Below, piece by piece: positions 1-64,000 of a DNA stretch of 64,000 bases. Origin of the DNA: Cryomorphaceae bacterium (lineage in GTDB: Bacteria; Bacteroidota; Bacteroidia; Flavobacteriales_D; Crocinitomicaceae). A model generated the notes under the pieces. The model ran no database searches. It was not told where the DNA came from and saw only the letters and a program-made list of their open reading frames with translations. Made by a program: the position numbers and the translations under genes. The stretch lies in contig JAIXXP010000129.1 of assembly GCA_027490665.1 (NCBI GenBank), positions 1-64,000 on the forward strand, in the 5' to 3' direction. Position 1 is the first letter of the stretch. Every line of letters begins with the position of its first letter.

Positions 1-2517
1 AGTTGTTGTAGCAACAGGAATGACTGAGTAAACAACAGTCTGATTTTGTGAAGTTAAATTCGTCCATTTATCATCAGAGATTTCACCCAATAACTTACCT
101 GATCCAATAACTGGGTTTCCAGCAGAGGCGGACAAATTGGCATGGGAAATATCTGTAATTATATAACTCGCGACTGTTGGAGTATTGGCATCATTCCCTA
201 AGTTAAGGGCCAATGCTACATCACTACAAACTGTTGCTGTTTGGTCAGCAACCACAGGATCAGGATTTACCGTAACAACTACATCATAGTACTCATCACA
301 TCCATTAGAACTAACAGTGTAATTGTACGTGACATCAATTGGTAAATCTGTTGTATTGGTTAGTATTTCATTGATATCATCTGTTCCAGAAGTACCTGCT
401 TCTGTAATTCCGGCGATTGTACTTCTTGTCCATGAAATATCTGTAGTTGTACCATTTGACGGAACAGTTGGACTTATTGCATCATAGACAAATGAAGTGC
501 CTGAACAAATTGCAGGAGGAGCTAAAGAACTGGTTAGTGAAGGCGTTGGATTAACTGTTATTGTAAAAGATTCGGGCTGGCCACTACAAGTAAGCCCCAT
601 ATGGGTATAAGTAGGAACAACTGTAACTATTCCAGAAATTACAGAGTCTGTAGGGTTAGCAGCTACAAATTCACCATATGCAATTTTTTCGGTAAAAACA
701 TAATTGGGATAATGCATGCTAGAATCTGACATTCCAATTGCAGTATTATTATTAGTCCAAGTATAATTTACCCCGGGCGAGCCGTAAATTCCATTGGAAT
801 TATCAAACCAATAATCAGATTGTCCACCATCATTAAAAAAATCACCTTCGCAAAACACAAAATCATGGAGACCTGTTACATCAGGTACAGGATTGATAGT
901 TACAATGATTTCATCGGTTGCTGTACAGCCATTAACACCTTCAGCACTTAATACATAGACACGCTCCTGCCATGAAGTTGGGTCATCTAACGAGGCTGGG
1001 AATGTAAGACTATTAATAGGGTCTTGAGATCCGTATGTAGTCTCATACCATGTTAAAACATCATTAATTGCTAAAGTAGATCCACTCAAAGTAATGTTAG
1101 ACCCCTCACATACTACTTGATCATTTGCTGGGTTAAAAATTGGTATGGGTAAGATTTCAGTAAATACAGAATCTGTAATATAATCAGTACATTGGCCATA
1201 CGAGGCTGTTACAAGCTCCACCCAAATGTCAGAAGTATTACTTGGTGGATTTGGTACTGTTATTGTATAATTCGTACCCCAATCAAACTGAGCATTATGA
1301 ATAGTAAGCGAATCATTGATCTTATATCCAATATTAATTTGTTCTGATGGGTTTGTGGTTGGTGTATTGGAGTTGCTTAAAGTAAAGGTAAGCACCTGGC
1401 CTGCACAAAGGGAGTCAAAATCTGCCGTAATTGATCCATTTAGTTGTGGTAAAATCCCAACAGTCGTATTCGCAACTGTAGTACAAGAATGACCATCGGT
1501 AATTCTTACGGAGTAATTTCCTGGAGCTAAGTTATCAAAATTAGAAAGGTTTGCTCCAAAACCAGTTGTTGACAATAACAATCCCGTGGCATTCGAACCT
1601 TGGTAAAGTTGATAATTATATCCATTTGGAAAATAACCACCAGTACCTAAAAAATTAACGGTACCATCAGAACTATTGAAACAGGCAGGATCCGGTTCTA
1701 ATGTAACAACTAAAGGATTAAAAATAGACGGAGAAACAGTAATTGTCGCAGGCGAAGTAATTGGTGTAGAACAATAGGAATATGGATCTTCAATAATACC
1801 ACTGTAAGTTCCGGGAGGGACAGAGGCATTATGTTGTAAAAATCCTCCTGTAACAGTTGTTCCAGTGGCTGAGCTATAATATACCAAAGATGAATTTGCT
1901 GTATTGGTCCACTTTACCCTTCTAAAACTAGTACCCCCTCTGATATAAGCCGTAATGATTCCTGTTCCCCCATTACACAAAACAGTTTGAAGCACTGCAG
2001 GCGCAAAAGAACCTGACCCACTTGATAAGGCTGTTGTAGCTGTAAATTGACCTGTAATTGGTTCATTTGAATTTGTATTTGGGGAACATCCTAAATCAGT
2101 GACAATCACTCCGTAACCGTAACTTCCTGTTTGTGTAGCAAGGTTTGTCCACGTGTAAGTTGTACTTGAACCGTTATTAATTGTTGAAACGATGTTTGTT
2201 GTATTTCCTCTCTTTAATCTGAACGTGTAAGGACCAACTCCACCTGTAACAGTGGCTGTCACCTCTCCAACTGTACCTCCTGCACATGGCAGTTTCCATG
2301 TAAGTGAAACAACAGGTGTAGATGGACACTGCGCATAACTACTACTCAACGACACAACTGTCATTGCAATAACTACCCAGCTCCAGATTTTGGTAAAGAA
2401 TGATTTTGGCATAATGCTTGTGTTTGGCGATGAAGTGCGCGCGTCATTTTGAGACATAACCTGTGGTTGTGCAGTCAAAATGCTCGGTGTTGCGGTGAGG
2501 TTTGCTTTGCTCTTCAT
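1..2517 (-). CDS. Large secreted adhesin with SprB-like and PKD-like repeats (partial, C-terminus beyond window)
   Basis: I followed this frame codon by codon from the ATG at 2517 to base 1 and found no stop, so at least 839 residues are encoded and the C-terminus lies outside the window. Residues 1-35 are polar and rich in Ser, Thr and Asn. They precede a second Met (base 2412) that starts a classical signal peptide (MPKSFFTKIW... SSSYAQ), so either the true start is 2412 or the protein has an extended signal peptide. The mature part opens with SprB-type units (GGVGPYTF, GGTSFRRVKW, GTGGYFPNGY), followed by Cys-containing Ig/PKD-like modules with recurrent VTVNPxP linkers. This is the architecture of giant T9SS-exported Bacteroidota adhesins. 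A sorting domain would be expected downstream but cannot be seen. Ligand unknown. Confidence 0.85.
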   Translation of the reverse strand, partial: MKSKANLTATPSILTAQPQVMSQNDARTSSPNTSIMPKSFFTKIWSWVVIAMTVVSLSSSYAQCPSTPVVSLTWKLPCAGGTVGEVTATVTGGVGPYTFRLKRGNTTNIVSTINNGSSTTYTWTNLATQTGSYGYGVIVTDLGCSPNTNSNEPITGQFTATTALSSGSGSFAPAVLQTVLCNGGTGIITAYIRGGTSFRRVKWTNTANSSLVYYSSATGTTVTGGFLQHNASVPPGTYSGIIEDPYSYCSTPITSPATITVSPSIFNPLVVTLEPDPACFNSSDGTVNFLGTGGYFPNGYNYQLYQGSNATGLLLSTTGFGANLSNFDNLAPGNYSVRITDGHSCTTVANTTVGILPQLNGSITADFDSLCAGQVLTFTLSNSNTPTTNPSEQINIGYKINDSLTIHNAQFDWGTNYTITVPNPPSNTSDIWVELVTASYGQCTDYITDSVFTEILPIPIFNPANDQVVCEGSNITLSGSTLAINDVLTWYETTYGSQDPINSLTFPASLDDPTSWQERVYVLSAEGVNGCTATDEIIVTINPVPDVTGLHDFVFCEGDFFNDGGQSDYWFDNSNGIYGSPGVNYTWTNNNTAIGMSDSSMHYPNYVFTEKIAYGEFVAANPTDSVISGIVTVVPTYTHMGLTCSGQPESFTITVNPTPSLTSSLAPPAICSGTSFVYDAISPTVPSNGTTTDISWTRSTIAGITEAGTSGTDDINEILTNTTDLPIDVTYNYTVSSNGCDEYYDVVVTVNPDPVVADQTATVCSDVALALNLGNDANTPTVASYIITDISHANLSASAGNPVIGSGKLLGEISDDKWTNLTSQNQTVVYSVIPVATTT

Positions 2518-2823
2518 ATGCTTAAAATTTATTTTTTGACGCAAAAACAAATACAACTTTTTTAACGCACAAAAAGCCGAGCATAAGCTCAGCTATCTCA
2601 AATGGAGCGTTTTTGCTCTGTTTGAAGTGCATCTTGTAATTGTAGTTTTGTCTCAAATTTTTATTTCAAAATACTTATATAATTTATTTCAACACGCTGA
2701 AAGCCAGAACTGTATAGGGTTTTTAGTCCTAAGTTCTGTTACAAAATGTTGATAAATATTTTCAACTTTTTAATAAATACAGCCACGAAAGTAGTTGAAA
2801 TCGGTGTCATGTGCAAATGTTTT
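2518..2823. other. 306-bp intergenic region between two minus-strand genes
   Basis: No open frame of note and no RNA gene that I recognise. The stretch is AT-rich and lies upstream of the adhesin gene, so it should hold its promoter, but I found no clear TAnnTTTG on the minus strand. It contains one long interrupted hairpin (2705-2738, listed separately) and two short GAGC/GCTC hairpins near 2579-2590 and 2604-2618. Confidence 0.5.
2705..2738. other. Interrupted 12-bp inverted repeat in the adhesin upstream region
   Basis: CAGAACT (2705-2711) pairs with AGTTCTG (2732-2738). Inside it TAGGG (2715-2719) pairs with TCCTA (2727-2731, one G-U) around the loop tttttag, with a 3-nt bulge. Neither strand has a T-tract after it, so it is a poor intrinsic terminator. 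It could be a leader hairpin of the adhesin mRNA or a dyad operator. Function unknown. Confidence 0.45.
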
Positions 2824-3507
2824 CTATTTTTCCGGTGCTTTGAATTCTATCGTTTCTTTCCAAACTTGCGTGCATTTTTCAGAACCGCTTTTGAGTTCGA
2901 TTTTGTAATTTCCTGCGGGTAGTTTGTTCAACTCATATTTAAAAATTCCTTTTTCGGCAGGGCCAACTGAAAGTGATTGTGTATACACCTTTCCTTTTGA
3001 GTCAGTGGCAACTACTTTTTTTATTGTATTTCCACCGCGGAGTTCTACGAGTAGTTTTCCATTTGGTTCGTCTAAACTTGTTACTTGCTGTGCAATGAGG
3101 GGTGCATTGACAAAATGAATTGGAACCGAAACAATCAATTGCACCGATGATGTCATGATGTTTTCACAAGCATCTTTGATATTGACTGTATAACCCGGCT
3201 TCATGGAAGGTTTCAAATTCTCTACAGTCAACTTACTGCCATTTAAAATTGTAGGTAATGAATCAATTGCTTTTTGGTCAGCGGTCCAGGATAAAGTATA
3301 AGGAGACTTCCCTCCTTTTATCTCGAGAGCTATTGACCCGGTTGCGGTTGGTCCGCAGGGGCGGTCAATAACAACAAGAGTTGTAACTGGTGGTTTTACA
3401 CCTCTGCACTGAGCAGCAACTTCATTGCTGAAAAAAAACAGCAATGCTATTAAAAGAAAGAAAGACCTAAAAAGGTTTTTATTCAGTGAATGCTTCGTAT
3501 TCATCAT
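2824..3507 (-). CDS. Small secreted protein with a SprB-like repeat
   Basis: 227 residues with a signal peptide (hydrophobic FFLLIALLFFF, cleavage near AAQC). Residues 45-80 (CGPTATGSIALEIKGGKSPY) match the SprB-repeat pattern, in which a Cys and a G-x-I/A strand precede GG-xxPY. The rest looks like a further beta-rich domain with strands such as GKLLVELRGG and KLPAGNYKIEL. The same repeat type opens the large adhesin encoded just downstream on the same strand, so the two may be co-expressed or act on the same surface structure. No T9SS sorting tail is visible (it ends ETIEFKAPEK), so it is probably periplasmic or released differently. ATG 3507 and ATG 3504 are both possible starts. No function assigned. 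Confidence 0.75.
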   Translation of the reverse strand: MMNTKHSLNKNLFRSFFLLIALLFFFSNEVAAQCRGVKPPVTTLVVIDRPCGPTATGSIALEIKGGKSPYTLSWTADQKAIDSLPTILNGSKLTVENLKPSMKPGYTVNIKDACENIMTSSVQLIVSVPIHFVNAPLIAQQVTSLDEPNGKLLVELRGGNTIKKVVATDSKGKVYTQSLSVGPAEKGIFKYELNKLPAGNYKIELKSGSEKCTQVWKETIEFKAPEK

Positions 3508-3601
3508 ATTAACACATTACAATTAAGGACATACAAAGAAAACTATCCTCGAGCCAGACACAGGTCTAAGTGAGCTTATTTTACACACAAGCAAATGTTA
3601 A

Positions 3602-3634
3602 TTGAAACCATACAAAAGTGAATATGTATATTTG
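3602..3634 (+). promoter_or_regulatory. Bacteroidota-type promoter of the polysaccharide operon
   Basis: TTG at 3602-3604, a 22-nt spacer, then TATATTTG at 3627-3634, a perfect TAnnTTTG. The -7 box ends 4 nt before the ATG at 3639, so transcription should begin at or beside the start codon. Confidence 0.65.
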
Positions 3635-3638
3635 CTTT

Positions 3639-4766
3639 ATGAAGCCTATACAGATGGTCGATCTATCGGCCCAATACCTTAAAATCAAGCCTGCCATAGA
3701 TGAGGCTCTTCATGAAGTGCTGAATCAAACTGCATTTATCAATGGCCCGGCTGTTGGCCAATTTGCGACAGAACTTGCGGCTTATTTGGGCGCTGCGCAT
3801 GTCATTCCATGCGCCAACGGTACCGACGCACTGCAAATTGCACTCATGGCCTTGGGATTACAACCAGGCGACGAAGTCATTACACCAAGCTTTACGTATA
3901 TCGCCACTACAGAAGTGATTGCCTTGCTTGGCCTCACGCCAGTTTTTGTGGAGGTAGATCCGCAGACCTACTGCATAGACCCCACTGCTATTGCTGCAGC
4001 CATAACGCCGCGCACCAAAGCAATTGTGCCGGTTCATTTATATGGGCAGGCGGCCAACATGAACGCCATTATGGAGCTCGCTAATCAGCACCAATTATAT
4101 GTAATCGAAGACAACGCCCAAGCAATTGGTTCTGATTACCACCTTTCCGACGGAAGAAAAGTCAAAACAGGCACTATTGGACACATTGGCTGCACTTCTT
4201 TTTTCCCGAGTAAAAACTTGGGTTGCTACGGCGACGGCGGTGCGCTCTATACCCAAGATGCGGAACTCGCACGCAAAATCAAAATGATTGCCAACCACGG
4301 TCAGGAGCAAAAGTATATCCACGATGTTGTGGGTTGCAACTCGCGCCTAGACACCATTCAAGCGGCAGTTTTGCGCATCAAATTGCGTCAACTAGACAAT
4401 TACATAGATGCACGCCGAGAAGTAGCCGCTGCCTATGATGCCGCATTTGCCCAAATTCCAGGAGTTGAGATTCCATTCAGAGCTGCCGACTCCAAACATG
4501 TTTTTCATCAGTATACCCTCAAACTCACTGATCACAACCGAGAGGCGCTGCAAGCACATTTACTAGCAGCGGGTATTCCGACCATGATCTACTACCCCAT
4601 TCCCGCTCATCGTCAGAAAATGTTTGCAGCCTTTAACCTTGGCGACTTACAACTCCCAATTACTGAACAACTCTGCGGGCATGTCATCAGCCTGCCAATT
4701 CACACTGAAATGGACGAGCAACAGTTACAATATATTATAGAACACGTCCTATCCTTTTTTAAATGA
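3639..4766 (+). CDS. wbpE: DegT/DnrJ/EryC1/StrS-family sugar aminotransferase, WbpE type
   Basis: PLP-dependent sugar aminotransferase of 375 residues counted from ATG 3639. An in-frame GTG at 3618 would add seven residues but lies upstream of the predicted -7 box, so I reject it. The N-terminus (PIQMVDLSAQYLKIKPAID) is typical of WbpE/WlbC proteins. The PLP-binding Lys is Lys192 in SFFPSKNLGCYGDGG, preceded by VIEDNAQAIG, which holds the Asp that contacts the PLP ring. In the WbpE reaction UDP-3-keto-GlcNAcA is aminated with glutamate to UDP-GlcNAc3NA. The specificity is inferred from neighbours 7068-9972, which match the other steps of that route. First gene of the operon; its stop overlaps ugd by 4 nt (ATGA), consistent with translational coupling. 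Confidence 0.85.
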   Translation: MKPIQMVDLSAQYLKIKPAIDEALHEVLNQTAFINGPAVGQFATELAAYLGAAHVIPCANGTDALQIALMALGLQPGDEVITPSFTYIATTEVIALLGLTPVFVEVDPQTYCIDPTAIAAAITPRTKAIVPVHLYGQAANMNAIMELANQHQLYVIEDNAQAIGSDYHLSDGRKVKTGTIGHIGCTSFFPSKNLGCYGDGGALYTQDAELARKIKMIANHGQEQKYIHDVVGCNSRLDTIQAAVLRIKLRQLDNYIDARREVAAAYDAAFAQIPGVEIPFRAADSKHVFHQYTLKLTDHNREALQAHLLAAGIPTMIYYPIPAHRQKMFAAFNLGDLQLPITEQLCGHVISLPIHTEMDEQQLQYIIEHVLSFFK

Positions 4767-6085
4767 AGAATATTGCAGTAGTAGGAACCGGCTATGTCGG
4801 TTTGGTCACTGGAACTTGTTTTGCTGAAACCGGCAACCAAGTCATTTGTATTGATATCGACAGCGTTAAAGTCGAGAAAATGAAACAAGGCCAAATTCCG
4901 ATTTACGAACCCGAACTAGACGTGCTTTTTGAGCGCAATATCAAAGCAGGGCGTTTGCAATTCACCACAGACCTCGCTTCGGGCATTGCCGATGCCGAAA
5001 TCATCTTTTTAGCCCTCCCTACTCCGCCTGGAGAAGACGGCTCTGCTGATTTATCTTATATTCTAGGGGTAGCCGACCAACTCGGTAAATTACTCACCGA
5101 CTACAAAGTTATTGTCGATAAAAGCACTGTGCCAGTAGGTACCGCAGAACGCGTGCATGCCGCCATTGCAGCCAATGCTAAAGTAGAATTTGCAGTGGTT
5201 TCTAACCCAGAGTTTTTGCGCGAAGGATACGCTGTTGCAGACTTCATGAAACCAGACCGCGTGGTCATTGGTTGCTCAGATGAGCGCGCCGCCAAAATCA
5301 TGGAAAGCCTTTACAAACCATTTGTGCGCCAAGGCAACCCGATCTATTTTATGGATGAGAAGTCTGCAGAACTCACCAAATATGCCGCCAACTCCTTTTT
5401 GGCTACCAAAATTACCTTCATGAATGAAATTGCCAACTTCTGTGAGGTGGTGGGTGCAGACGTAGACAAAGTTCGCATTGGCATTGGCGCCGACAGCCGC
5501 ATTGGCAAGCGGTTTTTGTTTCCTGGTATTGGTTACGGAGGGTCTTGTTTTCCGAAGGATGTACAAGCTTTAGCGAAGTCAGGAACTGACCACAACTACG
5601 ATTTCAAGATCCTAAGAGCAGTCATGGAAGTCAATGAAGACCAAAAAACCATCTTGTTTCCACGCATCAAGAATTACTTCCGCGGAAATTTACTCCGCAA
5701 AAAAATTGCGGTGTGGGGTTTAGCCTTCAAGCCAGACACCGATGACATCCGCGAAGCACCTGCTTTGTACATGATCCTCGCCTTGTTAGAAGCAGGCGCA
5801 GAAGTAACGGCCTATGACCCTGAAGCTATGGAAAATGTCAAAAACATATTTGGAAATCAAATTTCCTACGCGAAAGATGAATACGACGCCTTGCTGCAAG
5901 CCGACGCACTTCTTATTTGCACAGAATGGAGCACTTTTAGGAATCCTAATTTCAGAGCCATGAAAGACTTAATGGCCGATAACGTTATCTTTGACGGACG
6001 AAACCTTTTTGATCTCGAAGAACTCACCGAAAAAGGCTTCTTTTATAGTAGCATCGGTAGAAAAACAATCTATAGAAACTCATGA
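4763..6085 (+). CDS. ugd: UDP-glucose 6-dehydrogenase
   Basis: 440 residues, the usual length. It has an N-terminal Rossmann motif ([17 protein letters not shown]), the central helix and [12 protein letters not shown], and the catalytic Cys262 in [14 protein letters not shown], followed by a C-terminal NAD/UDP-binding domain with [16 protein letters not shown]. It oxidises UDP-glucose twice to UDP-glucuronate with NAD+. The gene overlaps its neighbours by ATGA on both sides and is directly followed by UDP-glucuronate decarboxylase, so its product most likely feeds UDP-xylose synthesis. It is clearly distinct from the second dehydrogenase at 8677, which belongs to the UDP-HexNAc dehydrogenase group. 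Cytoplasmic. Confidence 0.93.
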
Positions 6086-7068
6086 AACGTGTTTTAATCA
6101 CCGGCGCAGCCGGCTTTTTGGGTTCTCACCTTTGCGAGCGCTTTATCAACGACGGGTGTCATGTCATTGGCATGGACAACCTCATTACTGGGCGCCTCAA
6201 AAACATAGAACACCTCTTTGCACACCCTCATTTTGAGTTTTACCACCACGATGTCTCCAAATTCATTCATGTTCCGGGGCAACTCGACTACATTTTGCAT
6301 TTTGCATCGCCAGCAAGCCCTATAGACTACCTCAAAATTCCGATCCAAACCCTTAAAGTTGGTTCACTTGGCATTCACAATTGCTTAGGCTTGGCAAAAG
6401 CCAAAGGCGCCCGTCTCATGATTGCCAGTACTTCTGAAGTTTACGGCGATCCAAGTGTGCATCCGCAACCAGAAAGCTACTGGGGCAACGTGAACCCAGT
6501 TGGGCCAAGAGGCGTTTACGACGAAGCCAAGCGTTTTCAGGAAGCCATTACCATGGCTTACCACACCTACCACGGCTTGGAAACCCGAATTGTGCGCATT
6601 TTCAACACCTACGGGCCACGCATGCGCCTCAACGATGGTCGTGTACTACCTGCTTTCATTGGGCAAGCACTCAGAGGAGAAGACCTCACTATCTTTGGCG
6701 ACGGCTCCCAAACGCGCAGTTTTTGCTACGTCGACGACCTCATTGAAGGCATTGTGCGCCTGCTCCACTCGGACTGTACTGACCCTGTAAACATCGGCAA
6801 CCCAGACGAAATTACAATTAGTCAGTTTGCCGAAGAAATTATAGCCCTTACCGGCACCAGCCAAAAGGTTATTTACAAAGATTTACCTGTAGATGACCCA
6901 AAGCAACGCCAACCGGATATCACCAAAGCGCGTACACTACTTGGTTGGGAACCACAAATTGACCGCAAAGAAGGCCTCAAGCGCACCTACGCCTATTTTA
7001 AAAGCCTTTCCGAGGACGAATTGCGCCAAACCGACCACAACAATTTTGACCAATACATTACCAAATAA
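6082..7068 (+). CDS. uxs: UDP-glucuronate decarboxylase (UDP-xylose synthase)
   Basis: 328-residue extended short-chain dehydrogenase. It has [10 protein letters not shown] for NAD+, the catalytic Thr/Ser region STSEVYGDP and Tyr-Lys in [11 protein letters not shown]. The [10 protein letters not shown] and [10 protein letters not shown] segments are characteristic of bacterial UXS rather than of RmlB or GalE. It decarboxylates UDP-glucuronate to UDP-xylose through a 4-keto intermediate. It overlaps ugd by 4 nt and shares one base with the next gene (TAATG), so the pair forms a Glc to GlcA to Xyl module placed inside an amino-sugar operon. The product could enter a polymer or glycan as xylose; the glycosyltransferases are not in this window. 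Confidence 0.88.
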
Positions 7069-7643
7069 TGAGCTATTTTGCCCACGAAACTGCAGTCATT
7101 GATGCCGGATGCCAAATTGGCGAAGGCAGTAAAATTTGGCATTTCTCGCATTTAATGCCGGGTTGTACACTCGGAAAAGCGTGCAATATTGGCCAAAATG
7201 TCGTGATTTCTCCAGAAGTAGTGCTCGGCAATAACGTCAAGGTACAAAACAACGTCAGTATTTATACGGGTGTCATTTGCGAAGACGACGTTTTCTTAGG
7301 CCCTTCTATGGTTTTTACCAATGTGATGAACCCAAGAAGCGCTGTGAATCGCCGCGATAGCTACCTGCGTACCCACGTCGGAAGAGGAGCCAGCATAGGT
7401 GCGAACGCCACAATCGTTTGCGGCCACGACATCGGTGCTTTTGCCTTTATTGGCGCAGGCGCAGTGGTCACCAAACACGTACCCGCTTACGCACTTGTGG
7501 TAGGCAACCCCGCCCGCCAAATGGGCTGGATGTCTGAATTTGGGCACCGCCTACAATTTGACACCGACGGGCGCGCCACTTGCCCAGAAAGCGGCCAACA
7601 ATACCAATTAAGCAACGGACTAGTAAACAGAATAGATGAGTAA
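7068..7643 (+). CDS. wbpD: WbpD-type UDP-3-amino sugar N-acetyltransferase
   Basis: 191 residues built of hexapeptide repeats (left-handed beta-helix), for example IGEGSKIWHFSHLMPGCTLG and IGANATIVCGHDIGAFAFIGAG. FTNVMNPRSAVNR and YALVVGNPARQMGWMSEFGHRL are hallmarks of the WbpD/WlbB group. These enzymes transfer acetyl from acetyl-CoA to the 3-amino group of UDP-GlcNAc3NA, giving UDP-GlcNAc3NAcA. The last 8 nt overlap the wbpB-like gene. Together with 3639, 7636 and 8677 it completes the four-step pathway, which is the main support for the precise substrate. Confidence 0.87.
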   Translation: MSYFAHETAVIDAGCQIGEGSKIWHFSHLMPGCTLGKACNIGQNVVISPEVVLGNNVKVQNNVSIYTGVICEDDVFLGPSMVFTNVMNPRSAVNRRDSYLRTHVGRGASIGANATIVCGHDIGAFAFIGAGAVVTKHVPAYALVVGNPARQMGWMSEFGHRLQFDTDGRATCPESGQQYQLSNGLVNRIDE

Positions 7644-8661
7644 AATTAAATTTGCCGTAGTTGGCGCCGGACACATCGGCAAACGCCACGCCGAAATGAT
7701 CCGCCGCGATGCCGAAGGTGAGCTCGTAGCTTTAGTTGACCCTCGCGGAGCCGAAGCATGCGGCGCCCAAGACTTTGACGTTCCGTTTTTTAATGATATC
7801 GACGAACTACTTGCGAGCAACCTTGAGTTTGACGTCGTCAATGTGTGTACGCCAAATGGCCTGCACGCAGACCAAGCACTCATGGCTCTCGAGGCTAAAA
7901 AGCATGTGGTGTGTGAGAAACCCATGGGCCTCACGACTAAAAGCTGTGAAGCACTCATATACAAAGCTTTACAAGTTTCAAGGCAAGTATTTTGCGTCAT
8001 GCAAAACCGCTATTCACCACCGTCCGTTTGGATCAAAGACCTCATCGATCGAAAAGTACTCGGCGACATCTATATGGTGCAGCTCAACTGCTACTGGAAC
8101 CGCGACGAACGCTATTACAAAGCCGGTGGCTGGAAAGGCACCAAAGACCTCGACGGCGGCACGCTTTTTACCCAATTTAGCCACTTCATCGACATCATGT
8201 ACTGGCTTTTTGGAGACATCCAAAATATCCAAGGTAAATTCGCCGATTTCAACCATAAAGACTACACCGATTTCGAAGATTCTGGCTTTGTGAGTTTTGA
8301 TTTCATCAATGGCGGAATGGGTAGTCTCAATTATTCTACATCAGTTGCCAACCAAAACCTAGAATCAAGCATGACCATTATTGGGCAAAACGGGTCGGTA
8401 AAAATTGGCGGTCAATACATGAATGAGGTAGAAGTTTGCAACATCACTGGCTATGAAATGCCTGAGCTCGCGCCAACCAACCCGGGCAATGACTACGGCC
8501 CTTACAAAGGCTCAGCTGCCAACCACAACTTCGTCATTTCTAACGTTATAGATACCCTGAACGGCCGCACTGCCCCAACTACAAATGCCTTAGAGGGCAT
8601 GAAAGTAGTAGATATCATCGAACGCATTTACGCGGTGCGCGACGCACAATTTTCAAATTAA
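7636..8661 (+). CDS. wbpB: WbpB-type UDP-GlcNAcA 3-dehydrogenase (Gfo/Idh/MocA family)
   Basis: 341-residue oxidoreductase. The Rossmann motif is VVGAGHIGKRHAEMI, the family EKP motif is in VCEKPMGLTT, and the active-site helix is DGGTLFTQFSHFIDIMYWLFGD with the conserved His. In the Wbp pathway this enzyme oxidises C3 of UDP-GlcNAcA to the 3-keto sugar that the aminotransferase uses, with 2-oxoglutarate often recycling the cofactor. The gene overlaps wbpD by 8 nt and is followed 15 nt later by wbpA. Family membership is certain; the substrate rests on the gene neighbourhood. Confidence 0.86.
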   Translation: MSKIKFAVVGAGHIGKRHAEMIRRDAEGELVALVDPRGAEACGAQDFDVPFFNDIDELLASNLEFDVVNVCTPNGLHADQALMALEAKKHVVCEKPMGLTTKSCEALIYKALQVSRQVFCVMQNRYSPPSVWIKDLIDRKVLGDIYMVQLNCYWNRDERYYKAGGWKGTKDLDGGTLFTQFSHFIDIMYWLFGDIQNIQGKFADFNHKDYTDFEDSGFVSFDFINGGMGSLNYSTSVANQNLESSMTIIGQNGSVKIGGQYMNEVEVCNITGYEMPELAPTNPGNDYGPYKGSAANHNFVISNVIDTLNGRTAPTTNALEGMKVVDIIERIYAVRDAQFSN

Positions 8662-8676
8662 TACAGCTTCCGCCTC

Positions 8677-9972
8677 ATGATTTACCAGGAACTCATCGAT
8701 AAAAACACCAAACTTGCCGTAATAGGCTTGGGTTATGTTGGCTTACCAATTGCGCTAGAATTTGCCAAGCGCATCAAAGTCATTGGCTTTGACATCAACG
8801 CTGGGCGGATTGCCCAAATGCAACGTGGCGAAGACCCTAGCCGAGAGCTCAGCGCTGCAGATTTTGAAAACCGCGACATCACCTTCACTTCCAACATTGA
8901 AGTCCTCAAGGAAGCCACCTTCTTTATTGTAGCAGTTCCGACCCCCATAGACGACACCAACCTCCCCGACCTCAAACCCTTATTGGGCGCAAGCCGCACG
9001 GTAGGGCAAGTGCTCAAAAAAGGCGACTACATTGTGTTTGAATCGACTGTTTATCCGGGCTGTACCGAAGAAGACTGCATTCCGATCCTTGAAGAAGCAT
9101 CTGGTCTTCAGTTCAGAACCGATTTTATGGTGGGCTACTCTCCCGAGCGCATCAATCCAGGAGACAAAGAACATACGCTGCAAAACGTCATCAAAATTGT
9201 GTCGGGTTGTTGCGCAGAATCCCTAGATCAAATTGCCCAAACGTATGAATTAGTAGTTGCAGCAGGTGTGCACCGCGCAACAAGCATTAAAGTTGCGGAG
9301 GCGGCAAAAATTGTAGAAAACACCCAACGTGACGTCAATATTTCATTGGTAAACGAGCTATCGATCATCTTTAACAAGTTAGGCATCAATACTTTTGACG
9401 TCCTAGAAGCAGCAGGCACCAAATGGAATTTCTTGAAGTTCTACCCAGGCTTGGTGGGTGGCCACTGCATTGGCGTAGACCCCTACTACCTCGTGCACAA
9501 AGCCATGCAAGTGGGCTACCATTCTAAGGTCATTAACTCAGGGCGTTATGTCAATGACTCCATGGGCTTTTACATTGGCAAACAAACCGCCAAAAAAATC
9601 ATAGCACAAGGAAAAATCATCCAAAATGCTCATGTTTTGGTCATGGGTGCAACTTTCAAAGAAAATGTCTCTGATATCCGCAATTCAAAAGTAATTGACG
9701 TCATTTCTGAGCTCAAATCTTTCCAAATTAACGTGGATGTCATTGATCCGCATGCCGACTCCTCTGAAATGGAGCACGAATACGGCGTGAGCCTCACCAC
9801 GAACCTTCGCTCAGACTACGACGCTATCATTTTAGCCGTAAACCACCGCGAATACATGAACCTCGATGAAGCTTATTTCAAGACCTTACTCAAGGATGGC
9901 AAAGGTATTTTCGTTGATGTCAAAGGTATTTACCGCAATAAAATCAACGATTTGACGTATTGGTCGTTATAA
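8677..9972 (+). CDS. wbpA: UDP-N-acetylhexosamine 6-dehydrogenase, WbpA/TviB type
   Basis: 431 residues. The Rossmann motif is VIGLGYVGLPIALEFAKR, TPIDDTNLPDL follows, and the catalytic Cys264 sits in GLVGGHCIGVDPYYL, the form found in UDP-GlcNAc/GalNAc dehydrogenases rather than UDP-glucose enzymes. The C-terminal domain carries VMGATFKENVSDIRNSK. It oxidises UDP-GlcNAc to UDP-GlcNAcA with two NAD+, the entry reaction of the GlcNAc3NAcA route whose later enzymes are encoded upstream. A UDP-GalNAc or UDP-ManNAc substrate cannot be excluded from sequence alone. Confidence 0.87.
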   Translation: MIYQELIDKNTKLAVIGLGYVGLPIALEFAKRIKVIGFDINAGRIAQMQRGEDPSRELSAADFENRDITFTSNIEVLKEATFFIVAVPTPIDDTNLPDLKPLLGASRTVGQVLKKGDYIVFESTVYPGCTEEDCIPILEEASGLQFRTDFMVGYSPERINPGDKEHTLQNVIKIVSGCCAESLDQIAQTYELVVAAGVHRATSIKVAEAAKIVENTQRDVNISLVNELSIIFNKLGINTFDVLEAAGTKWNFLKFYPGLVGGHCIGVDPYYLVHKAMQVGYHSKVINSGRYVNDSMGFYIGKQTAKKIIAQGKIIQNAHVLVMGATFKENVSDIRNSKVIDVISELKSFQINVDVIDPHADSSEMEHEYGVSLTTNLRSDYDAIILAVNHREYMNLDEAYFKTLLKDGKGIFVDVKGIYRNKINDLTYWSL

Positions 9973-10023
9973 GATATGATCCAAATTGAATTAGTTGAAA
10001 AGAAGATAAAACTAAAAGGATAG

Positions 10024-11082
10024 ATGAGCTTTTCAAAACACATACTTGTTACCGGCGGTGCAGGCTTTATTGGTTCTCACCTGGTCAGACGCTTGGTTAA
10101 AAATTACCCCAACTACCTGATTGTCAATCTAGACAAGCTCACTTACGCCGGCAATTTAGAGAACCTCAACGATGTAGCCTCAGCACCAAATTACCGTTTT
10201 GAACGCGCCGATATCTGCGACACAGCAGCCTTACAACGCATTTTTAGCGAGTACCAAATTACAGATGTCATTCATTTGGCTGCAGAAAGCCATGTAGACC
10301 GCTCTATCGAAGGGCCGATGGAATTTGTGCTTACCAATGTTGTAGGTACGGTTAATCTATTAGAAGCAGCAAAAAATCATTGGAACGATAGCGCCAACCA
10401 CGTCTTTCATCATGTCTCTACAGACGAAGTATACGGCAGCCTCGGCGACACCGGCTTGTTTGAGGAAAGCACAGCCTACGACCCCCGAAGCCCCTACTCC
10501 GCCTCGAAAGCCTCTTCGGATCATTTTGTACGCGCCTACTACCACACCTACGGCTTGCCCATTAAGATGAGCAATTGCTCCAACAATTACGGCTCGCACC
10601 ATTTCCCGGAAAAACTCATTCCCTTGATGATCCATAACATCATCGAAAACAAGCCCTTACCTATTTACGGTAAAGGCGACAACATCCGCGATTGGCTCTG
10701 GGTAGAAGACCACGCCAGCGCTATTGACGCTATCTTTCACAACGGACGCATCGGCGAGTCTTATAACGTAGGCGGCCTCAACGAATGGACCAACATCGAA
10801 CTCGTTCGCTTTTTATGCCGTTTACTCGACCAAAAACTAGATAGAACGCCCGGAAGCGCCGAAACACTGATCACCTACGTCACCGACCGCGCTGGCCACG
10901 ACAAACGCTACGCCATTGATGCCAGTAAACTCGAAACCGAACTCGGCTGGAAACCATCTATCACCTTTGAAGAAGGGCTCGAACGCACCGTCGATTGGTA
11001 CCTCGCCAATCAAGATTGGGTCGAAAAAGTAACGAGTGGCGCGTATCAAGCATATTACGAAAAGATGTATATTGGGAGGTAA
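10024..11082 (+). CDS. rmlB: dTDP-glucose 4,6-dehydratase
   Basis: 352 residues, the normal size for RmlB. It has GGAGFIGSHLVRRL for NAD+, HVSTDEVYGSLG with the catalytic Thr-Asp-Glu, YSASKASSDHFVRAYYHTYGLP with the Tyr-Lys pair, and RDWLWVEDHASAI. It converts dTDP-glucose to dTDP-4-keto-6-deoxyglucose, the branch point to rhamnose and amino-deoxy sugars. No rmlA, rmlC or rmlD is in the window, so the rest of the pathway must be encoded elsewhere. A 51-nt gap separates it from wbpA, and the next gene starts 4 nt after its stop. Confidence 0.92.
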   Translation: MSFSKHILVTGGAGFIGSHLVRRLVKNYPNYLIVNLDKLTYAGNLENLNDVASAPNYRFERADICDTAALQRIFSEYQITDVIHLAAESHVDRSIEGPMEFVLTNVVGTVNLLEAAKNHWNDSANHVFHHVSTDEVYGSLGDTGLFEESTAYDPRSPYSASKASSDHFVRAYYHTYGLPIKMSNCSNNYGSHHFPEKLIPLMIHNIIENKPLPIYGKGDNIRDWLWVEDHASAIDAIFHNGRIGESYNVGGLNEWTNIELVRFLCRLLDQKLDRTPGSAETLITYVTDRAGHDKRYAIDASKLETELGWKPSITFEEGLERTVDWYLANQDWVEKVTSGAYQAYYEKMYIGR

Positions 11083-11085
11083 AAA

Positions 11086-11829
11086 ATGAGCTTCCTTCAA
11101 TCCCTTTTCGGACCAAAAAAGCGCAAGACACCCTTCGATTTATCGAAACTAGGCGTTGACATGCACTCGCACCTCATTCCGGGCATAGACGATGGCGCAC
11201 CCACCATGGAGCACAGCATTGCCATGCTCAACAAATTTGCCCAATTAGGCTACCGCAAGGTGGTGACAACCCCGCACATTCTTGGTGAGGTACATCCGAA
11301 TACACCCGAAACCATTCTTAGTGGTTTGGCCGAAGTTCAAAAAGAACTTAAGGAACTTAAAATTCCTATAGAAATTGAAGCGGCAGCGGAATATTTCTGC
11401 GACGAAACCCTTTTGCCGAAAATCAAGGCTAAAAACATCCTGAGTTTTGGAAATAACTATGTTTTGATGGAATTCAGCATGCTGCACGCCAGCCAATATG
11501 AAGCCCAAGCGCTTTTTGAACTGCAAGTAGCTGGCTACATTCCTATTTTGGCGCATTTTGAGCGCTACCCGTACTACCATGGCAATTTTGAGAAAGTAGA
11601 AGAGCTGCGTGCACGTAACATCAAAATTCAAGTCAATTTGGGCTCTTTAACCGGACATTACGGCCCAGGAGTCCGGAAAATGGCCGAAGAACTCATTAAA
11701 AAAGGCCTTGTTGACTTCCTTGGCTCCGACTGCCACCGCATGGAGCATCTGCTCATGATCGAAAAATATCTCGACGCACCCATTTACGACGCAATCGAAA
11801 AACTCCAGTTGCTCAATCCGAGTTTATAA
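11086..11829 (+). CDS. PHP-domain tyrosine-protein phosphatase, CpsB/YwqE type
   Basis: 247 residues. After a short basic leader comes DMHSHLIPGIDDGAPTMEHS, the metal-binding N-terminal motif of the PHP superfamily in the CpsB/CapC/YwqE form. VTTPHILGEVHPNT, ILAHFERYPYYH and LGSDCHRM supply the remaining His and Asp ligands. Such enzymes dephosphorylate the tyrosine-rich tail of Wzc/CapB-type kinases and so regulate capsule or exopolysaccharide assembly. The position at the end of the nucleotide-sugar genes fits that role. The partner kinase is not in the window. Confidence 0.87.
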   Translation: MSFLQSLFGPKKRKTPFDLSKLGVDMHSHLIPGIDDGAPTMEHSIAMLNKFAQLGYRKVVTTPHILGEVHPNTPETILSGLAEVQKELKELKIPIEIEAAAEYFCDETLLPKIKAKNILSFGNNYVLMEFSMLHASQYEAQALFELQVAGYIPILAHFERYPYYHGNFEKVEELRARNIKIQVNLGSLTGHYGPGVRKMAEELIKKGLVDFLGSDCHRMEHLLMIEKYLDAPIYDAIEKLQLLNPSL

Positions 11830-11841
11830 TTGCTATTTTTG
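11809..11841 (+). promoter_or_regulatory. Internal promoter of the MBOAT gene
   Basis: TTG at 11809-11811, 22 nt, then TATTTTTG at 11834-11841 (perfect TAnnTTTG), starting inside the 3' end of the phosphatase gene. The box ends 7 nt before ATG 11849, so the O-acylation genes may be transcribed independently with almost no leader. Confidence 0.6.
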
Positions 11842-11848
11842 AAGCGCA

Positions 11849-13273
11849 ATGCTTTTTAATTCATTTGAATTTTTCCTTTTTCTGCCGGTTGTTTTCGTCC
11901 TTTATTGGTTCGTTTTCCAGCACAAGCTGCGCGCCCAAAACCTCCTCATTTTACTAGCGAGCTATTTCTTTTACGGCTGGTGGAGTTGGGCTTTTACAGG
12001 GCTTTTACTGCTCAGTACCATTCTCGATTACGCTTATGGCTTCGGAGTGGCATCTAACGACCGAAAAAAAGCCAAACTATTCTTATGGCTGAGCATTGTC
12101 AATAACCTCGGCATTCTTGGGGTATTTAAATATTATAACTTCTTTGCCACCCAATTCCAGCAAGGATTTGAATTACTCGGTATACACAGCAACCCAACTT
12201 TGCTCAACATAGCACTTCCAATTGGCATATCTTTCTATACGTTTCACGGGATGTCTTATGTTTTTGACATCTACCGTGCACAGCAAAAACCGGTTCATAA
12301 TTTTGTAGACTACGCCGTTTTTGTCAGTTTCTTCCCGCTTTTAGTTGCTGGGCCAATCGAACGAGCAAGCCATTTATTGCCTCAAGTACAAAAAGAACGC
12401 ACCTTTCGCTATGCACAAGCACTTGATGGCCTGCGCCTTATCCTTTGGGGGCTCTTCAAAAAGGTAGTCATTGCCGATAGCATTGCTCAACTCATCGATC
12501 CCGTATTTACTTCTTATGCCGATTACAACAGCGCTACGCTTATTTTGGCTGCAATTGGATTTTCTTTTCAGATTTACGGCGACTTTTCGGGCTACTCAGA
12601 CATTGCGCTCGGCACTGCCAAACTCTTTGGCTTCGAGCTGCTTAGTAATTTTCGCTTCCCGTATTTCTCGCGCGACATCGCCGAATTTTGGCGCCGTTGG
12701 CACATCTCGCTCTCCTCGTGGTTCAAGGACTACCTCTACATTCCGTTAGGCGGGTCTAAGGTGGGTCTAACCAAAGCTGTTCGCAATACATTTATCATCT
12801 TTTTGGTCAGCGGTTTTTGGCATGGTGCCAGCTGGAACTTCATCATTTGGGGATTCCTGCACGCTTGTGGCTTCTTGCCCTTACTCCTAACCAAGCGCAA
12901 CAGAAAATACAGCCAAGAAATAGTTGCTCGAGATGCCAGATTTCCATCTATTAAAGAACTTTTGCTCATGCTCGGCACCTTTACTTTTGTCAGCTACGCC
13001 TGGATTTTCTTCAGGGCAGACACCCTTCCCAACGCATTCGGTTTTATCAAAGGATTGTTCTTTAATTGGGGCGAATTAACAGCCCTCAAACCAAATTACA
13101 TTCTCCTGTACATAATGATTTTATTGCTCATCGACTGGTATTTGCGCCTAGATGAGCGCAGCCTGCGGGTCCCGGCCAATCGCTTCTTGCGTTACGTTAT
13201 CTATATGAGCATGGCCTTCGCTATTCTATTCAAAATGGATGGAGAGCAATCTTTTATTTATTTTCAATTCTGA
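11849..13273 (+). CDS. MBOAT-family membrane O-acyltransferase, AlgI-like
   Basis: 474 residues with about ten hydrophobic segments. The N-terminus MLFNSFEFFLFLPVVFVLYW is the standard start of Bacteroidota AlgI-like proteins. FWRRWHISLSSWFKDYLYIPLGG and the catalytic His325 in FWHGASWNFIIWG are the family's active-site signatures. These proteins move acetyl groups across the inner membrane for O-acetylation of exported polysaccharides. The stop shares a base with the next gene (TGATG), which encodes a secreted SGNH-type partner, and the upstream genes make nucleotide sugars, so the acceptor is probably the polymer made by this operon. Confidence 0.9.
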   Translation: MLFNSFEFFLFLPVVFVLYWFVFQHKLRAQNLLILLASYFFYGWWSWAFTGLLLLSTILDYAYGFGVASNDRKKAKLFLWLSIVNNLGILGVFKYYNFFATQFQQGFELLGIHSNPTLLNIALPIGISFYTFHGMSYVFDIYRAQQKPVHNFVDYAVFVSFFPLLVAGPIERASHLLPQVQKERTFRYAQALDGLRLILWGLFKKVVIADSIAQLIDPVFTSYADYNSATLILAAIGFSFQIYGDFSGYSDIALGTAKLFGFELLSNFRFPYFSRDIAEFWRRWHISLSSWFKDYLYIPLGGSKVGLTKAVRNTFIIFLVSGFWHGASWNFIIWGFLHACGFLPLLLTKRNRKYSQEIVARDARFPSIKELLLMLGTFTFVSYAWIFFRADTLPNAFGFIKGLFFNWGELTALKPNYILLYIMILLLIDWYLRLDERSLRVPANRFLRYVIYMSMAFAILFKMDGEQSFIYFQF

Positions 13274-14196
13274 TGCGCAGGTTTACTTTCAAATTATTGC
13301 GCTTTTTACTGCTCTTCTTGAGTTGTGTTTGGCTCGTTTTAGCACTCATTGCGCTTTCAACTAACTGGACACTCAAATATGAATACACATACTTCGGACA
13401 CCGTACACACTGGGGAAGCAGCCTAGAACGCGTCCAAGAATTTGAGCAGTGGGCCGATCAAAATACGCAGCAACCAAAAGGGCTCATCATCGGGAGTTCT
13501 ACTGCCTACCGCAACTTGAATCCGCACATACTTAGCGAGCAAACCCAGGTCAATTGGTTCAATTACGGCAGCAGCAACCAAAGCCCAAAAATGAGCTATT
13601 TTTTACTCCAACAGGCATTTGACCGCAGCAAAATAGACTATGTACTGCTCGATATCTATGGTCCCATTGCAAAGCACAATGGTTTAGAAGCAGCTTTCGA
13701 CCTCATCTATAATTCCGAGCTCAATTGGTGGCAGAAAACACAGCTGCTTTGGCGCTACCCCAACACCAAACTTTGGCTGCGCTATGGCTATTTTTACACC
13801 AAAAAAATACTGCCTTGCCCCACCTACATCATCAAAGACAGCACAAATGGCACTTATCTGAAAAAAGGATTTGTGTGCTCCAACCAGCCTGCGCTTCAGC
13901 ACTATAACCAAGTCCAAAAAGCCAAAAAAATACCAGCGTTCCCCGAACTTCAACAAATCGCCGCACTTTGCCACGCTAACGGCGCCCGTCTGATCTTAAA
14001 CATTGCCCCAAGTTTATACGAGTCTTTCCTTCTCCCCACGACATTTAGAAAATACCCGGTCATTCAGCTCAATCAATTCAATAACCCGCGTCATTTCTAT
14101 GACTCTCACCACATGACGTGTGAAGGCGCTACAGAGTACACGCAGCGCATTGGAAAAAAACTTTTAAGATATGCTCCACCTCCTCAGACACGCTAA
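13273..14196 (+). CDS. Membrane-anchored SGNH-hydrolase-like partner of the MBOAT protein
   Basis: 307 residues with one N-terminal membrane segment (residues 8-30) and an extracytoplasmic domain. GLIIGSSTAYRNLNP places a nucleophile Ser at 75/76, and FYDSHHMTCEGA (Asp277, His279/280) gives the distal Asp-x-His of the DltD/AlgJ-type SGNH fold. In MBOAT systems such proteins complete acyl transfer to the polysaccharide in the periplasm. Translational coupling to the MBOAT gene (1-nt overlap) supports a two-component acylation machine. The assignment rests on motifs and context; overall similarity to named families is low. Confidence 0.75.
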   Translation: MRRFTFKLLRFLLLFLSCVWLVLALIALSTNWTLKYEYTYFGHRTHWGSSLERVQEFEQWADQNTQQPKGLIIGSSTAYRNLNPHILSEQTQVNWFNYGSSNQSPKMSYFLLQQAFDRSKIDYVLLDIYGPIAKHNGLEAAFDLIYNSELNWWQKTQLLWRYPNTKLWLRYGYFYTKKILPCPTYIIKDSTNGTYLKKGFVCSNQPALQHYNQVQKAKKIPAFPELQQIAALCHANGARLILNIAPSLYESFLLPTTFRKYPVIQLNQFNNPRHFYDSHHMTCEGATEYTQRIGKKLLRYAPPPQTR

Positions 14197-14638
14197 AACC
14201 AACCAAAATTCCCCAACTGGTATCGATTACGACCGCGAACTTTTGCCCCGTGGCTACGAGCAAATTGCCGAGCTCAAGCAATTCTTTGCTCAGCACCCGA
14301 TCCAACCCAAACACATTTTGTGCTCAAGCGCCATGCGCACCCGCCAAACACTCGACGAATTACAAGATTTTTGGCCTTCGGCGCAAATTCAATTTATAGA
14401 CGAGCTCTATTTGGCTTCCAAACAAGAAATTCTTGAGCAAATTTGCGCACTCCAAACACCAGATGAAATTTTAGTGGTGGGCCATAACGAAGGCCTGAGC
14501 GAACTGGCCATGCACCTCGCAAGGCCCGCACATTTGCTCAAAACCTGTGGACTTGTGAGCATTTCATTTCCTTTTGAAACGAGCGCCTACATTTCTGCAG
14601 GCACCGGCAATATCACCGCGATGTTTAGGGTAGTTTAG
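14171..14638 (+). CDS. sixA: SixA-like histidine phosphatase
   Basis: 155 residues, the SixA size. LLRHAKT at residues 4-10 is the RHG motif with the phosphate-accepting His7. LCSSAMRTRQT and VVGHNEGLSELA carry the second Arg and the distal His of the histidine-phosphatase fold. SixA proteins dephosphorylate His-phosphates on phosphotransfer proteins. In Bacteroidota this gene is usually unlinked to a known partner, and none is seen here. Its first 26 nt overlap the SGNH gene in another frame. Linked to the polysaccharide operon by position only. Confidence 0.83.
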   Translation: MLHLLRHAKTNQNSPTGIDYDRELLPRGYEQIAELKQFFAQHPIQPKHILCSSAMRTRQTLDELQDFWPSAQIQFIDELYLASKQEILEQICALQTPDEILVVGHNEGLSELAMHLARPAHLLKTCGLVSISFPFETSAYISAGTGNITAMFRVV

Positions 14639-14702
14639 GGGATGAACATGCCACTCTGTCAGCTCATTTAGCATGGCATAAATCTTGTCCAACTGCGGCG
14701 AG

Positions 14703-15479
14703 ATGTATACAAGAACAACCGCCAATCAACAACTTCGCGCAGCTGCTTTACCAGCTCTTTTGGTAGTGATCATCATGTGGTTGGTCTATTGGGCCGATTA
14801 CCTCTTTCCCATCGATTTTCAGCGCTACGGTTTGCAAGCACAATACATCAAAGGCCTGCGGGGCATTATCCTGATGCCCTGGATACACGCCCACAACGAC
14901 ATCAAACACATCCTCAACAATAGCCTCCCTACGTTTTTGCTGCTCACGTTGCTTTTTCAATCCTACAAAGAAATTGCGTGGCGCGTTTTTATCCTGTCCT
15001 GGCTCTTTACCGGCGCGCTCTTATGGTTCATCGGCGGAAGCAACGGTGCCATACACATTGGTATGAGTGGCGTTATTTATGCGCTCACTGGTTTTCTATT
15101 CACATCTGGCGTGTTGCGCAAGTACCTGCCACTACAAGCGCTCTCGTTATTCATTGTATTTCTATATGGCTCGATGATTTGGGGTATTTTCCCGACCCAA
15201 CCGCGCGTGTCTTGGCAAGGGCATCTTTCAGGCCTAGTTGTGGGCGTTATTTTAGCTTTTATCTACAGAAAACAGGGGCCACAAAGACCAAAATACCAAT
15301 ATGAAATCGAAAAAGAACTTGGCATAGAACCACCTGATTTCGAAGGCGACCTCCAACGTGCCATCGAGGCCGAATTGGCACAAAGAGCTGCTGAAGAGGA
15401 GGCAAAAGCAGCTGAAGCAAAGCAACAAAGCGAACAAGCCCCCACAATTGTTGTTTACGAATACAAAAAGAACGACTAA
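14703..15479 (+). CDS. Rhomboid-family intramembrane serine protease
   Basis: 258 residues from ATG 14703; an upstream in-frame TTG at 14685 adds six residues with no support. Six hydrophobic segments, with the catalytic Ser122 in HIGMSGVIYAL and His174 in WQGHLSGLVVG. The family's HAHND and Asn-rich loop 1 is also present. Rhomboids cleave single-pass membrane proteins within the bilayer. After the last membrane segment comes an acidic tail of about 70 residues, rich in Ala, Glu and Gln (EAELAQRAAEEEAKAAEAK), probably helical and cytoplasmic. Substrate unknown. Confidence 0.88.
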   Translation: MYTRTTANQQLRAAALPALLVVIIMWLVYWADYLFPIDFQRYGLQAQYIKGLRGIILMPWIHAHNDIKHILNNSLPTFLLLTLLFQSYKEIAWRVFILSWLFTGALLWFIGGSNGAIHIGMSGVIYALTGFLFTSGVLRKYLPLQALSLFIVFLYGSMIWGIFPTQPRVSWQGHLSGLVVGVILAFIYRKQGPQRPKYQYEIEKELGIEPPDFEGDLQRAIEAELAQRAAEEEAKAAEAKQQSEQAPTIVVYEYKKND

Positions 15480-15484
15480 CTTTA
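15453..15484 (+). promoter_or_regulatory. Candidate promoter with no leader for the DUF2480 gene
   Basis: TTG at 15451-15453, a 23-nt spacer, then TAACTTTA at 15477-15484 (one mismatch to TAnnTTTG). It ends 4 nt before the GTG start at 15489, the same gap as at other leaderless candidates in this window. Confidence 0.4.
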
Positions 15485-15488
15485 AAGC

Positions 15489-15989
15489 GTGGAAGAAATC
15501 CGAAATAAAGTCAAGGAAAGCGGCCTAGTACAGCTCGACCTCGCTACCTACAAACCTAAACTAGCGCTCATAGGTCTAGACCTTGCTGAGCAACTTTGGC
15601 AAGGGTTTGTCTTAAAAGAAAAGGAATTCCGCGACTGGATCAAAAACTACAATTGGGCTCAATATGCAGGGAAAGCGGTATACATCCATTGCAGTACCGA
15701 TGCCATTATCCCAACTTGGGCATTTATGCTCGTCTCTTCTGCACTTCAAAAAGAAAATGTGTACAGCCAAGTGGGTTCTGAATTAGAACTAGCGAAAGCA
15801 CTCATACAAGAAGAGATTTGCAGCATTGAAATTGAAGCATTACAAGACCAACGCGTTATAATCAAAGGGTGTTCAGACATCCAAGACCCCGCCTTTGCGA
15901 TGTCCTATTTAGTGCGCTTCCTCCAACCTTACGTTAAAAGTATTATGTACGGTGAGCCCTGCAGTACGGTACCAATTTTTAAAAGATGA
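15489..15989 (+). CDS. DUF2480 family protein
   Basis: 166 residues, starting with GTG nine bases after the rhomboid stop. The sequence (DLATYKPKLALIGLDLAEQLWQGFVLKEKEFR, then HCSTDAIIPTWAFMLV) is recognisable as DUF2480, a soluble family nearly confined to Bacteroidota. No catalytic motif stands out. The His-Cys, Asp and Trp residues in the middle (residues 58-70) are the strongest candidates for a functional site. It overlaps menA by 4 nt (ATGA) and heads a run of redox genes conserved in the phylum. No function is assigned. Confidence 0.8.
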   Translation: MEEIRNKVKESGLVQLDLATYKPKLALIGLDLAEQLWQGFVLKEKEFRDWIKNYNWAQYAGKAVYIHCSTDAIIPTWAFMLVSSALQKENVYSQVGSELELAKALIQEEICSIEIEALQDQRVIIKGCSDIQDPAFAMSYLVRFLQPYVKSIMYGEPCSTVPIFKR

Positions 15990-16900
15990 TCAAAGCATGG
16001 CTACACGCGGCACGCCTCAGAACGCTTCCGCTATCACTCTCCGGAATCATTGTTGGTACGGCACTTGCCGCACTCCTAGACGTTTTTAACGGCACCATTT
16101 TTAGCTTAGCGCTACTCACTACTATTGGCTTTCAAGTGCTTTCCAACTTTGCCAACGACCTCGGCGATAGCCAAAAAGGAACCGACAACGCAGAGCGAGT
16201 TGGCCCAGCTCGCGCCATTCAGAGTGGGCAGTTGACTGCTGCGCAAATGAAAAGAGGAATGTGGGTTGTTGGTTTAATTTCCCTTGTAAGTGCTCTACTT
16301 TTGATCCGAACAAGTGTTTCCAATCTGAGTCAAACTGCAATTTATACGTACGTATTTCTTGCAATTGCTTGTATTGCCGCAGCGATTACCTATACCGTCG
16401 GGAAAAACGCTTATGGTTACCGTGGTTTGGGCGATATCATGGTCTTCATATTCTTTGGACTAGTGAGCGTCATTGGCGTTTTTGGTCTTTATGGCGAAGG
16501 ATTCGAATGGTTGGTATTGTTCCCTGCCATCAGCATCGGGGCCTGGAGCACGGCCGTTCTGAACCTCAATAATTTAAGGGACATCACCAACGACGCTAAA
16601 ATGCAAAAGCGCACCATGGTAGTTCAATTGGGCTTTGAGCGTGCAAAGCTCTACCACGTTTTCCTAGTGAGTTCTGGTTTGGCTACTTGGTTTTTTACTG
16701 TTTATCTACTTGCGTTTAACACTTATAACTACTGGCTTTTTGGCGCGTTGTTGCCTTCAATTGGTTTTGTTTTGCACCTCAAAAGGGTCTTGGACAACCA
16801 TGAGCCAGCTAGCCTCGATCCAGAACTTAAAAAAGTCGCGTTATTGACTTTCTTTTCAGCATTGCTTTTTGCAATTTTACTTAACTTTGCCCCGCATTAA
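15986..16900 (+). CDS. menA: 1,4-dihydroxy-2-naphthoate polyprenyltransferase
   Basis: 304-residue UbiA-superfamily membrane protein with eight to nine hydrophobic segments. The first Asp-rich motif is NFANDLGD (Asn57, Asp58, Asp61) followed by KGTDNAERVGPARA, and the second is LNNLRDITNDAKMQKRT. Both bind the Mg-pyrophosphate of the prenyl donor. It attaches the polyprenyl chain to 1,4-dihydroxy-2-naphthoate to give demethylmenaquinone, so menaquinone is probably the respiratory quinone. The adjacent electron-transfer flavoprotein genes make a functional link to quinone-coupled electron flow plausible. Confidence 0.92.
   Translation: MIKAWLHAARLRTLPLSLSGIIVGTALAALLDVFNGTIFSLALLTTIGFQVLSNFANDLGDSQKGTDNAERVGPARAIQSGQLTAAQMKRGMWVVGLISLVSALLLIRTSVSNLSQTAIYTYVFLAIACIAAAITYTVGKNAYGYRGLGDIMVFIFFGLVSVIGVFGLYGEGFEWLVLFPAISIGAWSTAVLNLNNLRDITNDAKMQKRTMVVQLGFERAKLYHVFLVSSGLATWFFTVYLLAFNTYNYWLFGALLPSIGFVLHLKRVLDNHEPASLDPELKKVALLTFFSALLFAILLNFAPH
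16862..16889 (+). promoter_or_regulatory. Promoter of etfB-etfA inside the 3' end of menA
   Basis: TTG 16862-16864, 17 nt, TAACTTTG 16882-16889 (perfect TAnnTTTG). The -7 box lies 21 nt before the etfB ATG at 16911, so the leader is short but present. Confidence 0.6.
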
Positions 16901-16910
16901 ATCAACACAC

Positions 16911-17651
16911 ATGAACATCCTTGTTTGTATATCCAAAGCGCCAGACACAACGTCCAAAATTGCTTTCACCAACGGCGATACCCAATTTGACGAAAACGGC
17001 GTTCAATATATTGTTAACCCCTATGACGAATGGTACGCGTTGGTTCGTGCCCTTGAGCTCAAAGAAGCACAAGGTGGCAACGTTACTATCATTACCGTCG
17101 GAACAGCCTCCGATGACGCCGTTATCCGCAAAGCACTCGCTATCGGAGCCGACGACGCCGTACGCATAGACGCTGCTGCAACCGACGCCTACTTTACTGC
17201 CATGCAAATTGCTGAGTACGCCAAAGGCAAAGGTTTTGACCTCATCCTGACCGGTAAAGAAACCATCGACTACAACGGTTCTCAGGTTGCGGGCATGATT
17301 GCCGAAGCCCTTGAACTACCATATATTTCTATCGCTACTAAACTAGATGCAAACGGCAGCACCATCAGCTGCGAGCGCGAAATCGTTGGTGGTGTGCAAG
17401 AAGTTGAAGTCCAAGCGCCGGCGGTCATTAGTTGTGCCAAAGGAATGGCTGAGCAACGTATTCCGAACATGCGCGGCATTATGGCGGCACGTACCAAACC
17501 ACTCAATGTAGTGGCTCCTGCAGCGCTAGAAGCACTTACAACATACAGCAGCTACAGCATGCCTGCAGCAAAGTCTTCAGTTAAACTCATCGATCCAAAC
17601 AACCTCGACGAACTCGTTGCGCTTTTACACAACGAAGCCAAAGTCATTTAA
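16911..17651 (+). CDS. etfB: Electron transfer flavoprotein, beta subunit
   Basis: 246 residues from ATG 16911; a longer frame opening at 16869 overlaps menA and is not supported. MNILVCISKAPDTT opens the ETF nucleotide-binding fold. ALAIGADDAVRID, LILTGKETIDYNGSQVAGMIAEAL and GMAEQRIPNMRGIMAARTKPL are conserved EtfB segments, the last being the recognition loop for partner dehydrogenases. With EtfA it carries electrons from acyl-CoA and related dehydrogenases to ETF:quinone oxidoreductase. The pair is transcribed together, 11 nt apart. Confidence 0.95.
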   Translation: MNILVCISKAPDTTSKIAFTNGDTQFDENGVQYIVNPYDEWYALVRALELKEAQGGNVTIITVGTASDDAVIRKALAIGADDAVRIDAAATDAYFTAMQIAEYAKGKGFDLILTGKETIDYNGSQVAGMIAEALELPYISIATKLDANGSTISCEREIVGGVQEVEVQAPAVISCAKGMAEQRIPNMRGIMAARTKPLNVVAPAALEALTTYSSYSMPAAKSSVKLIDPNNLDELVALLHNEAKVI

Positions 17652-17662
17652 GCTTAACACCC

Positions 17663-18604
17663 ATGAATCTCGTATACATCAATTCAGCAAATGGTTTGTC
17701 CAAAGCAGCTTTGGAAACCGTCACTTACGCTAAAAAATTAGGAGCTGAGGTAGCCGTTGTCACCAACGGAAACGCAAGTGCCGACCAACTCGCTAGCCTT
17801 GGTGCTTATGGTGCAACAACCGTTCTTCAAGATAGCTCCGTAGATGGCCAAGACCCAAGCCAACTCGTGAAAATGGTCGCTGCTGCTGCTCAAAAAGTGG
17901 GCGCCAGCACCATTATTTTCTCTCATGACCTCATCGGTAAAGCCGTTGCGCCTCGCCTTTCGGTTCGCCTCAAAGCAGGTCTTGTGGCTGGTGCAGTTGC
18001 GCTTCCCGAAGCCAATGGCAGTATCAAAGTCAATGTGTTTTCTGGAAAAGCTTTCGGTTATGTAAGCGTCAATAGCAGCACGCGCATCATTTCCCTTTTG
18101 CCAAACAGCATTCAGCCAGAACAAAATGGCTCAAACTGCGGTGTCGAAGCCTTTGATAGCCAAGCAGGCAATAGCGCCATTACTGTCAAAGCCACCAAAA
18201 AACCAGAAGGCGCAATTCCTCTTCCGGAGGCCGAACTCGTGGTTTCTGCGGGCCGCGGGCTCAAAGGACCTGAAAACTGGGGTATGGTTGAAGATTTAGC
18301 CACTGCCCTTGGCGCAGCCACCGCTTGTTCACGTCCAGTTGCCGACATCGGATGGCGCCCTCACCATGAACACGTGGGGCAAACCGGAGTTGCCATCCGT
18401 CCGAACCTCTACATTGCTGCCGGTATTTCAGGTGCTATACAACACCTTGCTGGCGTCAACGGATCCAAAGTTATTGTTGTCATCAATACCGATGCCGAAG
18501 CACCTTTCTTTAAAGCTGCCGACTACGGTATTGTTGGCGATGCATTTGAAGTGTTGCCACGCTTTACCGAAGCCGTTAAGCGCTTCAAAGCTGCGCAACA
18601 TTAA
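17663..18604 (+). CDS. etfA: Electron transfer flavoprotein, alpha subunit
   Basis: 313 residues. The C-terminal FAD-binding half is well conserved: VVSAGRGLKGPENWGMVEDLA, CSRPVADIGWRPHHEHVGQTG, LYIAAGISGAIQHLAGVNGSKVIVVINTD and APFFKAADYGIVGDAFEVLP. The N-terminal half forms the heterodimer with EtfB. It binds the FAD through which electrons pass from dehydrogenases to the quinone pool. Located 11 nt after etfB and 27 nt before the bifunctional nuclease gene. Confidence 0.95.
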   Translation: MNLVYINSANGLSKAALETVTYAKKLGAEVAVVTNGNASADQLASLGAYGATTVLQDSSVDGQDPSQLVKMVAAAAQKVGASTIIFSHDLIGKAVAPRLSVRLKAGLVAGAVALPEANGSIKVNVFSGKAFGYVSVNSSTRIISLLPNSIQPEQNGSNCGVEAFDSQAGNSAITVKATKKPEGAIPLPEAELVVSAGRGLKGPENWGMVEDLATALGAATACSRPVADIGWRPHHEHVGQTGVAIRPNLYIAAGISGAIQHLAGVNGSKVIVVINTDAEAPFFKAADYGIVGDAFEVLPRFTEAVKRFKAAQH

Positions 18605-18631
18605 CCTTCAATGAACGTATAAGCCCCCCGA

Positions 18632-19231
18632 ATGCAGAAGACACGCCTCGAAATTACGGGTATAGAACCCAGCCATATTCAATCTGGCTCCTATGTGCTT
18701 ACCCTAAAAGAAATTGACGGGCAACGCAAACTTCCCATAGTTATTGGCGGTTATGAAGCGCAATCTATAGCAGTAGAGCTCGAAAAAATGAAGCCTTCTA
18801 GGCCCCTCACCCACGATCTCTTCCGCTCTTTCAGCTTGGCTTTTGCTGTCGAAATCAAAGAAATTCTCATTTATAAGTTCAAGGAAGGCGTGTTCTTTTC
18901 CAAACTTATTTGCATAAAAGACGGCGTAATTACCGAAATAGATTCTCGCACCTCTGACGCCATTGCCATTGGTGTTCGTTTCAATGCCAAAATATATACG
19001 CTCAATAGTATTCTTGACGAAGTAAGTGGTTTTTCATCCAGCGACATGAACGAGCCTTATGATTTTGACGATGAAAATGATATCTTTGACCAAGACGAGC
19101 ATGCACCAAACGAATGGGATATCTACGCAACTGAAGAGCTAGAACACCAACTGACTGAGGCACTCGACAACGAAGATTACGAACTAGCCTCAAAAATTCG
19201 CGATGAACTTAACCGCCGCCATCAAAACTAG
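18632..19231 (+). CDS. Bifunctional nuclease (BFN) domain protein with C-terminal UVR motif
   Basis: 199 residues. Residues 1-135 form the BFN/DUF151 domain (LTLKEIDGQRKLPIVIGGYEAQSIAVELE, SRTSDAIAIGVRFNAKIY). An acidic linker follows (DFDDENDIFDQDEHAP), and a C-terminal UVR-like helical hairpin (LEHQLTEALDNEDYELASKIRDEL) of the kind seen in UvrB/UvrC. BFN proteins were named from plant enzymes with RNase and DNase activity; the bacterial role is uncertain. The gene is a regular companion of etfBA in Bacteroidota. Its last 29 nt overlap the transporter gene. Confidence 0.88.
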   Translation: MQKTRLEITGIEPSHIQSGSYVLTLKEIDGQRKLPIVIGGYEAQSIAVELEKMKPSRPLTHDLFRSFSLAFAVEIKEILIYKFKEGVFFSKLICIKDGVITEIDSRTSDAIAIGVRFNAKIYTLNSILDEVSGFSSSDMNEPYDFDDENDIFDQDEHAPNEWDIYATEELEHQLTEALDNEDYELASKIRDELNRRHQN

Positions 19232-20474
19232 ATTAACCCTTCTCAGTTTTTTACAATTTTTTGTCTGGGGAGCCTGGCTCACTACAATCGGTACCTACTG
19301 CATCGAAGGTAAAGGCTGGAGTTTTCCTCAATTTGGAGCCATCTTTTCAACCTTAGCTCTTTCTTCTATCCTGATGCCCTCCATCATTGGTATAATTGCC
19401 GACAAATGGATGCGTGCCGAAAGACTCTACGGCATCTTACACCTCACTTATGCGGGGTTTATGTTGCTCATTCCAAACTTGGCTTCCTTACATGCAAGTT
19501 TTCCATTTCTTCAACAAATGAAGGAGTATGAACTCCTTTATTGGGTTGTTTTTGGAGGCATGCTCGCCTATATGCCAACTATATCGCTTTCCAACTCTGT
19601 ATCTTACCGCATCTTGAAAATGAACAATTTAGAGGTGCAAAAAGACTTTCCCAAGATCCGTGTGTGGGGTACCATTGGATTTATTGCCGCCATGTGGTTC
19701 ACCAACCTGAGCGGAAGCAAAGCCAATGCCGATCAGTTTTATATTGCCGGAGCAGGCGCTTTGTTGCTTGGTATATACGGCTTTACACTTCCCGCTTGTC
19801 TGCCAGAAGGTAAAAATTCTGAAAAAAAGTCCTTGGCTTCTCAACTAGGCCTAGACGCTTTCAAGCTTTTTGAAGACTACCGCATGGCCTTGTTTTTCAT
19901 TTTTTCTATTCTTCTTGGTGCTGCGCTGCAACTTTCAAACATGTATGGCGATGCTTACCTGAGTAGCTTTACAAAAGGTTCACTTGTAGAGAAATATTCA
20001 ACTATTATCTACTCCATTTCACAAGTTTCAGAAACTATTTTCATTTTAACTATTCCTTTTTTCTTGAAACGCTTTGGCATCAAAAAAGTCATCCTATTTG
20101 CCCTCATTGCATGGGTGTTGCGCTATGGTTTTTTTGCCTATGGTAGCTCAGATTTTGGTGTGCTACTCATTGTGATGAGTTGCATTGTCTATGGAATGGC
20201 TTTCGATTTCTTCCTAATTTCAGGGTCGATGTTTGTCGAAAATAACACAGACAGCAGTATACGAGCAAGTGCTCAAGGCTTGTTCATCATGATGACCAAC
20301 GGTATCGGGGCGTTTATCGGAACAAAAGCCAGTAGTGCACTCATAAATGCATACTTTATTTTACCTAACGGCAACAAAGATTGGCAAGGTGCTTGGTTGC
20401 TCTTTGCAGCCTATTCTTTGGTGGTAGCCATTCTCTTTATGCTGTTCTTCAAAGAAAAACCGCAGGAGTCTTAG
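19203..20474 (+). CDS. Nucleoside permease, NupG-type MFS transporter
   Basis: 423 residues with about twelve hydrophobic segments. RLTLLSFLQFFVWGAWLTTIGTY is the signature opening of the nucleoside:H+ symporter family. FPKIRVWGTIGFIAAMW and SAQGLFIMMTNGIGAFIGT are further conserved loops. It should import nucleosides across the inner membrane with protons. The ATG at 19203 lies inside the upstream gene (29-nt overlap). The next usable start would remove part of the first membrane helix, so I keep it. The 3' end faces the response-regulator gene with a weak shared dyad (20481-20495). Confidence 0.88.
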   Translation: MNLTAAIKTRLTLLSFLQFFVWGAWLTTIGTYCIEGKGWSFPQFGAIFSTLALSSILMPSIIGIIADKWMRAERLYGILHLTYAGFMLLIPNLASLHASFPFLQQMKEYELLYWVVFGGMLAYMPTISLSNSVSYRILKMNNLEVQKDFPKIRVWGTIGFIAAMWFTNLSGSKANADQFYIAGAGALLLGIYGFTLPACLPEGKNSEKKSLASQLGLDAFKLFEDYRMALFFIFSILLGAALQLSNMYGDAYLSSFTKGSLVEKYSTIIYSISQVSETIFILTIPFFLKRFGIKKVILFALIAWVLRYGFFAYGSSDFGVLLIVMSCIVYGMAFDFFLISGSMFVENNTDSSIRASAQGLFIMMTNGIGAFIGTKASSALINAYFILPNGNKDWQGAWLLFAAYSLVVAILFMLFFKEKPQES

Positions 20475-20486
20475 ATTTTGAGGGAT

Positions 20487-21173
20487 TTAAGCCCTAGAAA
20501 ACTTGTATCCGACCCCGCGAATCGAATGAAAAAATACTGGGTTTTTTGGATCTGGTTCAAATAACTTTCTGAAACTCAAAATATAGTTGTCTATGGTTCG
20601 AGACGTAGGAATTTGCTCAGAACCCCATAGACGGTCGAGGATTTCATTGCGAGAAATAACCTTTCCCTCTTTCTCAATGAAAAGCTCGAGCAATTGAACC
20701 TCTCTTTTGGTAAAGGTATGGAGCAAATTTCCTTCCTTATTTCTGACCTCAAAAGTGGTAAAATTGACCTGTAGCTCACCAAACATATACGTGCTAGATT
20801 GTTCATTTTGGACAGATCCGTTGATCAAGATTTGAACTTTCAATAAGAGCTCTTCTAAGTCAAAGGGTTTGACTAAATAATCGTTTGCGCCAAGCTTCAG
20901 GCCAGCAACCCGGTCTGCGGTGGTGCCTTTAGCAGATAAAAAAAGAATTGGAACAGTTGAATGTTTGCGTATTTCCTTGCATAGATCAAAACCAGAAACA
21001 TGTGGAAGCATGACGTCCAAAACGACTAAATCAAAATGAATTGGGCCCGAAAAGAGCTGATTGGCTACAGCTCCATCGGCATAAGATTCAACTGTATAGC
21101 CTTCCAATTCTAAATTAAGAGCAATCATGTCGCGGAGGCTTTGCTCGTCCTCAACTAAACAAATTCTGTGCAT
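20487..21173 (-). CDS. OmpR/PhoB-family response regulator, orphan
   Basis: 228 residues. The receiver domain has the acidic pair in CLVEDE, phospho-acceptor Asp53 in LVVLDVMLPHVSG, and KPFDLEEL with the conserved Lys. The C-terminal winged helix (residues 128-228) ends in SRTIDNYILSFRKLFEPDPKNPVFFHSIRGVGYKF, the OmpR recognition-helix and wing pattern. It should bind direct DNA repeats when phosphorylated. No histidine kinase lies beside it; neighbours are a nucleoside transporter (convergent) and a secreted protease (divergent, 55 bp between starts). The protease could be a target, but no site is obvious. Confidence 0.92.
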   Translation of the reverse strand: MHRICLVEDEQSLRDMIALNLELEGYTVESYADGAVANQLFSGPIHFDLVVLDVMLPHVSGFDLCKEIRKHSTVPILFLSAKGTTADRVAGLKLGANDYLVKPFDLEELLLKVQILINGSVQNEQSSTYMFGELQVNFTTFEVRNKEGNLLHTFTKREVQLLELFIEKEGKVISRNEILDRLWGSEQIPTSRTIDNYILSFRKLFEPDPKNPVFFHSIRGVGYKFSRA

Positions 21174-21193
21174 GGTTTTTACCTAGAAAATAT

Positions 21194-21201
21194 TATTTTT
21201 G
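21194..21201 (+). promoter_or_regulatory. -7 box of the secreted protease gene
   Basis: TATTTTTG, a perfect TAnnTTTG, 27 nt before the ATG at 21229. No TTG is found at the expected -33 distance, which would fit a promoter helped by an activator. Confidence 0.5.
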
Positions 21202-21228
21202 ATGAAATTACTATAAACTCATCAAACT

Positions 21229-23643
21229 ATGAATAAAATTCTACGCTACGGGCTTCTCTTTTTAGGCCTTCAGTTGGGAGTTTGGGCACAACAATCACTT
21301 GCCCACACCACTAAACTCGAGCTCAGCAAAGACATCCCAACTATGTCTTTACAAACACCCGACCTATCAGTACTTGCTGCTGAAGATGAGATCCGCGACA
21401 AACAAGGTGTGCTTTACCGCATCGGTGTTGCTATTCCTACGCACCTCACCCCACAAAATGCAGGTTACTGGACTACCAACGCAGATGGTAGCCGCAAATG
21501 GCAAATTGTCATTTCAGCACCAGGTGCAGAAGCCATCAGCTACCTATTTGAAAAGTTTGTTTTGTACGGTGGTAGCACCTTGCGCATTCAAAATCTAGGT
21601 GGTCAGGATGTACATCCAATACTCACCAGCAATGACGTAGAGTCTCATCAAATGCAAAATGCCGCGCTTTGTGGTGGCGCAACTCACGTACTTACACTCA
21701 CCGAGCCAGCTTATACAACCCCTTCCGAGATTTACATCGATCGCATCATGTACAACTACCGCTCTACTGGGTTTCAAACTGAAGAAAAAATCAATGAGTC
21801 TGACCCTTGCGAGGTAAATGTCAATTGTTCTCCTGTTGGCGACCCATGGCAAGATGAAAAGCGCGGTGTGGCACGTATTTATGTAGTTGAAGGCGCTCAG
21901 GCTGGTTGGTGTTCCGGATCCTTGATCAACAACACGGCTCAAGATTGTAAGCCTTATTTCTTGACGGCTCTACACTGCGGTGTGAACGCAACAACCGCTA
22001 ATATGAACCAATGGAAATTCTATTTCCGCTACGAGGCTGCTGCCTGTACTAACCCTACTGCAGTCGGTACACTCGCCAATAATTTTGTAACCGGTTGTTT
22101 GCGCATTGCAGATGCAGCAGATGGCGGCGGTAACTCAGGTTCTGACTTCCTTTTGGTAAAACTTGGAAACGCCAACAATGAAAACACCGTTATCAATAAC
22201 CTTAAATCTGCGAACTTCAATGCCTATTGGAACGGTTGGAATGCAAGCCCTACCCCAACAACTGGCGGAGTGAGTATCCACCACCCTGCTGGCGACATCA
22301 AAAAAATCTCCACTTTTTCTGGCAATACGATTTCTACGCAATGGGGCTCGGCTACAGGTTCACATTGGCGCGTAACCTGGACGGCTAATGCCAACGGACA
22401 CGGTGTTACCGAAGGTGGTTCGTCAGGTTCACCATTATTTGACGCGGCTAACGGCAATATCATTGGTACACTCACAGGTGGTGGTTCTTATTGCACAGCC
22501 TTGAACGCACCGGATCAGTACGGCAAAATGGCCTTTCACTGGACCAACAACGGCACAATTGCTGCAGAACAACTCAAGCCTTGGCTTGATCCTGCCAACC
22601 TCAATGTATTGGTTTTTGGAGGTTCTTCCGACCCATGCACCCCAACTACACCTGTTGCTCCTACGGCTAACTTTACTGCGAGCGCTACATCCGTTACGCC
22701 AGGCACAACTGTTAGTTTCACGGATTTATCGACAGGCTTGCCAACGTCTTGGGCGTGGTCAGTAACCCCAGCCACAGGTTGGAGCTACGCTGGTGGTACT
22801 TCTGCAAGCACCCAAAATCCGCAAATCACATTCAATACTGTTGGGCAATATACGGTCAGCCTTACCGCCACAAATGCACAAGGATCTGATGTAGAAACAA
22901 AAAACAACTATATCGTTGTAGCCCAAGTCACAGGACCTTGTACGGCGAGCGCAGTTTGCGACGAGTACATTAACACTGTTAGCTTCAATACCATTAACAA
23001 TACTTCTGCTTGCGGCAACAATGGTTATACTGACTTCACAGGTACAAGTACTTCTGTGGCGCAAGGAACAACCCACACCCTCACAATTACACCTGCAATT
23101 GTCAACAACACACAAGCTTCTGCCTACACCAACGATGAAATCGCTGCTTGGATTGACTTCAATAACGACTTCGATTTCAACGACGCAGGTGAGCAAGTTG
23201 CTTATGTTTTAGTAGCTACTGGCTGGACTAACACCTTCAATGTTACAATTCCCTTAGCATCTTACACAGGCACGGTGCGCATGCGCGTTCGTATTTCTTA
23301 CCAACCAGACGGCGCAATTAACCCTTGTGGTCCTGCATCATATGGTGAAACTGAAGACTACAGCATCAACATTACATCTGGTGCTGGCATCAACGAAAAT
23401 CCGTTGTCTCAGGTTCAGGTGTACCCGAACCCAGCCAATGAGGTATTATTTGTAGATTTAAAAGACCTCGAAAACGTGAGTAACATTGCTATTCTCGATA
23501 TCAACGGCAAGCAAATTCAAGAATTGAATAAAATTCAAAACGGAATCAATAGCTTCCATATTGGAGGCTTAAATGCAGGCGTCTATCAAGTGAGAATTGT
23601 TCAAAATGGATACCAATTCACGCAACGCGTGATCAAACTATAA
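21229..23643 (+). CDS. T9SS-exported Lys-C-like serine endopeptidase with PKD and GEVED domains
   Basis: 804 residues. A signal peptide and propeptide precede a trypsin-fold protease domain. The triad is His249 in FLTALHCG, Asp306 in GSDFLLVKL and Ser399 in GGSSGSPLFD. The length and the CSGSLIN start resemble lysyl endopeptidases such as Achromobacter protease I. A PKD domain follows (about residues 475-560), then a GEVED-type domain (AAWIDFNNDFDFNDAGEQ) and a C-terminal type A T9SS sorting domain (VQVYPNPANEVLFVDL to the end). It should be exported through SprA and anchored or released at the surface to digest protein. Monocistronic, with its own -7 box and a strong terminator. Confidence 0.9.
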   Translation: MNKILRYGLLFLGLQLGVWAQQSLAHTTKLELSKDIPTMSLQTPDLSVLAAEDEIRDKQGVLYRIGVAIPTHLTPQNAGYWTTNADGSRKWQIVISAPGAEAISYLFEKFVLYGGSTLRIQNLGGQDVHPILTSNDVESHQMQNAALCGGATHVLTLTEPAYTTPSEIYIDRIMYNYRSTGFQTEEKINESDPCEVNVNCSPVGDPWQDEKRGVARIYVVEGAQAGWCSGSLINNTAQDCKPYFLTALHCGVNATTANMNQWKFYFRYEAAACTNPTAVGTLANNFVTGCLRIADAADGGGNSGSDFLLVKLGNANNENTVINNLKSANFNAYWNGWNASPTPTTGGVSIHHPAGDIKKISTFSGNTISTQWGSATGSHWRVTWTANANGHGVTEGGSSGSPLFDAANGNIIGTLTGGGSYCTALNAPDQYGKMAFHWTNNGTIAAEQLKPWLDPANLNVLVFGGSSDPCTPTTPVAPTANFTASATSVTPGTTVSFTDLSTGLPTSWAWSVTPATGWSYAGGTSASTQNPQITFNTVGQYTVSLTATNAQGSDVETKNNYIVVAQVTGPCTASAVCDEYINTVSFNTINNTSACGNNGYTDFTGTSTSVAQGTTHTLTITPAIVNNTQASAYTNDEIAAWIDFNNDFDFNDAGEQVAYVLVATGWTNTFNVTIPLASYTGTVRMRVRISYQPDGAINPCGPASYGETEDYSINITSGAGINENPLSQVQVYPNPANEVLFVDLKDLENVSNIAILDINGKQIQELNKIQNGINSFHIGGLNAGVYQVRIVQNGYQFTQRVIKL

Positions 23644-23646
23644 GGA

Positions 23647-25107
23647 TTAAATCCCTTTTTGAAAATACAAAGCGGCTCGTTCTAAATGGGCCGCTTTTTT
23701 TTGTGGCAACATACGGTTCCAATTGGCAACCATTTGGGAAGTGCGCATATTTTTTCGCAACCTTTCCTGGTGTTTGTCGACAAAATTCCAAAACAACGCG
23801 TCAAACAAGACCGCACCTTCTGTGTCCATCTTTAGGCCTTGCTTTTTGAGGTAATTTGATCCAGAGAAATAGGGTTTGGTGGTCATTAAGCCGCCGTCGG
23901 CATATTGGCTCATACCGTAAACATTGGGCACCATGACCCAGTCATAAGCATCCATGAAATTGCTCATGAAAAAACGATATACCTCATCTGGATGCATTTC
24001 GGACAAGAAAAAGAAGTTCCCCAAAAGCATGAGGCGCTCGATATGATGGGCATAAGCGTGTTGCTCGATTTTTTGTGTGGTGTGTTGTAGAAAAGATACG
24101 TTTCTGATTTTTTCCCAATTGAGCTGGCTATGGTGTTGCATGGCGTTGGTGCAGCGTTGTTGTACGCCTACTCGCTCGTACACTGCGCGAATGAATTCTC
24201 TCCACCCGACAACTTGCCTTAAAAAGCCTTCTGCGCTTTCGATGGCGACCTTTCCTTCCCGATAATGCTTCAGAACTTCATCGATTACCTGCGGTGGTGT
24301 CAATAAGCCCACATTGAGCGCTGTCGAAAGATTGGAATGAAAAACATAGGGTGCTGCGGTGCTAAATGCATCTTGATAAGGCCCAAACAAGCTCAGGTTG
24401 TTTTGAACAAAAAAGTGCAGTGCTGCTTTAGCTTCTTCATGCGTAACTGGATAAAAAGAGAGGTCGGTATCGCCTGAGTTGGAAGGAAATTCTGTTGTAA
24501 TTGCCCTTTCAGCGGTTTTGGACCACTCGCTTTGATAGCTAGGGAAATTAGGTAAAGCCAGCCCTTTGGGTAAAGCCTTGCGGTTATCGGTATCAAAACT
24601 CCAACGCCCGCCTGTTGGCTGGCCATCGTCTTCCAATAAAATCCCTAAACGCAGGCGTTGCTTTTTGTAGAAATCGGCCAAAAAAAAGCGCTGTGTTTGT
24701 TTACCAAGCAACAAATCGTTGTCGCTTTGTGAATTAAGAAAGGAAGGGTTGTCATGCCAGATGAGTTCGAGATCATATTGCTGGGCAAAACGCCGTATTC
24801 TTCTCTCTAAGAGATAATCTGTGGGGTCAACGATATGAACTTGACTTGCACATTGCTGCAATTCTTGAAAAACATGGCTTAACTGCGCGTCCTGATGTGT
24901 GAAATACCGGACTTCCTTGTTATTAGTCCGCAATTTTTCTGCGTAGTAATTCATAGAAGCCCGATGAAACGCGAGCTTTTTGCGATGAAAAGGAAGTTGC
25001 AGAAAGAACAAATCATCTTCGATGAACCAGAAGGTTGAAACTGCTGCAAACGCAGGATGCTGCTCGAAAAGCTGCTGAGGAAAAACCAAGCAAATGGGTG
25101 TAGGCAT
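23647..25107 (-). CDS. Cryptochrome/photolyase family protein of the FeS-BCP branch without Fe-S cysteines
   Basis: 486 residues. The N-terminal alpha/beta antenna domain (CLVFPQQLFEQHP) and C-terminal FAD domain follow the bacterial cryptochrome/(6-4) photolyase group: GWREFIRAVYE, AYAHHIERLMLLGNFFFLSE, PNVYGMSQYADGGLMTTKPYFSGSNYLKK. That family normally has four Cys holding a 4Fe-4S cluster. Here the whole protein has only Cys6, Cys86 and Cys319. The usual YCxxC block after SGxYI is missing and the ACPF site reads GAVLFDALFW (residues 431-440). It probably still binds FAD and may repair (6-4) photoproducts or sense light. On the minus strand a CATATTTG box (25129-25122) lies 14 nt before the ATG. 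Confidence 0.87.
   Translation of the reverse strand: MPTPICLVFPQQLFEQHPAFAAVSTFWFIEDDLFFLQLPFHRKKLAFHRASMNYYAEKLRTNNKEVRYFTHQDAQLSHVFQELQQCASQVHIVDPTDYLLERRIRRFAQQYDLELIWHDNPSFLNSQSDNDLLLGKQTQRFFLADFYKKQRLRLGILLEDDGQPTGGRWSFDTDNRKALPKGLALPNFPSYQSEWSKTAERAITTEFPSNSGDTDLSFYPVTHEEAKAALHFFVQNNLSLFGPYQDAFSTAAPYVFHSNLSTALNVGLLTPPQVIDEVLKHYREGKVAIESAEGFLRQVVGWREFIRAVYERVGVQQRCTNAMQHHSQLNWEKIRNVSFLQHTTQKIEQHAYAHHIERLMLLGNFFFLSEMHPDEVYRFFMSNFMDAYDWVMVPNVYGMSQYADGGLMTTKPYFSGSNYLKKQGLKMDTEGAVLFDALFWNFVDKHQERLRKNMRTSQMVANWNRMLPQKKAAHLERAALYFQKGI
23669..23702 (+). terminator. Intrinsic terminator of the protease gene, inside the antisense photolyase gene
   Basis: AAAGCGGC (23669-23676) pairs perfectly with GCCGCTTT (23690-23697), followed by a run of eight T to 23702. 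It lies 25 bp after the protease stop and encodes, on the other strand, the last codons of the photolyase (Lys-Ala-Ala to Arg-Ala-Ala-Leu). Confidence 0.8.
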
Positions 25108-25202
25108 ATAAGACTAACAGCCAAATATGGGCTTTGTTCTACGCCTTAATTCTGACTTCATACATACCTCATCAAAAGCTAACATTTCGCACAAACTCTG
25201 TG

Positions 25203-25210
25203 TAAATTTG
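25203..25210 (+). promoter_or_regulatory. -7 box of sucA-sucB
   Basis: TAAATTTG, perfect TAnnTTTG, 20 nt before the sucA ATG at 25231. This also argues against the in-frame GTG at 25213 as start, since that codon would lie at the transcription start. Confidence 0.55.
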
Positions 25211-25230
25211 TCGTGTATTTAAAAGCTACC

Positions 25231-27942
25231 ATGGATAAAGTTTCTTACGTTGGCAACGCAGATGTGAATGCCATTGAACACCTCTACCAACAATACCGTC
25301 AAGACCCCACAAGTGTAGACCACAGCTGGGCTAAATTTTTTGAAGGTTTCGAGTTTGCCCAAACCAGCTATGAGCAAGGTGGCAGCATTCCCGAAAACTT
25401 CGTGAAGGAATTCAAAGTCATCAATCTCATCAATGGATACCGCACGCGCGGACACCTCTTTACGAAAACCAATCCGGTTAGAGAGCGCCGCAAGCACACA
25501 CCTACCTTAGATATCGCACATTTTGGTTTAACAGAGCAAGACCTCAACGAAGTTTTTCAGGCGGGAGAACAAATCGGTATTGGTGCAGCTAAATTGGCTG
25601 ACATCATTGCGCACCTCGAACTCACTTACTGCCAATCTATCGGTATTGAATATATGTACATGCGCGATCCAGAACGCATCGATTGGTTTCGCAATAAAAT
25701 AGAACTCAGTAACCGTCCTGTTTTTGACCCAAAACGCAAGAAAAAAATCTACGAAAAACTCAACCAAGCAACTGGTTTTGAGGCTTTCTTAGGAAAGAAA
25801 TTCGTAGGACAAAAGCGCTTCTCCATTGAAGGAGGAGAAGGTTTGATTCCTGCATTAGACACTTTGGTACACAAAGGTGCCGCTTTAGGCGTAGAGTACT
25901 TCGTGATGGGCATGGCACACCGCGGCCGCTTGAATACGCTTGCCAATATCTTTGAAAAGCGCCCGCGAGATATCTTCAGGGAATTTGAAGGAAAAGAATT
26001 CGACTTTGAAACAACCTTTGACGGCGACGTCAAGTACCACCAAGGTTTCACCTCGCATATTTCACTTGAAAACGGACAGCAAATCGGTCTTACACTTGCG
26101 CCAAACCCTTCTCACCTAGAAGCTGTAAACACAGTTGTAGAAGGTATTGCCCGTGCCAAAATTGACCACGTTTACCAAACCGAAGACAAAGTTTGTCCGG
26201 TGCTTATTCATGGTGACGCTGCAATTGCCGGTCAAGGAATTGTCTATGAAACCATTCAGATGGCAGGCCTAGACGGTTACAGAACGGGAGGAACGATTCA
26301 CATTGTCGTCAACAACCAGGTTGGCTTTACAACCAACTACCTCGACGGACGCACCTCCACATATTGTACAGATGTGGCCAAAACAACACTTTGTCCAGTT
26401 TTTCATGTCAATGGAGACGACATCGAGGCGGTGGTAACCACCATTGAAATCGCCATGGAATACCGCCAGGCTTTTCACCGCGATATCTTCATCGACCTTC
26501 TCTGCTACCGCAAATACGGACACAACGAAGGCGACGAACCAAAATTCACGCAGCCTAAGCTCTATAACATCATCGCTAAGCATCCAAACCCTAGAGAAAT
26601 CTATTTGGAACAATTGCAACGCGAAGCGCTACTTTCCGCGGAAGAAGCCAAACAAATTGAGCAAGTCTATCAACAATTTTTAGAAGACGAATACGAGCAA
26701 TCCAGAAGCCGAGACAAAGCATTGGTCTACGACTTCTTAAGCCTTACTTGGAAAGACTACCGCCACGGCACTGCAAAAGACTTCGAAAAGTCTCCCGCAA
26801 CAGGCATTGCTAAAAAAGAACTTTTAACGCTAGGGCGTAAACTTGCCACACTTCCAGAAGGCAAAAAATACTTCAGAAAAATCGCAAAAATCTTCGAAGA
26901 CCGCCTAAGTGCCATCGAAAACGACAAATTGGATTGGGGTTCGGCCGAAATGTTGGCCTATGCCACCCTCTTAGCTGAAGGACACGCCGTGCGTATCTCC
27001 GGACAAGACGTCGAGCGCGGTACCTTCTCGCACCGTCATGCAGTTGTCAAGACCGAAGATACCGAAGAAGAGGTACTCACCCTCAACGCGCTTCAAGAAA
27101 AGCAAGCGCCTTTCACCATTTACAATTCGCATTTATCGGAATACGGCGTGCTTGGCTTTGAATATGGTTATTCCTTAGCGAATCCATCAGGCCTGACCAT
27201 TTGGGAAGCGCAATTCGGCGATTTCTTCAATGGCGCTCAAATTATGGTTGACCAATTTATTTCTGCCGGCGAAGACAAATGGGCCACCCAAAGTGGTTTG
27301 GTCATGTTGTTGCCGCACGGTTATGAAGGTCAGGGCGCAGAACACTCCAGCGGCCGCATGGAGCGCTTTTTACAACAATGTGCAGACCTCAACATGCAAA
27401 TTGTAAATACCTCAACACCTGCCAATCACTTCCATTTATTGCGCCGTCAAATCAAACGCGATTTCCGCAAACCACTAGTGGTGTTCTCTCCTAAAATGCT
27501 CTTGCGCTACCCAGATGCGACCTCCAGCCTAGACGAAATGGCTAAAGGTAGTTTCCAAGAGGTACTTGACGACCCTACAGCTGTTGCTAAAAACATCGAC
27601 ACTGTGGTATTGTGTAGCGGAAAGTTCTACTACGAAATGAAAGTAAAAGCTGCAGAACTCGGTGTCAAAAACATGGCTTTTGTACGTGTAGAACAGCTCT
27701 ATCCATTACCAGCTGCGCAGATAGATGCCATTTTAGCTAAATACAAAGCCAAAAACATTTTGTGGGCACAAGAAGAACCTGCTAACATGGGTGCTTGGAT
27801 GCACATGGCCATGAATATGCGCCATCTCCCACTTGTTGGCATTTGCCGTCCTGCCAGCGCTGCGAGTGCAGAAGGATCCAAAAAATTACACGAAATTCGT
27901 CTTAAAAAATTGTTCACCGACCTCTTTGCCTACGCAAAGTAA
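25231..27942 (+). CDS. sucA: 2-oxoglutarate dehydrogenase E1 component
   Basis: 903 residues from ATG 25231, the usual length. The N-terminal extension reads AIEHLYQQYRQDPTSVDHSWAKFF, as in E1o proteins that contact E2. The thiamine-diphosphate core has GMAHRGRLNTLANI, VLIHGDAAIAGQGIVYET, FHVNGDDIEAV and CYRKYGHNEGDEP. The C-terminal half includes LPHGYEGQGAEHSSGR and AQEEPANMGAW. It decarboxylates 2-oxoglutarate and passes the succinyl group to the lipoyl arm of E2, encoded 17 nt downstream. The E3 gene (lpd) is not in the window. Confidence 0.96.
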   Translation: MDKVSYVGNADVNAIEHLYQQYRQDPTSVDHSWAKFFEGFEFAQTSYEQGGSIPENFVKEFKVINLINGYRTRGHLFTKTNPVRERRKHTPTLDIAHFGLTEQDLNEVFQAGEQIGIGAAKLADIIAHLELTYCQSIGIEYMYMRDPERIDWFRNKIELSNRPVFDPKRKKKIYEKLNQATGFEAFLGKKFVGQKRFSIEGGEGLIPALDTLVHKGAALGVEYFVMGMAHRGRLNTLANIFEKRPRDIFREFEGKEFDFETTFDGDVKYHQGFTSHISLENGQQIGLTLAPNPSHLEAVNTVVEGIARAKIDHVYQTEDKVCPVLIHGDAAIAGQGIVYETIQMAGLDGYRTGGTIHIVVNNQVGFTTNYLDGRTSTYCTDVAKTTLCPVFHVNGDDIEAVVTTIEIAMEYRQAFHRDIFIDLLCYRKYGHNEGDEPKFTQPKLYNIIAKHPNPREIYLEQLQREALLSAEEAKQIEQVYQQFLEDEYEQSRSRDKALVYDFLSLTWKDYRHGTAKDFEKSPATGIAKKELLTLGRKLATLPEGKKYFRKIAKIFEDRLSAIENDKLDWGSAEMLAYATLLAEGHAVRISGQDVERGTFSHRHAVVKTEDTEEEVLTLNALQEKQAPFTIYNSHLSEYGVLGFEYGYSLANPSGLTIWEAQFGDFFNGAQIMVDQFISAGEDKWATQSGLVMLLPHGYEGQGAEHSSGRMERFLQQCADLNMQIVNTSTPANHFHLLRRQIKRDFRKPLVVFSPKMLLRYPDATSSLDEMAKGSFQEVLDDPTAVAKNIDTVVLCSGKFYYEMKVKAAELGVKNMAFVRVEQLYPLPAAQIDAILAKYKAKNILWAQEEPANMGAWMHMAMNMRHLPLVGICRPASAASAEGSKKLHEIRLKKLFTDLFAYAK

Positions 27943-27959
27943 GCTTAAAATAGAATCGT

Positions 27960-29222
27960 ATGTCACTATTAGAAATGAAGGTCCCGAGTCCGGGAGAATC
28001 GATCTCAGAAGTAGAAATTGCCACATGGCTCGTTGCCGATGGCGATTACGTTGAAAAAGACCAAGCAATTGCTGAAGTAGATTCAGACAAAGCAACTTTA
28101 GAATTGCCTGCTGAAGAAAGCGGCATCATTACGCTCAAAGCTGCCGAAGGCGATGTAGTCAAAGTTGGTCAGGTTGTTTGCCTCATCGACACAAGTGCTG
28201 CCCGCCCTGCTGGCACAGCTGCCGCAGCTCCTGCAGCAACACCAGCTCAAGAAGCGCCAGCGGCACCCGTTGCAGCACCTGCTGCATCTGCACCCAATCC
28301 AGACCCTGTGAAGCCAGCAAGCTACGCAGCCGGCGCAGCATCACCAGCTGCAGCTAAAATCATTAAGGAAAATAACATCAATCCTGCACTTGTAAAAGCG
28401 AGCGGAAAAGACGGCCGCATCACCAAACAAGATGTAGTCGCAGCAATGTCGGCGGGCTTCTCTACCGAAGCTGCTCAAGGTTGGGGTGGAACGCGCGAGC
28501 AAAGCCGTGAAAAAATGTCTATGCTGCGCCGCAAAATTGCAGAGCGCTTGGTAGCCGTTAAAAACGAAACAGCCATGCTCACTACCTTTAACGAGGTAGA
28601 TATGAAACCAATCATGGATGTGCGCGCCAAATACAAAGACGCATTTGCCAAACACCACGAAGTAAATCTTGGCTTCATGTCATTTTTCACCAAAGCGGTA
28701 ACTGAAGCACTCAAATTGTATCCTGCCGTAAACGCCCAAATTGACGGCAACGAAATGATCTTCCACGACTACGCCGATATCGGTATTGCCGTTTCTTCAC
28801 CCAAAGGCCTTATGGTTCCGGTTGTGCGCAACGCCGAACAAATGAGTTTAGCTGAAATCGAAAGAGAAATCAAGCGTTTGGCAATTAAAGCTCGCGATGG
28901 TAAAATGACACCAGAGGATATGAGCGGCGGTACGTTCACCATCACCAACGGCGGTGTTTTTGGTTCAATGCTTTCTACACCTATCATCAATCCGCCGCAA
29001 TCTGCAATTTTAGGAATGCACAACGTGGTTGAACGCCCAGTTGCCATCAACGGCAAGGTGGAAATCCGTCCAATTATGTACGTAGCGCTTTCTTATGACC
29101 ACCGCATTATCGATGGCAAAGAATCTGTTGGCTTCCTCGTGAAAGTCAAAGAAATGCTAGAAAATCCTGAACGCATGATTTTCGGATCCAAAGATCCAAT
29201 GCAAATCTTGCTCGGACTTTAA
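27960..29222 (+). CDS. sucB: Dihydrolipoyllysine-residue succinyltransferase (2-oxoglutarate dehydrogenase E2)
   Basis: 420 residues. One lipoyl domain carries Lys44 in [11 protein letters not shown], the lipoylation site. An Ala/Pro-rich flexible linker (about residues 78-122) leads to the peripheral-subunit-binding domain ([32 protein letters not shown]), and the catalytic core has [20 protein letters not shown] and the active-site His-Asp in [16 protein letters not shown]. It transfers the succinyl group to CoA. Co-transcribed with sucA and followed by a strong terminator. Confidence 0.96.
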
Positions 29223-29243
29223 TCCTAACTTTTTAAAACTTAC

Positions 29244-29270
29244 AAAAGCGCTCTTCGGGGCGCTTTTTTT
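29244..29270 (+). terminator. Intrinsic terminator after sucB
   Basis: AAAAGCGC (29244-29251) and GCGCTTTT (29260-29267) form a perfect 8-bp stem with an 8-nt loop (tcttcggg), followed by T to 29270. It lies 22 nt after the sucB stop. Confidence 0.85.
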
Positions 29271-29296
29271 GCTTCGGAGCTTTGGATTGCTTTTCG

Positions 29297-29304
29297 TATA
29301 TTTG
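29297..29304 (+). promoter_or_regulatory. -7 box of maeB-ruvA-sprA
   Basis: TATATTTG, perfect TAnnTTTG, 23 nt before ATG 29328. A TTTTTTG ends at 29271, a 25-nt spacer, slightly longer than usual. Confidence 0.5.
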
Positions 29305-29327
29305 CTGTTCTAAAATTAGCAGAAACA

Positions 29328-31598
29328 ATGTCAAAAGTAAGGAAGCAAGACGCCCTAGATTACCATTCCTCAGGCAGACCCGGGAAAATCGAAGTAATCC
29401 CTTCAAAGCCCTACGCCTCCCAACGAGACCTCTCTTTGGCTTATTCACCAGGTGTAGCTGAGCCTTGCTTGCGCATTGCCGAGAACAAAGCCGACGTCTA
29501 TAAATATACCGCCAAACGCAATCTCGTGGCCGTTATTTCTAACGGAACAGCAGTACTTGGTCTTGGCGATATCGGCCCCGAAGCCTCCAAGCCAGTAATG
29601 GAAGGAAAAGGATTGTTATTTAAAATATTTGCAGATATCGATGTTTTCGATATCGAAGTAGACGCCAAAGACCCTGAACTCTTTATTCAGACCGTCAAAG
29701 CAATTGCTCCTACTTTTGGCGGCATTAACCTAGAGGACATCAAAGCGCCTGAGGCCTTTGAAATCGAGCGCCGACTCAAAGAAGAGCTCGACATTCCAAT
29801 CATGCACGACGACCAACACGGCACTGCCATTATTAGCGCTGCCGCACTTATAAATGCACTTGAACTCGCCGAAAAACAAATTGATCAAATCAAAATTGTT
29901 GTTTCCGGAGCAGGTGCTGCAGCCGTATCTTGCATCAAGTTATACCATCGTTTGGGCGTAAAGCCAGAAAACGTCTACATGTACGACTCAAAAGGACTCA
30001 TTCATGCAGGTCGTACCGACCTCGACGACATGAAACAAACTTTTGCGACACATCCGAAAGACGTCGATTTCGAGGCAGCATTCAACGGCGCCGACGTCTT
30101 TTTAGGGCTTTCCAAAGCGGGGCTTGTCAGTAAAGACATGATTGCCGCAATGGCCAAAGACCCTATCGTTTTTGCCCTTGCCAACCCAGAACCCGAAATT
30201 GCCTACAAAGAAGCAATGTCTGTGCGCAAAGACATCATCATGGCCACCGGGCGCTCCGACCATCCTAATCAGGTCAACAACGTGCTAGGCTTCCCGTACA
30301 TTTTCCGCGGTTCGCTAGACGTACGCGCCACAACCATCAATGAAGAAATGAAACTTGCTGCGGTTAATGCTATTGCTGCACTCGCCAAAGAAACCATTCC
30401 TGAAGAAGTCATTGAAGCTTACGGCGGCAAAAACATCTCTTTTGGTCGCGAACAAATCATTCCAAAACCGCTCGATCCGCGCCTCATTTACTACGTTGCT
30501 CCGGCAGTAGCCCGAGCAGCAATGGAATCAGGCGTTGCCCAAGAACCTATCGAAGATTGGGAAGAATACGAAAACCAACTCAAGAGCCGACTCGGCCTTG
30601 ACAACAAATTACAGCGCAACATCACCTCTAAGGCGCAAGGCAACCCTAAAACGGTTGTTTTCCCGGAGGGCGACAACATCAAAATACTCAAAGCGGCCCA
30701 ACAAGCCTATGACGAAGGCGTTGCATTTCCAATCCTACTCGGCAAGAAGCAACGCATCCTCGACCTCATGAACGAGTACAGCATCGAAATACCAGATGTA
30801 CAAATCATCGACTGTAAATCCGATGAAGAAGAAGCGCGCCGCATTCAATACGGTAAAGAATTCTTCGAAATGCGCAAACGCAAAGGCATCACTGAATATG
30901 AAGCCATTTCTTTAATGCGCGAACGCAATTATTTTGGTGCCATGATGCTCAATATGGGCGAGGCCGAAGCCATGGTTACAGGACTTACCCGAAGCTACCG
31001 CTCAGTACTCAGACCCGCCATTAGCACTATTGGTTTGCAAAAAGACATCAAGACCATTGCCGGGATGTACATCCTCAACACCAAAAAAGGTCCGCTTTTC
31101 TTGGCCGATACCACGGTTAACCTGAATCCTACAGCAGAACAAATCGCCGAAATCACCGTGAACGTAGCTAAATTCATCCGTCGTTTAAAAGTGCAACCTC
31201 GTATTGCCCTCTTGAGCTACTCCAATTTTGGCTCCTCTCCCGGAGATGACCCTGAAAAAATGGCCAAGGCGGTTCACATTCTCCACGAAACCCAACCTAA
31301 CTTGGTTGTAGACGGTGAAATGCAAGCTAATTTTGCCCTCAACCCTGAGCTTATGAACGAAAAATTCCCTTTTTCTTTCTTAGCCAACAAAGAGGTCAAT
31401 ACGCTCATTTTCCCGAACCTTTCTGCCGGAAATATCGCTTACAAACTTTTGCAGTCAACCAATGAGCTCGACGCAATAGGTCCGATTTTATTGGGTATGC
31501 GCAAATCTTTACATGTGCTACAACTCGGAGCAAGTGTACGCGAAATTCTCAGCATGATCAAAATTGCCGTCATCGACGCACAAAGCCAAGACAAATGA
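29328..31598 (+). CDS. maeB: NADP-dependent malic enzyme with C-terminal phosphotransacetylase-like domain
   Basis: 756 residues, the length of MaeB fusions. Residues 1-430 are the malic enzyme part: the Tyr and Lys region, [39 protein letters not shown] and the NADP-binding [16 protein letters not shown]. Residues 430-756 match phosphotransacetylase ([41 protein letters not shown]) and in this family act as a regulatory domain that senses acetyl-CoA. The enzyme decarboxylates malate to pyruvate with NADPH formation. Its stop overlaps ruvA by 4 nt (ATGA). Confidence 0.95.
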
Positions 31599-32170
31599 TC
31601 TCTAGACTCAATGGCCGCCTGATCGAAAAAAACCCAACCGACCTCTTAATTGAGTGTGCGGGCGTGGGTTACGAAGTGAAAATTTCACTCAATACGTATT
31701 CTGTATTGCCTGCTACGGATGCCATTGTTTTACATACCAAACTAATTGTCAGAGAAGACGCACATATTCTTTACGGTTTTGCAACCAAAGAAGAGCGCGA
31801 AATGTTCGGGCACCTCATCAGTGTTTCAGGCATCGGGCCCAATACGGCACTCATCATGCTCTCCTCCATGACACCAGACGACATCGCACACGCCATTCTC
31901 TCCGAAGACGTCGCGAGCATCCAAAAAATCAAAGGGATCGGCACCAAAACAGCCCAACGCGTCATCATCGACCTCAAAGGGAAGGTCTCTAAAATGGAAC
32001 TTGGTACAGAGAATATTTTCTCTTCGAACAATAGAAATCGATTTGATGCGTTAATTGCTTTGGTTTCGCTCGGTTTTGATAAAAAATCAGCCGAAAAAGT
32101 ATTGGATAAAATCGATACCGGGACCCAAACCGTAGAACAACTGATCAAAGAAGCGCTAAGACTACTATAA
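31595..32170 (+). CDS. ruvA: Holliday junction DNA helicase subunit RuvA
   Basis: 191 residues. The N-terminal OB domain ([20 protein letters not shown]), the helix-hairpin-helix pair (LISVSGIGPNTALIMLSSM and IQKIKGIGTKTAQRVIIDLKGK) and the small C-terminal domain that contacts RuvB (DALIALVSLGFDKKSAEKVL) are all present. The tetramer holds the Holliday junction while RuvB drives branch migration. It sits between maeB and sprA, a gene order often kept in Flavobacteriia and related groups. Confidence 0.96.
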   Translation: MISRLNGRLIEKNPTDLLIECAGVGYEVKISLNTYSVLPATDAIVLHTKLIVREDAHILYGFATKEEREMFGHLISVSGIGPNTALIMLSSMTPDDIAHAILSEDVASIQKIKGIGTKTAQRVIIDLKGKVSKMELGTENIFSSNNRNRFDALIALVSLGFDKKSAEKVLDKIDTGTQTVEQLIKEALRLL

Positions 32171-32172
32171 CC

Positions 32173-35100
32173 GTGCAACACAACTACTGGCAGAAATACT
32201 TTGCAACTGGCATCTTACTTTTGATGGTGTTTTTCACTATTGAAGAAGCTGCTGCGCAGACACCCAACCTTCCATTTCCAATTTTCAACCCGCTCAACCC
32301 CTTTCAAAATTTACCCCAAAGTTTTGACCTCGGCGACCCCACTAACCTCAACCAAACAATTGTCTACGACCCCGAGTCCAAAACATTTGTTTTCAGAGAC
32401 ATCATGGGAAAAGACACCTATTTTAGGTCTCCACAAGCCATGACCCTTGAGGAATACCTCCAATACGAAGAGAAAAAAAGCTTTACTCTCGATTGGAAAG
32501 AAATTGTTGCTGAAGAAAGTGCTGAAAACCGTACATTTGAATTACCCATAAAGATTGGCTCCAAAGCATTTGAGAGCTTTTTTGGTTCAGATCAGATCAC
32601 CATTACGCCCGGGGGTAATCTCGAAATCTCACTCGGAGCCAACCACTCGCGCGTAGACAACCCCATTTTACCAATGCGCCAGCGCAACATCACGCGCTTC
32701 GATTTCAATCAGAACATCAACATGGACATCACCGGCCAAATCGGTACCAACATGAAGGTGAACATGAAATACAACACCCGCGCTAACTTCGACTTCGAAA
32801 ACATCTCCAAACTAGAGCGTACAGGTAAAGAAGACGATATCCTTCAAAAAATTGCCTTAGGTCAGGTAAGTCTTGAACTTCCTACCACCCTCATTCCGAG
32901 CTCTCAAACCCTTTTTGGATTCAAGACACAACTTAAATTTGGTCGCTCCACAGTCGACTTCATTGTGGCTCAATCTAAAGGAAAGCGCACCGAAATCAAC
33001 GTTACCGGCAAAGCTCAAGTTCAAAAATTTGAAATCACCGCCGACAACTACGAAGCCAACCGCCACTACTTCCTCAATCTCTACCACCAACAACACTACG
33101 ACACCGCAATGGCAACTTTACCAGTTGTCAATTCCACCGCCTATATTACCCGCATTGAGGTTTGGGTAACGAACCGAAGCAGCATCACCGAAAATACGCG
33201 CAATATTGTAGCCTTTTCTGACTTAGGAGAGGCAAAGCAAAGCAACTGCCAAGGCAATCCGGGCAACTATTCTACACAAGAATTGCCTGACAATCAAGCA
33301 AATGGGCTGTACGACTGGGCTGCTGCACAACCTTTGGTTCGCGGTTTTTCAAATGCTGTATTAGCACTGAGCGCTCAAGTCAATTCACCCGGACCTTTCA
33401 ACCAAGCAGTCGATTACGAAAAAGTAGAAAATGCGCGCAAGCTCAATGAAAATGAATTTACCTATAACGCACTCCTCGGCTATATCTCTTTGAATACAGC
33501 GCTCAATAATGACGAAGTTTTAGCCGTCGCCTACGAATACACTTACCGTGGGCAAACATACCAAATCGGAGAATTCTCAACAGATGGTACCAATGGTCAA
33601 GAAGCCTTGATTCTTAAACTCATCAAACCCACCATTACAAGCCCAATCAACAAAATTTGGGATCTCATGATGAAAAACGTCTACTCTATCGGTGCCTACC
33701 AAGTAGACCAACTCGGTTTTAAAATTGACGTCTATTACAACAATAGCCAAACCTCTGTACTCCAGCCTTTCTTGCCTTTCGATGGCATCGACAAAAAACA
33801 AATTGTCACACTCCTCGATATGGACAAAATCAATCAGAACAACCAACCTTTCTCTGATGGTGTTTTTGACTTTGCCCCATTCAATGTAGTTGGCAACAAA
33901 ATCGACAACGGCGGTACCATCAACCGCAAAAACGGGCGTATTTTCTTTACAACTGTTGAGCCTTTTGGCAAAACTCTTGCCGAAAAACTAACTGCTGCTG
34001 GCGTGCCAAACATATATGTCAACCAATTAGCATTCACAGAACTTTACGACTCTACCAAAACTGCCGCGCAGCAAATCCCAAGTAAAAACCGCTTTGTGTT
34101 CAAAGGAGAGTTCCAGTCTTCCATCTCTTCGGAAATTTCATTAAACGTCATGAATATTCCGCAAGGAGCTGTTGTCGTAACTGCAGGCGGTATGCGCTTG
34201 GTAGAAGGCGTTGACTACACTGTTGACTACGCGTTTAGCCGTGTTAAAATCCTCAACACCGGTATTTTAGAATCCAATACCCCTATCAAAATCTCTATAG
34301 AATCCAATTCTGTATTTGGCTTCCAAGCGCGCTCTATGATTGGCGGCCGTTACCAGTACCGCATCAACGAGAACTTCAAAGTAGGTGCTACCTGGTTGCG
34401 CATGATGGAACGTCCGGTAACTCAAAAAGTTGATTTCGGTAGCGAACCTTTCAAAAATAACGTGCTTGGCGCTGATTTCGCCTTTCGCACCAACGTGCCT
34501 TTACTCACCAAGTTAGTAGACATCTTACCGGTCATCTCGACCAACACCATGTCTACGCTTTCTATGTCTGGAGAAGTTGCTACCCTTAGACCTGGTCAGC
34601 CACGTGCAATCAACAAAGAAGGAACTTCTTACATCGACGACTTCGAGGCTTCCCAGAGCGCTATAGACCTCAAAAACATTGCTGCATGGCGCTTGTCTTC
34701 GGTCCCGCAAGGCCAACCCGACCTCTTCCCCGAAGCTACTAAAAAAGACCTCAGCGCCGGCTACAAACGCGCTAATCTTTCTTGGTACACCATTGACCCT
34801 GTCTTTTATCAAAGCAACCAGCTCACACCTGCGCATATCAAGCAGGACCCAACTATGCTCTACGACAGCCGTATGCGCTTGGTCCAAATGACAGACATCT
34901 TCCCTAACTTGCAATTGCAATACGGTTCTATTTCTAATATCAATGTACTCGACCTCGCCTACTATCCTTCGGAGCGCGGAATGTACAATTTTGACACCAC
35001 GGCAACTGTCGATTCACTCGGACGCTTCACCAACCCTGAAGAGCGTTGGGGTGGTATTATGCGTGGCCTCAGCACCAACGACTTCGAGCTTGCCAACATT

Positions 35101-38100
35101 GAATTCATTCAGTTTTGGGTACTAGACCCCTTCAATCAAGACGCAGAAAATCAAAATCCGAACTCGCCGATGACGGGTGGTGACCTCTACTTCAATCTCG
35201 GTAATATTTCTGAAGACATCTTACCTGATTCTCGCAAAAGTTTCGAGCATGGTTTACCTGCCAATAGCGACCCTATCTTACTCGACAACATCGACACCAC
35301 ACTTTGGTCTCGCATTTCTACACAACAAGTGGTTGTCAATGCTTTTGCTAACGATCCGGCATCGAGAATCAAACAAGATGTAGGTCTTGACGGTTGGGAT
35401 AACAGCGACGAAAGTCAGAGTTATGCTGCGTTTGTGAGCTGGGTGCAAAATAACAACACACTAAGTGCCGCGACCAAAGCACGCATGATCGCCGACCCGT
35501 CTACCGATGACTACAACTACTACCTCGACGACAACTACGACGTCGCACAGCTCAATATTTTGGATCGTTACAAACGATACAACGGCATGCAGGGCAACTC
35601 GCCAACGACAGAAATGTCCGATACAGCCAATGCCTTAGGTTATCCGACCATCGCCTCTAACTTCCCAGACATCGAAGACATCAACCAAGACAACAACCTT
35701 TCTGAGTCAGAAGCTTATTTCCAATACCGCATCAGCCTGCGCCCGGGCGACATGCAAAACGTAGGAAGCAACTTCATCACCAACAAGCAAGTTTATCAAA
35801 ATGGCACCAAGACAGAAACTTGGTACCAATTTAAAGTACCTATTCGCGATTTCGAAAAACGCGTCAATGGCATTCAAGACTTCCGCTCTATTCGCTTCAT
35901 GCGCATGTACATGAAAGGTTTTGACGAGCCTGTTGTATTGCGTTTTGCCCGTTTAGAATTTGTACGTGGCGAGTGGCGTCGTTATTTCCTAGACCTCACC
36001 CAACCTGGCTTGAGCGTCCAGACAGACCCCAACCTCACTTCGTTTAACATTGCCGCACTCAACATCGAAGAAAACGCACAACGCCAGCCAATCAATTATG
36101 TAGTTCCACCAGGTATTGACCGTGAAATTGACCCTTCACAGGTGTATCAGCGTCAGATGAACGAGCAATCTTTGGTTCTAGAAGTTTGTAATCTTCAGGA
36201 CGGCGACGCGCGTGCCGCATACCGCAATGTGCAGTTCGACGTGCGTACCTATAAGAAGTTAAAAATGTTCGTGCATACAGAGTCTGTTGTTCAGAACCAA
36301 CTCAAAGACAACGAACTCACTGTATTTGTGCGCCTAGGTACAGACTACGTCGACAACTACTACGAATACGAGCTCCCGATGAAAGTCACTGATTGGAATG
36401 TAACCAATCCTGACCTCATTTGGCCAGCAGCGAACAACATCGAAATCGAATTTGACCGCCTTCTCGACCTCAAAATGGAACGCAATACCAAACTCGAACA
36501 AGGGGTGCCAGGGGTTTCAAGCATTGTTGAATACGAAAAAGTAGATCCAAACAATCCTAACAACCGCATCAAGGTGAAGGGCAGCCCGAACTTACAAGGT
36601 ATAAAAACCATCATGATCGGTGTGCGTAACCCTTCTAAATCTGATCCAGACAACACTTGGGGGCCAGACAACGGTGACGCCGAATGCGTCAATGTATGGG
36701 TCAACGAAATGCGCCTTACAGATTTTGTCAGTGATGGAGGGTCTGCGGCAGTAGGCCAAATGCAAGTTCAATTAGCTGACTTTGCTGTGGTGCAGGCCGC
36801 AGGTAACTATTCTGGTATCAACTGGGGCGCTGTAGACAGCCGTGTACAAGACCGCCAACGCAACCAACGCATGGGCGCAGACATCAGCACCACTGTGCAA
36901 CTCGGTCAATTCTTTGGCAAACAAGCCCGTGTATCGCTACCATTCTACTACGGCTACTCCATCGGTGTAATCAATCCAGAATACGATCCGTTCAACCCAG
37001 ACATCAAACTTTCAAACTACGACATCGCCACACGCAAAGAGCGCATGCGTTTAGGTCAGGACTTCACAGAACGCCGTTCATACAACTTCACCAATGTGCG
37101 CAAAGAGGCAAAAGCAGGCACCAAACCACAATTTTGGAGCGTCTCTAATTGGTCTGCTACTTACGCTTTTGCTGAAAATATCAGACGTGACTTCAACATT
37201 AAATCAGACATGACCCGCACCTGGACGGGCGCGCTCAACTATAATTATACTTTTGCAGGGAAACCATGGGAACCATTCAAAAAATGGCAACCAGCGCAAA
37301 AGAATCCATGGCTCAAACCAATCAAAGACTTCAACCTTTACTACTTGCCTAAAAATATTGCCTTCACCAACGACTATTCTCGTATCTACAACGAAAGGCA
37401 AATACGCAATATCTCTACCCCTAATTACGAATTTGACCCTATTTACCTCAAACGTTTTGATTGGAACCGCAACTATCAAGTAGGATACGACGTTACCAAA
37501 GCCCTCAAAACGACCTTTACAGCCAACAATCGCTCTATTTTTGAGGAAGGAAACAATGGCGTAGACCGCCGCACCAACCCGGAAGGTTACCAAGAATTCA
37601 TGGATTCTATCCGTTCGCAAATGAATACCTTTGGCCGCACCATGGATTATACACACAACTATTCCATTAGCTACACCCTTCCTTTTGACAAACTTCCAGT
37701 GACCTCATGGTTGTCTTCGAACGTCAAATACGCTGGCACCTACAACTGGCAACGCGCTCCACTAGGGCAAGCAGCTTTTGGAAACACCATTCAAAATACG
37801 CGTTCTATTAACATGACAGCGCAGGGTAATTTAGTCACGCTCTACAACCAAATTCCTTATTTCAAAAGGGTGCTCTCGGACGGCAAAGGAGCCAAAACCA
37901 ATTCTGCCAAAACAGGAGCCGGCGGTGCACAACCAGGAAAAGGTGGGCCTCCAAAGAAAGCAGAATTCAAGCCGAAGAAACCGCTCGAAGAAATGACCGA
38001 AAAAGAGCGCAAAGAATACGACCGTCAACTCGCAAGATTTGAACGCAAACAACTCCGCGAAGAAGAACTGAAAGCCAAAGAAAGTGAACCAATCAACCCT

Positions 38101-39489
38101 GTTTTAGGGACTCTAGCGCGTTTGGTGATGTCCGTGCGCAACATTTCCGGAACCTACACACTTTCTGACGGTACAATGTTGCCAGGCTACAACCAAGAAT
38201 CTAGTGTGCTCGGCATGAACGCCAGCACCTTAGGCCTTACGCCATTTGTCTTTGGTAAACAAGGTTACGATGTATTTGGCAGGGAAACCGGCTTCCACGT
38301 CGGCGACTACGCCCGCGACAACAACTGGTTGGTTCAGAATGAAAACATCAATAAACAATTTATGGTCAACCATACGGCAAACCTACAGCTTAAAGCAACT
38401 TTAGAGCCTTTCAAAGACCTCAATATCAACCTGAACGCTTCGCGCAACTACAGCTCCCAAGCTGGAGAGTTCTATCGTTGGAACCCTGGTATGTCTGCAT
38501 TTGAATCCCAAAGTCGTTTTGAAACGAGCACGCTTACTTACACCACCATCTCTTGGGGTACGGCCTTCGCCAAAATGGACAGCTCTTTCCGCTCTCCTAT
38601 CTTCCAACAAATGATAGCCAATAGCCAACAAGTTTCGCAGCTCATCGGCGTCAACAACGCCAACTCGAGTTCTTTACCTAACGGTTATTACGAGGGTTAC
38701 TCTTCTACCCAACAAGAAGTAGTCATTGGTTCGTTCTTAACGGCCTATACCAATTCGCCAATAGACAGCAAAACGATCAATCCGCGTTCCAATTTGCCAT
38801 TGCCAAACTGGACGATCAACTATGCAGGCCTGAGTAAATTTGCTTTTGCCAAAGACGTTGTGAAATCCTTCAAGCTCAACCACGGCTATTCTTCATCGGT
38901 TTCTGTCAACGGGATGCAAACGAACCTCAACGCAACCCTAGACGCCAACGGAGCGCCAACTGCTCTTGACCTCAACAATAACTTCATTGCTCCAATGCAG
39001 GTTCAAAACATCACCATCACCGAGCGTTTTTCTCCGCTCATTGGTATGCTAGCCACCTGGAACATAATGGGTAAAAACATCACGACCAACTTTGAGTACA
39101 AAAAAGACCGTCAAGCGACCCTCTCCTTGAACAACAATCAGGTAACAGAAACACTCGGTCAAGAAATTGTAGTGGGTACGGTAGTCAATATCCCGAAACT
39201 CAAGTTAGTGCGCAGCATCGATGCAAGCGACCTTCTAATCAACGTCAATTTCTCGTTCCGCGATAACGCTACTGTTATTCGTAAAGTAGTTGAAAATACC
39301 AATATGGCCACTGCCGGGCAAACCACCGTAAGCTTCAAGCTAGATGCCAACTACAAACTCAACGAATACTTAAGCGCAATTTTCTACTACGAACAATTCA
39401 TTAATACACCGAAAGTTTCCTTGAGCTACCCTACAGGTAACCTCAAAACAGGAATCACACTTCGTTTCGACCTCAATGGCTTGAAATAA
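32173..39489 (+). CDS. sprA: SprA, outer-membrane translocon of the type IX secretion system
   Basis: 2438 residues, the expected size of this giant 36-stranded barrel. The GTG at 32173 starts two bases after the ruvA stop and gives a clean signal peptide (YFATGILLLMVFFTIEEAAAQ). Duplicated SprA N-terminal modules are visible, for example FGSDQITITPGGNLEISLGA and IPQGAVVVTAGGMRLVEGVDY. Many alternating beta strands follow, ending in a typical barrel strand (TGITLRFDLNGLK). Residues about 1905-1960 form a Lys/Glu/Gly/Pro-rich insert, probably a disordered periplasmic or plug loop. SprA exports proteins with CTD sorting tails, such as those at 21229 and 60524, and supports gliding in relatives. 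No other T9SS gene is in the window. Confidence 0.96.
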   Translation: MQHNYWQKYFATGILLLMVFFTIEEAAAQTPNLPFPIFNPLNPFQNLPQSFDLGDPTNLNQTIVYDPESKTFVFRDIMGKDTYFRSPQAMTLEEYLQYEEKKSFTLDWKEIVAEESAENRTFELPIKIGSKAFESFFGSDQITITPGGNLEISLGANHSRVDNPILPMRQRNITRFDFNQNINMDITGQIGTNMKVNMKYNTRANFDFENISKLERTGKEDDILQKIALGQVSLELPTTLIPSSQTLFGFKTQLKFGRSTVDFIVAQSKGKRTEINVTGKAQVQKFEITADNYEANRHYFLNLYHQQHYDTAMATLPVVNSTAYITRIEVWVTNRSSITENTRNIVAFSDLGEAKQSNCQGNPGNYSTQELPDNQANGLYDWAAAQPLVRGFSNAVLALSAQVNSPGPFNQAVDYEKVENARKLNENEFTYNALLGYISLNTALNNDEVLAVAYEYTYRGQTYQIGEFSTDGTNGQEALILKLIKPTITSPINKIWDLMMKNVYSIGAYQVDQLGFKIDVYYNNSQTSVLQPFLPFDGIDKKQIVTLLDMDKINQNNQPFSDGVFDFAPFNVVGNKIDNGGTINRKNGRIFFTTVEPFGKTLAEKLTAAGVPNIYVNQLAFTELYDSTKTAAQQIPSKNRFVFKGEFQSSISSEISLNVMNIPQGAVVVTAGGMRLVEGVDYTVDYAFSRVKILNTGILESNTPIKISIESNSVFGFQARSMIGGRYQYRINENFKVGATWLRMMERPVTQKVDFGSEPFKNNVLGADFAFRTNVPLLTKLVDILPVISTNTMSTLSMSGEVATLRPGQPRAINKEGTSYIDDFEASQSAIDLKNIAAWRLSSVPQGQPDLFPEATKKDLSAGYKRANLSWYTIDPVFYQSNQLTPAHIKQDPTMLYDSRMRLVQMTDIFPNLQLQYGSISNINVLDLAYYPSERGMYNFDTTATVDSLGRFTNPEERWGGIMRGLSTNDFELANIEFIQFWVLDPFNQDAENQNPNSPMTGGDLYFNLGNISEDILPDSRKSFEHGLPANSDPILLDNIDTTLWSRISTQQVVVNAFANDPASRIKQDVGLDGWDNSDESQSYAAFVSWVQNNNTLSAATKARMIADPSTDDYNYYLDDNYDVAQLNILDRYKRYNGMQGNSPTTEMSDTANALGYPTIASNFPDIEDINQDNNLSESEAYFQYRISLRPGDMQNVGSNFITNKQVYQNGTKTETWYQFKVPIRDFEKRVNGIQDFRSIRFMRMYMKGFDEPVVLRFARLEFVRGEWRRYFLDLTQPGLSVQTDPNLTSFNIAALNIEENAQRQPINYVVPPGIDREIDPSQVYQRQMNEQSLVLEVCNLQDGDARAAYRNVQFDVRTYKKLKMFVHTESVVQNQLKDNELTVFVRLGTDYVDNYYEYELPMKVTDWNVTNPDLIWPAANNIEIEFDRLLDLKMERNTKLEQGVPGVSSIVEYEKVDPNNPNNRIKVKGSPNLQGIKTIMIGVRNPSKSDPDNTWGPDNGDAECVNVWVNEMRLTDFVSDGGSAAVGQMQVQLADFAVVQAAGNYSGINWGAVDSRVQDRQRNQRMGADISTTVQLGQFFGKQARVSLPFYYGYSIGVINPEYDPFNPDIKLSNYDIATRKERMRLGQDFTERRSYNFTNVRKEAKAGTKPQFWSVSNWSATYAFAENIRRDFNIKSDMTRTWTGALNYNYTFAGKPWEPFKKWQPAQKNPWLKPIKDFNLYYLPKNIAFTNDYSRIYNERQIRNISTPNYEFDPIYLKRFDWNRNYQVGYDVTKALKTTFTANNRSIFEEGNNGVDRRTNPEGYQEFMDSIRSQMNTFGRTMDYTHNYSISYTLPFDKLPVTSWLSSNVKYAGTYNWQRAPLGQAAFGNTIQNTRSINMTAQGNLVTLYNQIPYFKRVLSDGKGAKTNSAKTGAGGAQPGKGGPPKKAEFKPKKPLEEMTEKERKEYDRQLARFERKQLREEELKAKESEPINPVLGTLARLVMSVRNISGTYTLSDGTMLPGYNQESSVLGMNASTLGLTPFVFGKQGYDVFGRETGFHVGDYARDNNWLVQNENINKQFMVNHTANLQLKATLEPFKDLNINLNASRNYSSQAGEFYRWNPGMSAFESQSRFETSTLTYTTISWGTAFAKMDSSFRSPIFQQMIANSQQVSQLIGVNNANSSSLPNGYYEGYSSTQQEVVIGSFLTAYTNSPIDSKTINPRSNLPLPNWTINYAGLSKFAFAKDVVKSFKLNHGYSSSVSVNGMQTNLNATLDANGAPTALDLNNNFIAPMQVQNITITERFSPLIGMLATWNIMGKNITTNFEYKKDRQATLSLNNNQVTETLGQEIVVGTVVNIPKLKLVRSIDASDLLINVNFSFRDNATVIRKVVENTNMATAGQTTVSFKLDANYKLNEYLSAIFYYEQFINTPKVSLSYPTGNLKTGITLRFDLNGLK

Positions 39490-39499
39490 AATTGTTAAA

Positions 39500-39943
39500 A
39501 TGATCAGAGCAGCAGCAGTTCAAGATGTTCCAGCCATTTTCTCGCTGATCCAAGAACTTGCCTCCTATGAGCGAGCCCCTGAGCAGGTAGTCAACACGCC
39601 AGAACAGTTACAGATCGATTTATTTGAAGACAACATTTGTTCGGCAATTGTAGCCACAAATAGTTCAGATATAGTCATTGGTTTTGCACTTTATTACATT
39701 TCGTATTCCACTTGGAAAGGGCGCTGCCTTTATTTGGAAGACTTCTATGTTCAAGAAGCCCAGCGCAAACGAGGATATGGACAAGCTTTATTCGACGAAA
39801 TTGTACAAATTGCCAAACAAATGGGTGTCAAGCGCATGGACTGGCAAGTGCTAGACTGGAACCATACCGCCCTCAATTTTTACCGCCGCAATCACGCTAC
39901 CCTCGACCCTGAATGGATCAATGGCCGGCTATTTTTTGAATAA
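39500..39943 (+). CDS. GNAT-family N-acetyltransferase, diamine acetyltransferase-like
   Basis: 147 residues. RAAAVQDVPAIFSLIQELASYERAPEQVV opens like spermidine/spermine or thialysine acetyltransferases. YLEDFYVQEAQRKRGYGQALFDEI is the acetyl-CoA pyrophosphate-binding segment (R/Q-x-x-G-x-G/A), and the C-terminal VLDWNHTALNFYRRNHA is shared with the same subgroup. It should acetylate a small amine with acetyl-CoA, but the substrate cannot be read from sequence. It begins 10 nt after sprA and has no terminator directly behind it. Confidence 0.85.
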   Translation: MIRAAAVQDVPAIFSLIQELASYERAPEQVVNTPEQLQIDLFEDNICSAIVATNSSDIVIGFALYYISYSTWKGRCLYLEDFYVQEAQRKRGYGQALFDEIVQIAKQMGVKRMDWQVLDWNHTALNFYRRNHATLDPEWINGRLFFE

Positions 39944-39960
39944 ACCGAATTTGCAACTTT

Positions 39961-39991
39961 GCAATATTCACAAAAAATACCGCAATATTCA
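39961..39991. repeat. Pair of 10-bp direct repeats, GCAATATTCA
   Basis: GCAATATTCA occurs at 39961-39970 and 39982-39991, start to start 21 bp, about two helical turns. The pair sits about 50-80 bp upstream of the predicted small RNA and downstream of the acetyltransferase gene, a position suiting a regulator site, but no factor is known. Confidence 0.4.
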
Positions 39992-40038
39992 GCCAATTCG
40001 ATGTGATGTTCATTTGAATAACAGCCCTAACAAAATCA

Positions 40039-40270
40039 TTGTAAGTTTATTCTTGAAATAAGGAGAGAAACAGGTAACTTCTTTTGCATAGCAGTTGACA
40101 TGCTGCTTGGAGAGGCAGTTTCATTTTCTAGTTTGATAAGAGTTTAATAGTTTTTGTCAACGTCCGAAAGGAATATGCACAAGAAGTTCCTGTCCTTATT
40201 ACTTACAACGTACCACTCAGACAGTTTTGTCTACTACTAGGAAAAGGGCTGATTCGTCAGTCCTTTTTTT
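40039..40270 (+). ncRNA. Predicted structured small RNA with intrinsic terminator
   Basis: The 313-bp gap 39944-40256 has no credible ORF but folds as one branched unit. Nested pairings, outermost first: TTGTAAGT 40039-40046 with 40201-40208; AATAAGG 40057-40063 with 40194-40200; ACAGG 40070-40074 with 40189-40193; AACTTCTT 40076-40083 with 40181-40188; TGCATA 40085-40090 with 40174-40179; GTTGACA 40094-40100 with 40155-40161. Every pair is Watson-Crick. At the junction TCC-GAAA-GGA (40163-40172) makes a GNRA-capped mini-hairpin, and CTGCTT/AGGCAG (40103-40118) an apical one. A 5-bp hairpin (40219-40232) and a strong terminator (40242-40270) follow. No plus-strand gene lies downstream, so this is not a leader. 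Size and long-hairpin shape recall 6S RNA, but I see no diagnostic 6S sequence. Promoter uncertain (TTCATTTG at 40009-40016 is the best candidate). Confidence 0.6.
40242..40270 (+). terminator. Intrinsic terminator of the predicted small RNA
   Basis: An 11-bp stem (40242-40252 with 40257-40267, one G-U) closed by a TTCG tetraloop and followed by T through 40270. The 3' arm contains the stop codon of the convergent cyclase gene (40257-40259 on the minus strand). The T-tract exists only for plus-strand transcripts. Confidence 0.85.
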
Positions 40271-41009
40271 CGTTTATAGCATACAGCAATGGCCTACTTG
40301 GGGCGGCATCATTGGTGAAATGAGCTACTTGTAACTCTAAGACATACTTCCCGTCCAGAACGTCATTGGGAACAAAAATCAATTCAGATATAGTTCGGTC
40401 TGCAATTGGAGCCTCCGGAACCTTCCAAAAAGCATGATGAAAAGCCAATACGCCAGCATCCTCTTCCCTATCTACTGATGGTGTATCTACCAAAAAATGC
40501 TTGACGGCTAATTGATCCAATAAATCGACAACCCCAACATCGAAATAACAAGGATTGGTACCCGAATAATTCATCGACATTTTTTCATCGTTGTTGGGTA
40601 ATGTTCGAACAATAATAGCTTCAGTAAATGCTGCATTTAATAAAGACTCCAACTGATCTGCAAAAACAACCTGATCGCCATTAGCCATCACTCTTGGCGT
40701 AACACTTACTAGCGTCGCCTTGAAAAAATATTGATTCAAAGCCAGGCTAACCGGATAAATATCTTTACTAATGTGACCATAAGACTCCGTATGTGTGCCA
40801 TGACCATGTGGATTGAAAAACACATCGCGAAAATTAACGGCACCACCTTCTGCCACGCTGCCCACAAAACCATTTGCGCGAACAGGTTCCATGCGCGGAG
40901 CGTCTACATACCACGCTCTTGGGTTGTCTACAGAAGCACTTAGTGCTAAAGAAAGGTCGATAGGAGCGCTAGTGTCAATAAAATGCTGTGGGTCGAGGTA
41001 AAAAATCAT
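40257..41009 (-). CDS. Cyclase-family metal-dependent hydrolase (kynurenine formamidase-like)
   Basis: 250 residues from the ATG at 41009. A further in-frame ATG at 41042 would abut the glyS start and lies upstream of a TATTTTTA box (41021-41014) that ends 4 nt before 41009, so I prefer 41009. NPHGHGTHTESYGHIS is the Cyclase-family metal-binding motif (His-x-Gly-Thr-His), and FDVGVVDLLDQLAVKHFLVDTPSVDREEDAGVLAFHHAFW supplies the later conserved Asp/Glu/His residues. Relatives include bacterial kynurenine formamidase and isatin hydrolase. The substrate is unknown and no tryptophan-degradation gene is nearby. Confidence 0.82.
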   Translation of the reverse strand: MIFYLDPQHFIDTSAPIDLSLALSASVDNPRAWYVDAPRMEPVRANGFVGSVAEGGAVNFRDVFFNPHGHGTHTESYGHISKDIYPVSLALNQYFFKATLVSVTPRVMANGDQVVFADQLESLLNAAFTEAIIVRTLPNNDEKMSMNYSGTNPCYFDVGVVDLLDQLAVKHFLVDTPSVDREEDAGVLAFHHAFWKVPEAPIADRTISELIFVPNDVLDGKYVLELQVAHFTNDAAPSRPLLYAINEKKD

Positions 41010-41013
41010 AGAG

Positions 41014-41021
41014 TAAAAATA
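41014..41021 (-). promoter_or_regulatory. Candidate -7 box of the cyclase gene
   Basis: On the minus strand TATTTTTA (one mismatch to TAnnTTTG) ends 4 nt before the ATG at 41009, another leaderless arrangement. Confidence 0.35.
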
Positions 41022-41031
41022 GTGCTTTTCG

Positions 41032-41039
41032 TATCTTTG
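41032..41039 (+). promoter_or_regulatory. -7 box of glyS, directly before the start codon
   Basis: TATCTTTG, perfect TAnnTTTG, ending 5 nt before the ATG at 41045, so the glyS mRNA is predicted to be leaderless. No clear -33 TTG. Confidence 0.55.
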
Positions 41040-41044
41040 CAACT

Positions 41045-42592
41045 ATGGAAGCACAAAAAGACCGCCTCAAAGACCTCATTTCACACGCCAAAGAATACGG
41101 ATTCGTTTTCCCGTCATCAGAAATTTACGATGGCCTCGCTGCCACCTATGACTACGGTCAGTTGGGTGCAGAACTCAAAAACAATATCAAAACCTATTGG
41201 TGGAAAGCCATGGTGCAGTTGCACGAAAACATTGTGGGCTTAGACTCCGCAATTTTCATGCACCCTACTACCTGGAAGGCTTCAGGCCACGTCGATGCTT
41301 TCAACGACCCCTTAATTGACAACAAAGATTCCAAAAAACGCTACCGCGCCGACGTCCTCTTAGAAGATCATATCGAAAAGATCCGTCAAAAAATCGAAAA
41401 AGAAGTCGAAAAAGGACTCAAGCGCTTTGGCGACGCTTTTGATGCGGCGCAATTTAGGGCAACCAACCCGAATGTACTGCGCAATCAAGAGAAAATTGAA
41501 CAAATAGAAGAGCGCATGAAAAGCGCCCTCGAACAAAACGACCTCGAAGGTGTTCGCCAGCTCATCATCGATCTTGAAATCGTTTGCCCTATTTCAGGTT
41601 CTAAAAACTGGACAGAAGTGCGCCAATTTAACCTCATGTTCTCCACTGAACTCGGTTCTGTGGCTGGCGACGCCAGTACCATATACTTGCGTCCAGAAAC
41701 TGCGCAAGGCATTTTCGTCAATTTCTTGAATGTCCAGAAATCTGGCCGCATGAAAATACCTTTTGGTATTGCCCAAATTGGCAAGGCCTTCCGCAACGAA
41801 ATTGTAGCCCGCCAATTTATTTTCCGCATGCGCGAATTTGAGCAAATGGAAATGCAGTTCTTTGTGCGCCCCGGCGAAGAGATGAAATGGTACGACTACT
41901 GGAAAACCCTTCGCACCAAATGGCACCAAAATTTAGGTTTGGGTAACGAACGCTACCGTTTCCACGACCACCTCAAACTCGCGCACTACGCCAACGCAGC
42001 TTGCGATATTGAATACAACTTCCCGATGGGCTTCAAAGAACTCGAAGGCATTCACTCCCGTACCGACTTCGACCTCAAGCAACACGAACAATTTTCTGGT
42101 AAAAAACTCCAGTTCTTTGACCCAGAAATGAACCAAAGTTATGTTCCTTATGTGGTAGAAACCTCTGTAGGTTTAGACCGCATGTTCTTAGCTGTATTGA
42201 GTGCTGCTTATCAAGAAGAGACCTTAGAAGATGGTTCAGAGCGCGTGGTACTCAAAATTCCAGCGGTGCTAGCACCATACAAGGCAGCCATATTACCTTT
42301 GATCAAAAAAGACGGCTTGCCAGAAAAAGCGCGTGAAATCATGGCGCAATTGCAGCTCGAATACAGCGTCCAATACGATGAAAAAGATTCTATTGGCAAG
42401 CGCTATCGCCGCCAAGACGCCATCGGCACGCCGTTTTCTATCACAGTAGATCACCAAACCTTAGAAGACAACACCGTTACCATCCGCGACCGCGACACCA
42501 TGACCCAAGAGCGCATTGCCATCTCTGCACTCGAGCACGTCATTTCCGACAAAGCCAGTTGGAAACGCGTGCTCTCAGACCTGATCTCGTGA
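41045..42592 (+). CDS. glyS: Glycyl-tRNA synthetase, alpha2 type
   Basis: 515 residues of the single-chain class II enzyme (eukaryote/archaeal-like form, as in other Bacteroidota). The N-terminal DLISHAKEYGFVFPSSEIYDGL, class II motif 2 GIAQIGKAFRNEIVARQFIFRMREFEQMEMQFF and motif 3 in VVETSVGLDRMFLAVL are clear. The C-terminal anticodon-binding domain begins around VLAPYKAAILPLIKK. It charges tRNA-Gly. The stop overlaps the next gene by 4 nt (GTGA). Confidence 0.95.
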   Translation: MEAQKDRLKDLISHAKEYGFVFPSSEIYDGLAATYDYGQLGAELKNNIKTYWWKAMVQLHENIVGLDSAIFMHPTTWKASGHVDAFNDPLIDNKDSKKRYRADVLLEDHIEKIRQKIEKEVEKGLKRFGDAFDAAQFRATNPNVLRNQEKIEQIEERMKSALEQNDLEGVRQLIIDLEIVCPISGSKNWTEVRQFNLMFSTELGSVAGDASTIYLRPETAQGIFVNFLNVQKSGRMKIPFGIAQIGKAFRNEIVARQFIFRMREFEQMEMQFFVRPGEEMKWYDYWKTLRTKWHQNLGLGNERYRFHDHLKLAHYANAACDIEYNFPMGFKELEGIHSRTDFDLKQHEQFSGKKLQFFDPEMNQSYVPYVVETSVGLDRMFLAVLSAAYQEETLEDGSERVVLKIPAVLAPYKAAILPLIKKDGLPEKAREIMAQLQLEYSVQYDEKDSIGKRYRRQDAIGTPFSITVDHQTLEDNTVTIRDRDTMTQERIAISALEHVISDKASWKRVLSDLIS

Positions 42593-43488
42593 GCAGTAAG
42601 CTAATTTTCTTTTGTTTATTGTGTTTAACGACAGCAAGGCTCAACGCGCAGTTCATCCTCAATCAAGACGGCGAAGCTTTTAGTGCCGTCCCCTTTTTCA
42701 ATTCAGAACTCATTGCGGCGCAACACATCAAAACAATTGATGGTTTTTACACCTACAAAAAAGGAAATGAAGCATTTAAGCCAAGCCCTGACACATTTCG
42801 CTTCCGCTTCAACACAGCAGGTCAGCTCATCGCAAGTATGGAGGTACTGCAAAAAGGTACCGCTAAAGACAGCATTTTCCATCATTATGCCTATTACCCC
42901 GATGGGCAACTGAGTTTGCACCGCTTCTCAGCATATGGAGGCGCGCTTTGTGAACACTACACCTATGACTCGCTCAAACGCCTTGTAAGCGTTGCGCTAT
43001 ATCGTGATATATACGACCACAAAAAAGACACTTTAGTCTCATCGGTTAAAATGCGCACCGAAACACTTCGTTACCACCAAGGTCAGGAGGCAGATTACAC
43101 CCGTTTCAATAATTACCAAAGAGCCTATCTTGAAGTCAGTAATACCTTTGATGTCAATCATTTTTTAACAAGTAAAACAGCCTATTACCGGATTTCTCAA
43201 TCCAGCGAAAAGACCCAATATACTTATAATCAAACGGGTTTATTAGCAACAAAAGCAACTATTTTGGACAGCGCTAAAGTTGCCAAAGAAGAATGGCGCT
43301 ATCGCTATGACCAATGGGGCAATTTAATCGAGATGCATCGTTACGAGAACGGCACTTTTCTAAATGATTACCAAATTGTTTACGACTATAAAACAGGTTT
43401 TCTAGGTTCTCTAATCAAGAAAGACATCAGTACAGATCAACTTAGTATTTTGCGTTTCACGACCTATACTTACTACCCAAAACCATAA
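42589..43488 (+). CDS. Secreted protein with YD-repeat-like segments
   Basis: 299 residues from the GTG at 42589, which overlaps the glyS TGA and opens a signal peptide (LIFFCLLCLTTARLNAQ). The mature part contains loose repeats of the RHS/YD type: YTYDSLKRLVSVALYRD, YTYNQTGLLATKATILD, YRYDQWGNLIEMHRYENG, each a Tyr-x-Tyr-Asp followed by Gly-x-Leu. Such repeats build beta-sheet shells in RHS and teneurin proteins, but here they are few and no toxin or sorting domain follows. It may be a periplasmic or outer-membrane protein. Coupled to glyS by overlap only. Function unknown. Confidence 0.75.
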   Translation: MSSKLIFFCLLCLTTARLNAQFILNQDGEAFSAVPFFNSELIAAQHIKTIDGFYTYKKGNEAFKPSPDTFRFRFNTAGQLIASMEVLQKGTAKDSIFHHYAYYPDGQLSLHRFSAYGGALCEHYTYDSLKRLVSVALYRDIYDHKKDTLVSSVKMRTETLRYHQGQEADYTRFNNYQRAYLEVSNTFDVNHFLTSKTAYYRISQSSEKTQYTYNQTGLLATKATILDSAKVAKEEWRYRYDQWGNLIEMHRYENGTFLNDYQIVYDYKTGFLGSLIKKDISTDQLSILRFTTYTYYPKP

Positions 43489-43527
43489 AATAGGCTGTTA
43501 ATAATTTCTTAAAATGTTAATTTTTAA

Positions 43528-43535
43528 GAACTTTG
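43528..43535 (+). promoter_or_regulatory. Variant -7 box GAACTTTG before the repeat-protein gene
   Basis: GAACTTTG, 36 nt before ATG 43572, within AAGAACTTTG, which recurs exactly in front of the gene at 60524. The usual leading T is replaced by G in both. No -33 TTG seen. Confidence 0.4.
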
Positions 43536-43571
43536 GCACAAAATTTAGGCACGCCATACAAAATCAAAAAT

Positions 43572-46500
43572 ATGAGAAAACTTTACGCACTTCTTCTCTT
43601 CGCGCTCACACTTACCCATCTTTCTGCGCAAAACGTCAATTACAACTCTTCCAAATGGTTTTGGGGACTCAATTACGGCGGCACTTGGCACAGCACCGAT
43701 CTGGATTACGAGCGCTACAACGGTTGGGGACTCACGCTTGGTCGCTCTTATAATTACGACTACGGTCGAGGTTTATCTTTTGATATTCGCGGAAGGTTCT
43801 TGTCGGGGCAATGGTATGGGCAAGCAGATTCCTTTACTCAACTCGATATCAATGCAAATCCGGCACTCAGTCCATATTTCAATACCAACCCTACTTATGT
43901 ACACAATTTCCGTTCAGATATCCGTGAGCTTAATTTAGAGCTCGTTTTGCACGCAGGTCGTTTGCGCGAGCGCACCGGTTTTGACCCTTACATTTTTGGA
44001 GGCGTTGGCCTCACTTGGCAACAAACCTGGGCCGATGCCTTCGACACCTTAGGCACCTACGCTTACAACAGCCTAGACTTAACACAGCCTGCGCAACAAC
44101 AATTAATTGGCTTCATGGACGACATCTATGAAACCCGACTAGATGGCCTTCAAGGCAACGATTGGGCTGTCAACTGGAGGCCGAGTCTTGGTTTTGGTTT
44201 GGCTTATCACAAAGGACGCTTTAGTATCGGTGTGGAGCACAAAACCACATTTACAATGGCCGATTCTTTTGATGGGCTGTCTCAGACAGACCCACGTCTA
44301 AGAAACGATTGGTATCATTATACTTCTGGCTTTTTTCAGCTCCATTTCAAAGGGAGAGCATCTAAGCCAGCGCCAGTGCGCGGCAACGACTCCCCAATCA
44401 CCAACATCAATAATTTTACACAGAATTGCCCTCAACCAATCATCAGCATGGTTGGCCAACCACAAACGAGTGTGTCCGTTACAACAATCTTGTTACGCTT
44501 CGACCTCGCCAATGTGAACAATTCTCAAGAGATTCAACTGACCAACACCTTCAACCAAGCCCTTCCATTTAATTTCAATACGCAGACGAAGCGTTTAGAG
44601 GCAACAGTTACCTTATTACCTGGTACCAATACCTTCACCATTACAGCCACAACTCCTTGTGGCAGCAAAACGCAAGTTGTTCAAATTGAACAATTAGCTT
44701 GTCAGTTACCAACAGTTCAAATCATGACCTCAGGTGTAAATCCTGCAACTGTTCAACAAGTAAATTATGCACTTAATGCAACACTTAGCGGACATTTGAA
44801 CGCTAACCAGATTCAAGTCTTACACAACGGTATGTCTGTGAGCGGCTTCAATTTCAATCCTAACAATGGCTTATTGCAACGCAATATCAACCTTACCCCA
44901 GGTGCAAATACCATTCGCATTACCGCCACAAACGACTGCGGAAGCGCATTTGACCAAATTAGCATCAATTACGATGACTGTCGTACGCCACAACTCAGCT
45001 GGTTGCAACCCAACGCACCAGGCACCACCACCAATCAAGGCGCACTGACAATAAGTGCGCAACTAACAGGCAGCACTCAAAACGGACAAGTGCTGGTCTT
45101 GCACAACAACGTTGCGCTCCCTAATGCTCAGCTTATTGGCAATACAATTAGTGCAAACTTAACGCTAAGCCCTGGGCTCAACACTTTTCAAGTCAAGTAC
45201 ACCAATCCCTGTGGAACAGACCAAATCAATAGCAGTATCAACTTTCAAAATTGTATTCCACCAGTTATTAACGTGACCAGCCCAGCGATCAATACCACGC
45301 TCAATAATGCGGCTTTGCGTTTGCGTGCAACTGTTAGCAATGTAAGCGCACGCAACAACATCAAGGTAATTTTCAATGGCATTGAACAAAATACTTTTAC
45401 GTATAACAACCAAACTAGCCAATTGGAGCTCAATACACCATTGCTTCCTTGGCTTAACACGCTCACCATTACCGCAACCAATGATTGCGGCTCAGATGTC
45501 GAGACCTTCACTTATACCTACGACGATTGCCAAGCTCCTACTATCAACTTGCAAAGCAACTTAAATAATTCAACTAGCAATAACCCAATTGTAGTCAGCA
45601 ACAGTAATTTTGCTGTAACGGCAACCCTTCAAAACATGCCGTTCCAAAATGGCATAAGCGTCACTAACAATGGTTCGCCGGTTGCATTTTCATTCTCAAA
45701 CGGCAATTTCAATAGCGTACAAGCTACCCTCTCTTCGATGCTGAATTTACAAGTGGGCTTGAACCAGATTGTTATCAATGCAGTGCGCTCTTGCGGCCAA
45801 GCAACAAAAACTATTTTTGTGCGCTACGACAACTGTGTAGCTCCCCAAATTACGCTTTTGCAACCAACCGCCAGCGGAACCACCACCAATAGTCAGGCGC
45901 TCAACCTTATGGCCAACATCAGTAATTTGGTGTCAAACCAAGGTATTCAAGTGAAATTAAATGGAGTCAATATTCCTTTCAATTGGAATAACAATCATAT
46001 TTCAAGTTCGATTAATCTTGTTCAAGGCAACAATACCATACTCATTCAAGCCTCTAATGCTTGTGGTACAGATATGGAAACGCTCCAAATCAATTATGCA
46101 CAGTGTCAGGCACCACAAATTACCACAACAGCTTCCATACCAAACGGAGCAAGTACGAGCAACGTTAACTTTGTATACAGCGCAGTACTATCCAATACTT
46201 TTGCCAACCAAATTCAATTAACAGTCAATGGCCAATCACAAAATTACAGCTTCAATAACAACCAACTCAGCGCTAATATTACCCTCCAACCAGGGCAAAA
46301 TGTAGTTCAGGTGGTAGCAACTAATACTTGCGGCAGCGACATCGAAAACTGGAGTGTAATTTATGAACCATGTACTACTCCGCAAATTAGCAACATGAGT
46401 CCAGCGGCTAGCGTTCAAAATGCAGAACAACAAGTGAACCTAAGTGCACAACTCACTGGCATCGACAATGCCAATCAGATCAGTTTGCTACAGAATGGCA

Positions 46501-48032
46501 CACCTAGTGTCTTTAATTTTCAAAATGGAGCTTTCTCGGCAAACCTGCAACTACAAACAGGTTTGAATAACATCGTTTTAAGCGTCACAAATAATTGCGG
46601 AACCGATCTACAAGCTTGGAACCTCAATTACACGCCTTGTGTCCATCCTCAAATTTCAATTTTAAAAACTGGGCTTAATGGGAGTACTGTTGCCAATTCC
46701 GCGTTGTTGTTCAGTGCTCAAGTAAGCGCGCTTACTACGGAGCAAATCATTTTGTCATTAAACGGACAAGGCGGTCAAGTTTTTGCCCTTCAAAATCAGA
46801 ATTTGACCGCGTCATTGAACTTGCAACCGGGACCAAATACTATCGTACTTCAAGGAAAAAATGCTTGCGACCGCGCAAGTCAAACCATCACGATAAACTA
46901 TGTGCCTTGTACTGCACCTATAATTCAATTTGGGCAAGCGGCCGGAGCAAGTACCAATCCTACCTTTCAATTCAGCGCAAGCGTAAGTGCCGTATCAAAC
47001 GCTCAGAATGTCAACCTTATGCTCAATAATGTCGTGCATCCTTTTAGCTACCAAAACGGGAATATCAGTGCAACTTTACAACTGACAAACGGCGCAAATT
47101 TAGTCACGCTCAGTGCGCAAAATAGCTGTGGCGTTGCGTCTGAGGCTATCACTTATTCCTATACTGCACCTTGCGTACAACCAAGTGTTGATATCACTAG
47201 CCCAACCGCCGGAACCGTTCCTAACCAAGCAATTATTCTTACCGCCACCGTTGAACAAATCAATCAAGTTTCAGCGTTACAAATTCTGAATAATGGAATT
47301 GCTCAACAAGGTGCCAATCTTATAGGCAATCAATTGAGCATCCCGTTAACACTTGTGGCAGGCAACAATACGATTTCTGTCTCTGCCTCAAATACATGTG
47401 GAACAGATTCAGATAGTAGAGAATTCAGCTTCACACCTTGTTCCATTCCACAAGTGATCTACAATATGGATCCAAGTGGTCATACCACCAATCAATCGAT
47501 TTTTACCTATGACGCTCAAATTGTCAATTATTCGCCAAACATGGTGGTAACACTTTCCATGAATGGTGTTTTGCTAACAGGCTACAACAATACAAATGGA
47601 AACATACTCGCAGAAGTGAGTTTTCAACCAGGTTTGAATAACCTCACCATCACCGTTACAAATGATTGCGGCACCCTAACAGACGTCTATCTTGTGACCT
47701 TTGACAGCACAGGTGGCCAAGGCATCATGACAAATCCGAATGGCAATAAACAAGCAGAAGGAAAACAAGATATCTCAACTCCTGCGCCAACAACACCGCA
47801 ACCTGTAGCACCAAAGCCAGTGGCACCAAAACCAGTGGCACCAAAACCAACAACTACTCCGGCGCCAACAACACCGCAGCCTGTAGCACCAAAGCCCGTG
47901 GCACCAAAACCAACAACCACTCCGGCGCCAACAACACCGCAGCCTGTAGCACCAAAACCAACAACCACGGAACCCGCTCCAAAGCCTGAGAAAACCAATG
48001 AAAATACCAACGTTAAAGGAGGAGGTCGTTAG
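43572..48032 (+). CDS. Outer-membrane beta-barrel protein with 12 tandem Cys-paired Ig-like repeats and a Pro-rich tail
   Basis: 1486 residues counted from ATG 43572 including the signal peptide (LYALLLFALTLTHLSAQ); the in-frame start at 43533 lies upstream and would spoil that peptide. Residues 20-265 alternate aromatic and polar residues and end in a barrel-like strand (YTSGFFQLHFKGR), suggesting an OmpA-sized beta-barrel. Residues 286-1380 are 12 repeats of about 91 residues, each opening Cys-x-x-Pro-x-I and closing with N-x-Cys-Gly and a YxxC step into the next unit. A Pro/Ala/Lys/Thr tail of about 85 residues (TPQPVAPKP motifs) ends in VKGGGR, with no T9SS sorting domain. Surface-exposed stalk or adhesin is a reasonable guess; the ligand is unknown. 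Confidence 0.85.
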   Translation: MRKLYALLLFALTLTHLSAQNVNYNSSKWFWGLNYGGTWHSTDLDYERYNGWGLTLGRSYNYDYGRGLSFDIRGRFLSGQWYGQADSFTQLDINANPALSPYFNTNPTYVHNFRSDIRELNLELVLHAGRLRERTGFDPYIFGGVGLTWQQTWADAFDTLGTYAYNSLDLTQPAQQQLIGFMDDIYETRLDGLQGNDWAVNWRPSLGFGLAYHKGRFSIGVEHKTTFTMADSFDGLSQTDPRLRNDWYHYTSGFFQLHFKGRASKPAPVRGNDSPITNINNFTQNCPQPIISMVGQPQTSVSVTTILLRFDLANVNNSQEIQLTNTFNQALPFNFNTQTKRLEATVTLLPGTNTFTITATTPCGSKTQVVQIEQLACQLPTVQIMTSGVNPATVQQVNYALNATLSGHLNANQIQVLHNGMSVSGFNFNPNNGLLQRNINLTPGANTIRITATNDCGSAFDQISINYDDCRTPQLSWLQPNAPGTTTNQGALTISAQLTGSTQNGQVLVLHNNVALPNAQLIGNTISANLTLSPGLNTFQVKYTNPCGTDQINSSINFQNCIPPVINVTSPAINTTLNNAALRLRATVSNVSARNNIKVIFNGIEQNTFTYNNQTSQLELNTPLLPWLNTLTITATNDCGSDVETFTYTYDDCQAPTINLQSNLNNSTSNNPIVVSNSNFAVTATLQNMPFQNGISVTNNGSPVAFSFSNGNFNSVQATLSSMLNLQVGLNQIVINAVRSCGQATKTIFVRYDNCVAPQITLLQPTASGTTTNSQALNLMANISNLVSNQGIQVKLNGVNIPFNWNNNHISSSINLVQGNNTILIQASNACGTDMETLQINYAQCQAPQITTTASIPNGASTSNVNFVYSAVLSNTFANQIQLTVNGQSQNYSFNNNQLSANITLQPGQNVVQVVATNTCGSDIENWSVIYEPCTTPQISNMSPAASVQNAEQQVNLSAQLTGIDNANQISLLQNGTPSVFNFQNGAFSANLQLQTGLNNIVLSVTNNCGTDLQAWNLNYTPCVHPQISILKTGLNGSTVANSALLFSAQVSALTTEQIILSLNGQGGQVFALQNQNLTASLNLQPGPNTIVLQGKNACDRASQTITINYVPCTAPIIQFGQAAGASTNPTFQFSASVSAVSNAQNVNLMLNNVVHPFSYQNGNISATLQLTNGANLVTLSAQNSCGVASEAITYSYTAPCVQPSVDITSPTAGTVPNQAIILTATVEQINQVSALQILNNGIAQQGANLIGNQLSIPLTLVAGNNTISVSASNTCGTDSDSREFSFTPCSIPQVIYNMDPSGHTTNQSIFTYDAQIVNYSPNMVVTLSMNGVLLTGYNNTNGNILAEVSFQPGLNNLTITVTNDCGTLTDVYLVTFDSTGGQGIMTNPNGNKQAEGKQDISTPAPTTPQPVAPKPVAPKPVAPKPTTTPAPTTPQPVAPKPVAPKPTTTPAPTTPQPVAPKPTTTEPAPKPEKTNENTNVKGGGR
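44427..47705 (+). repeat. 12 tandem ~273-bp units encoding Ig-like repeats
   Basis: Each unit encodes about 91 residues starting CxxPxI (CRTPQLSWL, CVAPQITLL, CQAPQITTT, CSIPQVIYN) with strands such as PGLNTFQVKYTNPCGTD before the next Cys. DNA identity between units is low, so the array is old, and recent expansion is not suggested. Confidence 0.8.
47778..47966 (+). repeat. Short tandem repeat encoding the Pro-rich tail
   Basis: Near-identical DNA blocks encode TPAPTTPQPVAPKP units three times, with 3, 2 and 1 internal copies of the 12-nt VAPKP step. The stepwise loss of one inner copy per block indicates slippage, so the length is likely to vary between strains. Confidence 0.75.
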
Positions 48033-48044
48033 ACCTCCTTTTTT
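48018..48044 (+). terminator. Intrinsic terminator overlapping the stop codon of the repeat-protein gene
   Basis: GGAGGTC (48021-48027) pairs with GACCTCC (48032-48038) around GTTA, extended outward by A-T and G-T pairs, then T to 48044. The TAG stop (48030-48032) is in the loop, so the last codons (Gly-Gly-Gly-Arg) form the 5' arm. Confidence 0.8.
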
Positions 48045-48056
48045 GTGCCCAAATAC

Positions 48057-48087
48057 TTGGGTCTCTGCTCAAATCTTCCTATATTCG
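48057..48087 (+). promoter_or_regulatory. Promoter of the PpiD-like gene
   Basis: TTG 48057-48059, 20 nt, TATATTCG 48080-48087 (one mismatch to TAnnTTTG), 21 nt before ATG 48109. Confidence 0.5.
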
Positions 48088-48108
48088 CAATCTTAAATTT
48101 CAACACAA

Positions 48109-50337
48109 ATGGCATTAATTGGTAAAATTCGCGCAAAATCTGGCTTATTAGTAGCAATGATTGGTATCGCCTTGTTGGCTTTCATTCTTAATGACTACCA
48201 AAGTTTATTTGGTATAGGTGAAGGTGAATACGGCATCGGTCTTATTTTCGGTGAAAAAGCAGACCCTGCAAGCTACAGCATTGCAAGTGCTAAATTTCAA
48301 GAGCAAGAGCGCAATCAAGCTGCTCAAAACAACAAAGAATTCACAGAGACTGACATGGAAGCTGCAAGCGACAAAGCTTGGAACTTCATGGTAGACTCCA
48401 CAATTCTTAGCAAGGAATACGAAAAACTCGGAATCGCTGTAACTGACCGCGAACTTGAATCTTATTGGTATGCTAAAGACGGCTTTAGTGTCATTCAAGA
48501 CCTCAGCCAGTTTTTCACAGATTCTCTTACCGGAATCCAAACGCCACAATCTATCGAGAACGGGCGCGTCAAACTCAAAGCTACCTTAGACAACCTCAAA
48601 AAATCTAAAGAAGCTCAAGCCGTAGACCAATGGAACGGATTCAAAGCTTACCACACAGACCGTCGCAAAACAGAAAAATACTTTGGCTTGCTGAAGCAAG
48701 GTGTCTACGTAACCAACCTAGAAGCCGAAGATCAATACTATGCTAACAACGAAAAGAAAACCATTTCTTTTGTTGTACGTCGTTATTCTGAAATCTCCGA
48801 TGCAGACATCAAGGTTTCAGAAGCTGAAGTAAAAGCCTATTTTGACGAGCACAAAGGCGACAAAAAATACTTAGTGCGCAACGCAAGTCGCGATATCAAA
48901 ATGTTTGATGTCAATATCCGCCCTTCAAAAGCCGATTCTACTGTATTTACAAACAAAATGAACACACTACGCGCTGGTTTTTCTGCCAGTACTAACGACT
49001 CCACTTTTATTGCTAAAAATAGTGAAACACCAGTCTACTTTAGTGACAAACGTGCTACCTCTGTGCCTGAAGGTCATCCAAAAGCAGACCGTTACCAAAC
49101 ATATCCAATGAGCCTCGACACCATCTTTAAAACGGCTGCTTTGGGTCAGTTAGTTGGACCATATGTTTCCAAAGAGAAAATGGTCTTGTCTAAAGTCATT
49201 GGTTTTACGCCTGCAAGCCTCAAAGCACGTCATATCCTCATCTCTACGAATAGCTCAAAAGACGAAAAAATCATTGCTGCCAAAAAGAAAACAGCAGACA
49301 GCATCGCCAAAGTCTTAAACAAAACCAACTGGGATGCAATGGCTAAAAAATACTCTGAGGATCCAGGATCCAAAGACAAAGGTGGCGTTTACGAAGACTT
49401 CCTTGAAGGCGATATGGTGAAAGAATTTGGTGGTTATTGTGCTACCGCTCCTATCGGAAAAGTTGGCGTTGTAAAAACAGATTTCGGTTTTCATATTATC
49501 GAGGTTCTTGAGCGCTCTGCCGGTAAATTCCCGCTTCTTGCATCTGTCTCTGTTACCTTCAAACCTTCTGACGAAACCGTTGCTAACATGGAAAGCGAAG
49601 TAAATGGAATCCTTTTGAAACTCGATCGCAAAATTTCCAAAGAAGAAGACCCATTCAAAAAGTCTACGCTATTTGATACCATTGTTACCCGTGCCAATTA
49701 CGCTCCACGCGTCATTCAAATTGAAGACAAAGCGCCAAAAGTATATGGTTTCGTAACCACAATGGCGCGCGACCGCGTACTAGAAATGGCTTACGCTGAA
49801 GACGCAACTGTCGGAACCATGACTATGTCACCTATTCGCGACAAAGAAAAATACGTAATTGCAATGATCAGCGCTATTCGTCCGGAAGGAGAGCCTCTCT
49901 TTGAAAACGTTCGTGCACAAATGGAAAGAGAAATTATCCAAGAGAAAAAAGCAAAACGCTTCATGAATCAATTGGCTGGCAAATCTTTACAAGCAGCCTC
50001 AAAACGCTTCAACACCCCGGTTATCGACGCTGAAGTTACCTTTGGCAACCCTCAAATATCAAACGCAGGTTATGAGCCTACCATCATTGGTAATCTATTT
50101 TCTGGAGCGCTCAAAAAAGGCGAGCGCACACTTCCATTGAAAGGTGAAACCGGAGTTTACGTGATTCAAATTAAATCGAGCACCAAAGCGCCAGCAACCA
50201 CAAACTTCAAAGCGGAAAAAGACCAAATAGCTCAAGGTTTGGCTGGTCAAGTAGAAGGTCAGGCTATGGGTGGTTTACGCAAAAAAGCAGCTGTTGTAGA
50301 TAACCGCATGCTTTCTCAACTCGGCGTTCGACTGTAA
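48109..50337 (+). CDS. Membrane-anchored periplasmic peptidyl-prolyl isomerase, PpiD-like
   Basis: 742 residues. One N-terminal membrane helix (SGLLVAMIGIALLAFIL, residues 12-28) anchors a SurA-type N-terminal chaperone domain. A parvulin PPIase domain follows at about residues 370-480 (KARHILISTNSSKDE, WDAMAKKYSEDPGSKDKGG, GVVKTDFGFHIIEVLER). A C-terminal region with further SurA-like strands completes the protein. This layout is that of PpiD/SurA-like folding factors in Bacteroidota, which help outer-membrane and secreted proteins fold after the Sec translocon. It has its own promoter and is followed one base later by a folate gene. Confidence 0.9.
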   Translation: MALIGKIRAKSGLLVAMIGIALLAFILNDYQSLFGIGEGEYGIGLIFGEKADPASYSIASAKFQEQERNQAAQNNKEFTETDMEAASDKAWNFMVDSTILSKEYEKLGIAVTDRELESYWYAKDGFSVIQDLSQFFTDSLTGIQTPQSIENGRVKLKATLDNLKKSKEAQAVDQWNGFKAYHTDRRKTEKYFGLLKQGVYVTNLEAEDQYYANNEKKTISFVVRRYSEISDADIKVSEAEVKAYFDEHKGDKKYLVRNASRDIKMFDVNIRPSKADSTVFTNKMNTLRAGFSASTNDSTFIAKNSETPVYFSDKRATSVPEGHPKADRYQTYPMSLDTIFKTAALGQLVGPYVSKEKMVLSKVIGFTPASLKARHILISTNSSKDEKIIAAKKKTADSIAKVLNKTNWDAMAKKYSEDPGSKDKGGVYEDFLEGDMVKEFGGYCATAPIGKVGVVKTDFGFHIIEVLERSAGKFPLLASVSVTFKPSDETVANMESEVNGILLKLDRKISKEEDPFKKSTLFDTIVTRANYAPRVIQIEDKAPKVYGFVTTMARDRVLEMAYAEDATVGTMTMSPIRDKEKYVIAMISAIRPEGEPLFENVRAQMEREIIQEKKAKRFMNQLAGKSLQAASKRFNTPVIDAEVTFGNPQISNAGYEPTIIGNLFSGALKKGERTLPLKGETGVYVIQIKSSTKAPATTNFKAEKDQIAQGLAGQVEGQAMGGLRKKAAVVDNRMLSQLGVRL

Positions 50338-50338
50338 A

Positions 50339-50908
50339 ATGACTAAAGCCGAAATTCGCCAGCTTTATAAAGCCAAGCGAGCTCAGCTAAGCCCTTACGA
50401 TCTCACAAAAATTTCAGCACAAATCCAAGGGTTTGTGCTGGATTATTTTAGCTTCTCTTCAAAATACGTGAGCATCTTTCTACCTATCGAGCAACAAAAA
50501 GAAATTTCTACCTACGGCATATTAGAAGACATCTTATTGAAAGGGGGGCATCCTATTCTATCTAAAGCCAATTTCTCTGATCACAGCCTCACGCTTTATC
50601 ACTACGAGCATCCGAGTCAATTGGAATTAAGTTCGTTTGGCATACCAGAACCTAAACACGGCAGAACCATCTTTGCGAGCAAATTAGATTACGTTTTTGT
50701 ACCCCTACTCGCCATCAACTCAGCTGGTCAACGCGTGGGTTACGGAAAAGGCTTCTATGATCGTCTGCTCAAGCAATGCAAGCCTGAATGTCTATTTGTT
50801 GGTTTACATCTTTTTGACGAGTTTGTATCCATCTCTGACCTCCATGAGGCAGACATACCACTACACCTTTGTTTTACACCAGGAGGCGTTTATGATTTCA
50901 GAAAATAA
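50339..50908 (+). CDS. 5-formyltetrahydrofolate cyclo-ligase
   Basis: 189 residues. TKAEIRQLYKAKRAQLS begins as in the family, and GQRVGYGKGFYDRLLKQC is the ATP/Mg-binding signature near the C-terminus. EIST in the middle and the FGIPEPKHG segment are also conserved. It converts 5-formyl-THF to 5,10-methenyl-THF using ATP. One base separates it from the PpiD-like gene, and a small membrane-protein gene starts inside its last codons. Confidence 0.92.
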   Translation: MTKAEIRQLYKAKRAQLSPYDLTKISAQIQGFVLDYFSFSSKYVSIFLPIEQQKEISTYGILEDILLKGGHPILSKANFSDHSLTLYHYEHPSQLELSSFGIPEPKHGRTIFASKLDYVFVPLLAINSAGQRVGYGKGFYDRLLKQCKPECLFVGLHLFDEFVSISDLHEADIPLHLCFTPGGVYDFRK

Positions 50909-51062
50909 CAATCAAGGCAAATTTCACCTCTTGACTATTCTCCTGATTCCGGTAAATATGGTTGCATTGTTTTTAATGCCCCAAAAATTTTGGTGGCTCA
51001 GCATCGCTATTTTGCTGGCATCTGGGGTACTTACTTTTTTGGTTTTGAGGAAGACTTCTTAA
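50892..51062 (+). CDS. Small two-helix membrane protein (56 residues)
   Basis: ATG 50892 lies 17 nt before the end of the cyclo-ligase gene, in another frame. The 56-residue product has a polar start (MISENNNQGKFH) and two hydrophobic stretches (LLTILLIPVNMVALFLM and WWLSIAILLASGVLTFLVL) separated by PQKF, then RKTS. The composition and the coupling to the preceding gene favour a real inner-membrane miniprotein. Its last 32 bp overlap the 3' end of the convergent lipoprotein gene. Function unknown. Confidence 0.6.
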   Translation: MISENNNQGKFHLLTILLIPVNMVALFLMPQKFWWLSIAILLASGVLTFLVLRKTS

Positions 51063-51519
51063 CCCACACACCATCAGCTTCAAAATTCAATTCAATTTTT
51101 GGTGCCGTAATGCGGTCGATATCTGCCTGAGGCGCTTTAGCGTCTTCTAAGAAATGTTTTTGAAGCTCCACTGAAATGGTGTCGAAATAAGCTCTACCAT
51201 GAAAATACGCTACGGAATTGATTTCAGTTACTGGAGGAATCAGAAAATGATCTTTGAAACGCACGCGGATCATGTCGCCGTTGCTTGGCTGAACCTTCAC
51301 CCAACATCCTGCGCTTTGACAAACACCGATGAGCGGAGCGGAAAAAGTAAAGGTGTCGTTTTGAGGTTGTGCCTTGAAAGTAAGCAACATTTGGTCGAGA
51401 GAAACCGCTTGGGTGCTATCCACATCAACTGGGCCATAATGCTTGTATGCGATTTTAGAGGAGTTGCAGCTCGTAAAAAGTAAAGCAGCCAAAGAAAGCG
51501 GGAAAAGTATTTTTTTCAT
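51031..51519 (-). CDS. DUF4920 family lipoprotein
   Basis: 162 residues. A lipoprotein signal (LFPLSLAALLFTSC, Cys18) precedes a DUF4920 domain: residues 60-125 include APLIGVCQSAGCWVKV, with a Cys-x-x-x-Gly-Cys-Trp signature, and VRFKDHFLIPP. The two nearby Cys could form a disulfide or bind a metal; the domain is known mainly from Bacteroidota and Gammaproteobacteria and has no proven role. Probably co-transcribed with the gene at 51550, 30 nt upstream on the same strand. The 3' end overlaps the small membrane-protein gene tail to tail. Confidence 0.82.
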   Translation of the reverse strand: MKKILFPLSLAALLFTSCNSSKIAYKHYGPVDVDSTQAVSLDQMLLTFKAQPQNDTFTFSAPLIGVCQSAGCWVKVQPSNGDMIRVRFKDHFLIPPVTEINSVAYFHGRAYFDTISVELQKHFLEDAKAPQADIDRITAPKIELNFEADGVWVKKSSSKPKK

Positions 51520-51549
51520 GTTGAAATTCAGTAGTAACTGAGCTGGATT

Positions 51550-51918
51550 TTATTGTAAAAAGGTATCAAAGAAAGTACCGAGGTCGTAAGTGCGGTTGTC
51601 TACTTGTACATTGGCAATTTGATTGGCACCGAGAAAACGCAAAATAACGCGTCGTGAATTTGCGTCGTTTGAAACCATGTGAAAAGTAGCAACATGAGAC
51701 TTTGCGTCGAATGCTACGGTAAACATATTGGTGTAGTATTTGGCGTACATTACGACATTTTCTTCTGTTACTTCTGCAGGTAGCGTAAGTGAGATATGGC
51801 CGGTTGCGATACCACCTTGAAGTTCAGCTTTGTTAGTTGCGCTTGCACTGAGGGTTTTTTGTCCAAAAACAAGTAAATTAAGTCCTAGCGCTAAAACAAG
51901 AAGAGTCACCTTTTTCAT
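51550..51918 (-). CDS. Small secreted protein, unknown
   Basis: 122 residues with a clear signal peptide (VTLLVLALGLNLLVFGQ). The mature part (ISLTLPAEVTEENVVMYAKYYTNMFTV to LGTFFDTFLQ) has alternating beta-strand character and no Cys. I do not recognise a family. A TAAATTTG box (51931-51924) ends 5 nt before its ATG. The DUF4920 lipoprotein gene follows on the same strand, so the two probably act in the periplasm together. Confidence 0.75.
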   Translation of the reverse strand: MKKVTLLVLALGLNLLVFGQKTLSASATNKAELQGGIATGHISLTLPAEVTEENVVMYAKYYTNMFTVAFDAKSHVATFHMVSNDANSRRVILRFLGANQIANVQVDNRTYDLGTFFDTFLQ

Positions 51919-51923
51919 AGTTG

Positions 51924-51931
51924 CAAATTTA
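51924..51931 (-). promoter_or_regulatory. -7 box for the small secreted protein and DUF4920 gene
   Basis: Minus-strand TAAATTTG, perfect TAnnTTTG, 5 nt before ATG 51918. A TTG on the same strand (51950-51948) is 16 nt further upstream. Predicted leaderless. Confidence 0.5.
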
Positions 51932-51972
51932 GTTTAGCATAAAACTACAAAATATTTCAATAATTTGGTGCT

Positions 51973-52587
51973 GTGGTATCTTTAATCTTACAACATCAGG
52001 AATTGTGGCCTGAAGCAGGCTGCGATGAAGCAGGCCGCGGTTGTCTAGCCGGCCCCGTGGTAGCCGCTGCGGTCATACTCGATCCAAATAACCCAATTGC
52101 TGCACTGAATGATTCCAAACAGCTCAGTGCCAAAACCAGAAAACTTTTGCGAGAAGAAATCTTGGAAAAAGCACTGTGTTATGGAATTGGCATTGTAGAC
52201 CACAAAGAAATTGATCAGATCAATATCCTGAATGCAAGTATTTTGGCCATGCATAGAGCTCTGGCGAAAATGCCAATTGAGCCTCAATTTATCTTGGTAG
52301 ATGGCAACCGCTTCAAACCGTATCAAGCCATCCCGCATACCTGCATGATCAAAGGAGATGCGCGCTTTTCAAGCATTGCTGCAGCGAGTATTTTAGCAAA
52401 AACAGAAAGAGACCAACTGATGTCAGAACTGCATCAACAATATCCAGCATATGCCTGGGAGCGCAATCAGGGCTACCCTACCCAAGCCCACCGAAAGGCT
52501 ATTGCTACTTTCGGGCCAAGCCCCTATCATCGCCTGACCTTCCAATTACTGCCAAAAGAAAATCAACTCGACCTCTTCAAACCCTAA
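51973..52587 (+). CDS. rnhB: Ribonuclease HII
   Basis: 204 residues. [22 protein letters not shown] holds the first catalytic Asp-Glu pair (Asp18, Glu19), FILVDGNRF the third acidic residue, and [23 protein letters not shown] the fourth with the family's signature. It removes ribonucleotides from DNA and RNA from hybrids. The start is GTG 51973; a stop lies only 9 nt upstream and there is no ATG before the active site. A 7-bp hairpin spans the stop codon. Confidence 0.93.
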
Positions 52588-52619
52588 TCAGGTCATGTAC
52601 ACAACAACCTGTTGATTAG
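52584..52619 (+). terminator. Hairpin across the rnhB stop codon
   Basis: CTAATCA (52584-52590) pairs with TGATTAG (52613-52619), with GGT/ACC (52591-52593, 52607-52609) inside. No T-tract follows, so termination would be weak or factor-assisted. Confidence 0.35.
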
Positions 52620-52656
52620 ATTCAAAACGAAGGTCTTCAAAAGCTAAGACATGTGT

Positions 52657-52664
52657 TAACTTTG
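52657..52664 (+). promoter_or_regulatory. -7 box of the 52676-57390 envelope operon
   Basis: TAACTTTG, perfect TAnnTTTG, ending 11 nt before ATG 52676. The leader would be about 5-8 nt. Confidence 0.5.
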
Positions 52665-52675
52665 AAAAAAAAGAA

Positions 52676-54823
52676 ATGCGTCAACGTCTTGCTCTCCTCA
52701 TCATCGGCCTTTTAGCTTTTGGCTGGGTTGTTTTTAGTTCATACGATTTACTTTCCAACGAAAATCTTGTTGATTTCCGGAACTACTTCAATCAAAAAGA
52801 CCAAATTGTATACGTTGTTCAAGATCCGAAAGCACTCGATTGGGAGACAGAGCGCATGGTCACTACTGAGCTCAATCAAAGTCTTTATTTCTCTATTCTG
52901 AAACGCAGCCAAGATCCAGTTACCTTCTTTTTTAGCGCCAAAACAACTAAAATGCTCCTTGAGAAAAAAGGAAATTGGACACAAAAAGAAGTTGCGCAAC
53001 TCTTTAAAGATGGACTCTTCCCGTTGAAAATGGGTAAGTTGAAAACATTTGAATTTGGCAAGTTACGCGGGCAGTACAACCGCAATCAGTTGCTTATCTA
53101 TGAAAAGGACCTGCCAACTCCTGCGCCAATAAATATTCGGATGAGCAGCAAGGCGAGCTATGCTTGGTTCAAATGGGCAAAAGACAAACAGCCGCGCCTA
53201 ACGGAAACCTACCTCAAAAAAGATGGCCTTTACCGCTACATCAAGTATAAAAACCCTAATGCATCATTGCGAAAAGTAGATGATCAAGCTTTGTTTTCGG
53301 CTGTAACACCTGATTTTTTTTGGCAATATTACTTTTACGAGAAAAGCTATGCGCTGCAACTCGACCCTAATTTTAAGAAATCACCTTGGTTCAAGTGTAT
53401 TCAGCATGGGTTTTTACATCTTAAAAAAGACAGCTCAAGCCTCATAATATTTGACTTTGAAGACAACGCTCACCCCATCCAAACCCTCAATGAATTTTTT
53501 AGAAAAGAGGAACTCAATACAGAAAGTGCTGCATTTGAAAAGCTGCGTTTTTCTACAATTATAGACGCAAACCAACAAACTTGGCATGTTGGGGTATTTG
53601 GTCAGTTTGGGTTTGCGAGCCCAGATAAATCATTGCTAGACCAAGCACTTGCTGCAGCAAATCTGGGGCAAACTCTTGCTCAGAACGAAAACAAAGCTGA
53701 ACGCATTTACGTCAATATGCCGCGCAAGGTTAGTGCGCGTTGGATTGACCAAAATCAAAAGAAAACAGTTACCCTACTCGGTAAGCAAATCGTAGAAACA
53801 AGCTACCAAAAATTGACCGCGCAAACACAACAAAATCAAGAAGAAATACGCGACTACTTTGTCATGAACCCAGGATTTAGGGTCTTGCGCTTTGCCGCTT
53901 TTGCCGAACGAGGGAACCTAGTAACTTATAATGAAAACCATCAATTGGTAGGATACATCAATGGGCTGCGCAAATGGGAAAAAGCACTAACGCAAGAAGT
54001 CGTAGATCTCTATCAAATAGCGGCATTTCCTCAATTTATTTGTGTGCAATTTGAACACGAAGCACAACTTTACGACAAAACGGGCAAACTCGTTTATCGC
54101 CTCACGCATGAAGCCGGCTCACACATACAAATACTTGAAAACAAGGGTAAAAAAGAATTCATCTGTTCCAATGGCGGATCATTAGTGCAGTTGGTCAATG
54201 AAAACGGCGGGGTCATCAAGCAATTTAGCGCAACAGGGAAAGTGCGCGCGCTGCATGGCTTCAAACAAAATGGCAAGGCGTATGTCAGTATTTTAACGGA
54301 CAAACAACATAATATCATTGATTTAAATAAGAGAAAGGTAGCTATCAAGCAAAATGTAGACTCCGCCTATGTTTTGGCAGGAAATACAACTGCAGCATTT
54401 GCTGTTCAGGTTGTCAAAACAACGGCCACTGTGCTTTCTTTAGATGGGCAAAAACAATTTGCAGTACCTTCCAACGTTAAATTTGTTGGCTCTTATTTGC
54501 AAGCTTCAAACCAAATACTTGTTTTCAAACGCAATAAAGCGCTTTATGCATTTGATTCAAAAGGCAAGCGGGTATGGGAAAAATCACTTGACGCAATTGA
54601 ACTGACCCAATTCACAAGTTTTTATGGCCCAAATAAAAAAGCTGTTCTAGGAATTATCGACGCAGTAGGCAACCAAATCTACTTACTTGACGACTTAGGA
54701 CGGAACTTAGATGCTGACAAACGCCATGGTGAACAAGAAGTACAACTAAGTGCATTTGGCAACAACGCGTATTCGATTACCACATTTTTAGGAACCTACA
54801 TTATCCAATACACCAAACAATGA
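52676..54823 (+). CDS. Membrane-anchored protein with C-terminal propeller-like repeats, unknown
   Basis: 715 residues. One N-terminal hydrophobic segment (LALLIIGLLAFGWVVFSS) acts as signal anchor. Residues 30-390 are a charged alpha/beta region with no family I recognise. Residues 400-715 contain recurring four-strand blades with short turns (YNENHQLVGYINGLRKW, YDKTGKLVYRLTHEAG, VNENGGVIKQFSATGK, FDSKGKRVWEKSLD), like quinoprotein-type beta-propellers, with one D/N-x-x-G turn per blade. The stop overlaps the OmpA-family gene by 4 nt (ATGA), so it likely works in the periplasm with that outer-membrane protein. Confidence 0.75.
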   Translation: MRQRLALLIIGLLAFGWVVFSSYDLLSNENLVDFRNYFNQKDQIVYVVQDPKALDWETERMVTTELNQSLYFSILKRSQDPVTFFFSAKTTKMLLEKKGNWTQKEVAQLFKDGLFPLKMGKLKTFEFGKLRGQYNRNQLLIYEKDLPTPAPINIRMSSKASYAWFKWAKDKQPRLTETYLKKDGLYRYIKYKNPNASLRKVDDQALFSAVTPDFFWQYYFYEKSYALQLDPNFKKSPWFKCIQHGFLHLKKDSSSLIIFDFEDNAHPIQTLNEFFRKEELNTESAAFEKLRFSTIIDANQQTWHVGVFGQFGFASPDKSLLDQALAAANLGQTLAQNENKAERIYVNMPRKVSARWIDQNQKKTVTLLGKQIVETSYQKLTAQTQQNQEEIRDYFVMNPGFRVLRFAAFAERGNLVTYNENHQLVGYINGLRKWEKALTQEVVDLYQIAAFPQFICVQFEHEAQLYDKTGKLVYRLTHEAGSHIQILENKGKKEFICSNGGSLVQLVNENGGVIKQFSATGKVRALHGFKQNGKAYVSILTDKQHNIIDLNKRKVAIKQNVDSAYVLAGNTTAAFAVQVVKTTATVLSLDGQKQFAVPSNVKFVGSYLQASNQILVFKRNKALYAFDSKGKRVWEKSLDAIELTQFTSFYGPNKKAVLGIIDAVGNQIYLLDDLGRNLDADKRHGEQEVQLSAFGNNAYSITTFLGTYIIQYTKQ

Positions 54824-57390
54824 AAAAACTAACCTGGACTATCCTATTGATAATTAGCTCATTAAACGTAAATGCGCAAGCGTACTTAGGTGTGAGTTCT
54901 GGCAATTACGCCGGTGCATTGGGCAATTTAGTCAACCCTGCATCATTTGTCGATGGTCGTTACAAAATGGACCTTGCGCTCCCTGCGCTCAATTTATTTA
55001 CCTATCAAAACTTTGGTTCATTTAATGCTGACGCGATGCGCGCAGCTCAAGGAGGAGATGGAAATTGGTGGTATAAATCTTTTACTGATACAGCTATACT
55101 TGACTCTTGGGCTTATCCCTCCTCCACTTTTATTGACCGCTTGATTGTACACAACTACAACGAAGCTAGCCCTGGCGTTCTTGGCGCCAACATCAATTTC
55201 AGACTCGACCTCTTTAATTTGGCCTTCCATATCGGTGAAAAGCGTTCACTCGGATTATATGCCAATCTGCGTTCCATTACCAATGTAGACAACATGGATC
55301 CAAAATTGGCTGTTTTGTCAGAGGAAGGCCTTGAATATCCTGCACTTTGGAACGTGCAACTCAATGAGGAACTCGTTAACCTGAACCACCTTACCTGGAG
55401 CGAAATCGGCTTTAACTACAGCCAGGTACTCATCGATAATAAAGAGCACTTTTTAAAAATCGGTGTCAGTCCTAAAGTGTTATTGGGCTTTGCCAGTGCT
55501 TATGTACACACCAAAGATTTTAGTTACAACCTCGTCAATGAAGATACCTCACAATACTTAGCCGGTACTTTTGACTACGGGTATTCCAAAGAAGTAGGCG
55601 ACTTCATCACTGCAGGCGTGAATGGCCAGATCAATAGCAGTAATAGTTTAGATTACCTTAAGCCTGGGTCAATAGGTTTAGGTTTAGATATTGGTGCTGT
55701 TTACGAATGGCGCCCCAAATACACGAAATACAAATACGACATGGACGGCAAAACCGACCTCTGGATGCGCAATGAAAACAAATACAAGGCGCGTGTTGGT
55801 TTTTCAATGCTAGACATGGGATCCATGAAATTCACCAAAGGAGGCTTGAGCCGCAACTTTGTGGTCAATTCTAGTACTTTGTTCGACCTCAACCGCTTTG
55901 AATCTGCAACCGATCTAGAAACATTTGATATGGTCATTGATTCACTCATCAATGAATCAACAGCAGCCAATAACAATGAATGGGTTTCGCTCCAAGACCC
56001 CTCACAAACCTATCGCATGCGCACACCGACAGCCATGAGCTTGCAACTAGACTACCATATCTGGAGTTACTTTTATGTGAACGCTACAGCCATGCTCAAC
56101 ATGATTCCTAAAAACAAGGACACGAAAGTAAACATAGCAAGCCAGCTGTCACTTACACCTAGCTTTGACAGCCCTTACTTTGGCCTTTACTTCCCGATTG
56201 CCTACAACAAATACAGCGGCTTGCGCGGAGGCTTGGCAACGCGCATCGGCCCAGTAATTCTCGGCCTCAATGACCTCAACCTCATCCGTGCCCAAAACCA
56301 AATAAGTGGTGTAGATTTCTATGTTGGAACACGATTGCCAATCCTTTACCATCGCGTCAAAGACAAAGACAAAGACAAAGTTTCTGACAAAATGGACGAA
56401 TGTAAAACCGTTCCAGGCACTTGGGCTTTCTTGGGTTGCCCAGACACCGACGGCGATGGCATAGCTGACTCCGAAGATGTTTGTGTTACCGTGCCTGGCC
56501 TCAAAGAATTCAAAGGTTGCCCGGATACCGACGGCGATAAAATTATCGATAGCGAAGACGCCTGCCCAACTGTAGCTGGCCTCAAAGAATTCAAAGGCTG
56601 CCCAGACACCGACGGTGATAAGATAATTGACAGCGAAGATGCTTGCCCAACAGTAGCAGGTATCCTTGCACTCAAAGGCTGCCCCGATAAAGATGGCGAT
56701 GGTGTAACCGATGCCGAAGATGTTTGCCCTGACAACGCGGGGCCAAAAGAAAACCAAGGTTGCCCAGACAAAGACGCCGACGGCTTATTTGATTTCGTTG
56801 ACAACTGTCCAGAAGTGGCCGGCCCTAAAGAAAATCAGGGTTGCCCTTGGCCAGACACCGATGGCGATGGCTTACTCGACAAAGACGACGACTGCCCGAA
56901 ACTTGCTGGCCCTAAGGCCAACAAAGGCTGCCCTTACAAAGATTCAGACAGCGACGGCTTGCTCGACAAAGACGACGACTGCCCGAACACACCTGGTCCA
57001 AAAACCAACAAAGGTTGCCCTGTAATTGAGCAAGCAGTGATCGAAGTACTCAAAACAGCCTTTGACAACCTAGAGTTTGAAACCAACAAAGACATCATTT
57101 TTGAAAGCTCCAAACCATCGCTCAATGAATTGGCCGAGGTTCTCAAAAAGAAAACCACCTGGAAACTTGAAATTACAGGGCATACAGACAACGTTGGTGA
57201 CGACAACATTAATTTGGTTCTTTCTAAAAAACGTGCCGAAGCACTCAAAGCATATCTCATGAGTCAAGGAGTAGAAGAAACGCGTCTCCTCACCTTATTC
57301 TATGGCGAAACCAAACCAATTGCGCCAAACGATACGCCTGAAGGACGACAAAAGAACCGTCGCGTAGAAATGAAAATTATTTTAGAATAA
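54820..57390 (+). CDS. DUF5723 barrel, thrombospondin type 3 repeats and OmpA domain
   Basis: 856 residues. A signal peptide precedes a DUF5723 region (AYLGVSSGNYAGALGNLVNPASFVDGRYKMDLALPALNLF onward), which is probably an outer-membrane beta-barrel of about 490 residues. Residues 518-736 are eight Ca-binding TSP type 3 repeats (DTDGDGIADSEDVC, DKDDDCPK). Residues 745-856 form an OmpA/MotB domain with the peptidoglycan-binding Asp in ITGHTDNVGDD and Arg in SKKRAEAL. The protein should tie the outer membrane to peptidoglycan through a stiff Ca-dependent rod. It is coupled to the propeller-like gene upstream. Confidence 0.9.
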   Translation: MKKLTWTILLIISSLNVNAQAYLGVSSGNYAGALGNLVNPASFVDGRYKMDLALPALNLFTYQNFGSFNADAMRAAQGGDGNWWYKSFTDTAILDSWAYPSSTFIDRLIVHNYNEASPGVLGANINFRLDLFNLAFHIGEKRSLGLYANLRSITNVDNMDPKLAVLSEEGLEYPALWNVQLNEELVNLNHLTWSEIGFNYSQVLIDNKEHFLKIGVSPKVLLGFASAYVHTKDFSYNLVNEDTSQYLAGTFDYGYSKEVGDFITAGVNGQINSSNSLDYLKPGSIGLGLDIGAVYEWRPKYTKYKYDMDGKTDLWMRNENKYKARVGFSMLDMGSMKFTKGGLSRNFVVNSSTLFDLNRFESATDLETFDMVIDSLINESTAANNNEWVSLQDPSQTYRMRTPTAMSLQLDYHIWSYFYVNATAMLNMIPKNKDTKVNIASQLSLTPSFDSPYFGLYFPIAYNKYSGLRGGLATRIGPVILGLNDLNLIRAQNQISGVDFYVGTRLPILYHRVKDKDKDKVSDKMDECKTVPGTWAFLGCPDTDGDGIADSEDVCVTVPGLKEFKGCPDTDGDKIIDSEDACPTVAGLKEFKGCPDTDGDKIIDSEDACPTVAGILALKGCPDKDGDGVTDAEDVCPDNAGPKENQGCPDKDADGLFDFVDNCPEVAGPKENQGCPWPDTDGDGLLDKDDDCPKLAGPKANKGCPYKDSDSDGLLDKDDDCPNTPGPKTNKGCPVIEQAVIEVLKTAFDNLEFETNKDIIFESSKPSLNELAEVLKKKTTWKLEITGHTDNVGDDNINLVLSKKRAEALKAYLMSQGVEETRLLTLFYGETKPIAPNDTPEGRQKNRRVEMKIILE
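56371..57027 (+). repeat. Eight tandem TSP type 3 repeats
   Basis: About 75-81 bp per unit; units 3 and 4 are nearly identical at DNA level (TDGDKIIDSEDACPTVAG), which points to recent duplication. The others have diverged in the CPxxxGPK stretch. Confidence 0.8.
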
Positions 57391-57411
57391 AACCAAACAA
57401 GCGTTTAAATG

Positions 57412-57439
57412 GAAAGGGAGGTCAAATGACCTCCCTTTC
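57412..57439 (+). terminator. 12-bp perfect hairpin after the OmpA-family gene
   Basis: GAAAGGGAGGTC (57412-57423) pairs with GACCTCCCTTTC (57428-57439), loop AAAT, 21 nt after the stop. The T-tract is poor (ctatgtt follows), but the stem is very strong, so it may stop transcription or protect the 3' end. Confidence 0.6.
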
Positions 57440-57450
57440 TATGTTATGCT

Positions 57451-57531
57451 AATGTTAACAAAAAGAAGCGGCTTATTAATGCTTTATTAATCTTTGATTA
57501 ATGTAATCGTGAAGATACAACTTGACCTTTG
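57451..57531 (+). promoter_or_regulatory. PHO-box-like array and -7 box upstream of the TonB-dependent receptor
   Basis: AATGTTAA (57451-57458), then three 7-bp direct repeats with 4-bp spacers: ATTAATG 57475-57481, ATTAATC 57486-57492, ATTAATG 57497-57503, an exact 11-bp period. After 20 nt follows GACCTTTG (57524-57531), a -7-like box 22 nt before ATG 57554, with no -33 TTG. The 7+4 layout is that of OmpR/PhoB-family activator sites, and the same geometry is found before the gene at 60524. Confidence 0.55.
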
Positions 57532-57553
57532 CATTACTTTTTAAAGATAACAA

Positions 57554-60403
57554 ATGAAGTATTTTACCCTTGCATTACAAGTTTTAATGGCCGGCCTTTT
57601 TGGCAACCAATTTTTTGCTCAAACCGGATCAATCTCAGGAACTGTCCTAGACGACGACAACAAAATTATTAAAGACTTTACGGTTCGCTTATCGACCACA
57701 AACAAGGCCGAAGTCGATTTCGAAAAAGGCAGCTTTTTGTTCAGTAGCCTTCCAGCAGGTACGTACACCTACGAAATCAAGGCACCTGGGTTTGAAACTT
57801 TTAAAAGTGAAAATATTACTGTAGCTGAAGGTCAGGTGAGCACAACGCAAGCCGTACTTAAAGCCAAGTCACAAACTACAGGAGATGTCCGTATCGAACG
57901 GAAGGCTGACAAAAATAAGGGGGATGTGGAAATCACCAAGATGCAGATCAACCAAGCAGGAGTTGTAGATGGCATCAATAAAAATACATTCATCAAAACA
58001 CCAGACTCACGTGTTTCTCAGATTTTTAAACGCGTTAGTGGGGCAAGTGTGCAAGACAACAAATTTGTGGTTGTTCGCGGACTCTCTGATCGCTACAACT
58101 TTGCCCTCATCAATGGCGCACCTCTACCAAGTACAGAAAGCGACCGCAAAGCCTTCTCCTTCGACATCTTCCCATCGAATATGCTCGAAAACCTCTTCAT
58201 CATGAAAAGTGCTACGCCAGAATTGCCAGGTGAATTTGCAGGTGGTGTCATCGACATCAAGACAGTGGAGCCCCGAGGTGAAAAATTTCAAAATTTACAA
58301 ATTGGAATGGGCTACAACACCATAAGTACTGGCAAAGATTTCAAAACTTACAACGGCGGATCAACTGACCTCTTAGGTTTTGGTAGCAACGCAAGAGCAA
58401 TTCCCGATGGATTACCAAGTACAGCAGAATTCAATGCACTTACTTCCCAAGAAAAAGCAGACTATGCTAAACTTATCCCATCTAATTGGTCAACCAGCAG
58501 AGGAACAGCACTTCCAAACGGAAGTTTGCAATATAGTATTGGCAATAAAGTGAAGCTAGCAGACAAAAAAAGCTTGTCCTACGTTTTTGCCTATTCATAT
58601 AGCAACACAAATAACTTCAGTTTGGTCACCCGACGCGAATTTGAAGAACAAGCTACAGGAGTCATTACAAAAAATGAATTGAAAGATTCCGCGTATACCA
58701 AATCAATACTTAATACGGGTTTATTCAATATGAAGTTAGATCTAGGCAAGCGCACTGAAATTCAGCTCAAAACGCTTTATTCTGTGTCTTCTGACGACAA
58801 AGTAAATAAGCGTCAAGGTAAACGCGACATGGATATCGAATCTGTATATAACGAACGTTCCACCAACATTTGGTATACCCAAAATAATTTGCTCACCACC
58901 CAACTTTTAGGAAAACACAACTGGAAAGACGACTGGAAATTCAACTGGACAGCAGGTTATAGCCATGTAGCCAGAGACATTCCATTCTTGCGCCGTATGG
59001 TCTACCAACAAGTAGATACTACCTTGCCGTATTTTGCGGTGGTTCAGAACAACGATATCTCTACACTCGGTGCCGGAAATATGTTTTGGTCTACCATGAC
59101 AGAAAATATTGCCAGTGCACGCTACGATTTCAGCAAGCAATTTGGTGGCGACGACTCCAAAAACCTCTTCAAATTTGGCGGCCTTCACCAATACAGAGGT
59201 CGCGACTTTGCAGCACGCAATCTTGGCTTCTCTAAATTTGATCCATCAGGGTCATCTTCTTTTAATTCCAACCTATTGTTGTTGCCAGAAGATCAAATTT
59301 TTGCAACTGAAAACTTAGGCCTTATGGCCGATGGTCAAGGTGGTTTCAAACTTGAAGAAGGAACGAACGTGGATGATAGCTATGATGCGTCATCTTTATT
59401 ACATGGCCTATATGGTATGGTTGACATGCGTTTATTTACAAATCTTCGCGTAGTAGCCGGGGTGCGTGCTGAATCTTATCAACAAAAGTTCCATTACGTA
59501 GAATTTGGTTCCAACGAAGATCAATACTTAGATACGACCGTCCTCGATTTATTGCCTTCTATCAACCTCACCTATAAAATTACAGAGCGTTTTCAATGGA
59601 GAGCAAGTGCAGCGCGTACGGTGAGCCGTCCGGAGTTTCGCGAATTGGCACCATTTACTTTTTACAACTTCTTGAACGACAACTTAGCGTCCGGAAATCC
59701 GAACTTACAGCGCGCTACAATCAACAACTACGATACGCGTTTAGAGTACTTCCCTGGTAAAGGTCAAATCATCAGCGTTTCTGGTTTTTACAAAACATTT
59801 GACGATCCTATAGAATTGCTTCTGCGCACTGGAACTTCTGGTCAACCTGAACTCTATTTTGACAATATTGATAAAGCCACGAGTTATGGCGCCGAACTCG
59901 AATACCGCATGAATTTAGGCTGGTTAAACCGCACAGATTCTAATTCAGTATTCTCGAGAACAACATTCTACACGAACGCATCATTGATCCGCTCAGCAGC
60001 AGACCTCAGTGCCTTTGCAGGCCTAGAAGAATATCCAGGTTCTACAAGACCTCTTCAAGGACAATCTCCATATATTCTGAATGTCGGCCTATTTTATGAA
60101 AGTCAGAAAGACCTTGTTGTCAATTTCTCTTATAACTATGTTGGGCAGCGCATAGCGATTGCAGGTAACATCCAAGAACCAAGTGTATGGGAAAACGGAC
60201 GTCACGTGCTCGACTTCCAGATCGGAAAAACATGGAAAGACAAATACGAACTCAAACTAAACTGTGCTGACTTATTAGCTCAAGATTTAGTGTTCTTCCA
60301 AGACATCAATAAAAACAAACGCTACGACAAGGGTACTGATAGCGCATGGCAAGAAATCACATTTGGACAAACCATTACACTCAATTTCAAATACAAGTTC
60401 TAA
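57554..60403 (+). CDS. TonB-dependent outer-membrane receptor with carboxypeptidase-like N-terminal domain
   Basis: 949 residues. The signal peptide (YFTLALQVLMAGLFGNQFFAQ) is followed by a carboxypeptidase-regulatory-like beta-sandwich (GSISGTVLDDDNKIIKDFTVRL to AVLKAKS, residues 25-115). The plug (SRVSQIFKRVSGASVQDNKFVVVRGLSDRYNFALINGAPLPSTESD and LFIMKSATPELPGEFAGGVIDIKT) leads into a 22-strand barrel ending in GQTITLNFKYKF. It is not followed by SusD, so it is not a Sus-type glycan importer. The upstream repeat array and the adjacent phoB-phoR suggest induction under phosphate shortage. Substrate unknown: phosphate ester, metal or siderophore are possible. Confidence 0.9.
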   Translation: MKYFTLALQVLMAGLFGNQFFAQTGSISGTVLDDDNKIIKDFTVRLSTTNKAEVDFEKGSFLFSSLPAGTYTYEIKAPGFETFKSENITVAEGQVSTTQAVLKAKSQTTGDVRIERKADKNKGDVEITKMQINQAGVVDGINKNTFIKTPDSRVSQIFKRVSGASVQDNKFVVVRGLSDRYNFALINGAPLPSTESDRKAFSFDIFPSNMLENLFIMKSATPELPGEFAGGVIDIKTVEPRGEKFQNLQIGMGYNTISTGKDFKTYNGGSTDLLGFGSNARAIPDGLPSTAEFNALTSQEKADYAKLIPSNWSTSRGTALPNGSLQYSIGNKVKLADKKSLSYVFAYSYSNTNNFSLVTRREFEEQATGVITKNELKDSAYTKSILNTGLFNMKLDLGKRTEIQLKTLYSVSSDDKVNKRQGKRDMDIESVYNERSTNIWYTQNNLLTTQLLGKHNWKDDWKFNWTAGYSHVARDIPFLRRMVYQQVDTTLPYFAVVQNNDISTLGAGNMFWSTMTENIASARYDFSKQFGGDDSKNLFKFGGLHQYRGRDFAARNLGFSKFDPSGSSSFNSNLLLLPEDQIFATENLGLMADGQGGFKLEEGTNVDDSYDASSLLHGLYGMVDMRLFTNLRVVAGVRAESYQQKFHYVEFGSNEDQYLDTTVLDLLPSINLTYKITERFQWRASAARTVSRPEFRELAPFTFYNFLNDNLASGNPNLQRATINNYDTRLEYFPGKGQIISVSGFYKTFDDPIELLLRTGTSGQPELYFDNIDKATSYGAELEYRMNLGWLNRTDSNSVFSRTTFYTNASLIRSAADLSAFAGLEEYPGSTRPLQGQSPYILNVGLFYESQKDLVVNFSYNYVGQRIAIAGNIQEPSVWENGRHVLDFQIGKTWKDKYELKLNCADLLAQDLVFFQDINKNKRYDKGTDSAWQEITFGQTITLNFKYKF

Positions 60404-60409
60404 AGGGCC

Positions 60410-60501
60410 AATGTTAAGGAATTGTTCTATTTCCTTAACACACATTTAAAGCAAACTTAAGAGCACTGTAACTTGACCCAGCTGATTACGCAAGAACTTT
60501 G
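60410..60501 (+). promoter_or_regulatory. PHO-box-like array and -7 box upstream of the surface protein gene
   Basis: AATGTTAA (60410-60417), then four units with an exact 11-bp period: CTTAACA 60434-60440, TTTAAAG 60445-60451, CTTAAGA 60456-60462, TGTAACT 60467-60473. After 20 nt comes GAACTTTG (60494-60501), 22 nt before ATG 60524. From AATGTTAA to the first unit is 24 bp and from the last unit to the -7 box 20 bp, both identical to the array at 57451. A TTG (60473-60475) falls at a -33-like distance and overlaps the last unit. Confidence 0.6.
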
Positions 60502-60523
60502 TATCAGTTAAAAAAATAAAAAG

Positions 60524-63070
60524 ATGAAAAAAATTTACACCCTCTTGACCGCACTTTGCCTTGGTTCTGTTGCCATGGCTCAGGATGCCTTCTGGACACC
60601 TACCACCTACCGTGGAGCTTTTCCAGTTACAGACAACACACCTGCTACAGATTGGACATCTGGCTGGGCTAACTTCGATCCTGAAACAACAGCTTATCCA
60701 GCTACAGTCACTACTGTTTCTGCAGATATCACCACCAACACAACATGGAGTGGTGTAGTCAAATTAATGAACAAAGTTTATGTCAAAAACAACGCGACTT
60801 TAACGATTGCGCCAGGCACAATCATTCGCGGCGATAAACTTACACAAGGAACGCTTATCATTACCCGCGGCGCCAAAATTCTTGCAGACGGAACTGCAGC
60901 CAACCCAATTGTATTTACCTCAAACGAAGCCGTTGGGGCTCGTAACGAAGGTGACTGGGGTGGTTTGGTAATTTTAGGTTTGGCTAAAAACAACCAACCG
61001 GGTGGTGTTGCAAACATCGAAGGTATTGTACCCACTACAGATTCACAATTCGGCGGAAACTTCGACAATGACTACTCAGGTATTCTCCGTTATGTTCGTG
61101 TAGAATTTGCTGGTATTGCACTTGAGCCAAACAAAGAAATCAATGGTATTACCTTTGGTTCTGTTGGTAATCAAACAATTGTAGACTACGTTCAGGTTAC
61201 ACTTTCTGGCGACGACTCTTTTGAGTGGTTCGGTGGCACAGTGAATTGTAAGCACCTCATTGCTTACCGTGGTCTAGACGACGATTTTGACTGTGACTTC
61301 GGCTACAGAGGCAAAGTACAATTTGCACTTTCTATCCGCGATAAAGATCTTTATGATGCACCAGGCGATTCAAATTCTTTTGAATGTGACAACGATGCAG
61401 CAGGTTCAACTGCGCAACCTAAAACACGCCCTGTATTCTCTAACGTAACTCTAGTTGGCGCAAAAGGTAACGGAACAACAGCACTCCCAACAGGTGAGAA
61501 ATTCGAAAAAGCTTTCCGTTTACGTCGCAATTCAGCGGTATCTGTTCTCAATTCTTTGGTAACCGGTTGGGAAAAAGGTTTATCTATCGAGGGTGCTCCT
61601 GTTGTAGCAAACCTAAATGGCGATACAATGGTATTCGTAAATAACATATTAACCAACTTTGCGCAACCATCTTGGTCTGCAAACAATACAAATACTGTCC
61701 TTAACTCTGGTGGTTCTACAACTGCATGGTACAATTCATGGTGGGGTCTTGACGGTAATGACTCTACTCAAACGCTTGCTCAAGTAAATTGGGTCAACTT
61801 GTTTACTCCTTATGGTGTAACTCCTGATGCACGCTTAGGCGCAGGTTCAGTGGCTGCAACAGGCGCAACTTTTATGAATCCAGTATTCTATTCTATCGCA
61901 ATTCCAACTGTAGCTACAACCAGCTACACCTATTGCCAAGGTGCTACTGCAACTGCATTAAGTGCTACTGCCCTTACAGGAAATTCACTTCGTTGGTATA
62001 CACAAGCAACTGGTGGAACTTACACCACTACTGCTCCAGTACCAAGCACCACAATAGCCGGAACTTACACCTATTACGTTTCTCAAGCGAACGTAGGTAA
62101 CGACGAAAGTATGCGAGCAGCAATTACAGTAATTGTAAACGCACTTCCTTCAACGCCAGTAATTACTGCAAGTGGTTCAACTTCTTTCTGCACAGGTGGT
62201 TCAGTAGACCTCTCTTCAAGTGCTGCAACAGGTAACGTATGGTCAAACAACCAAACTACTTCAACAATTACGGTTTCAACAACGGGTAACTATTCAGTTA
62301 CAGTAACTGACGCCAACGGTTGTTCAAGTACTTCAGCTCCAATTTCAGTGAACGTTTCTAACGCTCCTGCTCCAACAATCAGTGCAACTAGTACACAAGC
62401 GTGTTCTGGGGATGTGGTAACGGTTACCTCATCAGCGGCTGATTCCTATTTGTGGTCTTCAGGTGAAACTACTCAAAGTATTCAAGTAACGAATACTGCA
62501 ACAGTTTCTGTAACCGTAACTAACGCTAACGCTTGTAACGGGGTAGGCCAATCTGCTGCCACCAGCATCACCTTCACTGCAACACCAACAGCTGCTGGAT
62601 CTTTCACAACAGCTGGTAATGTAGTTACTTTCGCCAACACATCTACAGGTGCAACTTCTTACTCTTGGGATTTCGGTGACTTCACCAACTCATCAGCTAT
62701 GGCACCTACACATGCTTATGCTGCAAATGGCGTCTACTCTGTAGTACTTACAGCTATCAACGGAAACTGTACAAGTACAGCGACATTTGAGATCTCTATT
62801 GAGGTTGGAATGGATGAAACACAAGCCATCAACTTTGAGGTGTATCCTAACCCAGCAGCAGAGCAAGTATTGGTTGCTTTCGAAAACAACTCTACTGGCA
62901 CCTTGAATATCTTGGATGCAACAGGTCGCTTGGTTTACACGCAAACATTCAACGAAGTAGGTTCGGTATTACTTCCTGTGGATGTAAGCATGCTTTGTTC
63001 AGGAAGCTACACCGTACAATTGATCAATGCAGAGCAAGTAGGTGTAAAACGCCTCTTGATCCGCAAATAA
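60524..63070 (+). CDS. T9SS-exported surface protein with beta-helix-like domain, Ig-like and PKD modules
   Basis: 848 residues. A signal peptide (IYTLLTALCLGSVAMAQ) and a conserved domain up to about residue 450 with right-handed beta-helix character (LTIAPGTIIRGDKLTQGTL, IVFTSNEAVGARNEGDWGG, ILRYVRVEFAGIALEPNKEI, TIVDYVQVTLSGDDSFEWFGG). Within it, residues 249-291 are strongly acidic with Cys257 and Cys288 (RGLDDDFDCDFGY, DAPGDSNSFECDND), a possible metal site. Ig-like repeats, a PKD domain (YSWDFGDFTNSSAMAPTHAY) and a type A T9SS tail (FEVYPNPAAEQVLVAF to the end) follow. Such proteins are often encoded beside TonB receptors in Bacteroidota but have no established role. Controlled, by inference, by the array at 60410. 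Confidence 0.85.
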   Translation: MKKIYTLLTALCLGSVAMAQDAFWTPTTYRGAFPVTDNTPATDWTSGWANFDPETTAYPATVTTVSADITTNTTWSGVVKLMNKVYVKNNATLTIAPGTIIRGDKLTQGTLIITRGAKILADGTAANPIVFTSNEAVGARNEGDWGGLVILGLAKNNQPGGVANIEGIVPTTDSQFGGNFDNDYSGILRYVRVEFAGIALEPNKEINGITFGSVGNQTIVDYVQVTLSGDDSFEWFGGTVNCKHLIAYRGLDDDFDCDFGYRGKVQFALSIRDKDLYDAPGDSNSFECDNDAAGSTAQPKTRPVFSNVTLVGAKGNGTTALPTGEKFEKAFRLRRNSAVSVLNSLVTGWEKGLSIEGAPVVANLNGDTMVFVNNILTNFAQPSWSANNTNTVLNSGGSTTAWYNSWWGLDGNDSTQTLAQVNWVNLFTPYGVTPDARLGAGSVAATGATFMNPVFYSIAIPTVATTSYTYCQGATATALSATALTGNSLRWYTQATGGTYTTTAPVPSTTIAGTYTYYVSQANVGNDESMRAAITVIVNALPSTPVITASGSTSFCTGGSVDLSSSAATGNVWSNNQTTSTITVSTTGNYSVTVTDANGCSSTSAPISVNVSNAPAPTISATSTQACSGDVVTVTSSAADSYLWSSGETTQSIQVTNTATVSVTVTNANACNGVGQSAATSITFTATPTAAGSFTTAGNVVTFANTSTGATSYSWDFGDFTNSSAMAPTHAYAANGVYSVVLTAINGNCTSTATFEISIEVGMDETQAINFEVYPNPAAEQVLVAFENNSTGTLNILDATGRLVYTQTFNEVGSVLLPVDVSMLCSGSYTVQLINAEQVGVKRLLIRK

Positions 63071-63084
63071 TAAGCACACACATT

Positions 63085-63111
63085 GAGGGGGCTTAGGCCC
63101 CCTCTTTTTTT
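63085..63111 (+). terminator. Intrinsic terminator after the surface protein gene
   Basis: GAGGGGGC (63085-63092) pairs perfectly with GCCCCCTC (63097-63104), loop TTAG, then seven T. It lies 14 nt after the stop and separates the surface gene from phoB, whose promoter must then fit into 63112-63125 or depend on read-through. Confidence 0.9.
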
Positions 63112-63125
63112 AAAATAGAATATCG

Positions 63126-63806
63126 ATGGAAAACACAAAAGGACATACCATACTGATCGTCGATGACGAACCAGATATCTTAGAGTTTTTATCGTACAAC
63201 GTGCGCAAAGAGGGCTATAAAGTCTTTACTGCAACAAATGGGATCGAAGCGTTGCGCTTGGTACAACAAATCCATCCGTCCCTCATCTTGCTAGATGTCA
63301 TGATGCCCAAAATGGATGGCATCGAGACCTGTCAAGTGATCCGAAAGGACCTCAATATGGTGCAGCCTGTTATTGCCTTTTTAACGGCCAGAACTGAAGA
63401 TTACGCACAAATTGCAGGTTTTGAGGCCGGCGCCGATGACTACATCAGCAAGCCGATCAGACCGCGCTTACTCATCAGCAAAATAGAATCTTTGTTGCGC
63501 CGTCTCAAAAACAAAGACGGAGTTGAAGGCGCTGCAAGTATCACCATTGACCGCGACCGCTATGTCGTAGAACTCGAAGGTAAAGAGCTCCAATTACCAA
63601 AAAAAGAATTTGAATTACTCGAATTACTTGCCTCCAGACCTGGTAAGGTTTTCAACCGCGACCAAATTTTAGCCGTGGTGTGGGGTAACGACACCATTGT
63701 TGGAGAACGAACCATCGATGTTCATATTAGAAAATTACGCGAAAAACTTGGAGATGCGTATATTCGTACCATAAAAGGCGTCGGATATACCTTCAATGAC
63801 AAGTGA
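63126..63806 (+). CDS. phoB: PhoB-type response regulator
   Basis: 226 residues. The receiver domain has the acidic pair in ILIVDDEPDILEFL, phospho-acceptor Asp57 in LILLDVMMPKMDG, and Lys in DYISKPIRPRLL. The C-terminal OmpR-type winged helix has LPKKEFELLELLASRPGKVFNRDQIL and GERTIDVHIRKLREKLGDAYIRTIKGVGYTF. The next gene overlaps by 4 nt (GTGA) and encodes a PhoR-like kinase, the standard phosphate-starvation pair of Bacteroidota. OmpR-family proteins bind 11-bp direct repeats, which is what precedes the two genes upstream. The phosphate role is inferred from family and synteny. Confidence 0.88.
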   Translation: MENTKGHTILIVDDEPDILEFLSYNVRKEGYKVFTATNGIEALRLVQQIHPSLILLDVMMPKMDGIETCQVIRKDLNMVQPVIAFLTARTEDYAQIAGFEAGADDYISKPIRPRLLISKIESLLRRLKNKDGVEGAASITIDRDRYVVELEGKELQLPKKEFELLELLASRPGKVFNRDQILAVVWGNDTIVGERTIDVHIRKLREKLGDAYIRTIKGVGYTFNDK

Positions 63807-64000
63807 GAAAAGCTAGACCAAGTTTCTTAATCCTGAGTGGCAGTATTTTATTCTATGTACTGAGCTTCTTATTTACCCTTTTTGTACACTTAGAATTTGT
63901 TACTTTAAGCAACACGCTTATCTTTTTAATCCCGCTCGTTACCGGGATTTTTGCGTATACCATCTTTTATTACATCATCAAACGCTTTTTGCAATACCGC
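63803..64000 (+). CDS. phoR: PhoR-type sensor histidine kinase (partial, N-terminus only)
   Basis: From GTG 63803, inside the phoB stop, the frame stays open to the window edge (66 codons). It encodes two membrane segments, SFLILSGSILFYVLSFLFTLFV and LIFLIPLVTGIFAYTIFYYII, joined by the short loop HLEFVTLSNT, then the basic stretch KRFLQYR. This is how Bacteroidota PhoR proteins begin; HAMP, DHp and ATPase domains should follow beyond 64000. Too short to appear as a full ORF. Confidence 0.8.
   Translation, partial: MRKARPSFLILSGSILFYVLSFLFTLFVHLEFVTLSNTLIFLIPLVTGIFAYTIFYYIIKRFLQYR

Follow-up and report, generated by a model that had tools for sequence, protein, structure and literature searches.

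The sibling small RNAs of the Qrr and CsrB/RsmYZ types are controlled by two-component systems, and such control is well known for protein-sequestering RNAs of the CsrB/RsmZ type. Little is known about regulatory RNAs of Bacteroidota outside Bacteroides. In this phylum, the described 6S RNAs (RF01685, 6S-Flavo, and RF01693, Bacteroidales-1) form a long imperfect hairpin with a large conserved loop. In the agr system of Staphylococcus, a LytTR pair lies beside the gene of a structured RNA, RNAIII, and the AgrA repeats at the RNAIII promoter are centred near -60 (PMC4227749). LytTR regulators typically use two 9-11-nt repeats, 11-13 nt apart, which in the case of E. coli YpdB are direct repeats of GGCATTTCAT (PMC4847170). 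A limited full-text search turned up no description of a LytTR system in Bacteroidota whose output is an RNA.

Here we describe a candidate for such a system. In the window, the whole 64,000-nt stretch of DNA that was analysed, positions 40055-40270 are best explained as encoding an autonomous regulatory RNA, about 215 nt long, with the predicted 5' end GAAAUAAGG. It is probable that this RNA, a new family, is the output of a histidine kinase with TPR repeats and a LytTR regulator acting through repeats spaced at 21 bp. The locus contains the following features:

39963-40012, + strand: three direct repeats with a period of exactly 21 bp (AATATTCA at 39963-39970, AATATTCA at 39984-39991, GATGTTCA at 40005-40012), putative LytTR sites
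40042-40049, + strand: TAAGTTTA, putative -7 element of the Bacteroidota TAnnTTTG type, from its sequence and a spacing to the RNA start that is conserved in relatives
40055-40206, + strand: conserved core of the structured RNA, family of model R1, from the covariance match and relatives
40057-40066, + strand: near-invariant 5' leader, pairing with 40193-40200 (P0) or else with the linker
40071-40090, + strand: 5' side of the main stem (CAGG, ACTTCTT, TGCATA), partner 40174-40192
40103-40118, + strand: hairpin CTGCTT-GGAG-AGGCAG, paired in 97-98% of relatives' cells
40119-40155, + strand: linker UUUCAUUUUCUAGUUUGAUAAGAGUUUAAUAGUUUUU, near-invariant among relatives
40163-40172, + strand: junction mini-hairpin TCC-GAAA-GGA, varying among relatives
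40174-40200, + strand: 3' side of the main stem
40207-40241, + strand: 3' tail with a small AGAC/GTCT hairpin and the motif UACUACUA at 40232-40239
40242-40270, + strand: intrinsic terminator with a TTCG loop, from sequence and fold, overlapping the 3' end of the convergent cyclase gene
40257-41042, - strand: putative cyclase gene (PF04199), convergent, its 3' end overlapping the RNA terminator

The plus strand of 40020-40280 folds with a minimum free energy of -73.6 kcal/mol against -53.7 +/- 4.8 for shuffled sequences (z -4.2; 0 of 200 shuffles as stable), and all sampled relatives were likewise more stable than their shuffles (mean z -5.6, n=10, and -4.4, n=12). The reverse strand of the same interval also folds well (z -4.7 against shuffles), as expected of a long hairpin, and the plus orientation is therefore taken from the terminator, the promoter and the relatives. 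The conserved unit starts at 40055 with the sequence GAAATAAGGAG. No match to Rfam 15 was found at the gathering score in the window or at the loci of 15 relatives, and no ORF within the RNA is conserved among relatives, in which the short internal ORFs vary; an AAGGAG-ATG combination inside some RNA copies of genus g32 is absent from g27 and from g1, the genus of the window. The sole match of a permissive Rfam search of the window (E 5), SraG with 19.3 bits against a cut-off of 50, is attributable to chance. An earlier note on this DNA had proposed a structured RNA, encoded by a separate plus-strand gene and possibly of a new family. The first of these proposals held, through the fold and compensatory changes in relatives; the other two are supported by a conserved promoter region and a terminator belonging to the RNA itself, by covariation and by the lack of an Rfam match or conserved ORF. 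The note had placed the nearest plus-strand gene end 300 bp upstream, whereas the acetyltransferase gene on the same strand actually ends 112 nt before the RNA start at 40055. Beyond it lies an ORF at 32173-39489 (+, 2438 aa), which from its length we take to resemble the gliding/secretion protein SprA.

Five helices are borne out by relatives (40057-64/40193-200, 40071-74/40189-192, 40077-83/40181-187, 40085-90/40174-179 and 40094-99/40156-161), as are the hairpin at 40103-118 with its GGAG loop and the GAAA mini-hairpin at 40163-172. Within the genus, 39 copies, which are non-independent samples, were aligned, and a structure written from the window sequence was scored on them: 23 of 40 pairs had changes on both sides, in 94 cells as against 29 in shuffled and at most 33 in slid controls. 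Across the family, such changes affected 38 of 40 pairs (373 cells against 118 in the control), in an alignment of 57 matches from several genera that leans towards the structure because the sequences were fitted to the model, and two of them are matches on the opposite strand. Both counts, together with the fold scores of the relatives, show that the helices are real, and compensatory changes of the kind that the earlier note expected of a true fold are thus present at both levels. Its nested helices were upheld by covariation in their inner part; the outermost, GTAAGT/ACTTAC, uses bases of the -7-like promoter element TAAGTTTA and has disappeared from L007-L010 and L012 with no compensatory change. 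The GNRA mini-hairpin that it saw at the junction recurs in the structure of relatives, though it is variable there. The comparative data speak for the hairpin CTGCTT-GGAG-AGGCAG at 40103-40118, and also for GTTGAC pairing with GTCAAC. The most conserved part of the RNA is the 37-nt linker that follows this hairpin, though it is mostly unpaired; in other genera, a small hairpin, AAGAG[UAUAACAG]UUCUU, can arise within it. In addition, 10 of 11 bases of the leader AAAUAAGGAGA (40056-40066) are pairable with UUUUCUAGUUU of the linker (40124-40134), and both strands hardly vary. By pairing alternately with the 3' strand or the linker, the leader could make the RNA a switch.

When 40030-40275 was used as a BLAST query, 33 of 60 genomes had a relative, and all 33 are of the window's genus. 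With model R1, the RNA was detected in 70 of 299 genomes of the order; these belong to a single family, Crocinitomicaceae, and to six genera. In a seventh genus, g24, it was found beside the regulator gene. Carriers include the cultured isolate Taishania pollutisoli CZZ-1 and Fluviicola MAGs. The RNA is best read as a new family that occurs in seven genera of Crocinitomicaceae (Flavobacteriales). A pattern match in Mariniflexile lies inside a coding sequence and is a chance match. Most carriers have one copy per genome, and some genomes have two or three copies in tandem at intervals of about 300 bp, every one with a promoter region/leader and a terminator of its own, plus a divergent copy. 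In the tandem arrays L018, L019, L021, L022, L026 and L131, the last copy is divergent, lacks the GAAATAAGGAG leader and adjoins the cyclase gene.

Two to three direct repeats of RATRTTCA with a 21-bp period lie upstream of the RNA genes, that of the window included. In 42 loci of the family, the best repeat pair has a period of 21 in 35 and is free of mismatches in 18, with the start of the proximal repeat mostly 51-53 nt ahead of that of the RNA; a strict repeat pattern gave 33 matches in 22 genomes against 1 for the reversed control. The motif and the YpdB repeat GGCATTTCAT have TTCAT in common. This overlap and the repeat layout are consistent with LytTR-type sites, but are not proof of them, and the repeats could be read by a factor other than the LytTR regulator.

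The gene context was unexpected. In g27, g32 and g35, the RNA lies about 97 nt downstream of genes for a TPR histidine kinase (Pfam TPR and His_kinase, PF06580) and a 247-aa regulator (Response_reg, PF00072, and LytTR, PF04397), all on the same strand, and g24 has the same arrangement. In G190, of the window's genus, a weak model match to the RNA adjoins the regulator, and in G108 a shortened RNA lies beside it. In g22, in g25 and in most members of the window's genus, the RNA does not adjoin the pair; the window's genome has its regulator (62% identity) on another contig, at G000:C53:29782-30513, with the kinase adjoining. Among 28 genomes tested, a regulator orthologue of at least 58% identity was found in all 21 that bear the RNA; of the 7 without the RNA, 3 have no orthologue but only paralogues at about 42-44% identity. 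The regulator is present and the RNA was not found in G060, G105, G120 and G007.

Adjacency, co-occurrence with the regulator, and the period and layout of the repeats are the grounds on which we judge the RNA to be probably the output of this kinase/regulator pair. The best reading of these comparisons is that the RNA would be wired comparably to RNAIII in agr, but would not be homologous to it. As in agr, a LytTR pair lies beside a structured RNA gene (in g24, g27, g32, g35 and G190, though not adjacent in the window's genome), and direct repeats precede the RNA promoter, with the 21-bp period in 35 of 42 loci, the layout only being compared. Unlike agr, the neighbourhood of the RNA showed no agrB/agrD signal peptide genes, the conserved neighbours being kinase, regulator and cyclase; unlike RNAIII, the RNA has no conserved ORF such as that of delta-hemolysin. 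Moreover, there is no relation in sequence or fold, the phylum is another one, and the kinase carries TPR repeats. With Qrr and CsrB/RsmYZ, the family shares tandem copies in some genomes, a strongly conserved single-stranded stretch and upstream regulator sites, but no sequence relation. Kinase, regulator, repeats and RNA form a clear unit that is open to testing and that occurs in T. pollutisoli CZZ-1 as well as in Fluviicola MAGs.

The anatomy of the genes and their co-occurrence suggest that a signal would pass through the TPR histidine kinase to the LytTR regulator, which would bind the direct repeats upstream of the RNA promoter and switch on transcription of the RNA; the RNA would then act in trans. 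How it might do so is a matter of tentative proposals. Our leading proposal, though we hold it rather doubtful, is that the RNA pairs with translation starts: the exposed U-rich linker UUUCAUUUUCUAGUUUGAU, which has AAAAUGAAA in its complement, would make the first contact and the UACUACUA tail a second one. A-rich translation starts are complementary to the linker, and a search for the linker complement gave about 83 non-self matches against 48 for the reversed control. This search revealed no conserved antisense target, and the excess could be explained by common AAAATGAAA starts. In the 3' tails before the terminator, UACUA occurs 92 times against 8 expected in 38 loci, with up to 7 copies per RNA (including the tails of L061-L086), and a second contact with RNA or protein is therefore favoured.

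The same enrichment could be taken to mean that the repeated UACUA tail titrates an RNA-binding protein under two-component control, following the logic of CsrB/RsmZ, where such control is known. We consider this unlikely, since the window's RNA has only one UACUACUA and a few carriers lack the motif, UACUA differs from the GGA of CsrA sponges, and no candidate protein accompanies the proposal.

RATRTTCA repeats with a period of 21 also precede rpoD, the gene of the primary sigma factor, in several genera (g1, g27 and g32). The rpoD repeat pair has no mismatch in G213, G182, G002, G015, G291 and G003, and one or two in G299, G013, G020 and the window's genome (shuffle p <=0.005); no pair was found at rpoD in the RNA-less G042, G068 and G044. 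Many RNA-bearing genomes have no clear rpoD pair, so the link is limited to part of the family. Repeats common to the RNA gene and rpoD suggest a connection with global transcription control. It is conceivable, but improbable, that both are under a single LytTR system and that the leader switch (3' strand versus linker) lets the RNA act on RNA polymerase or on the expression of rpoD, as a second global RNA regulator beside 6S; in the window's genus, in which a clear 6S was rarely found, it may then have assumed part of the 6S role. The upstream repeats of rpoD were seen at loci L218-L247 and L308-L337, and in the window's genome at G000:C139:616-1065.

Position alone could also suggest a cis element, either a 3' structure or terminator of the acetyltransferase mRNA, whose gene lies 112 nt upstream on the same strand, or a terminator common with the convergent cyclase gene, which is the downstream neighbour of the RNA in most loci. 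This is very unlikely: the upstream gene varies among genera (acetyltransferase, response regulator, cysteinyl-tRNA synthetase and others) but the RNA is retained together with its own promoter region, tandem copies stand alone, and a terminator has no need of a near-invariant loop.

The earlier note had also suggested that this might be the 6S RNA of the lineage, which binds the RNA polymerase holoenzyme by mimicry of an open promoter. This is the least credible reading, for although the RNA is a long hairpin with a large conserved internal loop, as the Bacteroidota 6S RNAs are, occurs once per genome in most carriers and has a possible link to the primary sigma factor through common upstream repeats, its junction with inner hairpins is unlike the plain 6S bubble, the conserved 6S motif is missing, and a 6S RNA lies elsewhere in the same genomes. 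In the covariance comparison that the earlier note had in mind, the RNA matched none of RF00013, RF01685 and RF01693 at the gathering score, and RF00013 had no match in the window's genome, while five controls were detected.

The separate 6S RNAs of Crocinitomicaceae fall below or outside the present Rfam models, and searches with RF01685 and RF00013 miss them. RF01685 gave matches in only three genomes, of family f3 and below the cut-off, which also resemble RF01693. From these three matches we built model R2, which found 6S in 46 of 160 genomes, including Crocinitomicaceae of g21, g22, g24, g25, g28 and g31. A pattern search added g27 and g35, and the family-specific model R3 added g23, g26, g29, g32 and G012 of the window's genus. 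These 6S RNAs (L356-L373 and L375-L387) have the form AATGGCGGGCC...GGATTACA with a closing stem CCCATGC/GCATGGG. They lie at loci other than that of the RNA in carriers of g22, g24, g25, g27, g32 and g35 and in G012; carriers in at least seven genera thus possess a 6S besides this RNA. Within the window's genus, only 1 genome of 24 yielded a clear 6S and the other 23 did not, a point in favour of the 6S reading. A weak 6S match in G008 of this genus (L389, 1501-1722), with TTTTTGAAAG, CTAAAATTTT, GGGCTTCACC and AGATTAC, may be a strongly diverged 6S.
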